A model generated the notes under the pieces. The model saw nothing but the letters and a program-made list of their open reading frames with translations. It was not told the DNA's origin and did no database searches. A stretch of DNA of 39,430 bases, taken from positions 1 through 39,430 of IMG/VR virus record IMGVR_UViG_3300044731_000415. The stretch is one strand, 5' to 3'. Positions 1 to 39,430 of the stretch are shown here, piece after piece; position 1 is the stretch's first letter, and each line of letters opens with the position of its first letter. This DNA is from a virus. The translations under genes and the position numbers were made by a program.

Positions 1-1574
1 GGTAGCGTGACTGATGTATTGCCGTTTAAGGTCAGCCCAAGACTGTAGTTACCCGTGAAGGTAAGCGTATTCAGCGCGTTGTTCGCAACCCCAGTACCAC
101 CATTAGCAGGACTTAACGTACCTGCAACTGTCACCGCACCCGATGTTGCCGTGCTTGGTGTTAGCCCCGTGGTTCCAAACGAAATCGTACCGACAGTACC
201 TGCGGTTGTTGCAAGTGTTCCCGATGTGGGAAGCGTGACGTTCGTTGCACCTGTTGACGTTAACGTGATGCTGTTAGCACCTGATGTGGCTAGGGTTGAA
301 CCATTAGCCAGTGTTAACGTACCCGTGGTCGTTGAAACCGTTAAGCCGTTAATACTCGTTGCTGTTGCTGCACCAAGCACAGGGGTTGTTAGTGTTGGTG
401 ACGTAGCCCGAACCACGCTTCCCGTACCCGTATTAGCGGTCCAAGTTGGCGCAGATCCTGTAGAGGTCAAAACAAAATTAGCTGTACCGATGGACAAGAA
501 GCTCGTAGCCCCTGAACCCGTCTGATAAGGCACCGATCCGGCTGCACCACCCGCAAGGTTAGTCGCCGTACCAATCGTCACCCCTGAAGCCGCCGTCCAT
601 TGAGGTGCTGAACCCGATGAGGTCAGGATGGTTGTACTTGCGCCTATGGCTAGCTTCGTAAACGCAGTTCCTGTTGCGTAGTAAACAAGATCACCAGCGG
701 TGTAACTAGACTGACCTGTACCACCCTGATCCGTGGTTAGCGTACCTGTAGAGGTAAGTGCCTTAGATCCATCCGTAAAGACTGCTTTACTTGCCGTGGC
801 CGAAGATAAGATCGGTGCCGAACTAAAGGTCTGTATGCCCGTAAATGTCTGAGCCGCATCCGTCCGTGCAATCGTTGCACTGGTTCCCGGAAAGGTCATC
901 GTGGTGCTATCAGTACCTGCTAGCGTCAGGCTATTACTAGCCGTTAGTGTCTTACCATCAGCAATGGTCAGTGTTGCGCTAGATGCCGGAGCAGTGATCG
1001 TGACTTTGTTGTAAGCACCGCCAGTAATATCACCCGTGCTATCAGCAATCGTAACGGCTGAGTTTTGGATGATCTTGCCGGTCGTACCATCAAACCGAGC
1101 AACTGCGTTATCAGTAGAAGAGGCAGGTCCGTCTACATCACCCGAAGCAATCTCTTTGAAATCACCGGCATTTGTGTCCCAGGCTACCCAAGTCTGTTTA
1201 CCCGGAGCAACTGAAATACCTGTCGTAGGCCCAGTGCTTCCCCTGATCGTGACATTGAACCCACCAGAGGTGTTGTTCATCACAATGTAGGCTTTACTGC
1301 TATTGGGTACGTTGATATACCTGAGTGCTGTTCTTGATCCCGTACAGTTCAGGATCATGTACTGGGCTGATGTCGTCCCAATATTCGTTGCTGAACTTGT
1401 ACCTTGCGTCAGGGTCAGCGTGACATCACCGTCAGTGCTTAATGTCTGTGTACCCGCAATTGCAATATCAAGGTATGAGGTAACGGCGTTGTTGACATCG
1501 TCGCCCCAAGTTCCAGACTCGGTGCCCGTGACAGGCTGACCGAGGGCCAAAAGGGATGTGTAATTGACTGTCAT
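1..1574 (-). CDS. Tail fibre-like repetitive virion protein (C-terminus outside window)
   Basis: A reading frame of 524 codons stays open from an ATG at 1574 to the left edge, so the C-terminus is missing. The start MTVNYTSLLALGQPVTGTES, followed by GTWGDDVNNAVTSYLDIAIA, is typical of phage tail-fibre and appendage proteins. The rest is Thr/Ser/Gly-rich with repeats such as GTLTTDQGGTGQSSYTAGDL and SGSAPQWT/GSAPTWT, as in beta-rich fibre shafts. The ATG overlaps the stop of the upstream gene (ATGA), so the two are coupled. It is probably a distal tail or fibre component that contacts the host. Host specificity cannot be read from it. The plus-strand frames opposite it are shadows. Confidence 0.8.
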   Translation of the reverse strand, partial: MTVNYTSLLALGQPVTGTESGTWGDDVNNAVTSYLDIAIAGTQTLSTDGDVTLTLTQGTSSATNIGTTSAQYMILNCTGSRTALRYINVPNSSKAYIVMNNTSGGFNVTIRGSTGPTTGISVAPGKQTWVAWDTNAGDFKEIASGDVDGPASSTDNAVARFDGTTGKIIQNSAVTIADSTGDITGGAYNKVTITAPASSATLTIADGKTLTASNSLTLAGTDSTTMTFPGTSATIARTDAAQTFTGIQTFSSAPILSSATASKAVFTDGSKALTSTGTLTTDQGGTGQSSYTAGDLVYYATGTAFTKLAIGASTTILTSSGSAPQWTAASGVTIGTATNLAGGAAGSVPYQTGSGATSFLSIGTANFVLTSTGSAPTWTANTGTGSVVRATSPTLTTPVLGAATATSINGLTVSTTTGTLTLANGSTLATSGANSITLTSTGATNVTLPTSGTLATTAGTVGTISFGTTGLTPSTATSGAVTVAGTLSPANGGTGVANNALNTLTFTGNYSLGLTLNGNTSVTL

Positions 1575-2047
1575 GTCGTTATCTCAGTCCAATTAGCGGT
1601 TTGAGAAGTATTGATCTGCTCCCAGAACAATACAGCAGAGATGCTATCAGCACCAGATGCGTTTTCAAGTACAGATAGCTGCATTTCCACGTTGATTGAA
1701 ACAAGGTCATTACCAGCCGCATTCTCAAGCACAGAACTAATAAAGCTTGCTGAACCTGAAATACTGTCTGCACCAGCAGATGTTTCAATAATCGTTCCAC
1801 CAAAATTAGCAGCCCCTGCAATTGTATCTGTACCACTGGCTGCTTCAATAATATCGGTGGCAAAGTATGGGTTGCCTGCCATGAGGTCATTGCCCGATGC
1901 GGCTTCAAGAATAGATGCTGGATACTCAACCCCCGGCACAGCAACTGTGTCGTTTCCTGAAGCCAGTTCAAGAACAGAACGATCATAAGCTGACCTGCCC
2001 CAAGGCCCAAATCCCCATGCACCTGATCCCCAGCCGCCTTCACTCAT
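1571..2047 (-). CDS. Repeat protein with E-x-A-S-G-x-D motifs, putative tail component
   Basis: 158 residues. After a Gly/Trp-rich N-terminus (GGWGSGAWGFGPWG) come six repeats of about 20 residues, each starting like VLELASGND, ILEAASGND, IIEAASGTD, IIETSAGAD, VLENAAGND or VLENASGAD. The protein ends in WTEI. Short regular repeats of this kind suggest a beta-solenoid or fibre element, which is inferred. It lies between two virion-like genes with ATGA overlaps at both ends, pointing to co-expression with the tail-fibre genes. The competing frame at 1579-2043 has no repeat order and is a shadow. Confidence 0.75.
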   Translation of the reverse strand: MSEGGWGSGAWGFGPWGRSAYDRSVLELASGNDTVAVPGVEYPASILEAASGNDLMAGNPYFATDIIEAASGTDTIAGAANFGGTIIETSAGADSISGSASFISSVLENAAGNDLVSINVEMQLSVLENASGADSISAVLFWEQINTSQTANWTEITT

Positions 2048-2625
2048 GTTGCCGTGAGTCGGAACTCATAAGTAACTGAGATCACGTCCCCGGATACCAC
2101 AGACCGATCTCCGGGCGATTGGAAGTCTGCGGCACTGAATAACGTACCCGTCGTTCCTAAGATCGTGCTGTTACTTGTTAGGAAGGCGCCACCTACCGTT
2201 GCGGTTGCGTCAATATTAAACACAGCCTTATTAGAGGTGTTCGTTACTACCGAAGGATTGGCATTTGTTGATGCGGCAAAAGTTGCCGCTGGTCTGGTTG
2301 CATCGCTGTAGCAATCAATCTCTGTCCAGCCAGCATGGGAAGACATCGTATCCGAAGCAGCCGGTGTATTACTTGCAGCAGCACCGTATAAGCCCACATA
2401 CCACTGCGTGATCTGTGCTGCCGAGTTTGCCAGTGCCGTGCCAGCCATGTACTGAAGCCCGACATTGACTACCAAGTTATCACCCTCAGCAGTCCACTTG
2501 AGGTTGCCATCCTTGTCATGGCACTCTGCATAGTACCTACCGCAGGCCACAGCCGATTCACCCCACGATGTTTTAGCGGCTAACCCGCTAGAAACTTGAT
2601 CACCCGCTTTTGCTTTTTCCATCAT
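2044..2625 (-). CDS. Putative tail/virion protein
   Basis: 193 residues, no recognised catalytic motif. The N-terminal half contains LKWTAEGDNLVVNVGLQYMA, a pattern I recognise from tail-region proteins of many environmental phages. The centre has NTPAASDTMSSHAGWTEID, sharing the WTEI motif with the next gene. The C-terminus is a beta-rich stretch ending ISVTYEFRLTAT. It starts at ATG 2625, overlapping the stop of the upstream gene (ATGA), and ends overlapping the next ATG. It is most likely a minor tail or fibre-adaptor subunit, assigned by position and family resemblance only. Confidence 0.7.
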   Translation of the reverse strand: MMEKAKAGDQVSSGLAAKTSWGESAVACGRYYAECHDKDGNLKWTAEGDNLVVNVGLQYMAGTALANSAAQITQWYVGLYGAAASNTPAASDTMSSHAGWTEIDCYSDATRPAATFAASTNANPSVVTNTSNKAVFNIDATATVGGAFLTSNSTILGTTGTLFSAADFQSPGDRSVVSGDVISVTYEFRLTAT

Positions 2626-3050
2626 GCAATCCTTAAAACGGCGTTGGTAGCATCATTAACCGGGAATGTAATCACCAAGTCCTGTGCGGTTTTAGTGATA
2701 TTAACCCCGAAGTTTAATACTGCAACGGAACGATTTCCATTAGTTGAGTTGTAAATAAGCGCCCCATTGGTCGTTAACGTGACGTTTGTGAATGTCGCAT
2801 TTTGGAAAGACCAATAAGAAGTAGTTCCTTGAAAGCTTGGCGTGATGTTTGTGAGGACAATTCCTCCAGCGGAATAATTGGTTCCACTGACTTCACCTGC
2901 CGTCGTGTAAGCAGTCGTTGAGGCACCGAGATCCGCGTTGGCGGTGTATAGGGCCAGCTTAAAGACATCGCCCGTTCCCGTGGTGAAGTTATGAAGACCC
3001 TGCGCTACTTCAACCTTGAAGCTCGTCGTCAGGGTTTGAATGATCGCCAT
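2622..3050 (-). CDS. Putative tail/virion protein
   Basis: 142 residues beginning MAIIQTLTTSFKVEVAQGLH and followed by GDVFKLALYTANADLGASTT. I associate this opening with small structural proteins next to tail fibres in environmental podoviruses. It is beta-rich, Thr/Asn-rich, and lacks signal peptide, membrane segment or cysteines. The start overlaps the stop of the adaptor gene by one base (TAATG) and the stop overlaps the next ATG (ATGA). It is likely part of the tail-tip or fibre assembly. No more precise function is supported. Confidence 0.7.
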   Translation of the reverse strand: MAIIQTLTTSFKVEVAQGLHNFTTGTGDVFKLALYTANADLGASTTAYTTAGEVSGTNYSAGGIVLTNITPSFQGTTSYWSFQNATFTNVTLTTNGALIYNSTNGNRSVAVLNFGVNITKTAQDLVITFPVNDATNAVLRIA

Positions 3051-3715
3051 TACACCACCTTATCCCGAACTTGGCCAGTCCTGTACGCATCCTGGCGCTC
3101 CAGTCCATCACCAAGTCGTTTGGCTAGTATTAATGCCTCTTTGTACTTGCCATTGATATTGGCCATCAAGTCAGGCTCAAGCTTCAAGAATGTACTTGCT
3201 TCAACCAAGCAGCCGTATAAAAGCACCGAGTCAAAGTTATCGCTCAGCCATGTGGTCGTCGCATCCACATTACCCGCACCAATGGAAGACGGGTAGTAGA
3301 AGTAATGAAGCTCTACCGAGTAACCCGAATTGGGTGTTGGCCCAATAATGAACGTCAGCTCTTTCGGAAATGTCGGATAGTCTGGGCCAAATAGTGCGTA
3401 ACAGTACGGGAAGCCTGCATCCGTGGGCGATGGAAATGACTCACGTATGAAGTTCACATCCTTATTCAGGAGATACTTATACGATCCATCCGTATCAATC
3501 ACCGCCATGGAATAGACGGCCAAGAAGTCTGACGGGCACTGAAGATACTTATTGCCGCTGGTCAAACTCCCGGTCACGTTCTTGCGAAGCGATGGGAATT
3601 GAATGGTATTGAAGATGCGCTGTTCAGTTTGCTGAGCAAATGTCTGGAGCGTGGACGTCTCAAACGTCGTCTCAAGATAATCCTGAATAGCTGTCTTCAG
3701 CTCACCCCAGTTCAC
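3050..3715 (-). CDS. Phage adaptor protein (SU10 adaptor-like)
   Basis: 221 residues from a GTG start that overlaps the preceding stop (GTGA). This gives the N-terminus MNWGELKTAIQDYLETTFET, which matches the usual start of this family, whereas an upstream GTG at 3733 would add six residues. The middle contains the QQTEQRIFNTIQFPSLRKNV segment and a late helical part (LVEASTFLKLEPDLMANING) typical of the SU10-type adaptor proteins. These join the portal ring to the tail of short-tailed phages. The gene lies in the tail module downstream of the nozzle-like gene. No active site is expected. Confidence 0.75.
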   Translation of the reverse strand: MNWGELKTAIQDYLETTFETSTLQTFAQQTEQRIFNTIQFPSLRKNVTGSLTSGNKYLQCPSDFLAVYSMAVIDTDGSYKYLLNKDVNFIRESFPSPTDAGFPYCYALFGPDYPTFPKELTFIIGPTPNSGYSVELHYFYYPSSIGAGNVDATTTWLSDNFDSVLLYGCLVEASTFLKLEPDLMANINGKYKEALILAKRLGDGLERQDAYRTGQVRDKVV

Positions 3716-3972
3716 GCCATTGGCCCCCGGCACATAACACCCTTGGTTGCTGCCCCTGCGCCACGCATTTTAATACCAGTCGTCTTGACTTGGCTATTAG
3801 GATTGATGGCCACCCCATGTGTGGGCTGCCAATCCTTATCCATGTTGTATGGCATTTGCTTGCCTGGATTAGGCGATGCAACAACCTTGGCGCCAGTCAT
3901 CGTATGCGGCTCTGCGTAAACAGATGCCGGACCGACTTCCTTGCCGCCCTGCTTCATAGAGTACTTGGCCAT
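3712..3972 (-). CDS. Small glycine-rich phage protein with RGAGAATKG C-terminus
   Basis: 86 residues, basic and Gly/Pro-rich, with no known domain. The C-terminus reads TTGIKMRGAGAATKGVMCRG, related to the GxAxxGKTKG tails of three other small proteins in this window (9829-10125, 10125-11045, 11088-11339). It sits three bases after the 56-residue gene upstream and overlaps the GTG of the adaptor gene. It is likely a minor virion protein. The function is unknown. Confidence 0.6.
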   Translation of the reverse strand: MAKYSMKQGGKEVGPASVYAEPHTMTGAKVVASPNPGKQMPYNMDKDWQPTHGVAINPNSQVKTTGIKMRGAGAATKGVMCRGPMA

Positions 3973-3975
3973 AAC

Positions 3976-4146
3976 TTACCCCTGGTTGCGTGCGCGTGCA
4001 AGGTTGCGACCCATCTTCTTCATCATCTCTGATGTAGGTCCACCCTTACGCATTTTGGTTAGGGGCTTGCCTGGGTGCATGGCCTTCTCATGCTTATGCA
4101 CAGCAGCCGCTGCCGTCTTTTTGTCCTGCTTGATGTCGTCCTTCAT
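3976..4146 (-). CDS. Small lysine-rich phage protein, unknown function
   Basis: A 56-residue frame from ATG 4146 to TAA at 3976: MKDDIKQDKKTAAAAVHKHE, then KAMHPGKPLTKMRKGGPTSE and a basic Met-rich end. It fills exactly the gap between genes 4155-4580 and 3712-3972, and GAGCTGAC lies just before the ATG. Strong Lys/His content and the KMRKGGPT motif resemble the other small basic proteins of this module. Possibly a DNA-associated or minor virion protein, by composition only. Confidence 0.6.
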   Translation of the reverse strand: MKDDIKQDKKTAAAAVHKHEKAMHPGKPLTKMRKGGPTSEMMKKMGRNLARARNQG

Positions 4147-4154
4147 GTCAGCTC

Positions 4155-4580
4155 CTATGATGCTGTGACACTGTTCAACAATGCTTGACCCACAAGGTGA
4201 TTAGGGGTCATGCCGGAATCGTATGATCTTGCACCGCCAACAGGGTTGAAGCCCCATTCAATAACTCGGCTTCCTTCAGATGGAACCCCCGTGTAAAGCG
4301 GGCTTGTTCCTACCGTGTTGTTCGTCTGCATCCCGTTGTAACCTGACTGGTAATACGAATTGGAATCGGGACGAGGATTCCGTACGGCCTGCGGGTCATT
4401 CACGGGAAACATGCCTAGCTGCAATTGCGGCTGGTCAGGCTCCCAGCAAGTCGGACATACCAGTATATTGACATTTTTTGTCTTGATTGTCAGCGGCTTT
4501 AGCTGTTTAAGCTTATAGCGGAACCCGCAGCGATCACACTGCGATATGGCCCACTTACCACTGGCAAACTGATTGGGCAT
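4155..4580 (-). CDS. Zinc-ribbon-containing structural-region protein
   Basis: 141 residues. The N-terminal 50 residues hold two CxxC pairs (CDRCGFRYKLKQL and LVCPTCWEP), which form a likely zinc ribbon. The rest is Pro/Asn/Gly-rich with low predicted order. The ATG follows the stop of the 324-residue gene with no gap (TAAATG). Proteins of this shape occur in the tail modules of many environmental podoviruses. The role, assembly or minor virion part, is not known. Confidence 0.7.
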   Translation of the reverse strand: MPNQFASGKWAISQCDRCGFRYKLKQLKPLTIKTKNVNILVCPTCWEPDQPQLQLGMFPVNDPQAVRNPRPDSNSYYQSGYNGMQTNNTVGTSPLYTGVPSEGSRVIEWGFNPVGGARSYDSGMTPNHLVGQALLNSVTAS

Positions 4581-5555
4581 TTAGAACCCGCCCGTTCCTA
4601 AGAATGACTGCCTTGGCACAAACCTAATTGGCGCCTTTTCACGATCCTCCGTGGACGCCAACTCCCAAGCCTGGTCATACTGTGCTTTAAGGATTGGCAT
4701 CCTCTCCAAAGCCCCATCTACCTTCAATGAAAGTTTATATGCCAATCCAGCAATCAGAGCCTCTTGGAATCTGAATGGTATGTCTTCAACGTTCACACCA
4801 TTACCAGCGTCTTGCAGCCTTCTCATGCGCCAGTAAACCAACGTGTAATAAGGACTGCTGATAGAACCCTGGTCCGGGGCCGGCCATACCGTGACATTAG
4901 GAAACTTGGTATTACTTACCTCTGCGCCAGATGAATGACTTGCAGCCGTTGTGTTGTTCTGCCCACGGACAACATTGTCTAGCGTTGCATAAGCCGAAGC
5001 ACCTGTTGCCACATTCTCGGCTTGGGTTGAAGTACCGTAGTAATAAACCGTCTCCGAACCAATGTTTGCATATCCTGCATATGGTACCCCTGCGAGGCTA
5101 GACATCGGTATTGTTGTAGCAGAGGATGTGATGTTAGCCGCAAGCGTCCCAGTAAAGACATATGTTTGACCGCCTTGCCTGTCAATGTAGATCTGAATAG
5201 GCCGCCCTGTGGCTAGCTTATTAGGAATGGTTGAGTAAGTGCTTACCGAGATCCGGCTGATATTGATGTCCGTCTGGTTTTGACTTTCCCCTGTGCGGAT
5301 AACCGTTTCAACAAGATCTACTGTGTTAATTGGAATAGGGTAGGTAATCTGATTGGCATAAAGCTGGATTGCCCCCTGCTCCATGGTCCACAGGTTTATC
5401 CCCTGATTCGCCCACTCTGAGAGCAAAAGGTTGAGAGATCTCCGAGCTGTACGCAAGTCATAACCAGACCGTAGCTCTCGTCCACAACGCTCATAAGCTT
5501 CCTCAACGTATTCGTTCAGGTTTGGATTAAATGTTGTCGTTCCCGTGGTTGTCAT
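4581..5555 (-). CDS. Tail tubular/nozzle-like protein with an internal beta-rich insertion
   Basis: 324 residues. The N-terminus (NEYVEEAYERCGRELRSGYD, then LRTARRSLNLLLSEWANQGI) and the C-terminus (EDIPFRFQEALIAGLAYKLS) are characteristic of the tail-tubular or nozzle proteins that extend the portal vertex in podoviruses. Between residues about 130 and 205 lies a Ser/Thr/Ala-rich beta-type insertion (TGTLAANITSSATTIPMSS to AASHSSGAEV) that interrupts the conserved fold, possibly an exposed domain. The start overlaps the stop of 5552-5797 (ATGA). Family assignment is by recognised pattern. The insertion boundaries are approximate. Confidence 0.7.
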   Translation of the reverse strand: MTTTGTTTFNPNLNEYVEEAYERCGRELRSGYDLRTARRSLNLLLSEWANQGINLWTMEQGAIQLYANQITYPIPINTVDLVETVIRTGESQNQTDINISRISVSTYSTIPNKLATGRPIQIYIDRQGGQTYVFTGTLAANITSSATTIPMSSLAGVPYAGYANIGSETVYYYGTSTQAENVATGASAYATLDNVVRGQNNTTAASHSSGAEVSNTKFPNVTVWPAPDQGSISSPYYTLVYWRMRRLQDAGNGVNVEDIPFRFQEALIAGLAYKLSLKVDGALERMPILKAQYDQAWELASTEDREKAPIRFVPRQSFLGTGGF

Positions 5556-5797
5556 TTGCCCACCTTCCTAAACGGTGCAACCTTTTTGGCAATAGTCTTT
5601 GGCTGCGCTACAAACTGCTTACCCTTAGCCTTACCTGCACGCTTTGCCCTAGTGGTCGCAGCATACTCCTGTGGAGATAACGATTTGATTGCTGACTCTG
5701 GAAGATAACGCTCCCCCGTATCAGACGATCGTTTACCACTCTTGGTAGTCCATTTCTGGTCCCCCCAAGCTTTCAAGGATTGCTGCGGAGCCTTCAC
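5552..5797 (-). CDS. Small basic phage protein (KWTTKSGKRSSDTGERYLP type)
   Basis: 81 residues from a GTG at 5797 that overlaps the stop of the upstream gene (GTGA). It contains WGDQKWTTKSGKRSSDTGER, then a basic tail with TTRAKRAGKAKGKQF. Proteins with the same W-x-T-K-x-G-x-x-S...TGERYLP core are common next to the tail genes of environmental phages, usually annotated as unknown. The high pI suggests nucleic-acid or capsid-interior contact (inference). No catalytic residues are apparent. Confidence 0.65.
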   Translation of the reverse strand: MKAPQQSLKAWGDQKWTTKSGKRSSDTGERYLPESAIKSLSPQEYAATTRAKRAGKAKGKQFVAQPKTIAKKVAPFRKVGK

Positions 5798-6075
5798 TTG
5801 TACTTGCCTCCAGCAGCTTTATATCGCTTAGCGAGTAGCTGTGCTTTGCGGGCGCTCCACTGGCCTGCACCAGTCCCCTGCACAGCGGCAGCTTTGATTG
5901 AATTAAACAAACGCTTCCTCATGCCAGGCTTGGTGTAGTTACCAGCCTCATTAACCTTTGATACTTTCCCGCCTTCTGCGTACTGAATGAAATCAGTATC
6001 GTCACGTCGGGATCGTAATTTTGGGCGCGGCATTTTGGAGGGATTGATAATCCCCATACCCCGTGACTTTTGCAT
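5794..6075 (-). CDS. Small basic phage protein (GQWSARKAQLLAKRYKAAGG type)
   Basis: 93 residues. GGAGG lies six bases before the ATG at 6075, supporting this start even though it overlaps the end of the 1272-residue gene by 74 bases in another frame. The conserved part is KPGMRKRLFNSIKAAAVQG followed by GAGQWSARKAQLLAKRYKA, a motif I recognise from many marine and freshwater phages. It often pairs with the gene just downstream, as here. Its function is unknown. The pairing with 5552-5797 suggests they act together. Confidence 0.7.
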   Translation of the reverse strand: MQKSRGMGIINPSKMPRPKLRSRRDDTDFIQYAEGGKVSKVNEAGNYTKPGMRKRLFNSIKAAAVQGTGAGQWSARKAQLLAKRYKAAGGKYK

Positions 6076-9000
6076 TCATCGCCTCCATCAGTGCGGCTAA
6101 TCCCATGGGCAAATAAGGATTCAAGGGACGTAGGTAATTAGGATACGGCATACCGTAATAAGTTGAAAGTTCTGGACCTAAAACAGTTGGTTGCTGGAAG
6201 TCCATCGTGTTATCAGTACCGGTTCCGGGGCCAACGGGCTTGTTAACTGTTATGCCAGGTTCTAGCGTTATTGGTGGAATAGTTATTGGCGGCGTAGGCG
6301 TTACGGGTGTCGTAGTCGTTCCGCCTGTTGTTGTGGTCGTAGTAGTTGTACCGCCAATATCCAAAGGATCATCTGTAGGCAACTCTTTTGTTGACTTAAC
6401 CTCTACCGTTGGCGTGCCACCAACAAAGATGCCGCCTTTATCGACGTTGACATCCGGTATCAAAGTATTAATGTCGAGCTGTGGTTCATCCACTATTGAT
6501 TTTGCATTTACCACTACTGATGGGGTTTCGCTTACTACGGCATCTTCAGCCTTTGGAACAGCAGACTCAACGGTTAACTTAGCCGCATTTGGATCTTCTG
6601 ATTTTGCTGCCACATTCACAGTGCCGGCTTTTTGTATTTCGCCGGCGCCAGGGATGATTGTGTTGATGTCAGTGAAATCTACGGCCTCAGCGGGCTTTTG
6701 ACCGGTCACTGTAACGGTTGGCGTACTTGTCATTACATTTGTTGACCCAAGTCCAGCACTCGGTGTGACACCTTCTATAGTTAATTGTTGGCCTATAGGG
6801 GATGTAACCTTCTGCCCAGTGACCTCAACTTTTGGAGCGGATGTTATTACATCCTCACCATAGGATCCCATGGCTGTATCAGCAGCACCCGTTACTGTCA
6901 CAGCGTTAGATGCGAGCTGAGCTATATCGCTACCAGGCTCACTAACCCCAGCCAAAGCTTTTTGTTGGTCATCAGTTAAGCCATTGAGTGTAATTTTGTT
7001 TGATGTCAGCGCATTAGAAGCGCCAGAAGCGATCTCATCAATTAGCTTGGAATTGTTGGTAATGAAGTTCATGACAGCCATCGGGTTTTGAGCCATGGCT
7101 GTTATGTTCTGAGCACCAGAGAGAACGGTTTGCGTAATAAACTTTGCTTGTGCGGGCGTTATCGTTTTGCCGCTGGCATCCACAATCGCCTCGGTTACCA
7201 AGGGCGTCACAGCTGATGTAAGTGTTTTGGTTAAGTCAATCTTTCCATCGACTATCAACTGGCTCAATGAACTACCGACGGCTCTTGCTGCAATCGTGGC
7301 TTGCTGATCATTAAGAAGGAATGCCGTTTTTTCCGCATTTTCAAGATTCGATAGCATTTTGTAGGCTTCTTGAGCAGCCATGGTACCGATAACAGGGGCC
7401 ACGCCAGCAACAAATCCTTTATTAAAGTCGCCGCCAGCAGCCTCGTTTACCAAACCTTGATATGTTCCTCGCGCTATTGCTGTAGCCGTAGGCAGCGCTA
7501 TCGTAGCAGGCATACCAGCCGCCATAAGCATTCCAGTTAATCCCGTTGCACCAGATGCCACCGCAGTTGTTGATGCGGCGGTTCCTGCCGCCACTGCACC
7601 AACATCTACTGCTGCGCCTGCGGCACCAATAAGCTCAGGCAGTAAGTAAGGTGCAGCAAAGGCCGCAGCTACAGCAAGAGGAAGGGCATACTCTCTGGCG
7701 CCATACTTTTCTTCCCAATTGCTGGCTATACCTGCGCCACCACCAGACGTTTGTCCAAGGAAGTATCCTGTACTTCCCTTGCCTTCGCCCTCGGATCCAA
7801 AGCGCCACATACCTCCGTTATCGGACTGAGGTACGGCTTGCAACTCTTTGCCGGTTTTCTTATCAAAGTAAACAACGTAATTAGTGGCTTGCTCGCCCTC
7901 TATCATGCGGAAATCATCTCCCTCTCCAACTCGTTCAGTTGTAGGCCTAGATCTGGTTTCCACACGCGTGCCAATCTGATTCAGATCCGTAATACCGTAT
8001 TGGGTTAGGTAATCAACCATCTTCTTAGAGTGATGATCCCACCCTTGGTTCTTATCCCATACGCCCGCGGTAGTTCCACCCTTGGTGATTTCATTAAGCT
8101 GATTGGTTAGACGCTCTTGGCCAGTAAGCTTTGCATCTGCTTCTTTGGCGGTTACATAGTCTTGAATACCGGTTAATAAGTCCTTGCGGCTTTCTGGGGT
8201 CCCGATGTAATTCACAACATCAGCAAGATTCATCTTGTTGTCTGAAGCAAACTTGATGATCTCGTCATAACTTAGTTGCTTATCTTCACCGGCCGCAAGA
8301 TCCAAGCCCGATTTAATCTTGGTATCTGTTTGATACTGTGTAAGCTGATCAGGCTTAACACCAATATAACCCGCCAAGTCCTCGATCGACATGTTATTTG
8401 TCGATGCGTACTGAAGAGCCTTGTCAAAAGCAATCTGGCCTTTATCATCCGCAAGCTTATTCAGATCAGAAGCTATAGCCTGATCTTTTTGATATTTGAA
8501 TATCTGCTCAGGTGCTACCTTCAAATAGCCTGCAAGCGCATACGGACCGACATTATTCTTTGATGCGTAATCAAGCGCTTTATCAAATGGGATATTGCCC
8601 TTTGTATCGGCCAACTTGTTTAGGCCAACAACAAAGTCTTGGCTCTTCATGGCCGAATTAGTTGCAGCCTGGTCTATACCAAGCAAGTCAGCCAATCCTA
8701 CCGGGGCATTAGTGCCAGAATCTCGAATAGCCGTGGCGATCGTACCCAGGTTATCTGATACAAGCGTCTTGAATTCATCTGGTGTCTTGTTAAAGAACTT
8801 GGCCAGATTGTCTAACTCAATACCTTTATCAATAGCCAGTGCCAAAGCCTTGGGCAATCCTACCGCCCCTGCTGCATCTGCTACTGAAGCAATCTGTTGC
8901 CGGTCCTTTTCATAGACCAGCATGTCTGTCGTGAGCTTGGGGAACTTTTCTTTCAGCGCATCTTGAACGTCTGCATACGCAAGCTTATTGCCATCTGCGT

Positions 9001-9820
9001 ATTCAACAATCTTGGTCATGCTGACATTACCGTCCTTATCTAGGAACTTGGCAACGTCTGCTTGGATAGCACTTGCTTCCTTGGTTTTTATCGCAGTGCT
9101 AATAGCTGCATTGGCGGTCGTTTCATCGATGCCAATAGTTTTAGCTATCTGCCTTACCTCCTCTGCCGAGGCGCCATTCTGTACAAGTTTGGTAATTGGA
9201 TCTTGCAACACCTTGGACATTGCCGTGGTGTAATCATTAACCGTTTTGCTTGTACCAAAAGCCGTATTCACCATGTCCACGGCTAACTGCGGGGACCATG
9301 ACTTCTCTAGCGTTATCTCAAGCAATCGCTGATCCATCAGCAAATCACTTGGATTTCCTTGCGTCAGACGAGTCTTAAACTCATCCGCGGTCATCCCAAA
9401 CTTTGACCTTTGCGAATCAGCTATCTGCTGTGGCGTTGGTCCTGATGGCGGAGGTTGTGAGGGAGGTGGAGGCGGCGAGGGAGGGGCGGGTTCTGGCGCA
9501 GGAGGCTCTGGCGGGGGAGGAGCGTAAATATTACGAATCTCGCCTGCCGAGTAACCAGCATTTACTAAATTAGCAACAAGAAACTTTGGCAAACCTAACT
9601 CGGAAGCTAGGTCTGCTATGGGATCAGAAGGTGGTGCCTGTACTTCTTGGACGGTTTCTTGAGGAGGTTTCCACCCGCCCTCTTTGATCATCCATTGAAT
9701 AGTTCCTTCGTCGGCAATGCTTCTTAATTCATCAAGCGTTGTACCCGCAGCGGTAAACCGCGCAATTTTGTCAGCCGCGCCTAGACCAAACCATTCACTA
9801 TCAAATACAGGAAGTGCCAC
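6002..9820 (-). CDS. Very large putative internal virion/ejection protein
   Basis: 1272 residues. In order: a helical N-terminus; a proline-rich hinge near residues 100-130; tandem helical repeats near residues 395-560, each containing (F/Y)D(K/E)-x2-(Q/D/K)(Y/F)AS(K/T/D)NN and AGYxxVxPxQ; an Ala/Gly-rich hydrophobic region near 700-850 with several possible membrane-active helices; repeated VxVTGQK motifs near 1000-1100; and a Thr/Pro-rich linker near 1150-1185. No transglycosylase or peptidase motif was recognised. Size, hydrophobic centre and position among tail genes fit an internal virion protein ejected with the DNA (inference). It starts at ATG 9820, just after the DUF6496 gene. Confidence 0.7.
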   Translation of the reverse strand: MALPVFDSEWFGLGAADKIARFTAAGTTLDELRSIADEGTIQWMIKEGGWKPPQETVQEVQAPPSDPIADLASELGLPKFLVANLVNAGYSAGEIRNIYAPPPPEPPAPEPAPPSPPPPPSQPPPSGPTPQQIADSQRSKFGMTADEFKTRLTQGNPSDLLMDQRLLEITLEKSWSPQLAVDMVNTAFGTSKTVNDYTTAMSKVLQDPITKLVQNGASAEEVRQIAKTIGIDETTANAAISTAIKTKEASAIQADVAKFLDKDGNVSMTKIVEYADGNKLAYADVQDALKEKFPKLTTDMLVYEKDRQQIASVADAAGAVGLPKALALAIDKGIELDNLAKFFNKTPDEFKTLVSDNLGTIATAIRDSGTNAPVGLADLLGIDQAATNSAMKSQDFVVGLNKLADTKGNIPFDKALDYASKNNVGPYALAGYLKVAPEQIFKYQKDQAIASDLNKLADDKGQIAFDKALQYASTNNMSIEDLAGYIGVKPDQLTQYQTDTKIKSGLDLAAGEDKQLSYDEIIKFASDNKMNLADVVNYIGTPESRKDLLTGIQDYVTAKEADAKLTGQERLTNQLNEITKGGTTAGVWDKNQGWDHHSKKMVDYLTQYGITDLNQIGTRVETRSRPTTERVGEGDDFRMIEGEQATNYVVYFDKKTGKELQAVPQSDNGGMWRFGSEGEGKGSTGYFLGQTSGGGAGIASNWEEKYGAREYALPLAVAAAFAAPYLLPELIGAAGAAVDVGAVAAGTAASTTAVASGATGLTGMLMAAGMPATIALPTATAIARGTYQGLVNEAAGGDFNKGFVAGVAPVIGTMAAQEAYKMLSNLENAEKTAFLLNDQQATIAARAVGSSLSQLIVDGKIDLTKTLTSAVTPLVTEAIVDASGKTITPAQAKFITQTVLSGAQNITAMAQNPMAVMNFITNNSKLIDEIASGASNALTSNKITLNGLTDDQQKALAGVSEPGSDIAQLASNAVTVTGAADTAMGSYGEDVITSAPKVEVTGQKVTSPIGQQLTIEGVTPSAGLGSTNVMTSTPTVTVTGQKPAEAVDFTDINTIIPGAGEIQKAGTVNVAAKSEDPNAAKLTVESAVPKAEDAVVSETPSVVVNAKSIVDEPQLDINTLIPDVNVDKGGIFVGGTPTVEVKSTKELPTDDPLDIGGTTTTTTTTGGTTTTPVTPTPPITIPPITLEPGITVNKPVGPGTGTDNTMDFQQPTVLGPELSTYYGMPYPNYLRPLNPYLPMGLAALMEAMNAKVTGYGDYQSLQNAAPKITIPT

Positions 9821-9828
9821 AAATCACC

Positions 9829-10125
9829 TTAGCAAGAGCGTCCGCCCTTGGCCATCTTAACCATGGTTCCTTTGGTCTTGCCCTTCGTTGCCACGCCATC
9901 TTTACTAGGAGCGGCAGTCTTTACTGAGCCCATCTTGGAAGCGTGCACCTTGCCACCGTGCATGTATCCGCCAGAGGCCATCTTCTTTGCAGGTTTCTTT
10001 TCCATCGCTTTTTGCTCCGATATGCCAATTGCTATGGCTTGCTTGGGGTTAGTAACTTTCTGGCCCGAGGAAGACTTGAGTTTGCCCTCCTTGAACTCTT
10101 TCATGACACGTCCAATTTTATCCAT
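9829..10125 (-). CDS. DUF6496-type small basic phage protein
   Basis: 98 residues. The N-terminal segment IGRVMKEFKEGKLKSSSGQK followed by VTNPKQAIAIGISEQKAMEK is the hallmark of the DUF6496 family. The C-terminus is Gly/Lys-rich and ends in DGVATKGKTKGTMVKMAKGG, a tail shared with 10125-11045 and 11088-11339. The ATG overlaps the preceding stop by one base (TGATG). The family is frequent in phage structural regions and has no assigned function. The charge suggests packaging with DNA, which is inferred. Confidence 0.8.
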   Translation of the reverse strand: MDKIGRVMKEFKEGKLKSSSGQKVTNPKQAIAIGISEQKAMEKKPAKKMASGGYMHGGKVHASKMGSVKTAAPSKDGVATKGKTKGTMVKMAKGGRSC

Positions 10126-11045
10126 CAGATATACCTTCCGCGGGTTTTGCCACGCTTTGCAATACCGTCACCACGGCTAGATGCTGATCCTACTTTGCCG
10201 CCGCGCTTCATGCCCATCTCAATCACATCTTCACTACGACTAGTTCCACCGAGCTGCCTGCGCTTATTGGCTTGAGTCTCAAGCCTGGCCTTACCCATAT
10301 CCTTCTCAAAAGGCAAACGCCGGCGAGGCGATTCTAATTGCGCCATGGATTCTCGACGCTTAACCAAATCGCTTCCCTTGGTAACCAACTCTCCTTTGGG
10401 AGACTTTGTAGCAAGCTCTCCGCCACGAGTGGCCAACTCACCACCGCGCTTGGGAGCCATGGCAAGCGCTTTAGCCGCTTCCTGCGGGATGGATGGTTCA
10501 ACGCGAGCCTTAGCCGCTTGCGGTGCAATCTTTGCAGCTAAACCGGCGCCAGCTGCTTTAAGACCTTTGAGCAAAGGTCCGCCAAAAAGATTCATCTCCG
10601 GTGTAACACGCTCAATAGGTTTGTCATAAGCCTTGAGCCTCTCAATCTCAGCTTTGACATCCTTCTTGGGAACGGGTTTCACCTCTGCTTTAGGCTGCGA
10701 TTTAACCTCTGACTTTGGCTTTGCTACAACCTTCGGGGCCGTGGTTTTCAAAGGTGTGCGAGAAAAACCAGCGGTACTAGGCTCGGCAAGGTCTGTATCA
10801 CCTACTGATTCAATACGAGGGGTTCGTACCGGCGCAGACTCGGCTTTACGTATGTTGCTAAGATCTATGCCCTGCTGGTCGTCCATTTCAGACATAACTT
10901 GGCGCAAGGGCTTCCTTGGTGTGCTGCCAGACATGATGGCCTCACCGCTACTATCCCTAACAATCTCGCCGCTGCTATCCCTTAGTGGCTCCCGGTCTAT
11001 ATCAGGAATGTCGCCACCTTCTTGGAAACGCCTGCGCTTCTTCAT
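10125..11045 (-). CDS. Basic low-complexity virion-region protein
   Basis: 306 residues, rich in Lys, Arg and Pro, mostly disordered. Internal duplications are visible: RDSSGEI/RDSSGEA, RGGELAT/RGGELAT/KGELVT, and a KxxxKxxPKxE(V) run near residues 105-135. A short Ala/Gly hydrophobic stretch (GPLLKGLKAAGAGLAAKIAP) lies near the middle. The end SSRGDGIAKRGKTRGRYI carries the tail motif of its neighbours. Its start codon follows a GGGGG Shine-Dalgarno that belongs to the palindromic element upstream. Function unknown, possibly an internal head protein. Confidence 0.65.
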   Translation of the reverse strand: MKKRRRFQEGGDIPDIDREPLRDSSGEIVRDSSGEAIMSGSTPRKPLRQVMSEMDDQQGIDLSNIRKAESAPVRTPRIESVGDTDLAEPSTAGFSRTPLKTTAPKVVAKPKSEVKSQPKAEVKPVPKKDVKAEIERLKAYDKPIERVTPEMNLFGGPLLKGLKAAGAGLAAKIAPQAAKARVEPSIPQEAAKALAMAPKRGGELATRGGELATKSPKGELVTKGSDLVKRRESMAQLESPRRRLPFEKDMGKARLETQANKRRQLGGTSRSEDVIEMGMKRGGKVGSASSRGDGIAKRGKTRGRYI

Positions 11046-11049
11046 ACTA

Positions 11050-11095
11050 CCCCCTACTTTAGTAGCAAATTCCGTCCATGGACGGAATTACTTCA
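11050..11095 (+). repeat. Palindromic element, copy 1 (intergenic)
   Basis: The core 11068-11089 is a perfect 22-bp palindrome (AATTCCGTCCA joined to its exact reverse complement). It is preceded by CCCCCTAC and a small inverted repeat CTACT-TT-AGTAG at 11054-11065, and followed by ACTTC. The same arrangement occurs reversed at 21980-22024 and 30415-30461. On the minus strand it supplies the TAA stop of 11088-11339 and the GGGGG ribosome-binding site of 10125-11045. Confidence 0.85.
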
Positions 11096-11339
11096 TCACG
11101 ACCATCGTGCCTTTAGTCTTGCCACGCTTGGCGCATCCATCGGCAGCTTTCACGTAACCACCGGCTTTGAACATCTTGCCAAGGTTAGGGCGCTGGTCCA
11201 TCTTACGAAGCTTGGCATCCTCTACTTCTTGTTGCATCGCACCCTTCTCTTTTTGGGTGGGTACAAGATCGTAGTTAGGGTTGTAGTTTGTGTCGCCATG
11301 GCGCCCACGGCCTTTACGGGGATCATTTTGCATCATCAT
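11088..11339 (-). CDS. Small phage protein with DGCAKRGKTKG tail
   Basis: 83 residues beginning with three Met codons and NDPRKGRGRHGDTNYNPNYD. A helical centre (KEKGAMQQEVEDAKLRKMDQ) leads to AGGYVKAADGCAKRGKTKG. The C-terminal motif is shared with two neighbouring proteins. The ATG overlaps the stop of the membrane-protein gene upstream (ATGA). The stop codon lies inside the palindromic element. It is likely a minor virion or head-interior protein, with no domain assigned. Confidence 0.65.
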   Translation of the reverse strand: MMMQNDPRKGRGRHGDTNYNPNYDLVPTQKEKGAMQQEVEDAKLRKMDQRPNLGKMFKAGGYVKAADGCAKRGKTKGTMVVMK

Positions 11340-11587
11340 TTCCTTTCAGCGAGGGCATCAATTTTTGCTTCAAGTCTTGCAAAGCCTGAGTCAAAGCGTT
11401 CAATAATCTTTTCCATGTCAGCACGAACTTCTGCGCGAGTGATGTGATCACGGGCAATTTCCTCCCGAGTTCTGTTAAGTAGGATCTGGATGCGCTTTTG
11501 TTCATCAGATGCTTGCTTAAGCATGAACATCACCAGACCCACCAAGAACGAAGTGATTAAATTCCAAACCAATGTGCCCGTTTCCAT
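11336..11587 (-). CDS. Single-pass membrane protein with coiled coil, holin or spanin candidate
   Basis: 83 residues. One hydrophobic segment near residues 7-25 (VWNLITSFLVGLVMFMLKQ) is followed by a charged heptad-like helix to the C-terminus (RIQILLNRTREEIARDHITR, then MEKIIERFDSGFARLEAKID). This layout fits a small inner-membrane protein such as an i-spanin or a type III-like holin, but no lipoprotein partner or endolysin is recognised in the window. It starts directly after the preceding stop (TAAATG). The membrane topology is clear. The lysis role is inference. Confidence 0.65.
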   Translation of the reverse strand: METGTLVWNLITSFLVGLVMFMLKQASDEQKRIQILLNRTREEIARDHITRAEVRADMEKIIERFDSGFARLEAKIDALAERK

Positions 11588-11842
11588 TTAGCACTTCCAC
11601 TTCCTTAAGGATTTGTTAATGCGGCTATCTGGATCACTGGCTGTCTTGGCTGACGTAAGCTTTTTCTTCATCCCTTCCATCCTGGCGCAGAATGATTTCT
11701 TACGTGCCCCGCCTTCTGGCTGAGGAGCTTTAAGACCCGGCTTACCTGGATTGGCTTTGTTATAAGAAGCCCGGCCCTTGGCGTTTAAGCCGCCTTCCGG
11801 GTTTTTACCTTCTTTACGCTGCCAAGCAGGCGTCTTAGCCAT
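11588..11842 (-). CDS. DUF6321-type small cysteine/lysine-rich protein
   Basis: 84 residues from the ATG at 11842, which gives MAKTPAWQRKEGKNPEGGLN and the conserved GGARKKSFCARMEGMKKKLT then SRINKSLRKWKC. This pattern is the DUF6321 family, widespread in environmental phages, with unknown role. A longer upstream start would add residues that do not fit the family. The start overlaps the stop of 11835-12107 by eight bases. The very basic composition suggests DNA or RNA contact, which is inferred. Confidence 0.8.
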   Translation of the reverse strand: MAKTPAWQRKEGKNPEGGLNAKGRASYNKANPGKPGLKAPQPEGGARKKSFCARMEGMKKKLTSAKTASDPDSRINKSLRKWKC

Positions 11843-12107
11843 AAAACACCGTGACTTTGGCGTTGGACAGTGTGGCGTATGCACTTGTTTTACACCAAAC
11901 ACCTTGCCCAGGAATGACCACGTTAAAGGTCTCTCCATTAGCTACCGTGTTAATAGTGAATAACGTCGTGCCGCCAGAACCACCGTCTTTGATAATTACA
12001 CTGCCAATCGAGCCACCAGGTTCAATCACCAACCCGCGAACACGGGTCGGTGTTGCGCTAATATCCCCAGATGCGGCAAGTGATATGCCGGAGACATCTG
12101 TTTGCAT
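11835..12107 (-). CDS. Small beta-rich virion-region protein
   Basis: 90 residues, Gly/Val/Thr-rich beta pattern (RVRGLVIEPGGSIGSVIIKD then FTINTVANGETFNVVIPGQG). Similar short proteins occur beside head and tail genes of environmental phages and are probably small structural or decoration subunits. No signal peptide or membrane helix. It lies in the late transcription unit between 12120-12659 and the DUF6321 gene. Function assigned only by neighbourhood. Confidence 0.65.
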   Translation of the reverse strand: MQTDVSGISLAASGDISATPTRVRGLVIEPGGSIGSVIIKDGGSGGTTLFTINTVANGETFNVVIPGQGVWCKTSAYATLSNAKVTVFYG

Positions 12108-12119
12108 GATGCGCCCCTA

Positions 12120-12659
12120 TTAAGACGTTGCAAACGGTGTAGCGGGTGAGCTTGTACAGTTAATGACGCCTGTCACCATGTACTTGAGAGCTGCAATCGC
12201 AATGATCTGGACCCATGAACCAGCAACACCACCAGTAGTCGTGCCATTTAGGTTTATGAAGTCATCATTAGCACCAGCAGTAAATCCTGCCATGGCGCCC
12301 GATGAATCCGTATCTACGCTCAGAATAGACCCAACATAACGGTCTGTGCCGTCAGTGGCAATCTTCAGCGACGATGTTGCAATCGTTGTTGGAATCCAGA
12401 TGGTGTAAGTGACACCTTCATTGTTCGCCGTATTGGGATCATTACCAGGACCAGAAGAAGATACATTGGCCGAGGTATTGATAGTGGGCAGGGTAAGCGT
12501 TAGATCAGCAGCCAAGGTGCCGCCAACAGACAGGATTCTGCCGCCATGGGCCACTGGATTCAGTGTCGTACTTGCTGTGATTTCTACAATAGTGGACGGG
12601 CCTTGCTGATAAATGCCGCCCAGTGAACGGATAGGACCGTCAAAGGTAGTGATTGCCAT
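12120..12659 (-). CDS. Putative decoration/structural protein
   Basis: 179 residues starting MAITTFDGPIRSLGGIYQQG, then beta-rich Thr/Ser/Gly sequence (RILSVGGTLAADLTLTLPTI; GVTYTIWIPTTIATSSLKIA). The opening phrase about a sample-spanning GPIRSLGGIYQQGP is one I link with phage capsid-accessory or tail-tip proteins. No cysteine cluster or catalytic residues. It is the first gene after the homing-endonuclease insertion, so before that insertion it would have followed the capsid gene directly. Confidence 0.65.
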   Translation of the reverse strand: MAITTFDGPIRSLGGIYQQGPSTIVEITASTTLNPVAHGGRILSVGGTLAADLTLTLPTINTSANVSSSGPGNDPNTANNEGVTYTIWIPTTIATSSLKIATDGTDRYVGSILSVDTDSSGAMAGFTAGANDDFINLNGTTTGGVAGSWVQIIAIAALKYMVTGVINCTSSPATPFATS

Positions 12660-12750
12660 GTTAACTCCGCGTAGTAGCGCATCCCCATACCGTCTCTACT
12701 AAGTCTGCTAGGCCAGTCGATATGGGTTAAATCCTAGTATGAGTGTTGTA

Positions 12751-13671
12751 TCAGTTTGTGGGGTGGGTGTCAATGAGCTTTGCGCGTATTAACGCTAAAT
12801 CATTGTCGGTTGGCTTTGAGTCTACGCCACCATACTTAAATGTGTAGCCCACTAACCGCCCTTTTGATAAAGGCTCTCCAGACACCAAAGCTCGGCGCAA
12901 CGTGGGCATGGTCATGTCATAGTACTTTAAGACCACAGAAAGGCTTGGAAACAAAATACCGTCGGGCATTACAAATACTGTTTTGCTCATCTTCTGTTTT
13001 GCCTCATCAGTGTGTTTCCGACCAAGCCAATGTTTATGGCTTCTACCAGCTTCAATATTTGCCTTGATCTTTAGCAACCCTTGCTCTGAAACTTTGCGAC
13101 CCTCTGCTTTTGGCTTGCCGCGCTGTGCGTCACCAATTTTTTGTTTCGTTTCCTCAGAAAGTGTTTTGCCGTAACGATAATGATTTTTCCCTACGGTCGG
13201 GGTTCTGTTCTGTCTAATCTTGAGTTTTGTTTCTTCGCTGTGTGTTTTGCCAACTCTTGGGTGATTAAAGTAGTCGGCAGCATAAAACTCTTTCAGAGTT
13301 GCAGATATTTTTTCTTTTTGTTGCTCTGCCATTACACGGCCAAAGTTAGGCGTTGCTTCTGGCGGCGCGTTTCTCCACGGTGCGTCTGATGAATATCCAG
13401 AGTTATAGCAAGAAGGTTTTCCTACATGCTGAACAAGATAAATATCCTCTATTTGTTGAAGCGACATCGTTTCCGGGACTGTCTCTACAACAACAAATTC
13501 AAATTTATCTTCGCCGTATTTATTCCATGCGGCCTGCAAATGCTTGCAGTGGTGTCTGTTACCACGAAGTAATTTACGGTGCTGCCTAAAGCGCACCTTC
13601 TTGTTTGTTGTGCTGCCTACATAAAACTTGTTGTTGACTACGTTGATAATTTTGTAAATGACCTGTTCCAT
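12751..13671 (-). CDS. GIY-YIG homing endonuclease with NUMOD3 repeats
   Basis: 306 residues from ATG 13671, which has GGAGGG four bases upstream. The GIY-YIG nuclease domain is at the N-terminus (VIYKIINVVNNKFYVGSTTN, with YKI and YVG in place of GIY/YIG, then R at RFRQH and the catalytic E in EDIY). Three DNA-binding NUMOD3-type motifs follow (GKTHSEETKLKIRQNR, GKTLSEETKQKIGDAQRGK, GRKHTDEAKQKM), then a helix-turn-helix-like C-terminus near SLSVVLKYYDMTMPTLRRAL. It sits downstream of the capsid-gene terminator as a free-standing insertion. It is probably mobile and not needed for the virion. Confidence 0.9.
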   Translation of the reverse strand: MEQVIYKIINVVNNKFYVGSTTNKKVRFRQHRKLLRGNRHHCKHLQAAWNKYGEDKFEFVVVETVPETMSLQQIEDIYLVQHVGKPSCYNSGYSSDAPWRNAPPEATPNFGRVMAEQQKEKISATLKEFYAADYFNHPRVGKTHSEETKLKIRQNRTPTVGKNHYRYGKTLSEETKQKIGDAQRGKPKAEGRKVSEQGLLKIKANIEAGRSHKHWLGRKHTDEAKQKMSKTVFVMPDGILFPSLSVVLKYYDMTMPTLRRALVSGEPLSKGRLVGYTFKYGGVDSKPTDNDLALIRAKLIDTHPTN

Positions 13672-13732
13672 ATTCCCTCCGTTACAAAGCCATAACCGTA
13701 ATGTACCGCAAGGAACCAACAATGTCAACAGA

Positions 13733-13764
13733 CAAAGAAAAAGCCCGCTTTTTAGGGCGGGCTT
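13733..13764 (-). terminator. Rho-independent terminator after the major capsid gene
   Basis: An 8-bp perfect stem (AAGCCCGC at 13741-13748 with GCGGGCTT at 13757-13764) encloses an 8-nt loop. On the minus strand the stem is followed by TTTTTCTTT. It lies 29 bases past the capsid stop codon and before the homing endonuclease, so it should end the capsid transcript. Confidence 0.85.
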
Positions 13765-13792
13765 CTCAAGCTAAGTGCTTGATATATAAGGC

Positions 13793-14701
13793 TTAAGCGC
13801 CTTGTGACCCAAAGATACCTAACGGATCGCTCACTCCGAATGAGTAGCGTTCACGAGCTTTGTATCTTACATTGCCCGTGTCAAAGTCACCGTCCATTCC
13901 AGTCTGCATCGGTGTCCGCACAAAGTGCTTCAATCCGTTGGGAACGTCGGTCGTGAGGAACCAGCCGTTCGTGTCAGTCAAGAAGTGGTTGATCGTGTAG
14001 CCTTCAGGGATTGCTCCGTTGTTCTTGATGGCGTTGATGTCGTTGTTGTTGGTGCCGACACGGAGTTCGGTTTCCAACAGACGCGTTGCCACGAACTGGA
14101 GGTTAGAAGGAACAATCAACTTGCGGGGACGAGCTGCGATCAACAGGCCACGTTCATCCGTCCATGCTGCGATCTGAATGACTGCGTTTTCCAACGAAGT
14201 TTCATTCAAGTCAGCCTGGGTGGAAGGCGTGTTGCTGTTGGTGCCGCCTGACACAAGAGGATGTGAAGTGGAGAACAGGGGCTGTCCATCACCGTAAGTA
14301 ACGGTAGATGCCCATCCGTTGTTCAACACGGCTGCTGCTTTCACCTGCTTCGTGTATGCCATGGCGCGTGCAAGTGCCTTGGTATAACGTGAGCTGAGGT
14401 TATCGTACAGGTTATCTTCGATCGCTTCTTCAGTGATCGAGAATCCCATAGCAATGGTCTCGTGCGTGTAGCGAGCCGTCCAAGCTTCTTGCGCGTTGTC
14501 GTATGCAATCGCAGAACCTTCGTTCTTAACGGGTGCAGCCGAGAAGCCAGAGAGCTTGGTTTCCTCTTCAAACGAACGCTCAGAGGTCTCTGTTTCGTAG
14601 ATCTCTTTGTGTTCTTCGCCATAACGAGCGTACTCAAGACCGAACAGGGCGTTCAGGCCGGGGAGCAGCTCTTTCAGTAGTTGTGCGCGTGAAATAGCCA
14701 T
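13793..14701 (-). CDS. Major capsid protein (Mu gpT-like, HK97 fold)
   Basis: 302 residues. The family pattern is clear: an N-terminal helix (RAQLLKELLPGLNALFGLEY), the ETSERSFEEETKLSGFSAAP segment, AMGFSITEEAIEDNLYDNLS, the DGQPLFSTSHPLVSGG motif and LLIAARPRKLIVPSNLQFVA. These are typical of the Mu-like gpT major head subunit used by several short-tailed phages. It builds the icosahedral shell. It lies between the cement-like gene and a strong terminator, as expected for the most highly expressed late gene. The full length matches the family. Confidence 0.9.
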   Translation of the reverse strand: MAISRAQLLKELLPGLNALFGLEYARYGEEHKEIYETETSERSFEEETKLSGFSAAPVKNEGSAIAYDNAQEAWTARYTHETIAMGFSITEEAIEDNLYDNLSSRYTKALARAMAYTKQVKAAAVLNNGWASTVTYGDGQPLFSTSHPLVSGGTNSNTPSTQADLNETSLENAVIQIAAWTDERGLLIAARPRKLIVPSNLQFVATRLLETELRVGTNNNDINAIKNNGAIPEGYTINHFLTDTNGWFLTTDVPNGLKHFVRTPMQTGMDGDFDTGNVRYKARERYSFGVSDPLGIFGSQGA

Positions 14702-14713
14702 TTAAGTTTCCCC

Positions 14714-15388
14714 TTACAGTCCGACTGGGTTGTAGTACGCATGACCACCCGTCACTGTCGCGGTGCCGCTGCTCGGTACAACATAAGGAGCATTCCACTT
14801 AACAATAACTTCAGGATAGTAAACCGTACCGCTATAGGTAAATGCCGTGTCAGGCACCACATCAATGATTCGCAAAGGCAGCGTAGCTGTTACTGCGCCC
14901 GATGCAATATCTATTGCATAACGCGAGTCTTTGGTTGTCGTGTTCAGGGTGTTTGCCACCATGGCCACGTTCAAGCCAATGCTTGTATAAGTAAAGCCAG
15001 AGGTCGTCGAAACAACCGTGGTTCCACTAACACCGCAGACCTGGAACAACTGATCAGGGTCTTCACACACATAAGCAATGATCTCGGTATTGCTTGCCAC
15101 CGAAGTGTTGGCAATCCAAGCTTGCGAAAATGTGGGTTGACCAGTCACAGACGAAACAAACGTACAGCCCATGAACACACCAGCAAAACCAGTGGTCGGG
15201 GGTGTCGTGGTTTCCGTGCAAACAACAACGCATCCGTTGCTGTCAAACTTCACAGGATCACCAAAGCCAATTGAGCTTGCGCTAGAAGAATAAATCCGGC
15301 GCTGGCGAGTGGCTCCGGCAAATACCTGACCGCCGATCAAATTGATCGGACGCAGACCATAGGGGCCTGAAATCGTCGGGTAAGCCAT
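14714..15388 (-). CDS. Putative capsid decoration (cement) protein
   Basis: 224 residues starting MAYPTISGPYGLRPINLIGG, followed by QVFAGATRQRRIYSSSASSI. This opening is common in proteins encoded directly before the Mu gpT-like capsid gene of environmental phages. It is beta-rich, with GFGDPVKFDSNGCVVV and a C-terminal PEVIVKWNAPYVVPSSGTAT. It is likely a shell-surface trimer or accessory head protein. The evidence is position and family resemblance. Confidence 0.7.
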   Translation of the reverse strand: MAYPTISGPYGLRPINLIGGQVFAGATRQRRIYSSSASSIGFGDPVKFDSNGCVVVCTETTTPPTTGFAGVFMGCTFVSSVTGQPTFSQAWIANTSVASNTEIIAYVCEDPDQLFQVCGVSGTTVVSTTSGFTYTSIGLNVAMVANTLNTTTKDSRYAIDIASGAVTATLPLRIIDVVPDTAFTYSGTVYYPEVIVKWNAPYVVPSSGTATVTGGHAYYNPVGL

Positions 15389-15409
15389 TTGCTTTACTCC
15401 AAAAAAGGT

Positions 15410-15850
15410 TTATCTCTTACCGAAACGAACCTCGGTGCGCCTTTCATTAAAGAGCGGCATCCTTGGGTCGTTCTCTCGCATAAAGTTGTTGTCCACACTC
15501 TGCACCCAATCATTGGCTTGCTTCAGGTAATGACTATTACGCTGTTCGGCCATTTCGGCAGGGGCGCGGCACAACATCAATCCGCCTATCTCAATGTTTC
15601 CGGTTTGAGCTCCGTTTGCGAGCATGGCTCGGGCTACTTCTGGATAGTCTTCCCACTTGCATGGTTCAAACCCATCCTGATAACGGGTGGCTACATTCCT
15701 TGCATCCGTCTGTCCTAAGATGGACGTACGAACCCAACGGTGTCTCCAACCATCGCGCGGGAGAGGATCAGGCAATGAGCTGGGCGGCTTCCACTGCTTG
15801 GGACGCTCCGTGGTTTCACGGCTCTGTACTTCACGGGATTCGCGGCTCAT
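15410..15850 (-). CDS. Conserved head-module protein, unknown function
   Basis: 146 residues. Arg/Pro-rich N-terminus (SREVQSRETTERPKQWKPPS, then LPRDGWRHRWVRTSILGQTD) and a conserved FEPCKWEDYPEVARAMLANG segment. Proteins with the GWRHRWVR and KVGLMLCRAP-like parts recur between scaffold and capsid genes in this phage group. It may be an assembly factor or minor head protein. The ATG overlaps the scaffold stop (ATGA), implying coupled translation. Confidence 0.65.
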   Translation of the reverse strand: MSRESREVQSRETTERPKQWKPPSSLPDPLPRDGWRHRWVRTSILGQTDARNVATRYQDGFEPCKWEDYPEVARAMLANGAQTGNIEIGGLMLCRAPAEMAEQRNSHYLKQANDWVQSVDNNFMRENDPRMPLFNERRTEVRFGKR

Positions 15851-16782
15851 AACTTTCCTTCCATGCGTAGTTTTGCCAATTCCATGGCGTATTTTTCAAG
15901 CGGAACTCCAAGCCTCTTGGCCGTATTAGCTTCTGAGGTTGTCAGCTTCAGTTTTTTAGGTGGCGAGCTGCGCGTTGCCGGGGCAACCACCGAAGCAGGA
16001 GGCTTTGCTTTTTCCTCTGGCGGCTCCCGATCGCCAAAGTACTCAGGGAATTTCTCCCTTACGCGAGAATTAATCTTCTCGTAATACTCATCCGTCAATG
16101 CGTAATGTTCGCCATTTTCCCGAGTAAGCTTTTTATGCAGGCCCATGGCAAAAAACGTCATCTCATCATCTACCCCAGGCTCGCCTGATTGACCAAACCA
16201 CTTATTATTGGCCTTCCAGGTTTCTGCTTTGCGGTCTTGATAAGTATTCTGCTGAACATTATAAGCAGGGTTTTGTTGCTGTGGCAACTCGGGCGCTGGT
16301 TCGGGCGCAGCGGGTTTGAAGTTTTTAACCCGATCGGCCTTTAACATCGCCACATTTAATGCTTTCTGGGCTGCCAATATCCTGTCAGATTCTTGGCTAT
16401 CCAACGCTTCTTTATAACTACGCTCTGCCTCAGCTACCTCTTTATCTGTGGCAAATTGCATCGTCTTTATTAACGTGCTTTCACCCGTAGTTAGTTTCTC
16501 TTTCAGCTTTGCATTTTCTTCAGCAATTTGTTTTGCATAGGCAATAGCTGCCTCACGCTCACGCTGCGCCTCTTCCTTGGCTCTGCGCTCATCGTGATAC
16601 CCATGCTTCAAATGCTGAATGCGTTTCTTTACATTATCTGAATACTGTTTGATTTCATCATCAGGTATCTCAGATGGATCACCCTTTAATGGCGTCGCAT
16701 TCCTATCCGCCTCGGGGCGATCGTCAACAATCTCGATCTCTGCCTCACCCTCGACTTCAAATTCAATCTTCTCTTCACTCAT
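15847..16782 (-). CDS. Capsid scaffold protein
   Basis: 311 residues from ATG 16782, with GGGGAAG five bases upstream (an upstream GTG at 16830 has no such signal). The protein is acidic at the N-terminus (EEKIEFEVEGEAEIEIVDDR), has a long charged coiled coil near residues 50-165, a Pro/Gln-rich hinge, and a basic helical C-terminus (LKLTTSEANTAKRLGVPLEK then YAMELAKLRMEGKL). This is the usual design of phage scaffolds: a helical core with a basic capsid-binding end. Position upstream of the capsid gene agrees. Confidence 0.8.
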   Translation of the reverse strand: MSEEKIEFEVEGEAEIEIVDDRPEADRNATPLKGDPSEIPDDEIKQYSDNVKKRIQHLKHGYHDERRAKEEAQREREAAIAYAKQIAEENAKLKEKLTTGESTLIKTMQFATDKEVAEAERSYKEALDSQESDRILAAQKALNVAMLKADRVKNFKPAAPEPAPELPQQQNPAYNVQQNTYQDRKAETWKANNKWFGQSGEPGVDDEMTFFAMGLHKKLTRENGEHYALTDEYYEKINSRVREKFPEYFGDREPPEEKAKPPASVVAPATRSSPPKKLKLTTSEANTAKRLGVPLEKYAMELAKLRMEGKL

Positions 16783-16792
16783 AACTTCCCCT

Positions 16793-17158
16793 TTATGCGC
16801 GGCTATAGCCACGAGGATCTTGAACCACACCCTCTATGGTGTCGTCGTTGATCAAACGAAACTCCCGTCCGTGAATCTTGAACCGGGTTCCTGAATAAGC
16901 ACGCACTAAAACAAAATCGCCTTCCTTGCACCATGGTCCCGTTGGGAACTTTGCCGCATCCTTATAGCAATCCGGTCCCATCTTCAGTACAAACAAAACA
17001 ACCGTGCTGAACTCTTCAATTTTTGCAAGCGAATCAGGCTTGAATAAACCATTGGCAAACTTATCCTCTACCTCTGGTAAGGCGCATAACATCCGATAAC
17101 CCGTGGGCTCTGGGAGTTGCGTTGCTTCCTGCTGAGAATCCTCAGTAATATCACTCAT
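16793..17158 (-). CDS. GroES-like co-chaperonin
   Basis: 121 residues. The segment YRMLCALPEVEDKFANGLFK followed by PDSLAKIEEFSTVVLFVLKM, then GDFVLVRAYSGTRFKIHGRE and FRLINDDTIEGVVQDP follow the GroES beta-barrel plan, including a mobile-loop region and the closing IEGVV strand. Phage GroES homologues pair with host GroEL to fold the capsid protein, and here the gene lies between portal and scaffold. The length is slightly above bacterial GroES. The overlap with the preceding gene is eight bases. Confidence 0.85.
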   Translation of the reverse strand: MSDITEDSQQEATQLPEPTGYRMLCALPEVEDKFANGLFKPDSLAKIEEFSTVVLFVLKMGPDCYKDAAKFPTGPWCKEGDFVLVRAYSGTRFKIHGREFRLINDDTIEGVVQDPRGYSRA

Positions 17159-17339
17159 CGTATTCCTTCATTCGATTGGCAAGGTCTTCGTTGATGCGCC
17201 TTGCGACCAAAAGACCTTGAATCTGGCCGCAGACGAATTTGTACTCCTCAAAACTCTTCATGCTCCCTTGCGAGAGTTGTCCTTCTAAATACCTAATCTG
17301 CTTATCAATCTCTAGCTCTACAGCTTCGGCGTAATTCAT
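17151..17339 (-). CDS. Small helical head-module protein
   Basis: 62 residues, entirely helical in appearance (MNYAEAVELEIDKQIRYLEG; SFEEYKFVCGQIQGLLVARR). Short acidic proteins of this type sit directly after the portal gene in related phages and are of unknown role. The start overlaps the portal stop (ATGA) and the end overlaps the co-chaperonin start, so it is translated in series with both. Confidence 0.7.
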   Translation of the reverse strand: MNYAEAVELEIDKQIRYLEGQLSQGSMKSFEEYKFVCGQIQGLLVARRINEDLANRMKEYDE

Positions 17340-19738
17340 TTACCCATCCTTGCTAAAGACTGATCGCGCTGAATATCCGCCGCCTTATCAATCATCTTGG
17401 CCGCTATATTCTGCTCAGCTATCTGGTTCATGCTCTGAATCCGTTGCTGCTCAAGCATCACCTTGTCCTGCTGAGCCTGTGCTTTCAACATAATGTCAGC
17501 CTGATCCTTCTGAGCCTCACGCTGCTCCTTCTGCTGCTTAAGCGCCAACTCTGCCTGTTGCATCTGGACCAAAGGATCTTGTGCTTGCTGTTGAGCCTGC
17601 TGTTGTTGAGCCTCTGCCATGTGCTGCTGTAGTAACTGCTGGGCACCTCGCGCTGCAAGCCTTGAGATTTCAACCTCAAAGTCTTCAGGCAACGGCTGAT
17701 CTGGTGGTGGCAATGGCACACCAAGCTGCTGCTCGATCTGCTTACGGTACAAGAACGCCATGTGCTCATTGATATGGGCCATGGCCGCAGCCATCATCAC
17801 ACCGCCCTGGGGATTTTGCTGCACTTGCTGTCTCAACATCGGATCTTGGATAGCCGCCGTATGGACCGCCAAATGAGCCTCATGATCTTGGTAGATAAAG
17901 GCTTTCACTGGCTGCATCGTCAGTATGGCCATGTTCTCCGATACCGGATCACGAGGTTGCTCTGCCTTGGCTGCTGGGATCAGCTTATCAATGTTCTTGA
18001 TACCCAAGACTTCCAACATGCGCTTATGTAACTCTGGCATGTCATAGATCTGTGGAGCCTGTGCTGCCAACTGTAGTACTGCTTGATACTGCGTAACCCG
18101 CTGTGCAAGGGTTGTTGCATTAGGATCAGATACTGGTATGACATCAACCAAGTCATAGTCAGCTTGTTTGACCAGCCTTCCGCCAGGCGCATCTACATCG
18201 TAGCTATATTCTGTAGGTGCATAGTCTCTAATAATAGAAGCAAGAAGCTTAAACTCCTGACGCATGGAGTAATGAAGCCTTGCCTGCACCGCAGACATGA
18301 CCTTGAGGGTTCTCTCCAATACGGCAAGCGTCGTACCAACCGGTGTATTCGCGGACAAGTCCGAAATCTGCATATCAGCCGTTGCAGCAAACCGACGGCC
18401 TTCCTGAACTATCGTCTGTAGCAACTGGTAAAGAACCTGACTTGGCTCTTTGTAAGGTAGCGGAAGGATGTTGTCCCTAATAGAACCTGATGGCACATCC
18501 ACATCCCTGAACTCACCCGGTGCGATCGGTGTGTCATCACCTTTCACTCGCAGGCCGCGGGACTTCAATCCGCCCGGAAGGTTCGATAACGTACCAGCAT
18601 CTACCAACTGACGAATCAAAGACGTGCCAGACTTGGCAAACGCACCTACCAAGTGAATTAATCCAAAACCATAGAACCCAAATCCCGGAATGTACGGGTA
18701 ATGGACAAAGTGCATCCGCTTAAGCTTTAACGGATCCTCTTCATACCAGTTCCTACGAATGGCTAGGATCTTGTTCGTGCTTTCATCAATCGTCACCACA
18801 TAAGGTAGTGCAATTTCCGTGGGGCCGTTCTTGTCAGTATCTTCAAATCCTGGGAGATCTAGCTCTACGTGCATCTCAAGAATGCGATACCTGTCATCCA
18901 TCGTGGCTGACATACCTTCTTCTTCAGCCTTGCGCTTTTCTACCTCACTTAATACCGTGGATGGCTCGCCTAAATCCACATCGCGCCAGAATCCTGCGTG
19001 CTGAAGCTTCCTCACTTCATTTTGAGTCTTACGCATAATGTGCGTAATTCTTGGCGCCGACCTTAAATCGCTTGCACCAAAGGGAACCACAATATCCTCT
19101 GCCGGAATAAACATAGATACCGGCCGTCCAAGCGAAGGATCGTAGTAAACCTTCTTAAATGCCGACCCTGCCAAGGCCAAAGACCAAAGCATCTTCTCGT
19201 GCTCAGGTCTGTACTCAGGCATCTCTTCCGTTAAACGGTAGTTCATGTCATCTTTGACACGCTCTGCCGCATCCTCTTTCTCTTTAGTAAGCGATCCAAC
19301 AATCTGCGTCTTCACCGGCCCCGAGGCAGGGAAAGTCTCCATGATGGATTCAGCTTGGAACCGTACAGCAGCCTCTGACAGTAGTGGATAAAACACACCG
19401 CACGCCCCAGGCCATGGTTCTGTACGCTCTTCGTACTTCAAACCAAGAAGCTTCAGTCCATCAGCGTAGGTATCTACCCATTCCTTGCGGGATGACTTGT
19501 CTGTCTCATAGTCTTGGATCAGATCACTAGCAATAGAAGCCAGATCCCGGTCATCCATGTACTCAGCAAGGTTGGCATCAAAATCTTCTGGGCTTTCACG
19601 CTCTGCCTCAAAGACAATCTCTACGCCATCTGCTGATATGGCTAACGCATCTGGGTTCTCAATCTCAATTTCCACTTCCGTGGGCTCTTCCATGGCGGCA
19701 TCAAGACCTAATGGCGCAGGATAAAGTGCAGGTTCCAT
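17336..19738 (-). CDS. Portal protein
   Basis: 800 residues. Diagnostic parts include TYADGLKLLGLKYEERTEPW, PLLSEAAVRFQAESIMETFP, FIPAEDIVVPFGASDLRSAP, LRQLVDAGTLSNLPGGLKSR and ADMQISDLSANTPVGTTLAV, the pattern of the large portal proteins of SU10- and P22-like short-tailed phages. The last 130 residues are Gln-rich and coiled coil, fitting an internal barrel. It forms the dodecameric DNA channel at one vertex. It lies directly downstream of the large terminase, as expected for packaging genes. Confidence 0.9.
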   Translation of the reverse strand: MEPALYPAPLGLDAAMEEPTEVEIEIENPDALAISADGVEIVFEAERESPEDFDANLAEYMDDRDLASIASDLIQDYETDKSSRKEWVDTYADGLKLLGLKYEERTEPWPGACGVFYPLLSEAAVRFQAESIMETFPASGPVKTQIVGSLTKEKEDAAERVKDDMNYRLTEEMPEYRPEHEKMLWSLALAGSAFKKVYYDPSLGRPVSMFIPAEDIVVPFGASDLRSAPRITHIMRKTQNEVRKLQHAGFWRDVDLGEPSTVLSEVEKRKAEEEGMSATMDDRYRILEMHVELDLPGFEDTDKNGPTEIALPYVVTIDESTNKILAIRRNWYEEDPLKLKRMHFVHYPYIPGFGFYGFGLIHLVGAFAKSGTSLIRQLVDAGTLSNLPGGLKSRGLRVKGDDTPIAPGEFRDVDVPSGSIRDNILPLPYKEPSQVLYQLLQTIVQEGRRFAATADMQISDLSANTPVGTTLAVLERTLKVMSAVQARLHYSMRQEFKLLASIIRDYAPTEYSYDVDAPGGRLVKQADYDLVDVIPVSDPNATTLAQRVTQYQAVLQLAAQAPQIYDMPELHKRMLEVLGIKNIDKLIPAAKAEQPRDPVSENMAILTMQPVKAFIYQDHEAHLAVHTAAIQDPMLRQQVQQNPQGGVMMAAAMAHINEHMAFLYRKQIEQQLGVPLPPPDQPLPEDFEVEISRLAARGAQQLLQQHMAEAQQQQAQQQAQDPLVQMQQAELALKQQKEQREAQKDQADIMLKAQAQQDKVMLEQQRIQSMNQIAEQNIAAKMIDKAADIQRDQSLARMGK

Positions 19739-19746
19739 CTTGGCTC

Positions 19747-21249
19747 CTAGTAATAAGCAACCTTGCGCCGGTATATCGGCTCGCGGTCTTCATCATCTGA
19801 TTGCAGGCTTAAAAAACCGCCCGTCCTAAAGCGTAATAAGGCTTGGGTCATCGAGTCTACTAGGTCATCATGCTCGCCCGAAGGAAAAGCTGCGACTTCC
19901 TCAATCAACTCATCCGCAAACTTACGCTCCGGCACCCAGATCCGCCCCGAAGCAAACAGATCCGATACAGCATTGAGCCTCACGATCTTGTCGTTTCCTT
20001 TGGTAGGACTGTACTCGCTGACCGGTATACCCATCCTCCTGAGTTCAAAGACCAACGGGCTTCCTGCTGCCTTGGCTTCAACCAAAAATACATCCGGTTC
20101 CCACTCGCGGTAGGTTTCATAAGCCTTCTGCTTAAGTTCAGGGAATTCATATCGGTCCTTAAACGCATCCAGCAAGATGATATTCGTTTCTCCCTCCTCT
20201 GTCGTCCACACACCCCATGTAGTACAAGCAGAAAAGTCAGCCCTATTGTGCTTAAGAAACGCCGTGTCCCAACTCTGAATCACAAAATCACATGGCGGCG
20301 GCCTATCACCCTCCCAAACCTTCCACCACTCTCGCTTAACAATCGCACCTTCCTCAGCCGTTGGCTGTTGCTGGTACTGAGCATTCCATTTACCTACCGG
20401 CAACTCCTCTTTAAGCGCCAGTAACTCCTCTAACTTCCAAAACTCAGGCCAAACAGGTTTACCAGACGGCATAATCGCAGGTAATTCAATCACCTCCCAA
20501 TCATCACCACCTCTTGTTTGACTTGCTTTAATAACTTGGCCCGTAAGGTCTCTCAACGACCACCTAGTCATTACAATAATTATAGCGCCCCCAGGTTGTA
20601 ATCGCTGCCGCGGCCCTGACGTATACCATTCATATACTGAATCAAATATATCTGGTTTATGAGCCGCTAATTTTGCTTCTTGTTCTGAATGCGGATCATC
20701 AATAATTAATAAATCAGCGCCTTTACCCGTTACAGAACCACCAACACCGATGGAAAAATACTCACCACCCTTATTAGTAGCCCATCGCCCAGCCGATTTA
20801 TTATCTGCTTTGAGTTTTACATCAGTAAATACTTGATTATATTCTTCGGAATCAATTAAGTTTCTAACTTTACGTCCAAAACCAACGGCTAATTCAGCAG
20901 TATGTGAGGTCTGTATTATCTTTTTATTCGGATTCTTACCCAAAAACCAAGCAGGTAATAAATAACTTGCAAACTCAGACTTGGTATGTCGAGGTGCCAT
21001 ATTAATAATAAGACGTTTATTATGTCCATTAACAACATTTTCAAACGCCTTAGCCACGACCTCATGATGTTTACCAGGAATAAACCCCGGCCACATGCGT
21101 TTTACAAACCCCATGAAATCATTTTGAGCATGGGACTTTGCATCTTCCCTCTCTAACTCCTCTATCTCCTGAAGCAGTATCCGCTGCTCATCCTCAGTAA
21201 GTAGATGAAGCTTCCCGGCAGCTGCTTTGGCTAACTGCCTAATGTCCAT
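19747..21249 (-). CDS. terL: Terminase large subunit (ATPase and nuclease)
   Basis: 500 residues from ATG 21249, with GGAAG five bases upstream (a longer start at 21273 lacks this). ATPase motifs: Walker A-like MAPRHTKSE near residue 85, Walker B LLIIDDPHS near 180, and the coupling motif IIIVMTRWS. Nuclease motifs: the aspartate in VIQSWDTAFLK, FLVEAKAAG, and the late GEHDDLVDSM. It packages DNA into the prohead using ATP and cuts concatemers. Length is normal. The neighbours are terminase small subunit genes upstream and the portal downstream. Confidence 0.95.
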   Translation of the reverse strand: MDIRQLAKAAAGKLHLLTEDEQRILLQEIEELEREDAKSHAQNDFMGFVKRMWPGFIPGKHHEVVAKAFENVVNGHNKRLIINMAPRHTKSEFASYLLPAWFLGKNPNKKIIQTSHTAELAVGFGRKVRNLIDSEEYNQVFTDVKLKADNKSAGRWATNKGGEYFSIGVGGSVTGKGADLLIIDDPHSEQEAKLAAHKPDIFDSVYEWYTSGPRQRLQPGGAIIIVMTRWSLRDLTGQVIKASQTRGGDDWEVIELPAIMPSGKPVWPEFWKLEELLALKEELPVGKWNAQYQQQPTAEEGAIVKREWWKVWEGDRPPPCDFVIQSWDTAFLKHNRADFSACTTWGVWTTEEGETNIILLDAFKDRYEFPELKQKAYETYREWEPDVFLVEAKAAGSPLVFELRRMGIPVSEYSPTKGNDKIVRLNAVSDLFASGRIWVPERKFADELIEEVAAFPSGEHDDLVDSMTQALLRFRTGGFLSLQSDDEDREPIYRRKVAYY

Positions 21250-21457
21250 CTTTCTTCCTAACCACCCGAACACTCCTAGGCTTACCAGGCGTCTTCTTCA
21301 AATACCCCTGCTTACACAGACTCTTCACCAGCCTATGCACATTACTCTTACTATCCTGTAGCAACACAAACCGTATGTCGTCATACGAAGGACCAAAGTG
21401 GTACAACTCCCACCAAGTCTTCACAGCCAGCAGGACTTTTGCCTCTGCCTGTGTCAT
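21239..21457 (-). CDS. LexA-type winged-helix DNA-binding protein
   Basis: 72 residues from ATG 21457 (MTQAEAKVLLAVKTWWELYH), then FGPSYDDIRFVLLQDSKSNV and HRLVKSLCKQGYLKKTPGKP. This matches the LexA N-terminal winged helix, including the GxSPSYxxI-like helix start and the RLVxxLxxxGYL recognition and wing region. No peptidase domain follows. It overlaps the terminase start by 11 bases and its ATG overlaps the stop of the membrane-protein gene (ATGA). It is probably a local transcription regulator, or possibly an accessory terminase DNA-binding factor. Confidence 0.75.
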   Translation of the reverse strand: MTQAEAKVLLAVKTWWELYHFGPSYDDIRFVLLQDSKSNVHRLVKSLCKQGYLKKTPGKPRSVRVVRKKDGH

Positions 21458-21603
21458 ATCAAACCTATCAAGATAAAACCAACACCCCACATCATCAAAA
21501 CACCAGCAAAGTAATTCTGCGATGAATGCGATCTAGCCGGCGGCCCGTTCTCTGCCACCTTGTACCCAGCATACAGAAGCACAAGACCAACCACGATCTT
21601 CAC
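21454..21603 (-). CDS. 49-residue membrane protein, holin-like
   Basis: A short frame from GTG 21603 to TGA 21454. The start overlaps the stop of 21600-21806 (GTGA), the stop overlaps the ATG of the LexA-like gene (ATGA), and GGGAG lies five bases before the GTG. The peptide has two hydrophobic segments, KIVVGLVLLYAGYKVA and FAGVLMMWGVGFILIGLI, around a short polar loop. It resembles a minimal two-pass membrane protein such as a small holin or superinfection-exclusion factor (inference). Confidence 0.7.
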   Translation of the reverse strand: MKIVVGLVLLYAGYKVAENGPPARSHSSQNYFAGVLMMWGVGFILIGLI

Positions 21604-21806
21604 TTCAACTCCCTAATCAACCCAGCACACACCTTCGCCCCAGGGTCCTTGGTATTCCTACCCCAGTCCTCACAAACCAAAGCACACCTCTCCCTCTCAT
21701 GTATCTGTACTAACCTCATAAAAGACAACAAATCCCCAGTAGTACCTATCCACCCACCATCCCCAACCTTCATACCAGCACTACTGGCCATCTTCACCAG
21801 ATTCAT
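21600..21806 (-). CDS. Small protein of the ERExCAxVCE...IRxL family
   Basis: 68 residues. The centre IHERERCALVCEDWGRNTKD followed by PGAKVCAGLIRELK resembles the C-terminal pattern (REREACAxxCE...CxxAIRAR) of the small paralogous proteins at 33.1-33.8 kb and 38.9-39.4 kb. It overlaps the 3' end of the small-terminase gene and the GTG of the 49-residue membrane gene. Function is unknown. The cysteines spaced around a helix may bind metal. Confidence 0.65.
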   Translation of the reverse strand: MNLVKMASSAGMKVGDGGWIGTTGDLLSFMRLVQIHERERCALVCEDWGRNTKDPGAKVCAGLIRELK

Positions 21807-22710
21807 TCAACCTCCTCTGCACCTCTTCCCTAGCTTCCTCCCTAGGCTGCCACTCTATCTTCGGCACCTCCCCCATCGTCTCCGCATACCACCTCTTCGG
21901 ATCCTCCCATATCGGCCTCTCCTTTTTTTTCCTACCCCCCGTATGGGAACCCACTCCCTCTTCCATGGGGGCCTCTTCTGAGGTAATTCCGCCCATGGAC
22001 GGAATTGTAGACTTTAGTAGGGGGTGGGGGTCTTCTTCGTGTGGAGGTAAATTTTTTTCGGATGGTTCGTGTGGATTTGCTGGTGGTATGTGTGGATTAT
22101 TGGACCTAGCGCCGCCCCCAGCCCCCTGGCCGCTTTGCCCCTCCCCCCCTACCGTGGGGTCGCCCTCGTGCGCCTGCGCGTGAGCCGGTGGGTGCGCGTC
22201 CACGTCAATCACCCCGCCGAGCCGGGCTAGCTTTTCCCGCAAGCGTGCCGTTGTATCCGAGCCGGTTTGATGCGTGACAACCGAGCGGGTTTCGAAGGCG
22301 CTCACGTCGGCTAGCTGGCCGAGCATACGCAAAGCCTGAAGGCGATCGCTATCCTTTTTGGCTGTGCGTGCGAGGTGCTGAAGGGAATCTACGAGGAAAG
22401 ATCGGATTTGTAGGGGGTTTTGCGAATACCTCAGCCGCTCGACCGCTTGTTGCTGCGACAAGGCCGCTTGCACATTATCTGCCGACGCCGCCCTGCTGGC
22501 CATCATGCTCACTGTCTTGCTGTTCGTTGTCTTGGGCTCATGCGTCATAAGGTACGCTTCCCGCTTAGTCGCCCCCGCCCCTATAGCCTCGACCAATGCT
22601 TTTTGCTTTGGTGTCAGCGGTATATGGGGAGTGAGCACTTTGTGTGCTGGTATTCCCTTGCTTATGAGGTCAACCGCTACCGGCGGTAATTCCTGCGCCT
22701 CACTTGCCAT
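21781..22710 (-). CDS. terS: Terminase small subunit-like protein
   Basis: 309 residues from ATG 22710 (AAGGG eight bases upstream). An earlier ATG at 22752 falls inside the likely promoter -10 box and is rejected. The N-terminal part LTPKQKALVEAIGAGATKRE followed by AYLMTHEPKTTNSKTVSMMA is the helix-turn-helix of terminase small subunits. A helical oligomerisation part follows (IRSFLVDSLQHLARTAKKDS). Residues about 170-260 are a His/Pro/Gly-rich linker in which the palindromic element encodes LLKSTIPSMGGITSEE (near 231-246). It recognises phage DNA for packaging. Confidence 0.8.
   Translation of the reverse strand: MASEAQELPPVAVDLISKGIPAHKVLTPHIPLTPKQKALVEAIGAGATKREAYLMTHEPKTTNSKTVSMMASRAASADNVQAALSQQQAVERLRYSQNPLQIRSFLVDSLQHLARTAKKDSDRLQALRMLGQLADVSAFETRSVVTHQTGSDTTARLREKLARLGGVIDVDAHPPAHAQAHEGDPTVGGEGQSGQGAGGGARSNNPHIPPANPHEPSEKNLPPHEEDPHPLLKSTIPSMGGITSEEAPMEEGVGSHTGGRKKKERPIWEDPKRWYAETMGEVPKIEWQPREEAREEVQRRLNESGEDGQ
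21980..22024 (+). repeat. Palindromic element, copy 2 (inside terS)
   Basis: Core 21985-22006 is the same 22-bp palindrome as at 11068 with a single T-to-C change at 21992. It is followed by TGTAGACTTTAGTAGGGGG. Orientation is opposite to copy 1 and the same as the copy at 30415. It is read in frame on the minus strand within the low-complexity linker of terS. Confidence 0.85.
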
Positions 22711-22750
22711 GCTTTGCCCTTCCCTTGCCGTGTGAACGTTATGCGAACGC

Positions 22751-22778
22751 ATTATGACCGTTTATCTGCTGCAGTCAA
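22751..22778 (-). promoter_or_regulatory. Sigma-70-like promoter for the terminase/head operon
   Basis: On the minus strand TTGACT (22778-22773) and CATAAT (22756-22751) are 16 bases apart, each one mismatch from consensus. Transcription would start near 22744, upstream of the ATG at 22710, supporting that start for terS. Confidence 0.6.
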
Positions 22779-22828
22779 CCGCATGTCAGCTAGAACCTGC
22801 CATTAGTCCATTTATACCCTTTGCCCTA

Positions 22829-22867
22829 TTGCATACAATACATGACGAGACTATTATGTATTGCATG
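22829..22867 (+). promoter_or_regulatory. Sigma-70-like promoter with inverted-repeat operator candidate
   Basis: TTGCAT (22829-22834) and TATTAT (22852-22857) are 17 bases apart, giving a plausible plus-strand promoter for the gene at 22892. An imperfect inverted repeat, CATACAATACAT (22832-22843) and ATGTATTGCATG (22856-22867), matches at 11 of 12 positions and brackets the space between the two boxes. A repressor bound there would block this promoter. Confidence 0.55.
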
Positions 22868-22891
22868 TTCAATCACAACCTGGAGATCACC

Positions 22892-23098
22892 ATGACAACC
22901 GATCAAGCAATTGAACTTGCTCTCAAGCATGCTAACTGTTCCAGCTCTCACGCTTGTTTATATGATGCCGTCAGAGTACTAGACGCTGAATGCTTTACCC
23001 CGGCCGAGCGTCAGCAATACGCTAAACAATGGGCAGCCCGATCGCTTGCTTACTCAGTGGGCATTTTCCATGCTGATTATCAAAAGGCAATCGCCTAA
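22892..23098 (+). CDS. Small accessory protein, first gene of the plus-strand cassette
   Basis: 68 residues from ATG 22892, chosen because TGGAGATC lies just upstream and an operator-bearing promoter precedes it. Longer upstream starts would cross that promoter. Sequence: MTTDQAIELALKHANCSSSH, then ACLYDAVRVLDAECFTPAER and a helical end with WAARSLAYSVGIFH. Short helical proteins with this TTDQAIELA...CSSSARLCLADA-like layout are common on proteobacterial plasmids and phages. Function unknown. Confidence 0.7.
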   Translation: MTTDQAIELALKHANCSSSHACLYDAVRVLDAECFTPAERQQYAKQWAARSLAYSVGIFHADYQKAIA

Positions 23099-23105
23099 TC
23101 AACCC

Positions 23106-23119
23106 GCCCCCTCGGGGGC
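23106..23119 (+). terminator. Short GC hairpin with T-rich tail between genes
   Basis: GCCCC (23106-23110) pairs with GGGGC (23115-23119) around a CTCG loop and is followed by TTTCCCTT. It may be a weak terminator or an mRNA-stabilising hairpin after the first gene of the cassette. The stem is only 5 bp. Confidence 0.4.
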
Positions 23120-23140
23120 TTTCCCTTGGAGCTTTCAACC

Positions 23141-23404
23141 ATGACGCACAAATACACTTTCCACAGCGACGCCGGTCACGGCTGGCTTGAGGTTCCCTTT
23201 TCCATGCTTCGGAACTTGCAGATCGAAGACAAAATTACCCCCTATAGTTACATGAAAGGAAAAACCGCTTTCCTTGAAGAGGATTGCGACTTATCGACTT
23301 TCCTTCAAGCCTATCGCCTGCGCTTTGGGCATGACCCGAACATGGCCGAATTACATACAGAAGATTCGCCTATCCGGGGTTTTCAATCCTATCGCCAACC
23401 CTGA
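23141..23404 (+). CDS. Conserved plasmid/phage accessory protein, unknown function
   Basis: 87 residues from ATG 23141 (TTGGAGC upstream): MTHKYTFHSDAGHGWLEVPF, then SMLRNLQIEDKITPYSYMKG and KTAFLEEDCDLSTFLQAYRL. I recognise the YTFxSDxGHGWLxV...KITPYSY...AYLEEDCD pattern from proteins carried on many proteobacterial plasmids and phages. No function is known. It is compact alpha/beta with no membrane segment. Second gene of the GC-rich cassette. Confidence 0.75.
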   Translation: MTHKYTFHSDAGHGWLEVPFSMLRNLQIEDKITPYSYMKGKTAFLEEDCDLSTFLQAYRLRFGHDPNMAELHTEDSPIRGFQSYRQP

Positions 23405-23472
23405 GAGCCTAGCCCATCGCCTCGCGTGCGGGGCTTTGGGGTGTGCTTTTGCACCATAACCAGAGAGAACCA

Positions 23473-23673
23473 ATGAAAAAACTGATTAACCGGCTAGCCC
23501 TTAGGCTTGCACCCTTTACAGTGCGCGTGCTTAGCTCAGACCGCACTTATACCCACCGCGCCCACACTTACCGCGAAGCACTCGAATGGGCCCAGCAATA
23601 CCCCGCCGACTGGGGTCGCGTCATTATCACCGGCCGCTTTGGTCGCGCCATCGCAGAACGGGGGCAAGCATGA
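23473..23673 (+). CDS. Small accessory protein, unknown function
   Basis: 66 residues from ATG 23473 (GAGAG eight bases upstream): MKKLINRLALRLAPFTVRVL, then SSDRTYTHRAHTYREALEWA and a basic end WGRVIITGRFGRAIAERGQA. The N-terminal amphipathic helix is Arg/Leu-rich. The TYREALEWA stretch looks like a small alpha/beta domain. The stop overlaps the ATG of the DUF2591 gene (ATGA). No family recognised. Confidence 0.65.
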   Translation: MKKLINRLALRLAPFTVRVLSSDRTYTHRAHTYREALEWAQQYPADWGRVIITGRFGRAIAERGQA

Positions 23674-24056
23674 AAACCTCAGAGCTAATAGGCACTGCCC
23701 TTGATTGGGCCGTGGCGAAGTGTGAAGGGCGGCAAGAGCCGGAACTGGTGAACAACTTTGCCGTGGCTTGGTACACATGGCCCAACACGCACTACTCAAC
23801 CGACTGGGCACAAGGCGGGCCAATCATCGAGCGGGAGGATATCTCTTTCCGCAAGTACCATCGCCCAGACAGTGAAGCGCACGGAAAGTATTACGCCCGC
23901 CTTTGTCGTGAAAGCGGCACTCTTGTTGGCTGGCACAAAACAACGGGATTCCAACAAACTGGCCCCACGCCCCTTATCGCAGCCATGCGCTGTTATGTGG
24001 CAAGTAAGCTTGGCGATGATGTAACCCTTCCCCCTGAACTGGAGCAATCAGCATGA
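23670..24056 (+). CDS. DUF2591 (NinX-like) family protein
   Basis: 128 residues from ATG 23670: MKTSELIGTALDWAVAKCEG, then STDWAQGGPIIEREDISFRK and TGPTPLIAAMRCYVASKLGD. This is the DUF2591 family, which includes NinX-type proteins of lambdoid phages. The usual length is about 120 residues, so it appears complete. It has no known enzyme activity. ATGA overlaps at both ends tie it to neighbours. Confidence 0.85.
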   Translation: MKTSELIGTALDWAVAKCEGRQEPELVNNFAVAWYTWPNTHYSTDWAQGGPIIEREDISFRKYHRPDSEAHGKYYARLCRESGTLVGWHKTTGFQQTGPTPLIAAMRCYVASKLGDDVTLPPELEQSA

Positions 24057-24382
24057 ACGCACCTACAAACCCCGAAGTTATCCTAGCCGCCGTGGTCGAT
24101 CGCATGGCCACCATCAAGGCGCAGATCGCCGCCCTGACCGACGAGCAAAACAACCTCCGCGACACGCTAATCGACTCAGGCCTGAGCACTATCGACGGCA
24201 CGCTACACCGCGCCGCCGTGAGCCATTGCGCCGGCCGGACTTCGATTGACTGGCAATCAATCGCTTTGCATTTCAAGCCTTCGCGCCAGCTTATGACCGC
24301 GCACACATCAACCGGCGAGCCTTACTACACCGTGAAGCTTTCCGCCAAGCCGGCCGAACGCCGGGAAAGGGTAAAAGCATGA
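24053..24382 (+). CDS. Helical accessory protein, unknown function
   Basis: 109 residues: an N-terminal helix (VILAAVVDRMATIKAQIAAL then TDEQNNLRDTLIDSGLSTID) with heptad spacing suggests a short coiled coil, followed by GTLHRAAVSHCAGRTSIDWQ and a beta-type C-terminus. Similar proteins with LRDxLxxSGLSTIDG...RTTIDW occur on plasmids and phages as unknowns. Overlaps ATGA with both neighbours. Confidence 0.65.
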   Translation: MNAPTNPEVILAAVVDRMATIKAQIAALTDEQNNLRDTLIDSGLSTIDGTLHRAAVSHCAGRTSIDWQSIALHFKPSRQLMTAHTSTGEPYYTVKLSAKPAERRERVKA

Positions 24383-24621
24383 GCCGCTTTGTTTTGCATT
24401 TCCTGGGCGATATCGACCGCGACGAACTAAACACCCGCAGCACGCGCTCGGGTGCATACGTCCGGGAATACGCCACCCTGGAAACGATACCCGAGCATGA
24501 CCGCCGCCAATTTGCTTCGATGCTAGAGCACGGTGAACGCGTCACAAGTTGCGGATCATACGTTTACCAGATCAGGCCCGACCAAATCAACCGGGGCCAG
24601 ATGGCCCTTGAAGGGATTTAG
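24379..24621 (+). CDS. Small accessory protein, unknown function
   Basis: 80 residues: MSRFVLHFLGDIDRDELNTR, then STRSGAYVREYATLETIPEH and SYVYQIRPDQINRGQMALEG. No known domain. The start overlaps the previous stop (ATGA) and the next gene starts two bases after its stop, so it is part of the same translation train. The composition is GC-rich like the rest of the cassette. Confidence 0.6.
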   Translation: MSRFVLHFLGDIDRDELNTRSTRSGAYVREYATLETIPEHDRRQFASMLEHGERVTSCGSYVYQIRPDQINRGQMALEGI

Positions 24622-24623
24622 CC

Positions 24624-24896
24624 ATGCACTGGACCGACTCTTATGGGTTTATTGAACTCACCATAACCAAAGCACAAGCACGCATCGGGCACCATCAAGG
24701 GCAATGCGATCGAGATATAGCAGACCTTCGCCGCGTGCCTTCGATCAAAAAGCAATTAGACCGGCTGGACCCCGACCGCGTGCGCGAGGTTTTGCGCAAC
24801 TATGGCGCGTGGGATCAAGCCGAATTGTCAGACCATGACGCAAACCTGGGCCGCCTTTTGTGGATCGCTTGCGGCGATATCGTGGAGAGCCTTTAA
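24624..24896 (+). CDS. Helical accessory protein, unknown function
   Basis: 90 residues, mostly helical: AQARIGHHQGQCDRDIADLR, then VPSIKKQLDRLDPDRVREVL and YGAWDQAELSDHDANLGRLL. AGGGATTTAGCC precedes the ATG. The NLGRLLWIACGDI-like end recurs in plasmid and phage unknowns. No catalytic residues visible. Confidence 0.65.
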   Translation: MHWTDSYGFIELTITKAQARIGHHQGQCDRDIADLRRVPSIKKQLDRLDPDRVREVLRNYGAWDQAELSDHDANLGRLLWIACGDIVESL

Positions 24897-24898
24897 TC

Positions 24899-25105
24899 AT
24901 GAAAACTTTCACAATATGCATTGCAAGCATCGACGGAGATTTTGTTAACAGTTACACCGCCCGCACGCTGGACGAAGCAAAAAACGCCGCCTTTGACGCA
25001 TGCGCTCGCGCCTGGGATATGGCCACGCATAACGGGCTATGGATACGCTTTGTCATGGCCGGCGATGTCAGCGTTATCGAGTACCACGACCGGGGCGAAG
25101 CATGA
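24899..25105 (+). CDS. Small accessory protein, unknown function
   Basis: 68 residues from ATG 24899: MKTFTICIASIDGDFVNSYT, then ARTLDEAKNAAFDACARAWD and LWIRFVMAGDVSVIEYHDRG. It looks like a small beta-alpha-beta protein. The family of MKTFTVxxxSxDGDxVNxYxAxxxxEA proteins is seen on plasmids without assigned function. The stop overlaps the next ATG (ATGA). Confidence 0.65.
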   Translation: MKTFTICIASIDGDFVNSYTARTLDEAKNAAFDACARAWDMATHNGLWIRFVMAGDVSVIEYHDRGEA

Positions 25106-25377
25106 AACTAATCACCGCCCGCTATCCCGGCCGCTCTCAATCGGGAGCACCGATTAAACCCGGCGACCAGATCGCTTACGACCCACGAAACAAGCACGCA
25201 TGGCTCGCGCATGAGATCGAGCCCGACCTTGACGAGGAAACGGCCGAAGCCGTGGGGCGATACATGTCCGGCCGCCGAACCGTTTCCGACCATTACCGCA
25301 TAGCCGGCCGCGACTACTACCGAAACAAGGCCGGGCTTTGCGAGGATGCGCCCTGCTGTGGCTGCTGCAATTTTTAA
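25102..25377 (+). CDS. Small protein with C-terminal cysteine cluster
   Basis: 91 residues from ATG 25102: MKLITARYPGRSQSGAPIKP, GDQIAYDPRNKHAWLAHEIE, and an end with CEDAPCCGCCNF. Five cysteines in the last 14 residues suggest metal or Fe-S binding or a redox role (inference). The start overlaps the preceding stop (ATGA). No family name can be given with confidence. Confidence 0.65.
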   Translation: MKLITARYPGRSQSGAPIKPGDQIAYDPRNKHAWLAHEIEPDLDEETAEAVGRYMSGRRTVSDHYRIAGRDYYRNKAGLCEDAPCCGCCNF

Positions 25378-25388
25378 GGATGAAAACC

Positions 25389-25661
25389 ATGAACGAACGC
25401 TTTACACGGATTAAAAACGACATCAACGGCAACCCGCGCCACATTGTGCATTTCACGGACTGCGAGCCGCCCGAAATGGCCGACCAATTAAGGGCCGACT
25501 ACACAATTTTGCAACGCTACGAGATGGCAGTGCATAGCGCACGCCCCCACGGGGGCCGCGCCTACCGGGGCCGCGCCTATGGCGGCGGAATTGTTTTCAC
25601 CGCTTACGACTTCGAGCTTGCCGGCATCATCGAAAAAATTAGAAACGCGAGGCGCACATGA
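25389..25661 (+). CDS. Small accessory protein with Gly/Arg/Tyr repeat
   Basis: 90 residues from ATG 25389, chosen because AAGGATG precedes it. An alternative ATG at 25380 overlaps that signal. Sequence: MNERFTRIKNDINGNPRHIV, then CEPPEMADQLRADYTILQRY and a repeat HGGRAYRGRAYGGGIVFTAY. Similar to plasmid unknowns that begin IKNDVNGNPRYYVPF-like. The repeat may be a flexible loop. The stop overlaps the next start (ATGA). Confidence 0.65.
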   Translation: MNERFTRIKNDINGNPRHIVHFTDCEPPEMADQLRADYTILQRYEMAVHSARPHGGRAYRGRAYGGGIVFTAYDFELAGIIEKIRNARRT

Positions 25662-26356
25662 ACGGTTTTCTTTTTTACCGGGGCGCAAGCCCCATCGATA
25701 ACGCCCCGCTGATCGGAATCGCCACATTGACGAGCGAAAACAGCAAAACCGGCGACATGATCCAGACTTGGATTTTGAGAGAGGATATCAGCCCGACCGA
25801 AGCACGCCGAACCGGCGAGGATCGGTCCTTTTGTGGCGACTGCCCCGTTAAAAAGCCCTGCTATGTGAACTGGGCACATGCGCCGCTGAAGATATGGAAC
25901 GCCTACCACCATGGCGGATATATCGACTTGCGCCGAAAGCCTGCAATGATGCGCCGCATAGTATCCGGCCGCACTGTACGAATGGGCGCGGCAGGCGACC
26001 CCGCCATGATTCCCTTACAGCACTGGGCCCGAGTATTGGAAGGCGCGGACGGCTGGACCGGTTACAGCCACCAATGGCTCGAACCATGGGCTCAGCCTAT
26101 GCGCGAATTGTGCATGGCATCAGTGGAGACCTTGGCCGATCAAGACTTGGCCCGTTCAATGGGTTGGAGAACCTACCGTATACGCCGCCAGGATGAACCG
26201 CTAGCAAGCAATGAGATCGCCTGCCCCAGCGACACAACCGGCCGGCAGTGCATCACCTGTAAAGCCTGCGATGGCGCACTGAAACCCGCCGCCGCCAGCG
26301 TAGCGATTATCATCCACGGACCCCGCGCGAAAGCCTTTGAAAGGGCGCACGCATGA
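25658..26356 (+). CDS. Cysteine-cluster protein (gene-88/DUF7227-like), unknown function
   Basis: 232 residues, the largest of the cassette. Cys59, Cys62 and Cys68 (FCGDCPVKKPC) and Cys189, Cys198, Cys201 and Cys204 (CPSDTTGRQCITCKAC) look like two metal or Fe-S sites. Other conserved parts are KIWNAYHHGGYIDLRRKPAM, RMGAAGDPAMIPLQHWARVL and TGYSHQW. Related proteins are common on phages and plasmids, where the C-terminal Cys motif resembles the gene-88/DUF7227 type. I give that name at low confidence. ATGA overlaps on both sides. Confidence 0.7.
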   Translation: MNGFLFYRGASPIDNAPLIGIATLTSENSKTGDMIQTWILREDISPTEARRTGEDRSFCGDCPVKKPCYVNWAHAPLKIWNAYHHGGYIDLRRKPAMMRRIVSGRTVRMGAAGDPAMIPLQHWARVLEGADGWTGYSHQWLEPWAQPMRELCMASVETLADQDLARSMGWRTYRIRRQDEPLASNEIACPSDTTGRQCITCKACDGALKPAAASVAIIIHGPRAKAFERAHA

Positions 26357-26646
26357 AGGCCCGACCATTTTTCACCTTCGCGCCCGCTGGAGACTTCGAG
26401 CGGGAATTTTTCCGACTGGTCGACGATTACCGAGCACGCAACCCGCGCGGACTTTCGGGAACCATAGCCGAGAAGGGAAGCTTTCAGGTTTTCACGCCGC
26501 CGAAAACGACTCACCCGATACTGTTCGCCGCGCAAATGGTAAGCCGTAGGGATTACCGCATAGCCGACCCCTACGGGCCCGCTGGCATGGTGGAGTGCGA
26601 AGGCAGCTTGCTGTTCTACGGGCTTGCGATACACTCGCCCGGATGA
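26353..26646 (+). CDS. Small accessory protein, unknown function
   Basis: 97 residues: MKARPFFTFAPAGDFEREFF, then RLVDDYRARNPRGLSGTIAE and FQVFTPPKTTHPILFAAQMV. Alpha/beta in appearance, with no membrane helix and a single Cys. It overlaps its neighbours by ATGA at both ends. No family recognised, but the tight coupling to the cysteine-cluster gene suggests joint use. Confidence 0.6.
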   Translation: MKARPFFTFAPAGDFEREFFRLVDDYRARNPRGLSGTIAEKGSFQVFTPPKTTHPILFAAQMVSRRDYRIADPYGPAGMVECEGSLLFYGLAIHSPG

Positions 26647-26843
26647 ATCCTTTCGTTGAAATGAACGAAGGCATGGCCGAGATTCTCTCGGCTTTGCCCG
26701 ATCAATTCGAACACCCTGCAACTGCCGCCGCCGCACTGGCCGCGGCTTTTGTCGTGCACTGCCGCGCCTGGGGTATACCCGACGAGACCGCACAAACGCT
26801 TATCACCGCCGCCCTAGCCGATTACACAATCACGAAGCATTGA
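26643..26843 (+). CDS. Small helical protein, last gene of the cassette
   Basis: 66 residues from ATG 26643: MNPFVEMNEGMAEILSALPD, then QFEHPATAAAALAAAFVVHC and WGIPDETAQTLITAALADYT. Helical, Ala-rich, possibly a small bundle. Its 3' end overlaps the 3' end of the opposing Toprim gene by 30 bases, so two transcription units converge here without an obvious terminator. Confidence 0.65.
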   Translation: MNPFVEMNEGMAEILSALPDQFEHPATAAAALAAAFVVHCRAWGIPDETAQTLITAALADYTITKH

Positions 26844-27596
26844 CCGCACCGCACCGAGACCAGCTCTCACATGCAAATCATTAGCATCATCGCCAAGCGT
26901 AGGACTCATGCACCACGGCAAACCCGAAGCCTTAGCCACCCGCTGGCCCGTACCGCTCGAATCATGATCGGCAACGATACGCCCGCCCGTGATTTTGGCC
27001 ACATGCGCCAGGTTACCCGCGCTGAAGCACACCACCACCCGCACATCAGAAAACCGCAACGCCGCTTGCACGCTTAGCCCGGTCGCGTAGCCTTCGACTA
27101 GCCACGGCTCCCGACCCCGACCGAGCACGAACACCGCGCCTTTCGCACGCGTGCCTGGTATGAAGCGTTTTTCACCACTGACTTGGATTCTCTGGGCGCC
27201 CACCACCCGCTGCGTATTCACATCCCTCATGGGTACGATCAGCTCTTCACCAACGACTAGCCCCTTTGCATCTGGGAATCCCTTGGCTTTCAGATAGGGA
27301 TGCTGCGCCATGGTTGCCTTGTTGATCAGCTCCTGCGCTTGCTTGGCCGCCCGTGCGTGCTTGATACGCTCTTCACTATCGTCAAAGTATTTGATGAACT
27401 GACTTACCTTCTCACCATACCGGGCGAACGATTCCATGGTGGCCCAGTTCTTCACCACTCCTGAGTTGCCATCAAAGATGTAAGCACCATTCCTCTTGCG
27501 TGGCTTATCTACCGTGGGTACTCGGTGCCACCTGCCATCAGGTATGGCATGGTTGATGATCAGTCCATGGGCCTGTGCATGTGCAACAAAACTCAT
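26814..27596 (-). CDS. Toprim-domain primase-like protein
   Basis: 260 residues. The Toprim signature is in the C-terminal half: Glu168 in WLVEGYATGLSVQAALRF, and Asp210/Asp212 in GGRIVADHDSSGTGQRVA, followed by DDANDLHVRAG. The N-terminal half has HAIPDGRWHRVPTVDKPRKR and a helical linker, as in the plasmid/phage Toprim primases (TraC/DUF-type), without a CHC2 zinc finger. It probably makes primers or acts in replication initiation with the helicase upstream. It overlaps the next gene upstream by ATGA. Confidence 0.85.
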   Translation of the reverse strand: MSFVAHAQAHGLIINHAIPDGRWHRVPTVDKPRKRNGAYIFDGNSGVVKNWATMESFARYGEKVSQFIKYFDDSEERIKHARAAKQAQELINKATMAQHPYLKAKGFPDAKGLVVGEELIVPMRDVNTQRVVGAQRIQVSGEKRFIPGTRAKGAVFVLGRGREPWLVEGYATGLSVQAALRFSDVRVVVCFSAGNLAHVAKITGGRIVADHDSSGTGQRVAKASGLPWCMSPTLGDDANDLHVRAGLGAVRSMLRDCVIG

Positions 27597-28276
27597 GCGT
27601 TCTTCTCCTCAAGGAACTTGTCTATAGCGTTTATAAGCTCCGCCCTGTCAGTGTATTTCTCGTAAAAATCTTCTGCTTCATTTAGCGTCAGCCCCACCCA
27701 TTCACGTTTTGGAATTACTTTTTCGTGGTATGTCTGATCGTTCATTACTGCCATAGCAAGTGACTCGCATGTTTTGCACGGCGTAGGGTCTTTGTAAAGC
27801 GCAGTCCATCGCTCAGGATGACGACCAATATCTGCTGGTATGTGCGTGATGACATTACCTTCAATAAAGTTGTGCATCCACGCCACCGGCTCCTCCTCAG
27901 GCTTCGGCGCGTACACCAACAAGTGCTGCCAAACACGCGGATCAACAGTGTCAGCCTCAGACCCCAACCGATCAACGCAGTCCATCAATTCATCGGTCAA
28001 CGAACGTGCTTGGCTCAGGGCGTCAATCTCCTCATCCGTCAACCCAACCCACTCACGCTTTGGTGGTGCGGTGTAGAGTGGAATCTTTGGCAGGTTTACT
28101 ATTGTTGGCGTATGCCACGATGTAAGTTTGGCCCACTCAAGTTTTTGCTTTTCCACATTAATAAACGCCACAGGCTCTTGCTCTGTCTGCTGTAGGCAGC
28201 AATGCCCACAACGTGGACACTCAAAGTCATCAAGATATGACCTTGGCTTCTGGTGCATGTTGTGATCCCCACTCAT
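27593..28276 (-). CDS. Modular protein with two EPVAW/KREWVGLT units and a zinc knuckle
   Basis: 227 residues from ATG 28276 (GGGGGGAAGG five bases upstream). The N-terminus has FECPRCGHCC, a probable zinc site. Two modules follow: EQEPVAFINV...PLYTAPPKREWVGLTDEEID, and EEEPVAWMHNF...PKREWVGLTLNEAEDFYEKY. The same modules appear once each in genes 37027-37374 and 38060-38494, and KREWVG alone in 37367-37621. Very frequent in proteobacterial phages, function unknown. The start overlaps the stop of the small HTH gene (ATGA). Confidence 0.75.
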   Translation of the reverse strand: MSGDHNMHQKPRSYLDDFECPRCGHCCLQQTEQEPVAFINVEKQKLEWAKLTSWHTPTIVNLPKIPLYTAPPKREWVGLTDEEIDALSQARSLTDELMDCVDRLGSEADTVDPRVWQHLLVYAPKPEEEPVAWMHNFIEGNVITHIPADIGRHPERWTALYKDPTPCKTCESLAMAVMNDQTYHEKVIPKREWVGLTLNEAEDFYEKYTDRAELINAIDKFLEEKNA

Positions 28277-28449
28277 ACCTTCCCCCCAAGTAGTAGCCTC
28301 AATGAATCCATGACCCAGTACTTCGGGCCTGTCGTTATCCCCGCGGCGATGCGCCATATCGATGACTGCGTTACACCAATTGACTTGGCAATCTGGTGAT
28401 GCGTCATGCCCCTAGCTTCCAGCGCTCTCACTATTTCCTGTGGTGTCAT
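28273..28449 (-). CDS. 58-residue Cro/CI-type helix-turn-helix protein
   Basis: A short frame from ATG 28449 to TGA 28273 that exactly bridges the helicase and the 227-residue gene, overlapping each by ATGA. Sequence: MTPQEIVRALEARGMTHHQI, AKSIGVTQSSIWRIAAGITT, ending LRLLLGGKV. The helix-turn-helix (MTHHQIAKSIGVTQSSIWRI) is of the Cro/CI/XRE kind. It is probably a regulator or DNA-binding cofactor of this replication operon. The plus-strand frames here are shadows. Confidence 0.8.
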   Translation of the reverse strand: MTPQEIVRALEARGMTHHQIAKSIGVTQSSIWRIAAGITTGPKYWVMDSLRLLLGGKV

Positions 28450-29969
28450 ACCAACCTCCTGCCGAACTTACTCTTTGCATACTTGATGACCTGCTGTTTG
28501 ATCTTGTTCTGTGTAACCATCCTTGGCTCCACAAAGATCGCCTCGTGAAACTTCCACTTAGGCCAATCCCCCGTCAGGTTCTTGTACTGAGCCTTGGCAA
28601 ATCGCTCAGCCGCCGCAAGATCCCCGCGCTTCCTGTCTTTGCTGATCTGCACAATCTCCCACCAAACCAGCCGCTTATCCGACATCCAATCCGATGACTT
28701 GGTGCCGCCAAACTCCACCATCTGACCCTGCACAGCAAATACATTGCTCATTGCCCTGCGCTCTGACCCGCACGATGGACACACCCGACCGCGGAACATG
28801 TACCCGCACGCCGTGCATTTGATCTCTGCCTTCTCTTTCTCAGTAGGCTCCTTGCGTACCTTGGCATCCAGCTTTCCATCCTCTAATTCCTGTACGCCAT
28901 GGGCAAATACCTCTACCTGATCCTCCCAGAACCGGGTCAGATTGCCTGCGTGATCAAGCCACACAGCGTATTCTTTGCCGGGATGCGGGCGCATAACCCT
29001 GCCCATCTGCTGAATGTGACCCGATAATGATTTTCTATATGGCCTGGCACATACACCGATTTTAATATCTGTAACATCAAATCCTTTTGCCAATGCTTCA
29101 CAAGATATTAATCCGATAATATCGCTATCAGGTTTTCTGAACTCTTCGATTAATTCCCTGCGTCGTTCGTTATTACCATCTTTATAACTGATCTGCTGGA
29201 AGTTATAACCTCTCTGTGCAAACTCCCTGCACAATTCCTCACCGTGTGCAACGGTTGCGCTAAATACAATGGTTTTAACTGGGCCATTAAAGTGTTTATT
29301 GGTAGCTTCAACCCACTCGGACACAATGTCTCCGACGATCTCAACCCCTTGTTTTTCCATATCTTTTTCTGCCCACTCGCCATCGAACTTAACCTCGGCG
29401 CCACGCATATCCATTTCGGATTTCGCTACAAACATTTTAACGGGCACTAACCAACCGTCATTAATTAGTTTATCGGTCGTGGTGCTATTTACTACGTTAG
29501 TAAATATCTTTGATAATCCTTTTGTAAATGGCGTTGCAGTTAATCCAACAACAATTGCATCAGGATATTTTTCAATCGCATTAATTACTGAACGGTGTAA
29601 TACATGCGCCTCATCTACCACTATAAGCTTTGGAGCGTTATCTATCTTGCGTCTTGCTAATGTCTGTGCGGATATAACCTGCACATATTCATATGGACGC
29701 CAGCGCCAGTGATCCGCCTGTATAACGCCATGGGATACGCCATACCTATCCAGTGTTGCGCTGGTCTGGTCTACCAGTGACACCCGATCGCATATGAACC
29801 AAGCCACGTTCTGCTTGGCCTTTGCTTCGTTCAACAGATAGCTGGCACTTACAGTCTTGCCCGCTCCGGTGGGCGCCACCAGGATCTGTGACCGGTGCCC
29901 TTTACGGACACCATCACGTAGCTCATCCAGTGCTTTGATTTGGTAGTCACGCAGACTTTCGATCAGCAT
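28446..29969 (-). CDS. SF2 DNA/RNA helicase with zinc ribbon
   Basis: 507 residues. Motifs: N-terminal RDYQIKALDEL (Q-like), Walker A APTGAGKT at 32-39, DEAH at 119-122, TATPF near 144, FSATVAHGEEL, and motif VI QQMGRVMRP. A four-Cys ribbon (CTACGYMFRGRVCPSCG) follows, then a C-terminal extension. This is the DEAD/DEAH-box phage helicase type used in replication, repair or recombination. The start overlaps the 3' end of the parB-like gene, and the stop overlaps the HTH gene. The full motif set is present, so it should be active. Confidence 0.9.
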   Translation of the reverse strand: MLIESLRDYQIKALDELRDGVRKGHRSQILVAPTGAGKTVSASYLLNEAKAKQNVAWFICDRVSLVDQTSATLDRYGVSHGVIQADHWRWRPYEYVQVISAQTLARRKIDNAPKLIVVDEAHVLHRSVINAIEKYPDAIVVGLTATPFTKGLSKIFTNVVNSTTTDKLINDGWLVPVKMFVAKSEMDMRGAEVKFDGEWAEKDMEKQGVEIVGDIVSEWVEATNKHFNGPVKTIVFSATVAHGEELCREFAQRGYNFQQISYKDGNNERRRELIEEFRKPDSDIIGLISCEALAKGFDVTDIKIGVCARPYRKSLSGHIQQMGRVMRPHPGKEYAVWLDHAGNLTRFWEDQVEVFAHGVQELEDGKLDAKVRKEPTEKEKAEIKCTACGYMFRGRVCPSCGSERRAMSNVFAVQGQMVEFGGTKSSDWMSDKRLVWWEIVQISKDRKRGDLAAAERFAKAQYKNLTGDWPKWKFHEAIFVEPRMVTQNKIKQQVIKYAKSKFGRRLV

Positions 29970-30765
29970 GTTTCTTCCAATACAGAACTTGTTTCTTGAG
30001 TTCGGCGCACTCCCGCTGCCACTTGTCTCGGGCCTCGGTAAGGTTGTCGATCGTGGACTGCATCTGCTTCATGGTTTGGTAGTGCTCTGTATCCCTGAGC
30101 GCTGTAAGGATCGTGACTTCCTTGGCCAGCTCTTGGTAGTTATCAAGGATCTCTTGGTACTGCTCATTCAGCTCGTCATAGGCCACCTTCAAGGCGTCAT
30201 ACTTGTCCTGTGCCACGGCTGACTTCAGAACGGGCTTAACGGGCGCTGGAGGCACGTTCTCTGGCTCCTCCTTGTCTACGACCTTGATGGCCTCACGAAG
30301 GCTCATAGCCCCTTTCTTGACCTTCTCTATCACCTCCTTGTCGCCAGACTGCACCACCTTCTTGGCCCGCTCTACTGACTTCTCACCTACCCCGGCACGC
30401 TTAGCCATCTCTTTGGAAGTAATTCCGTCCATGGACGGAATTTGATACTTTCGTAGGGGGGTACCCACGCCTGCCCATGTGCTGCAACTGACTACGGCCA
30501 TGGCCTTTTGTGCTGGTGATAGATGCCTGCGGTGCAGGTTCAGGTCCATGACATAGGACACTGGGTCTTTCCCATCGAACTCATGGAAGGATGGATTGAT
30601 GTCCAGCTGTAAGCAGGCACGGAACCGGTGCCATCCGTCCAGGATCTTGTTCTCATACGTGGTGATGGGTTCACGCTGCCCATGGGCTTTGATGGATTCC
30701 AATAGGTCTTGGAAGTCCTCATCGGGCATGTCAGGGAATGCTGCTGATAACTGGTGTCTTTCCAT
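29947..30765 (-). CDS. ParB-like nuclease/DNA-binding protein with coiled-coil C-terminus
   Basis: 272 residues. ParB/Srx N-terminal features: EDFQDLLESIKAHGQREPIT, KILDGWHRFRACLQL (the LDGxHR signature) and LNLHRRHLSPAQKAMAVV. A HTH follows near residues 118-138 (EMAKRAGVGEKSVERAKKV) and a long charged coiled coil from about 190 to 265. Between the two domains residues 102-118 (TPLRKYQIPSMDGITSK) are encoded by the palindromic element. No ParA is seen nearby. It may act in partition, transcription control or DNA nicking. Its ATG lies just past the array. Confidence 0.85.
   Translation of the reverse strand: MERHQLSAAFPDMPDEDFQDLLESIKAHGQREPITTYENKILDGWHRFRACLQLDINPSFHEFDGKDPVSYVMDLNLHRRHLSPAQKAMAVVSCSTWAGVGTPLRKYQIPSMDGITSKEMAKRAGVGEKSVERAKKVVQSGDKEVIEKVKKGAMSLREAIKVVDKEEPENVPPAPVKPVLKSAVAQDKYDALKVAYDELNEQYQEILDNYQELAKEVTILTALRDTEHYQTMKQMQSTIDNLTEARDKWQRECAELKKQVLYWKKHADRKSA
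30415..30461 (+). repeat. Palindromic element, copy 3 (inside the parB-like gene)
   Basis: Core 30421-30442 is a perfect 22-bp palindrome identical to copy 1. It is followed by TGATACTTTCGTAGGGGGG. Orientation equals copy 2. It is read in frame on the minus strand and forms the linker between the ParB/Srx domain and the HTH. Confidence 0.85.
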
Positions 30766-30799
30766 ATCTCTCTCTTAGTTAATGACGCTCGGTGACTTT

Positions 30800-31862
30800 G
30801 GTGCTCACGATTTTTTTGACTCACTTTATTGTTTTGGTTCTCTCTAAAACTCTGGTTCGTTCATCCACTTTGGTTCTCTCCGAATGACTGACTCACTTCT
30901 CTATCCTGGTTCTCTTACCTGCTATGGTTCGTTCTAGCTCCCTGGATCTCTCGGCAGTTGCGACTCACTCTCTTACGGTGGATCTCTCACAAATAGTGGT
31001 TCGTTCGTGTACTTTGGCTCTCTCAGACTGGCTGACTCACTCTCATACCAAGGTTCTCTCGCAATCTCTGGTTCGTTCTGGACGATTGGTTCTCTCTCTT
31101 TTTCTGACTCGCTCGGCCGAATTGGTGCTCTTGGCCAACTTGGCTCACTCTCGATTTATGGTTCTCTTCCATTGCTTGGTTCGTTTACAACTTGTGGTTC
31201 TCTCCGTTAACTTGACTCACTCTGGGCGGATGGTGCTCTGGGCTCGAGTGGTTCACTTGACCGATTAGGTTCTCTCTTCGCTCTAGGTTCGTTCGGCTGA
31301 CTCGGTTCTATTTGCGTCGATGACTCACTTCCCGGTAATGGTTCTCTTGCTTGTTTAGGTTCGTTCCTGGTGGCAGGCTCTCTTACCCGACATGACTCAC
31401 TCTATCAACGGTAAAACTATCAGTGGTCTTGGTTCGTTCTGGTGCATTGGTTCTCTCTCGCATGTTGACTCGTTCGCATGAATTGGTTCTGTCGGTTACC
31501 TTGACTCGCTTCCTCAGCATGGTGCTCTTTATAACCCTGGCTCGTTCTGCGTGTATGGTTCTCTCGCTTTTAGTGACTCGTTCTGCCACATTGGTTCTCT
31601 CTGGACGGATGACTCGTTCGATCTCCTTGGTGCTCTCGATGCCAGTGACTCGTTCTAGTGATATGGACCTCTCCAGATCATTGACTCGTTCTCATGGTCT
31701 GGTTCTCTCTTGAAATTTGACTCGTTCACTTTCAATGGTGCTCTCGACTCGAATGACTCGTTCTCATATATTGGTTCTCTCGCAACTGATGACTCGTTCT
31801 ATGGTTTTGGTTCTATCTTGTTCGATGACTCACTCAATCCATTTGGTGCTCTTGGTGAGCGT
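30800..31862. repeat. TIGR-type array: 9-nt repeats alternating with 9-nt spacers
   Basis: About 59 units of 18 nt, each a 9-nt conserved core plus 9 variable bases, in strict register from 30800 to 31393 and, after one 37-nt irregular step at 31394-31430, from 31431 to 31862. Cores alternate between two types: type 1 GGTTCTCTC (variants GGTGCTCTY, GGATCTCTC, GGCTCTCTC) and type 2 GACTCACTC, GGTTCGTTC or GACTCGTTC, giving a 36-nt period with two spacers. The 9-nt spacers differ throughout. This matches TIGR arrays, which yield 36-nt guides with two 9-nt spacers. It lies directly downstream of the Tas-like gene on the minus strand. Frames translated from it (VLSxxLTRS- or ERTxxxERV-like) are artefacts of the repeat. 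Confidence 0.9.
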
Positions 31863-31864
31863 GG

Positions 31865-32659
31865 TTAAACAGGTGATGGTATGAAATGAGCATGGCCCAT
31901 GTGTGCAATCGGATAGGGCAGCGGCGGCTTCGTACCAAAGTGCGTCTCATACCAAGCTCCATGGAGGTGGCTCAGGAATAGCTTAACCGCATACCTTCTT
32001 GCCCTTGCATCGATCTGGCCTGGTGGAAGTACGCCATTGGATAGGTGCTTGTAAGCTTCCGTGGTCTTGCCTACCTTCTCCTTCAGTTGCTCAGCCAGTT
32101 CCTTGTTATCACCACGCTCATTGCGGGCGATCTCAAAGTTCTTGCGCTCCCTGTAAATGTGACCGTAGTAGCAATCATCACGGCCAGAGAACTTCATGAA
32201 GGATTGGCCAGCCTTCCAGCAAAGCGTCTTCAGTCCTGCATTCCATGGGCGCTTCTGTCCCTTCTCCCATTTGCTTGTGGGATCTAATCCAGCATAGCGC
32301 CAGATATGTCCAACGGTAGGAGCCTTCTCAATATCAATGTGCGCTAACAGCCCCGCGGAAATGACAGGGCCAATGCCTACGATCTGCCGCATCCATGCGC
32401 CCATGACATGCGACTCAGTGTAGGAATCAAGCGCCTTTTTGATCTGCTCTTCCAAGCCCTTGGATTGGGATGCTAGCCAGCCGATCACTGCATTGGGCTC
32501 CATGGATTCATCCAGCGCCCGGACTTGGTTGGTGGAACGCTTACGGTCTTCTTGGGCGATGTAGTAGTAATCGACCAGGAATCTTGCCTCATCATCAGAC
32601 AGCTTGGCGGCTGCGACTTTAAGGTCCTTGGTCAGCTTCATGATTGGTTCTAAGTTCAT
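31865..32659 (-). CDS. tas: Tas-like protein (Nop/IS110 C-terminal-type domain, no nuclease)
   Basis: 264 residues. N-terminal helices (DDEARFLVDYYYIAQEDRKR; ASQSKGLEEQIKKALDSYTE) lead to a helix-hairpin-helix core MRQIVGIGPVISAGLLAHID (90-109), IWRYAGLDPTSKWEKGQKRP (119-138) and a helical C-terminus with Arg/Tyr-rich YYGHIYRERKNFEIARNERG. This is the fold shared by the IS110/IS116 transposase C-terminal domain and the Nop-like domain of Tas proteins. No DEDD/RuvC or HNH residues are present. Its stop is two bases from the array, and its ATG overlaps the wHTH gene (ATGA). It is most likely a nuclease-less Tas (TasA-like) that binds array-derived guides. Confidence 0.85.
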   Translation of the reverse strand: MNLEPIMKLTKDLKVAAAKLSDDEARFLVDYYYIAQEDRKRSTNQVRALDESMEPNAVIGWLASQSKGLEEQIKKALDSYTESHVMGAWMRQIVGIGPVISAGLLAHIDIEKAPTVGHIWRYAGLDPTSKWEKGQKRPWNAGLKTLCWKAGQSFMKFSGRDDCYYGHIYRERKNFEIARNERGDNKELAEQLKEKVGKTTEAYKHLSNGVLPPGQIDARARRYAVKLFLSHLHGAWYETHFGTKPPLPYPIAHMGHAHFIPSPV

Positions 32660-32895
32660 AGTTTCCCCGCTAGGTTGAATGGGTCATGCCAACTAAATTG
32701 TTTATAGGTGTAAAGCAACTGATTAAATCGGACCGGGTGTTTGGTTGCTGTGACATAACCAAGCCCAGTCAGTACACGCAAACGCTCTGCCGCCGTGGTT
32801 CTTGAGACGCCAAAGTGTTTTGCAGCATCCTCTGACGTGAAAGGTTCTTTACGATCCTTTATCCACGCCAGATAAGATTCATCGATGGGTTTCAC
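32656..32895 (-). CDS. Winged-helix DNA-binding protein coupled to tas
   Basis: 79 residues from a GTG at 32895 that overlaps the upstream stop by one base (TAGTG) and has AAGGGGG five bases before it. An ATG at 32925 would give ten extra residues and a 31-base overlap. Sequence: MKPIDESYLAWIKDRKEPFT, then SEDAAKHFGVSRTTAAERLR and VLTGLGYVTATKHPVRFNQL, a helix-turn-helix with recognition helix and wing. The stop overlaps the tas start (ATGA). It may regulate the tas/array operon. Confidence 0.8.
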   Translation of the reverse strand: MKPIDESYLAWIKDRKEPFTSEDAAKHFGVSRTTAAERLRVLTGLGYVTATKHPVRFNQLLYTYKQFSWHDPFNLAGKL

Positions 32896-33068
32896 TACTG
32901 CCCCCTTGCCAAATACCACGCCCATCGGCGCTTCTTGGCGATCATTTCTAAGTAACGCTTGATGTAGGTTTTGATTTCAACGCCTAACGACTTGGCGTAA
33001 AGCACGTCCGCCTGCGAGACGATGATCTTGCCTACCCTGTCTTCACCTCTCACTTTGCGAACTTTCAT
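32895..33068 (-). CDS. Small basic helical protein, unknown function
   Basis: 57 residues from ATG 33068 (AAGGGGG just upstream), not from the longer start at 33155 that would overlap the previous gene. Sequence: MKVRKVRGEDRVGKIIVSQA, then DVLYAKSLGVEIKTYIKRYL and EMIAKKRRWAWYLARGQ. Proteins with a SLGVxxxxYIKxxLxxIAKKRRWxW-like pattern occur in phages near replication genes, without known role. The start overlaps the preceding stop (ATGA). The Arg/Lys/Trp end may contact nucleic acid. Confidence 0.7.
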   Translation of the reverse strand: MKVRKVRGEDRVGKIIVSQADVLYAKSLGVEIKTYIKRYLEMIAKKRRWAWYLARGQ

Positions 33069-33319
33069 GCTTGCCCCCTTGCTCGTATGGCGGTGGTGCA
33101 CTGTCTTGCACCGCTTGCCATTCCTTGATCTTCTGGATATGCAAACTTGTCCCAAAGTTCTTCGGCTCGTGATTCAACTTCTTCACACGCCTTCACACAC
33201 GCCTCACGCTCGGCAGCAGCAACAAGGGCGGCGAAGCGTTCAAAAGCATCGGTATAGTTCCATAGGTCAGGATCAAGCCCTGCCTCCCGCGCCATGCGGA
33301 TTATTTCTTCTCGGTTCAT
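33065..33319 (-). CDS. Small paralogous protein (IIRMAREAG...REACxxxC...AIRARG family)
   Basis: 84 residues: MNREEIIRMAREAGLDPDLW, FERFAALVAAAEREACVKAC, ending CTTAIRARGQA. One of at least five related small genes in the window (33316, 33591, 38948 and 39199, plus the C-terminal half of 38487). The shared shape is an N-terminal helix, a FAALVxxxEREAC helix and a C-terminal AIRARG. Abundant in Burkholderiales phages, function unknown. ATGA overlaps on both sides. Confidence 0.75.
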   Translation of the reverse strand: MNREEIIRMAREAGLDPDLWNYTDAFERFAALVAAAEREACVKACEEVESRAEELWDKFAYPEDQGMASGARQCTTAIRARGQA

Positions 33320-33594
33320 GTGTTTCCCCTTGCGCGGATGGCGGCGGCAATCCGCTCACGTTCTTTGCGTAAGATCTCAAGCGTCTTGGTTTGCACCGGT
33401 TCGTCCGTCCCCTGCACGACTAATTCAGCACACGCTTCACGTTCAGAAACAACAAGTGCCTTAAGACCCCCTCGGATTTGTTGATGCGTTAGCGTCAACA
33501 AGTCGCGGTCGCCATATTGATTGCCGTGGCGATCTACCAATCTCATTGCCAGTGCGTAACGTTCAACCAAAGTCATGATGTCTTCGCGGTTCAT
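33316..33594 (-). CDS. Divergent member of the same small-protein family
   Basis: 92 residues from ATG 33594, which overlaps the preceding stop (ATGA). A longer start at 33675 would cross into the previous gene. Sequence: MNREDIMTLVERYALAMRLV, then LLTLTHQQIRGGLKALVVSE, REACAELVVQGTDEPVQTKT and RIAAAIRARGNT. The N-terminal NRED, the SEREACAEL helix and the AIRARG end are kept, but the middle differs from its paralogues. Unknown function. Confidence 0.7.
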   Translation of the reverse strand: MNREDIMTLVERYALAMRLVDRHGNQYGDRDLLTLTHQQIRGGLKALVVSEREACAELVVQGTDEPVQTKTLEILRKERERIAAAIRARGNT

Positions 33595-33797
33595 TTCTCC
33601 CCCCTTGCTCGGATGGCGGCGGCGATCAGCTCCCCGTCTATTGACGGTCCCTCTTGAAAACAAATGGAAGCACACGCCTCACGCTCGGCAGCAGCAACAA
33701 GGGCGGCAAACCGTGTTACAGAATTTAATGGCTTTTCGTCAGATCCGTAAGCCAATCCTGCCTCCCGCGCCATGCGGATTATTTGTTCGCGGTCCAT
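33591..33797 (-). CDS. Small paralogous protein, near-copy of the gene at 38948
   Basis: 68 residues: MDREQIIRMAREAGLAYGSD, EKPLNSVTRFAALVAAAERE, ACASICFQEGPSIDGELIAA. The first 40 codons are almost identical to those of the plus-strand gene at 38948 (GLAYGSDEKPLNSVTRFAAL in both), indicating a recent duplication or exchange between opposite-strand gene trains. The start overlaps the stop of the 40-residue gene (TGATG). Confidence 0.75.
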   Translation of the reverse strand: MDREQIIRMAREAGLAYGSDEKPLNSVTRFAALVAAAEREACASICFQEGPSIDGELIAAAIRARGEK

Positions 33798-33919
33798 CAG
33801 AACGGTGCCTCTTCAATAGGCTCCTCGGCCACGGGTTGCTTCTCAAGCACCTCTCCGTCTTCGCAGTAGTGGTACTTAAATGGCCATTTATCGCCAAGCT
33901 GTTTGATGATTTCGTCCAT
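33797..33919 (-). CDS. 40-residue acidic protein
   Basis: A short frame from ATG 33919 to TGA 33797 with AAGGAG eight bases upstream. Sequence: MDEIIKQLGDKWPFKYHYCE, then DGEVLEKQPVAEEPIEEAPF. It is acidic, and its TGA shares one base with the next ATG. An in-frame ATG farther upstream has no comparable signal. No family recognised. Confidence 0.65.
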   Translation of the reverse strand: MDEIIKQLGDKWPFKYHYCEDGEVLEKQPVAEEPIEEAPF

Positions 33920-33997
33920 GGTTATCTCCTTGTCGGTAGGAGTATTTAACCACAGTTTTATGCGTTTGTGCATACCGTTCGTCAGGTCGACGAGCGG

Positions 33998-34573
33998 TCA
34001 GAAGATGCGTAGCTTCACGTCCTTTAGCTGCACTTCTTGGGTCGGCTCGGCATCACGCCAGTCGGTCATGTCCCAATTCCCTTTCCCATGATTACAGGGT
34101 TGGCATAAAATTTGGCAGTTGTCCAAAGACAAAGCCAGATGAGGAAAGAGTTTGCGTGGCTTGATATGGTCAACATTGATACGCACGCCATCGGCCGCGG
34201 TAGCGCCACAGCACTGGCACCTGGCACCATATTTCTTCAGCGCCTCCATACGCACCCTGCGCCATTCATAGGTCTCAAGGAAGGCATCAGAAGCCGGGTT
34301 GATTTTCTTTGCTTTCCACAACGCAGAAAGTTCGTTGGGAGTGGCAGCCTCTTGCTGCTTCTTCACCATATTGGCAAGCGCTCTTAGCCGTGTCTCATTG
34401 AGCTTGCACCACTGCTTGGTGGTCATCTCAGGTGGCTTGTGCATCCCATCCTTGGCGGCCGCCAGTACGATCAGGTCATAAGGACTCTTGCCGCTCTTCT
34501 GAGCATATCCAATCCGGCTTTTCAAATACCGGGTCCATATCGCTCCAACAAATACAACACCCTTCCTTGCCAT
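33998..34573 (-). CDS. HNH endonuclease
   Basis: 191 residues. The C-terminal half carries the HNH domain with structural zinc cysteines: CQCCGATAADGVRINVDHIK (Cys pair, then the VDHI catalytic His) and LSLDNCQILCQPCNHGKGNW (Asn, second Cys pair, terminal His). The N-terminal half is helical (KPPEMTTKQWCKLNETRLRA; ANMVKKQQEAATPNELSALW). It may be a packaging-associated, homing or defence nuclease. It is the only HNH near the Tas-like gene, 1.3 kb away. It lies immediately downstream, in minus-strand direction, of the structured non-coding region. Confidence 0.85.
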   Translation of the reverse strand: MARKGVVFVGAIWTRYLKSRIGYAQKSGKSPYDLIVLAAAKDGMHKPPEMTTKQWCKLNETRLRALANMVKKQQEAATPNELSALWKAKKINPASDAFLETYEWRRVRMEALKKYGARCQCCGATAADGVRINVDHIKPRKLFPHLALSLDNCQILCQPCNHGKGNWDMTDWRDAEPTQEVQLKDVKLRIF

Positions 34574-34604
34574 GCTCTAACCTTTAGAACAGTTTAAAAA
34601 AAGA

Positions 34605-34625
34605 TCCGTGTTCCGTGTTCCGTGT
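34605..34625. repeat. Three tandem copies of TCCGTGT
   Basis: Three exact head-to-tail copies (34605-34611, 34612-34618, 34619-34625) in an AT-rich stretch between the HNH start and the structured region. They could be a protein-binding array or slippage. On the minus strand they lie 30-50 bases before the HNH start codon. Confidence 0.6.
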
Positions 34626-34702
34626 TTATATTTATAACTTCTTTCTTCTTTCTTACTGTATGCATTCGGTTCAGATCTCGGTTTGAATTCGGAAATACTC
34701 AC

Positions 34703-35203
34703 CTAAACCCCTGCGAGAGGGGTTTAGTGTGGCATTGATGCGTCCGGACGAGTCTTCGGAATCAACGGCTAGCCTCTACGCATGGGCTAACTATGGAAGT
34801 TACGGTGACGCGCACCCCTGTCTCTGGTCTTCCATCCCTCTTGCGAGGTCACTCATATCAGTCGGGCTTTTGACAGATCCCCGTGGCCCTCTCGCGCAGT
34901 TACGGCGGCGTTTCTAGCGGTCTGGCTGCGCAAAGTTATCGGTTTCGGCTGGGTTCTGAGTCCCACTTGGCTTGCAGCTAACTTCGGTCTGCAATCCGTG
35001 TATCAAAAACACAAAGGCCGCTTACTGCTGCTCCCGGTCGTTGTCCCTCGGTTAAGAGGGCGGAAGCATGAGTAAACGGCCTTCAGGTTTGTTGACAACG
35101 ACGACAACAAAATCATGATACCATAAATTTCACGGCTATGTCCATGGTCGTGTCTCCTGGTTGTTTAGGTCTTTCCCCGGCTCCCCTCGCCGGGGTTTTT
35201 TTT
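34703..35203 (+). ncRNA. Candidate large structured RNA ending in a terminator
   Basis: About 500 bases with no convincing protein gene but many perfect helices. Pairs (positions): 34703-34712/34718-34727 (10 bp, CTAAACCCCT), 34770-34774/34785-34789, 34793-34799/34829-34835 (7 bp), 34804-34807/34813-34816 nested inside it, 34837-34840/34845-34848, 34894-34899/34926-34931, 34972-34977/34989-34994, 34998-35001/35009-35012, 35014-35026/35071-35083 (13 bp, one mismatch) enclosing 35045-35049/35056-35060, and 35088-35094/35105-35111. The terminator at 35175-35203 sets the likely plus strand. No family was recognised. A 62-codon plus frame at 34729 starts with GTG, lacks a ribosome-binding site and runs through these stems. 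Confidence 0.45.
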
Positions 35204-35368
35204 GAGCCAGTTACTGAATGCCTGCGTATCAGCCAGTAGCTTGATGGACCTGATCTGCAACTCCAGTGCCACGCGCTGCGCTATCTCCTGGCGCACCTGA
35301 AGCTTCACTGACTGAGGTATTGATTCGATCATGTCGTTCACGATCGCCTTGCGTATACGTGGATCCAT
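35165..35368 (-). CDS. Small helical protein overlapping the nuclease gene
   Basis: 67 residues from ATG 35368 (GAGGATGACCC upstream): MDPRIRKAIVNDMIESIPQS, VKLQVRQEIAQRVALELQIR, SIKLLADTQAFSNWLKKNPG. Regular amphipathic helices suggest a real protein. It overlaps the 3' end of the nuclease gene by 140 bases in a different frame, and its last eight codons are made from the terminator hairpin of the other strand. Function unknown. Confidence 0.6.
   Translation of the reverse strand: MDPRIRKAIVNDMIESIPQSVKLQVRQEIAQRVALELQIRSIKLLADTQAFSNWLKKNPGEGSRGKT
35175..35203 (+). terminator. Rho-independent terminator
   Basis: CCCCGGC (35175-35181) pairs with GCCGGGG (35189-35195) around a 7-base loop, followed by eight T on the plus strand. 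It terminates plus-strand transcription leaving the structured region. It overlaps the last codons of the opposing gene 35165-35368. Confidence 0.85.
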
Positions 35369-35753
35369 GGGTCATCCTCATCGTTGCTATTGCTACCTCA
35401 AACGATACCTGCATCCAATCATTTTCATCAAATGGCCCTTGGCCACCCCACACCACCAGAAACACACTGATCGGTAAATACACATCCCAGTACCTCGCAT
35501 GGTTCCTTCGATGAAATAGGATCGGCATCAGCCCATCCCGCCATGCACTATTCAATGCCTGCCGCTGCCATGCACGCCAGTCAGGGTTCTCGGCTCGCTT
35601 CACCTCCACCGCCCAACCCCATACTTTCATATCATAGCCACCCGCCGCGGACTGCTCATAATTCAATTTGACTTGGAAATCCAGCGCCTGCGATATGAGC
35701 TTGGCCACTTCCAACTCCCCACGCCGGCCCTTCTGTCTGCTATTGATTGCCAT
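35229..35753 (-). CDS. PD-(D/E)XK nuclease, Holliday-junction-resolvase-like
   Basis: 174 residues from ATG 35753, which follows AGGAGG (ten bases away). An in-frame ATG at 35783 has no such signal. Motifs: INSRQKGRRGELEVAKLI (helix with catalytic Glu), then GGYDMKVWGWAVEVKRAENP (Asp and ExK) and WQRQALNSAWRDGLMPILFH. This is the resolvase/VRR-type nuclease core used by phages for recombination or debranching. The last 47 residues overlap the next gene and look unlike the family (polar, Gly/Ala/Arg), so they may be a by-product of the overlap. Confidence 0.8.
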   Translation of the reverse strand: MAINSRQKGRRGELEVAKLISQALDFQVKLNYEQSAAGGYDMKVWGWAVEVKRAENPDWRAWQRQALNSAWRDGLMPILFHRRNHARYWDVYLPISVFLVVWGGQGPFDENDWMQVSFEVAIATMRMTHGSTYTQGDRERHDRINTSVSEASGAPGDSAARGTGVADQVHQATG

Positions 35754-35782
35754 TGGTCGGATACCTCCTATATGTATTGCCA

Positions 35783-35797
35783 TATGTTGTGAACATA
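35783..35797. promoter_or_regulatory. Palindromic operator candidate in a divergent gap
   Basis: TATGTT-GTG-AACATA forms a 15-bp palindrome with 6-bp arms, centred between the divergent starts at 35753 (minus) and 35826 (plus). CATATGTATT-like sequence lies beside it. Its placement suits a repressor acting on either gene. Confidence 0.45.
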
Positions 35798-35825
35798 GAG
35801 TACCATTCTTTCACTGGAGAACACA

Positions 35826-36413
35826 ATGAATGCTGAACAACTCATACCTGAACAACGCGTTTTAATGGCTGCTATTAACCTGGCCATCTTTGACTCATGT
35901 AAGCAACCCATCATAGCCGGTGACTTGCTTACCAAATCCAAGAAGCACAAGGATTACAAGCTTCATATTGATGCACGCACATCCTTCCAGTTCATCTTTG
36001 GCGAAGGACTGGAGAACTTCTGCAACTGGCTGCCGCTTGATCCGGGCTGGTTACGCAAGAAGCTTCTTGATTACATGTTTGATGACGGCCCCAAGAAACC
36101 AACGGCCAAGGATGTTGTGGTTCGTGTGGACGATCAGCAGCGTCGAATGTTCCGTATCAATTACAAACTTTACAAACTGGAGAGAGAAGCATGTTGGACA
36201 TCACTGGAAGAAGAAAGCCAAGAGCTACCCATCAAGCAGGTCATATCGCGCTTAGACCAGAAAGGCCGCGTATTGGAAGTCGATACGTCAGGCCGGCGCC
36301 TAAGTGGCAAACAGAAATTCCACCTGATCAACTCTGGATCCAAAACGTCTACCTCAACCAACCCGTCTCCGAATGGACCTGGCACGGCCGATGGTCAGGC
36401 GTCCTCCGAGTGA
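35826..36413 (+). CDS. Conserved phage protein, unknown function
   Basis: 195 residues; CTGGAGAACACA precedes the ATG. The N-terminal 130 residues look folded (IPEQRVLMAAINLAIFDSCK; DARTSFQFIFGEGLENFCNW; LPLDPGWLRKKLLDYMFDDG). The rest is polar and ends in a Ser/Asn/Pro/Gly-rich tail (INSGSKTSTSTNPSPNGPGT). The last 223 bases are shared with another plus-strand frame (36191-36490). It resembles uncharacterised proteins near early or replication genes. No domain is named. Confidence 0.7.
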   Translation: MNAEQLIPEQRVLMAAINLAIFDSCKQPIIAGDLLTKSKKHKDYKLHIDARTSFQFIFGEGLENFCNWLPLDPGWLRKKLLDYMFDDGPKKPTAKDVVVRVDDQQRRMFRINYKLYKLEREACWTSLEEESQELPIKQVISRLDQKGRVLEVDTSGRRLSGKQKFHLINSGSKTSTSTNPSPNGPGTADGQASSE

Positions 36414-36490
36414 TCCTGATCTTGGCCCTTGTGTTTATTTTCTACCATGCCGGCCGCTGGGTACATGCCGGTATGCCCACGGGATATTGA
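36191..36490 (+). CDS. Overlapping membrane protein with C-terminal transmembrane helix
   Basis: 99 residues from ATG 36191 with GAGAGAAGC just upstream. The first 65 residues are basic and Pro/Arg-rich (GRRKPRATHQAGHIALRPER; PEWxTEIPPDQLWIQNVYLN-like). A hydrophobic helix follows (GVLRVILILALVFIFYHAGR) and a short tail. It begins inside 35826-36413 in another frame and extends 77 bases past it. It may be a tail-anchored membrane protein. The nested layout recalls spanin pairs, but no lipobox is present. Confidence 0.6.
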   Translation: MLDITGRRKPRATHQAGHIALRPERPRIGSRYVRPAPKWQTEIPPDQLWIQNVYLNQPVSEWTWHGRWSGVLRVILILALVFIFYHAGRWVHAGMPTGY

Positions 36491-36491
36491 G

Positions 36492-36716
36492 ATGCTGGCA
36501 TCAGAACTTATTCAGAAGCAGATCGACGCGCTCAAGGAAGTGATAGCCAAGCTAGAGCGCCTCAAGGAAGACGTGGAGCCCATGAAGCTTGATGAGGCAG
36601 AAGAGCTATGGGATTCGATTGACATGGATACCTTGAAGAATGCTCACAACTTTGGTGACTTCATAGAGATAGTGAGGAAGGTATCTGCTTACTACAACAT
36701 AGGAGCCAGGCGATGA
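36492..36716 (+). CDS. Small coiled-coil protein
   Basis: 74 residues from ATG 36492: MLASELIQKQIDALKEVIAK, then LERLKEDVEPMKLDEAEELW and DMDTLKNAHNFGDFIEIVRK. A heptad pattern runs through residues 5-35. A longer start at 36429 would cross the membrane-protein gene. The stop overlaps the next ATG (ATGA). No family recognised. Confidence 0.65.
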   Translation: MLASELIQKQIDALKEVIAKLERLKEDVEPMKLDEAEELWDSIDMDTLKNAHNFGDFIEIVRKVSAYYNIGARR

Positions 36717-37030
36717 GAAAGCACACACCGGGACCATGGAAGTTAGAGCCATACGATTCTTGCTTGGCAGGTGAAGACTTTCAATGGGGCGGCATATGGG
36801 CTGGGCCGGTAATGCTTGATGGCATTAATTACGGGCAGCCAGCATACGCAACTATCAAACCTGAAACGTTAGAACGAATGGAAGCTGATGCCCGCCTGAT
36901 CGCCGCAGCGCCTGATTTGTTAGATGCGCTTTTGATGGTGCTGGACGATCCAAATGCCCTGGATGGTAGACCACGAACTTATGAGTATGTGCACGCCGCC
37001 ATCGCTAAAGCAACAGGAGAGAAAGCATGA
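36713..37030 (+). CDS. THTPGPW-family small phage protein
   Basis: 105 residues: MRKHTPGPWKLEPYDSCLAG, then ERMEADARLIAAAPDLLDAL and EYVHAAIAKATGEKA. The HTPGPWK start and ARLIAAAPDLLDAL helix mark a very common phage family of unknown function, and the length is typical. The 3' end carries the 36-bp direct repeat that recurs at 37822-37857 and includes the ribosome-binding site of the next gene. Confidence 0.8.
   Translation: MRKHTPGPWKLEPYDSCLAGEDFQWGGIWAGPVMLDGINYGQPAYATIKPETLERMEADARLIAAAPDLLDALLMVLDDPNALDGRPRTYEYVHAAIAKATGEKA
36995..37030 (+). repeat. 36-bp exact direct repeat, copy 1 (copy 2 at 37822-37857)
   Basis: The 36 bases from GCCGCCATCGC to GAAAGCATGA are identical at both places. 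They cover the last ten codons of one gene, the AGGAG ribosome-binding site and the next start codon. This makes a ready crossover point between adjacent gene units. Confidence 0.9.
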
Positions 37031-37374
37031 GCAGACAAGCTATGCAAATGGCGCTGGAGGCGCTGGAGTTATATCAAAGCAAGAGCAGCGTTCAAATGTT
37101 TGACGATGCCGTTAAAGCCCTGCGCCAAGCGCAGCAGACAGAGCAAGAGCCGGTGGCGTGGATGTTTGTCAATGAAGACGGTGAATGTGAGCAGATTGAG
37201 TATGGCCCTGTCTTTGATGACCCTGGGGTAACACCGCTTTACACCGCACCACCAAAGCGTGAATGGGTTGGGCTGCATGGAAGTGAAGTACCAGAACCCT
37301 ACAAATATGACGTTATGTTTAATGAAGGCTGGTGGTGGGCAGAGGAGAAATTGAAGGAGAAGAACCATGGCTGA
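37027..37374 (+). CDS. EPVAW/KREWVGL modular protein
   Basis: 115 residues: a helical N-terminus (MSRQAMQMALEALELYQSKS, then DAVKALRQAQQTEQEPVAWM), a central beta part ending TPLYTAPPKREWVGLHGSEV and a C-terminal helix EEKLKEKNHG. The same order is seen in 38060-38494. The family is widespread in proteobacterial phages and unassigned. The ATG follows AGGAGAGAAAGC and overlaps the previous stop (ATGA). Confidence 0.75.
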   Translation: MSRQAMQMALEALELYQSKSSVQMFDDAVKALRQAQQTEQEPVAWMFVNEDGECEQIEYGPVFDDPGVTPLYTAPPKREWVGLHGSEVPEPYKYDVMFNEGWWWAEEKLKEKNHG

Positions 37375-37621
37375 AAACAAAACAGCAAAGACACCAACAG
37401 ATAGCGGGGTAGGTTTTATTGACGGCGTGTGGCATGGGCCTACGGCGTGGCAGTGCCAATGCGGCAAACCCTATACGGTTACTTGTATTTCAAGCAAACC
37501 AGCTAAGCGTGAATGGGTTGGGATGACGGCTTATGAAATACAAGAGATCCATTCAGGAAATCAGCACTGGGGTGATTTTGCTTGCGCCATCGAAGCCAAG
37601 CTAAAGGAGAAGAACACATGA
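37367..37621 (+). CDS. KREWVGM small protein with cysteine pair
   Basis: 84 residues: MAENKTAKTPTDSGVGFIDG, then VWHGPTAWQCQCGKPYTVTC and SSKPAKREWVGMTAYEIQEI. The QCQCGKP...TC cysteines could form a small metal site. Only the C-terminal KREWVG module of the family is present. It ends IEAKLKEKNT and overlaps both neighbours. Function unknown. Confidence 0.7.
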   Translation: MAENKTAKTPTDSGVGFIDGVWHGPTAWQCQCGKPYTVTCISSKPAKREWVGMTAYEIQEIHSGNQHWGDFACAIEAKLKEKNT

Positions 37622-37857
37622 ACCCACAACCCAAAGCCTTAGTGCTGGCTGATGCGCTAGAAGAACTTGACGTGCAATTCAGCCACACGGGTCTATGCGG
37701 AGAAGCCGCCGACGAACTGCGCCGATTGCATGAGGTGAATCAGGATCTGCTGGCTTCAGTCGTTGAGCTCTTGAACAGCATTCAACCGGACCGAGACTGG
37801 CACAAGGCAAAGCGTGCCCGAGCCGCCATCGCTAAAGCAACAGGAGAGAAAGCATGA
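37618..37857 (+). CDS. Small helical phage protein
   Basis: 79 residues from ATG 37618: MNPQPKALVLADALEELDVQ, then FSHTGLCGEAADELRRLHEV and VELLNSIQPDRDWHKAKRAR. The ALVLADALE...AADELRRLHEVNQ pattern is common in phage small proteins. The C-terminal AAIAKATGEKA is identical to the end of 36713-37030, encoded by the 36-bp repeat. ATGA overlaps on both sides. Confidence 0.75.
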   Translation: MNPQPKALVLADALEELDVQFSHTGLCGEAADELRRLHEVNQDLLASVVELLNSIQPDRDWHKAKRARAAIAKATGEKA

Positions 37858-38063
37858 ACATAGACACAGGCAGGCCAGCGTTTCCGACAACGCAATACAT
37901 AAACGGCATCAGCCCAAGTGGGCACGATGTCGGCATGACCCTGCGCGATTACTTTGCAGCCAAGGCGATGCAAGCACTGGCGCAGAAATACAGCCATGAA
38001 GGGGATATTTCACGCAACGCATACAAAATTGCAGACGCCATGCTGAAAGCGAGGGAAGCATGA
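37854..38063 (+). CDS. GMTLRDYFAAKAMQA family small phage protein
   Basis: 69 residues: MNIDTGRPAFPTTQYINGIS, then PSGHDVGMTLRDYFAAKAMQ and ISRNAYKIADAMLKAREA. The GRPAFP start, GMTLRDYFAAKAMQ helix and AYxIADAMLKAREA end identify a widespread phage family of unknown role. Complete length. ATGA overlaps at each end. Confidence 0.85.
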   Translation: MNIDTGRPAFPTTQYINGISPSGHDVGMTLRDYFAAKAMQALAQKYSHEGDISRNAYKIADAMLKAREA

Positions 38064-38494
38064 GCAGAGAAGCTATTGAAGAAGCGATAGAGGTGCTGGA
38101 GGATGCAAGCGCAGAGATGCTGATGGAAACAGGCGATAAAAATTACTACATCGAAGCCATTGCCGTTTTACGCCAAGCACTTGTCGATGCCGACGACACA
38201 TCACAAGAACGTGTTGATGAAATCGTAAAAGATGAACATGAGCCGGTGGCGTGGGCCAATTCATTCGACCTGCAAAACTTTGACATGAAAGTGCGGACAG
38301 GTCCTGACCTGCACCACACAGTGCCCCTCTACACCGCACCAACAAAACGTGAATGGGTTGGGCTGACGGATAAAGAGATACAAGATTTAGGTTATCTGTC
38401 CGAAAAGTTTGATGCAAGTAATTCAGAGTGGTTTGATCGATGGGGATTTGCCCGAGCCATTGAACAATCCTTGAGGGAAAAGAACCATGGATAA
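38060..38494 (+). CDS. EPVAW/KREWVGL modular protein
   Basis: 144 residues: an acidic helical N-terminus (REAIEEAIEVLEDASAEMLM, then YYIEAIAVLRQALVDADDTS), EPVAWANSFDLQNFDMKVRT, VPLYTAPTKREWVGLTDKEI and a C-terminal helix. The first 120 bases are nearly the same as those of the next gene, showing tandem duplication. Function unknown. The stop lies seven bases into the next gene. Confidence 0.75.
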   Translation: MSREAIEEAIEVLEDASAEMLMETGDKNYYIEAIAVLRQALVDADDTSQERVDEIVKDEHEPVAWANSFDLQNFDMKVRTGPDLHHTVPLYTAPTKREWVGLTDKEIQDLGYLSEKFDASNSEWFDRWGFARAIEQSLREKNHG

Positions 38495-38966
38495 AGAAGC
38501 TATTGAAGAAGCGATAGAGGTGCTGGAGGATGCAGGCGCAGAGATGTTAGGGGAAACAGGCGATGAAAATTACTACGGTGAAGCCATTGCCGCACTGCGA
38601 CAAGCATTGGAGACAGAGCAAGAGCCGGTGGCTCACGTTGACCACCGCATTCACGGCTGGCCGGATTGCCTCGTGATAAAAGCCGACCCGCCGGATAGAG
38701 AAGACATCATCCGCATGGCTAGAGAAGCAGGGCTTGCTGATTCCAACGGGGTTGTTCATGCTTTTTATCAGCTTGAATACTTTGCATATCTTGTTGCCGA
38801 GCATGAGCGCGAAGCTATATGGAACTTGCTGTTTGAGTACGCAGGTAGAGATGATTTATCTGATTCAGATCAATCGCTGCTTAAACATTTATTAGATCTC
38901 ATCGCAGCAAGGTGGCAAGAATGGAGTAACAAAGAAGGGGAAGAATCATGGATAGAGAAGAAATAA
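38487..38966 (+). CDS. Fusion of an EPVAW-type N-terminus with an IIRMAREAG-type C-terminus
   Basis: 159 residues. Residues 1-60 (EAIEEAIEVLEDAGAEMLGE through QALETEQEPVAHVDHRIHGW) copy the start of 38060-38494. From residue 70 the sequence switches to REDIIRMAREAGLADSNGVV and FAYLVAEHEREAIWNLLFEY, the core of the other small family. The KREWVG part is missing. This is a clear domain shuffle. Function unknown. Confidence 0.75.
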   Translation: MDKEAIEEAIEVLEDAGAEMLGETGDENYYGEAIAALRQALETEQEPVAHVDHRIHGWPDCLVIKADPPDREDIIRMAREAGLADSNGVVHAFYQLEYFAYLVAEHEREAIWNLLFEYAGRDDLSDSDQSLLKHLLDLIAARWQEWSNKEGEESWIEKK

Positions 38967-39202
38967 TCCGCATGGCGCGGGGGGCTGGATTGGCTTACGG
39001 ATCTGACGAAAAGCCGTTAAATTCTGTAACACGCTTCGCTGCCCTTGTTGCCGAGCATGAAAGAGAACAGTGTGCAAGGTTGTGCGACCAGATGTTTCAT
39101 GACTGGTGCAATCAAGAATTTGAAGACGAGGACGAGGCTTACAAAAACAAACCGGATGCCGAGGATTGCAAGAAAGCCATCCGCGCAAGGGGAAACGCAT
39201 GA
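38948..39202 (+). CDS. Small paralogous protein (IIRMAR...ERExCA...AIRARG family)
   Basis: 84 residues: MDREEIIRMARGAGLAYGSD, EKPLNSVTRFAALVAEHERE, QCARLCDQMFHDWCNQEFED, ending KKAIRARGNA. The first 40 codons match the minus-strand gene at 33591-33797 almost base for base. It overlaps the previous gene by 19 bases and the next by ATGA. Function unknown. Confidence 0.75.
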   Translation: MDREEIIRMARGAGLAYGSDEKPLNSVTRFAALVAEHEREQCARLCDQMFHDWCNQEFEDEDEAYKNKPDAEDCKKAIRARGNA

Positions 39203-39430
39203 ACCGCGAGGACATCATCCGCATGGCGCGGGCGGCGGGGTGCAAACCTTTCAGAAGCCCAGAGCACTGGGACGATGTGCAAGTCTTTGCCACCCCCGAT
39301 GTTCTTGAACGCTTCGCCGCCCTTGTTGCCGAGCATGAACGCGAGGCGTGTGCAAGGTGGTGCGATATTGTTGCGCGTGAAGTTGACGACATAAATGGAT
39401 TAGCGGGTTATTGCGCTAAAGGTATACGAG
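39199..39430 (+). CDS. Small paralogous protein, runs off the right edge
   Basis: 77 codons are visible: MNREDIIRMARAAGCKPFRS, then ATPDVLERFAALVAEHEREA and CARWCDIVAREVDDINGLAG, ending in GIR at the edge. This is the same family as 38948-39202 with an extra segment after the first helix. By analogy only a few residues are missing. The start overlaps the previous stop (ATGA). Confidence 0.75.
   Translation, partial: MNREDIIRMARAAGCKPFRSPEHWDDVQVFATPDVLERFAALVAEHEREACARWCDIVAREVDDINGLAGYCAKGIR

What the first reader, a model, noticed from the sequence alone, without database searches (positions are those of the whole stretch)
30800..32659. Phage-encoded TIGR-Tas locus: dual-repeat guide array plus a nuclease-less Tas protein
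The sequence shows about 59 strictly spaced 18-nt units (9 conserved plus 9 variable), with two repeat types alternating to give a 36-nt period with two 9-nt spacers. Its end lies two bases from the stop of a 264-residue protein with a Nop/IS110-C-terminal-like helix-hairpin-helix core. Known TIGR arrays encode 36-nt guides with two 9-nt spacers, and Tas proteins carry this domain with or without HNH or RuvC nucleases. No nuclease motif is present here, so a TasA-like binding-only system is inferred. It could silence host, plasmid or rival-phage DNA, or regulate the phage itself.
Basis: partly seen in the sequence, partly recalled or inferred. Interest (0 to 1): 0.95.

Follow-up and report, generated by a model that had tools for sequence, protein, structure and literature searches.

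The report
Phage RNA-guided DNA-binding system (TIGR-TasA)
This phage carries a large TIGR-TasA locus, a recently described guide-RNA system with about 30 split guides and no DNA-cutting domain; a guide of a relative's locus exactly matches an early control gene of another mobile element in the same bacterium, which hints that such systems silence rivals.

Summary
On the minus strand, 61 repeats at 18-nt spacing (30 predicted 36-nt tigRNA units, one 1-nt slip) fill the gap between a 264-aa gene and a ParB-like gene. The protein matches TasR and TasH by sequence and fold and lacks the N-terminal nuclease: TasA. The array passes a test that could have failed. The two ends of each predicted tigRNA come from consecutive edge repeats, which vary inside the array, and they are complementary in 30 of 30 units (29 Watson-Crick, one G-U; shuffled order about half). 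Across 33 loci G-U outnumbers A-C 63 to 14, so the transcript is tas-sense RNA. Repeats match the validated Salicola TIGR array. Spacers turn over fast, yet retained ones change less than four-fold sites. No target was found in the phage itself or in 30 relatives. In one lysogenic relative (Acidobacteriaceae KBS 96), one of six guides matches the host chromosome exactly (0.066 expected), 25 nt into the excisionase gene of another integrated, capsid-bearing element; a second guide matches 14/16 in the same element (2/6 guides against 0/102 controls). That is a lead for rival silencing, not proof. The locus itself is a new member of a known kind.

The parts
31865..32659 (-). tasA: 264-aa Nop-domain (IS110 C-terminal-like) protein without nuclease domain
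   Evidence: PDB profile search TasR 4.7e-20, TasH 1.3e-11; AF2 pLDDT 85.4 and Foldseek TasR/TasH top; Pfam Transposase_20 1.8e-4; PHROG 4285 2.4e-50
30781..31866 (-). TIGR array: 61 repeats (31 edge incl. two truncated, 30 loop) at 18-nt spacing = 30 predicted 36-nt tigRNA units; one 1-nt slip at about 31403-31421
   Evidence: chain parse; edge-end complementarity 29/30 Watson-Crick + 1 G-U
31862..31866 (-). 5'-truncated first edge repeat (AACCA) overlapping the tasA stop codon (TAA 31867-31865)
   Evidence: sequence and parse; pairs with GT of the next edge repeat
30781..30790 (-). 3'-truncated last edge repeat (GAGCG|TCATT), pairing with the preceding edge by one G-C and one G-U
   Evidence: no terminator follows
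29947..30765 (-). ParB-like protein (272 aa; ParB N-terminal-like domain, HTH region, predicted long C-terminal helices), immediately downstream of the array
   Evidence: PHROG ParB-like hits 4.7e-13 and 8.7e-13; conserved in 9 of 30 relatives' records; AF2 model poor, pLDDT 61.8
32656..32925 (-). 89-aa winged-HTH protein whose stop codon overlaps the tasA start; likely first gene of the operon
   Evidence: PHROG transcriptional regulator 2.2e-4, weak MarR/IclR HTH hits; overlap read from ORF coordinates

Best explanation
This is a phage-encoded TIGR-TasA system. A minus-strand transcript carrying an HTH gene, tasA, the array and a parB-like gene gives a precursor that is cut within edge repeats into about 30 tigRNAs of 36 nt. 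The two ends of each tigRNA pair by two base pairs, between positions 7-8 of one edge repeat and 3-4 of the next. A TasA dimer holds each tigRNA in a box C/D-like way. The two 8-nt spacers pair with opposite strands of a contiguous DNA site of about 16 bp. Having no nuclease, the complex would bind and bend the site and block transcription or replication. The most likely targets are early control genes of competing mobile elements. Shown here by sequence: protein fold class, array anatomy, end-pairing covariation, RNA polarity, selection on spacers. Inferred from Faure et al. 2025 (PMC12045711): processing, dimer, two-strand targeting. Inferred and weakest: rival silencing, resting on one relative. 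The confidence given is for the TIGR-TasA identity and guide mechanism; the rival-silencing role alone is rated 0.35 in the section on the most novel reading.
For: Protein. Array anatomy. Edge k(7-8) complementary to edge k+1(3-4) in 29/30 units plus one G-U, with AC/GT, GT/AC and GC/GC variants alternating in one array; shuffles mean 13.5 of 28, none reaching 28; within-repeat complementarity only 9; loop repeats show nothing. Same rule in the other loci: 1479 Watson-Crick, 63 G-U, 14 A-C, 24 other (by distinct unit 49 G-U against 14 A-C), an RNA signature of the tas-sense strand. Salicola CGphi29 TIGR-TasH carries near-identical repeats in the same sense. 37 viral relatives, nearly all with arrays. 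Retained spacers change less than four-fold sites of tasA and parB (five comparisons, Fisher p 1e-3 to 5e-17). Lysogen KBS 96: exact 16/16 match at xis +26 to +41 in an element with integrase, CI-like HTH, excisionase, head protein and protease; a second guide at 14/16 in the same element; 2/6 guides against 0/102 controls.
Against: No expression data. No target for the window's own guides: nothing above chance in its own genome or in 30 relatives' records, 1.33 Mb; hits of guide 8 across IMG/VR look like chance. The KBS 96 element was noticed after the exact match, and the 2/6 against 0/102 comparison counts that match. Other guide sets give no enrichment over control geometries. Two Halomonas guides gave no exact host match. 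The host of the window phage is unknown. Low spacer divergence could partly reflect local recombination or the matching threshold.
Confidence: 0.85

Rival explanations
1. The repeats are DNA sites: a centromere-like (parS) or iteron array bound by the adjacent ParB-like protein for phage partition or replication, and TasA's presence is incidental.
For: The array ends 15 bp before a ParB-like gene and lies in a replication-type region with helicase and primase-like genes.
Against: Two alternating repeat types with turning-over spacers; complementarity between successive edge repeats with G-U favoured over A-C on one strand, which DNA sites would not show; arrays persist in relatives whose records lack this parB; same repeats beside TasH in a validated TIGR phage.
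Confidence: 0.04
2. A TIGR-TasA system used for the phage's own regulation or maintenance (own-genome binding, or TasA plus ParB as an RNA-guided partition or replication-licensing device).
For: tasA-parB association here and in Faure et al. (PMC12045711); operon-like packing without a terminator between array and parB.
Against: No own-genome site within 1 mismatch in the expected geometry and no excess at 2 mismatches over mispaired guides; parB found in only 9 of 30 relatives' records, some of them fragments.
Confidence: 0.08
3. A TIGR-TasA system with nuclease-free binding, but aimed at host chromosomal genes (host takeover or defence genes) rather than rival mobile elements.
For: Window host unknown, so host targets are untested; 30 guides leave room for several target classes.
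Against: In the one lysogen searched whole, the only exact match among six guides lies in another mobile element; two Halomonas guides gave no exact chromosomal match.
Confidence: 0.2
4. An IS110-like transposase remnant with an incidental tandem repeat, or a coding repeat.
For: Pfam and PHROG call the protein a transposase; + strand ORFs run through parts of the array.
Against: No N-terminal catalytic domain; TasR/TasH match far better than IS621; the + strand ORFs follow from the 36-nt period and do not span the whole array; covariation and polarity.
Confidence: 0.01

Closest known systems
TIGR-TasA with TasParB (Faure et al. 2025, Science, PMC12045711)
   Same: Solo-Nop Tas protein, dual-repeat array with 10-nt repeats, ParB-like gene in the same operon, array lying between tasA and parB as described there for some loci.
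   Different: About 30 units (typical 5-15), no terminator after the array, edge repeats that alternate between complementary variants within one array, and an HTH gene upstream of tasA. I could not check whether this clade is in their supplementary table.
SpTIGR-TasH of Salicola phage CGphi29
   Same: Near-identical repeats (edge AAGCGAGCCA, loop AAGACAACCA; here GAGCGAGCCA-type and GAGAGAACCA), same 36-nt period and same strand relative to tas.
   Different: TasH carries an HNH nuclease and its array ends in a terminator; TasA here has no nuclease.
TaTIGR-TasR (PDB 9mty)
   Same: Best sequence and fold match; box C CCA ends; extra edge-repeat pair with covariation.
   Different: RuvC domain missing here; 9-nt rather than 8-nt spacers.
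IS110/IS621 bridge-RNA transposases
   Same: Shared Nop-like RNA-binding domain (E 7e-4).
   Different: No catalytic domain, and a guide array instead of a bridge RNA.
Type IV and V-M CRISPR systems (named in Faure et al. as cleavage-free analogues)
   Same: Array-guided DNA binding without cleavage as proposed function.
   Different: Unrelated protein; split 8+8 spacers; no adaptation genes seen.

Membership tests
TIGR-Tas (dual-repeat type) | Nop-domain Tas protein encoded beside the array | tested here: met
TIGR-Tas (dual-repeat type) | Two alternating 8-12-nt repeats with two short spacers per about 36 nt | tested here: met
TIGR-Tas (dual-repeat type) | Truncated edge repeats at both ends of the array | tested here: met
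TIGR-Tas (dual-repeat type) | Rho-independent terminator after the array (typical, not universal) | tested here: not met
   the array runs into the parB start region instead. Described as typical, so not taken as excluding
TIGR-Tas (dual-repeat type) | Edge-repeat pairs covary between the two ends of one tigRNA | tested here: met
   29/30 Watson-Crick + 1 G-U; other loci
TIGR-Tas (dual-repeat type) | Box C CCA-type repeat ends on the tas-sense strand | tested here: met
   [C/T]CA ends; same as Salicola TIGR
TIGR-Tas (dual-repeat type) | Processing to 36-nt tigRNAs bound by Tas | not testable with these tools
   needs small-RNA sequencing
TIGR-Tas (dual-repeat type) | Guide-directed two-strand DNA binding | not testable with these tools
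   no window target identified
TasA subtype | Solo Nop domain without RuvC or HNH | tested here: met
   about 35 residues before the TasR-aligned part; only Transposase_20 in Pfam
TasA-TasParB operon | ParB-like gene in operon with tasA and array | tested here: met
   orthology to published TasParB not tested
IS110 transposase | N-terminal DEDD/RuvC-like catalytic domain | tested here: not met
CRISPR-Cas | 25-36-nt repeats | tested here: not met
   10-nt repeats
CRISPR-Cas | Cas proteins encoded with the array | not tested
   no search for Cas families was run on the window

The most novel reading that the evidence does not exclude
TIGR-TasA arrays are a phage-carried, nuclease-free counterpart of CRISPR interference used in warfare between mobile elements: their guides block the early operon (excisionase and replication genes) of satellites or rival prophages sharing the host, and arrays turn over as rivals change. 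The KBS 96 prophage guide that exactly matches the excisionase of a co-resident capsid-bearing element would be a natural TIGR target; I know of none reported.
Probability: 0.35. Interest if true: 0.88.

Novelty: new member of a known kind. Interest (0 to 1): 0.62.

Why it matters
The role of nuclease-free Tas proteins and the natural targets of TIGR guides were stated as open in 2025. This clade offers a large array with a built-in covariation test of tigRNA end pairing, evidence that spacers are under selection, and one lysogen in which a guide has a precise, testable target in another mobile element.

Tried and rejected
Own-genome targets: four geometries, at most 2 mismatches, gaps -2 to +6: no excess over mispaired guides in the expected geometry. 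Targets in 30 relatives' records (1.33 Mb, 550 guides): the expected geometry has 25 and 24 guides with one-mismatch hits at gaps 0 and 2 against about 13 in controls; hits are scattered and partly redundant, so called inconclusive. IMG/VR scan with guide 8: 20 exact hits in varied contexts, taken as chance. Halomonas lysogen: no convincing target. TasA in plasmids: none. Rfam: no match. tRNA: none. ParB-like structure model too poor to use. Coding or structural-repeat reading rejected because spacers turn over.

Full report
What is there. The window is a tailed-phage record (terminase and portal genes; a virus record of 39,430 bases). On its minus strand the order is: an 89-aa winged-HTH gene (32656-32925), a 264-aa gene (31865-32659) that overlaps it by 4 nt, an array of short repeats (31866-30781), a ParB-like gene (29947-30765) and a helicase gene. 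A chain parse gives 61 repeats at 18-nt spacing with one 19-nt step: 31 edge repeats (GA[AC/GT/GC]GA[AC/GT/GC]CA) alternating with 30 loop repeats (mostly GAGAGAACCA), i.e. 30 predicted units of 36 nt with two 8-nt spacers each. The first edge repeat is truncated and overlaps the tasA stop codon; the last is truncated and lies 15 bp before parB. No terminator-like site is found at the array.

The protein. A phmmer search hits TasR (9mty, 2.1e-12) and TasH (21kl, 1.9e-10). A 25-sequence profile gives 4.7e-20, 1.3e-11 and 7.2e-4 for TasR, TasH and IS621. The AlphaFold2 model (pLDDT 85.4, pTM 0.83) has nine PDB matches below E 0.001, all TasR or TasH; IS621 is next. About 35 residues precede the aligned part, so no nuclease domain fits: a TasA. 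Pfam and PHROG label it a transposase, which follows from the shared IS110 C-terminal domain.

The test that could have failed. In TasR, the two ends of a processed tigRNA come from two consecutive edge repeats and pair with each other (PMC12045711). Here edge repeats come in several variants inside one array, so the rule can be checked. Positions 7-8 of edge k are complementary to positions 3-4 of edge k+1 in 29 of 30 units, and the thirtieth pairs by one G-C and one G-U. With the order of edges shuffled, 13.5 of 28 is expected and none of 5000 shuffles reached 28; pairing inside a repeat occurs in 9 only; loop repeats show nothing. Across the loci that parsed, the counts are 1479 Watson-Crick, 63 G-U, 14 A-C and 24 other; by distinct unit, 49 G-U only, 3 mixed and 14 A-C. 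The excess of G-U over A-C says that the functional strand is RNA in the tas sense. That disfavours a DNA-site reading such as a ParB centromere. The Salicola phage CGphi29 array, shown experimentally to make tigRNAs in the Science paper, has near-identical repeats in the same sense.

Relatives and evolution. One scan found 37 viral relatives (48-100% identity), nearly all with a 36-nt array, and nine bacterial or MAG loci. The parB gene is found in 9 of 30 relatives' records; some records are fragments, so this is a lower bound. Arrays turn over quickly: 21 of 29 units are shared with the record whose TasA is identical, 2 of 29 at 92% TasA identity. Retained spacers differ at 3.5-12% of positions against 14-34% (tasA) and 16-47% (parB) of four-fold sites, in five comparisons (Fisher p 1e-3 to 5e-17). 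The threshold for calling units shared and local recombination could both lower the spacer figure, so I read this as support for selection on guides, not proof.

Targets. From the published cut geometry I derived the rule: top strand = spacer A + reverse complement of spacer B, gap 0-2. The window's guides have no own-genome target above chance, and 550 guides give no robust signal in 1.33 Mb of relatives' records. One relative, Acidobacteriaceae bacterium KBS 96, is a lysogen on a 6.69-Mb scaffold with a TIGR-TasA prophage near 129-168 kb (integrase at 128,958; the ORFs listed were read by eye as terminase, portal and tape measure, without a family search). Its six guides were searched in the whole genome: guide 2 matches exactly, 16/16 at gap 0, at 6329962-6329977; 0.066 such hits were expected for six guides and gaps 0-2, and no reversed-pattern control hit. 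The site is 25 nt inside the reading frame of a PHROG-66 excisionase/regulator, next to a divergent HTH_3 repressor-like gene and an integrase, with an O-like replication gene, an HK97-type head protein and a prohead protease: an integrated, capsid-bearing element, perhaps a satellite. Guide 5 matches 14/16 at gap 0 in the replication gene of the same element. Within this 7.9-kb element 2 of 6 true guides and 0 of 102 mispaired or wrong-geometry probes match within two mismatches, but the element was chosen because of the first match. Guides of other loci do not hit it.

How it most likely works. TasA with a tigRNA binds a 16-bp site through both strands and, lacking a nuclease, acts as a block. 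A block just inside an early gene fits that. Anatomy, end pairing and strand are shown here by sequence; processing and two-strand targeting are taken from Faure et al.; silencing of rival elements is inferred from one lysogen. For the window phage itself the targets remain unknown.

Standing. The locus is a new member of TIGR-TasA/TasParB, with a large array. I found no report of a natural TIGR target in the open-access library, which is not the whole literature.

Noticed in passing
L157 (Microcystis phage Mvi-JY20, PP438412.1), tas ORF 2902-3627, array from about 3630 to about 4030: A TasA-like ORF annotated 'hypothetical protein' followed by a 36-nt-period dual-repeat array (ATGCGAGCC / ACGAAACCC): apparently an unannotated TIGR locus in a cultured phage.
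   Followed up: partly
L027:6858-9123 and L035:7420-9490: Relatives with far larger arrays (127 and 115 repeats parsed, over 50 tigRNA units each).
   Followed up: no
PHROG 4285: This PHROG family, labelled 'transposase, integration and excision', matches the TasA protein at 2.4e-50 and may consist of Tas proteins rather than transposases.
   Followed up: no
L002:7654-7798 against the window: Near-duplicate units (TCGACGCG/AGTCAGCC and TCGACGCA/GGTCAGCC) flank another unit in L002; the window has a single unit that looks like a recombinant of the two, so units may be lost or gained by recombination.
   Followed up: partly
window 12751-13728 (-): An ORF between structural genes that reads by eye like a GIY-YIG/NUMOD homing endonuclease (YKIINVVNNKFYVGST); no family search was run on it.
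   Followed up: no
window 33065-33797 and 36713-39202: Several small paralogous ORFs sharing EREAC..., IRARG and PPKREWVGL motifs, a repeated accessory gene family.
   Followed up: no
L128 (Halomonas sp. NO4), array about 5720-5990: TIGR-TasA in a second cultured bacterium's genome, with edge repeats ending GACA instead of GTCA; a laboratory candidate.
   Followed up: partly

Follow-up and report, generated by a model that had tools for sequence, protein, structure and literature searches.

A large modular pseudoknotted RNA encoded by phages, with HNH endonuclease genes as frequent neighbours

How does the locus characterized here relate to the structured RNAs and mobile nuclease genes that have already been described? 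Nearest to it is the orphan Rfam family Betaproteobacteria-1 (RF02932), which reportedly originates from a 2017 paper. The Rfam model of this family covers no more than 120 nt and leaves out the 5' modules described below; it coincides with the type C 3' domain of several homologues related to our RNA through module 1 and/or module 2. In the window, by which we mean the whole 39,430-nt stretch of uncultivated phage DNA analysed here (IMG/VR record IMGVR_UViG_3300044731_000415), the Betaproteobacteria-1 covariance model (threshold 49.4 bits) finds no match, the 3' domain of the window RNA being of type A. A wider covariance-model search of the window against Rfam, which an earlier note on this DNA had suggested, assigned no family to the RNA at either gathering or permissive thresholds, consistent with the unassigned status that the note had given it; the only signals were weak and terminator-like, such as anti-hemB with 32 bits where 49.5 are required.

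Among large RNAs, GOLLD, ROOL and OLE form homo-oligomers; ROOL measures 659 nt, many GOLLD RNAs exceed 800 nt, and GOLLD is divided into one conserved half and one variable half (PMC12286853). Like GOLLD and ROOL, our RNA is large, pseudoknotted and phage-encoded and has no known obligatory protein, and with GOLLD it also shares the division into conserved and variable halves. It differs from both in its size of about 416 nt, in having no match to an Rfam covariance model and in the absence of tRNA genes from the window, as scanned with ARAGORN. Its size, folding and autonomy liken it to other large phage RNAs, but it belongs to none of the tested families. By analogy, it might assemble on its own into an oligomeric cage or scaffold that stores or protects something during infection, as its phage origin, its size, its many pseudoknots, the lack of an obligatory protein partner and the precedent of the three homo-oligomers would allow; we regard this as very unlikely, given that it matches neither the GOLLD nor the ROOL family, is shorter than either, and has a loop pairing in module 1 that fits equally within one molecule.

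A structured RNA directly 5' of an HNH-domain ORF is likewise seen in HEARO and in the omega RNAs of IsrB and IscB, but the phage protein has 191 aa with HNH only and no RuvC, and the RNA has no Rfam match and no guide that could be found in a comparison with one empty site. The longest match between RNA and site in that comparison was 8 nt, which is the chance level (shuffled mean 8.2), and an RNA guide was rejected. The succession of promoter, structured RNA, putative terminator and nuclease gene recalls type III toxin-antitoxin systems (ToxIN) and AbiF-RCd22, from which our locus differs in that the RNA often occurs without a protein and neither ToxN nor Abi_2 is present (PMC5086642, PMC12373285); the tandem pseudoknot repeats of type III antitoxins were looked for and not found. 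Free-standing phage homing endonucleases share with our locus an HNH gene in an intergenic cassette and the swapping of alleles at one locus, but not the dedicated promoter and the elaborate RNA, which here persists without the enzyme. A group I intron with an HNH gene was rejected as well: the cassette lies between genes, is antisense in phages of the L213 type, and has no Rfam match.

Strand and architecture of the RNA

For positions 34703-35203, which belong to a gap between two minus-strand genes (Table 1), the earlier note had proposed a novel large structured RNA ending at its own plus-strand terminator. Its premise that there is no credible gene was borne out, the sole ORF being one of 62 aa on the plus strand (34729-34917), and the predicted folding energy surpasses that of 100/100 dinucleotide shuffles on both strands (z -3.87 plus, -3.92 minus). 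The helices it listed are present in the sequence, and the three that it named are exact, each corresponding to an element of the RNA: the 10-bp hairpin at 34703-34727 to the 3' closing hairpin, the 7-bp helix with a nested hairpin at 34793-34835 to H9 enclosing H10, and the 13-bp helix at 35014-35083 to the outer stem of P2 in the 5' module. Strong support for the proposal of a novel large structured RNA comes from covariation, a conserved promoter and homologues in dozens of phages, and Rfam contains no family that matches it.

Orientation and limits had to be revised, however. The RNA lies on the minus strand: its helix cells in the minus reading contain 50 G-U against 1 A-C, the module-1 model R2 scores 107.7 bits on the minus against 26.9 bits on the plus strand, and the conserved promoter is on the minus strand. 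The proposed limits give way to about 35108-34693, both ends being deduced from the sequence and unmapped. The terminator at 35175-35203 does exist on the plus strand, but it sits upstream of the RNA promoter, on the opposite strand, and is not the RNA's own. Its strength, together with the stable folding of the plus strand, could point to a plus-strand RNA ending there, which we consider hardly credible in view of the three strand signals and of the fact that this terminator occurs at the window locus only, and not beside homologues elsewhere such as L006. The promoter is placed with notable constancy: a -10 box (at least 4/6 matches, with A2 and T6) is found 6-8 nt upstream of GTTGTCG in 37 of 38 distinct upstream contexts, compared to a mean of 4.2 and a maximum of 11 in shuffles.

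Table 1. Positions of the RNA, its elements and neighbouring features in the window
Feature	Position	Strand	Basis
Nuclease-like gene	35229-35783	-	PDDEXK_15 just under cut-off; PHROG RusA-like
Intrinsic terminator, 7 GC pairs then T8; outside the RNA	35175..35203	+	Sequence
-35 box TGGACA	35139..35144	-	TGGACA-N18-TATCAT, 10/12, TG preceding the -10
-10 box TATCAT, 6 nt upstream of RNA start	35115..35120	-	Sigma70-like promoter
Whole noncoding RNA, about 416 nt (predicted ends)	34693..35108	-	5' end, conserved GTTGTCG; 3' end placed past last hairpin
Module 1: 5' hairpin P1, long hairpin P2, 8-bp pseudoknot	35010..35108	-	Model R2 107.7 bits, E 5e-26 (R2 built from 13 sequences, window included); covariation
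Module-1 pseudoknot, 5' strand GTCGTTGT, in P1 loop	35095..35102	-	Pairs with 35037-35044
P2: 13-bp outer stem, inner 8-bp stem, apical hairpin	35014..35083	-	Covariation
Module-1 pseudoknot, 3' strand ACAACGAC, 3' side of P2	35037..35044	-	Homologues and covariation
Module 2: hairpin H1 (loop ACCGAAGTTAG) and GTGGGACTCAGAACCCAGCC hairpin	34947..34997	-	H1 pairing; motif in other contigs
Module 3, type A core, H4-H11, pseudoknots H5/H6, H6/H9, H7/H9	34766..34905	-	Model R1 169.8 bits (R1 built from 6 near relatives, window one of them); pair counts
H9 (7 bp) enclosing hairpin H10	34793..34835	-	Two-sided changes in 7/7 and 4/4 pairs
3' closing hairpin CACACTAAACCCC/GGGGTTTAGGTG, then TATTT	34700..34731	-	Sequence; putative termination
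HNH endonuclease gene, 191 aa, optional payload	33998..34573	-	Pfam HNH 2.3e-9; conserved HNH and zinc-ligand residues intact (alignment)
264-aa protein beside array	31865-32659	-	Transposase_20 match
272-aa protein beside array	29947-30765	-	ParB-like by eye

The RNA is composed of three modules. The first, at the 5' end, is a pseudoknot hairpin that in most cases ends with a T-run; the second is a joint of two hairpins, and the third a 3' domain that can be swapped. The 8-bp pseudoknot of module 1 is 100% paired, with two-sided changes at 3/8 pairs, and is formed by 47/47 distinct homologues in about a dozen differing sequences, the best 7-bp pairing within a 50-nt stretch having been sought for this count. 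For module 1 as a whole, an unfitted alignment of 13 sequences has 99.6% of its cells paired and 42 two-sided cells against 13.9 in shuffles (0/500 shuffles). In 43/47 homologues, P2 is followed by five or more consecutive T; in the window phage this run is degenerate (TTTGTGTTTTT), and termination at this point is putative. Module 2 consists of two hairpins with conserved loops, of which H1 is 100% paired in 9 strand combinations, with covariation at 5/6 pairs.

The elements of the type A core in module 3 follow each other in the order H5a H6a H5b H7a H8 H9a H7b H6b H10 H9b H11, so that pseudoknots link H6 to both H5 and H9 and, in addition, H7 to H9. The covariance model built from the 6 near relatives detects divergent ones at E 1e-16 to 6e-8. 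Covariation among homologues, the check that the earlier note had put forward, came out in favour of the structure: in 22 distinct homologues, counted on a model-fitted alignment as MAFFT had misaligned hairpin H8, 98.6% of the core cells are paired and 28/36 pairs show two-sided changes, pseudoknots included, while not one of 500 shuffles attains the real value in any of the five measures used, and slid-partner controls are 27-53% paired. H6 is 100% paired with covariation at 4/5 pairs, and H7 is 94% paired; H4 is invariant and hence uninformative for covariation. The support for H4, H6 and H7 is not circular, because these helices are absent from the model behind the alignment. In the separate count that yielded the values for H1, the percentages of H3, H11 and H6 are biased upward, since the best complement was taken for H3 and H11 and H6 had to fit a constrained pattern. 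The 3' closing hairpin also recurs in homologues, with altered sequence. With this covariation support, the RNA adds an undescribed class to the large pseudoknotted RNAs of phages; a literature search, with many journals outside its coverage, found no description of it.

Homologues, module exchange and association with HNH genes

At the locus of the window, 12/12 close relatives, whose neighbouring gene is 80% identical or more, carry a promoter and an RNA of the same class between the same genes; typing by eye distinguishes about five 3' domains among them and 5' domains of two kinds. Beyond this locus, the 5' pattern is found in 58 viral contigs and the joint pattern of module 2 in 53 viral contigs and one Comamonas MAG, and near-identical copies of module 1 occur at unrelated sites. 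Searched directly at the DNA level, phage and plasmid records gave no match to the RNA; among 399 Comamonas-family genomes, searched with a sensitivity poor enough to miss a known positive genome, type A matched in 1 and module 1 in 0. The type C 3' domain, which is Betaproteobacteria-1, accompanies module 1 and/or module 2 in L013, L014, L017, L161, L172, L173, L197 and L129. These sequence patterns show that 3' modules are exchanged between phages, and make the orphan Rfam family one of the interchangeable domains of the RNA class.

Individual loci show further peculiarities. L154 (7392-7587) carries promoter and module 1 in two tandem copies. Rfam matches were obtained to a type II hammerhead ribozyme in the related locus L106 (1104-1163), to Proteo-phage-1 RNA in the related locus L185 (6680-6761), and to int-alpA RNA in L102 (7448-7515), about 340 nt past module 1.

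Occupied and empty alleles, as expected of an HNH homing cassette, are found in close relatives at a locus other than that of the window, the terminase-portal junction. There, about 800 bp comprising a promoter, a type A RNA and a small opposite-strand ORF of 90 aa fill the junction in L213, L214, L216, L217, L218, L225 and L226, and the junction is empty in five close relatives with similar terminases (L215, L219, L220, L221, L252). The insert of L213 replaces about 10 nt, with no target duplication seen. At the window's own site, an empty allele was not found.

The link to HNH genes that the earlier note had hinted at proved a good guess, though the RNA is often found without HNH. Starting from the HNH protein alone, a module-1-shaped element was found upstream, on the same strand, of 29/55 non-redundant HNH genes, as against 1/165 shuffles and 0/51 downstream regions. 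In Vibrio phages 2.095.A and 1.178.O, a looser detector picks up a module-1-like element in the unannotated stretch ahead of the HNH gene, and inspection by eye showed another one 5' of the HNH gene in Xanthomonas phage Kintu. For this phage HNH family, cultured Vibrio phages included, the unannotated stretch preceding the gene seems to be a structured RNA. In Sulfitobacter phage phiGT1 (L294), a 642-nt unannotated gap (1190-1831) lies directly 5' of the HNH gene and has no module-1-like match; it may hold a divergent relative of the RNA. As for the HNH protein of the window, its AlphaFold model is of moderate quality (pLDDT 76), and a structure search returned a phage HNH endonuclease as the top match, weakly (E 5e-3), the remainder of the protein being uninformative.

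In the other direction, most loci found from the RNA pattern lack an HNH gene of the same family. The payload after the RNA varies between HNH, PAPS-reductase-like and other proteins, or is missing; in L180, the long downstream gene is the terminase in antisense, and the RNA is kept without a same-strand gene after it in this locus as well as in L100, L123 and L178. PAPS-reductase-like ORFs (ISFSGGRTSAYML, named by eye) follow module 1 in L101, L107, L113 and L128 as alternative payloads. The N-terminal domains of the HNH proteins do not track the RNA type one-to-one. An obligatory partnership of HNH and RNA was rejected on these two grounds, the many RNA-first loci without HNH and the N-terminal domains.

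A cis-acting role would be one way to account for the position of the RNA: it could form the 5' UTR of an mRNA for HNH or another payload, in which module 1 would act as an attenuator and the remainder would control translation or stability. The same-strand elements before 29/55 HNH genes are compatible with such a leader, as are L007 and L019, where HNH directly follows the 5' element, and L119 and L131, where module 1 stands before other ORFs; moreover, T4-type homing-endonuclease mRNAs bear regulatory hairpins (PMC2988022). We nevertheless think it rather unlikely, since the RNA is also conserved at loci that lack a downstream gene on its strand, stays while the payload changes, and with about 400 nt and several pseudoknots in its core exceeds the needs of a leader.

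Alternatively, the RNA could be a partner that binds the HNH protein, as an inhibitor in a layout like that of type III toxin-antitoxin systems, or as a cofactor in a layout like that of HEARO and IscB. The order of promoter, pseudoknot RNA, T-run and nuclease ORF does recur in unrelated phages and upstream of HNH in the two Vibrio phages, but homology is confined to HNH, without ToxN or RuvC, and tandem antitoxin repeats are missing. Together with the frequent RNAs without HNH, the N-terminal domains that do not follow the RNA type, the chance-level 8-nt match to the empty site of one cassette, and the near-identical modules 1 at unrelated sites, this renders such a partnership improbable. 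A bolder version, to which we likewise assign a low probability, would have pseudoknot RNA and small HNH protein form one RNP. This would be a minimal HNH nuclease, widespread in phages, that either depends on the RNA or is restrained by it, and the copies without HNH would be its relics or counter-elements.

A mobile RNA gene as the preferred reading

The explanation we prefer, and which we give about an even chance, is a mobile, self-contained gene for a minus-strand noncoding RNA that acts in trans, with the HNH endonuclease as an optional homing partner. RNA polymerase would start at about 35108 and, in most relatives, would often stop at the terminator-like end of module 1; otherwise it would continue as far as about 34693 and, where an HNH gene exists, on into that gene. 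The product would act as an RNA in trans, with the host or competing phages as probable targets, as suggested by its retention where no gene follows on its strand. The HNH protein would be a homing enzyme that helps the cassette to spread and swap. The sequence-based support for this scenario consists in the fixed distance between promoter and start, the pseudoknot fold of module 1, the joint module, the multiply pseudoknotted core of the 3' module, the exchange of modules, the empty sites, and the frequent but non-obligatory presence of HNH. Against it, the HNH link of 29/55 versus 1/165 could reflect a functional partnership rather than hitchhiking, and the internal T-run would be odd if the product were the full-length RNA. 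As promoter, RNA, HNH gene and empty alleles are all defined, the function is open to experimental testing.

Other features of the window

Several further features were observed in the window. Positions 30799-31852 are occupied by an array of some 28 units, each 36 nt long, in which two 10-nt repeats, TGACTCGTTC and TGGTTCTCTC, both variable, alternate with 8-nt spacers between them. Beside it lie the genes of the 264-aa protein, whose Transposase_20 match is of the IS110 type, and of the 272-aa ParB-like protein, an arrangement that by analogy would correspond to that of TIGR-Tas systems, which comprise TasA and a ParB-like partner (PMC12045711). A GIY-YIG endonuclease gene with NUMOD3 motifs, located on the minus strand among structural genes (12751-13728), is probably a second homing endonuclease. 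Finally, the region 33065-39202 contains many small related ORFs on both strands, starting like MDREEIIRMAREAGL or MNREEIIRMAREAGL, which appear to be paralogues of one family that has expanded around the RNA.
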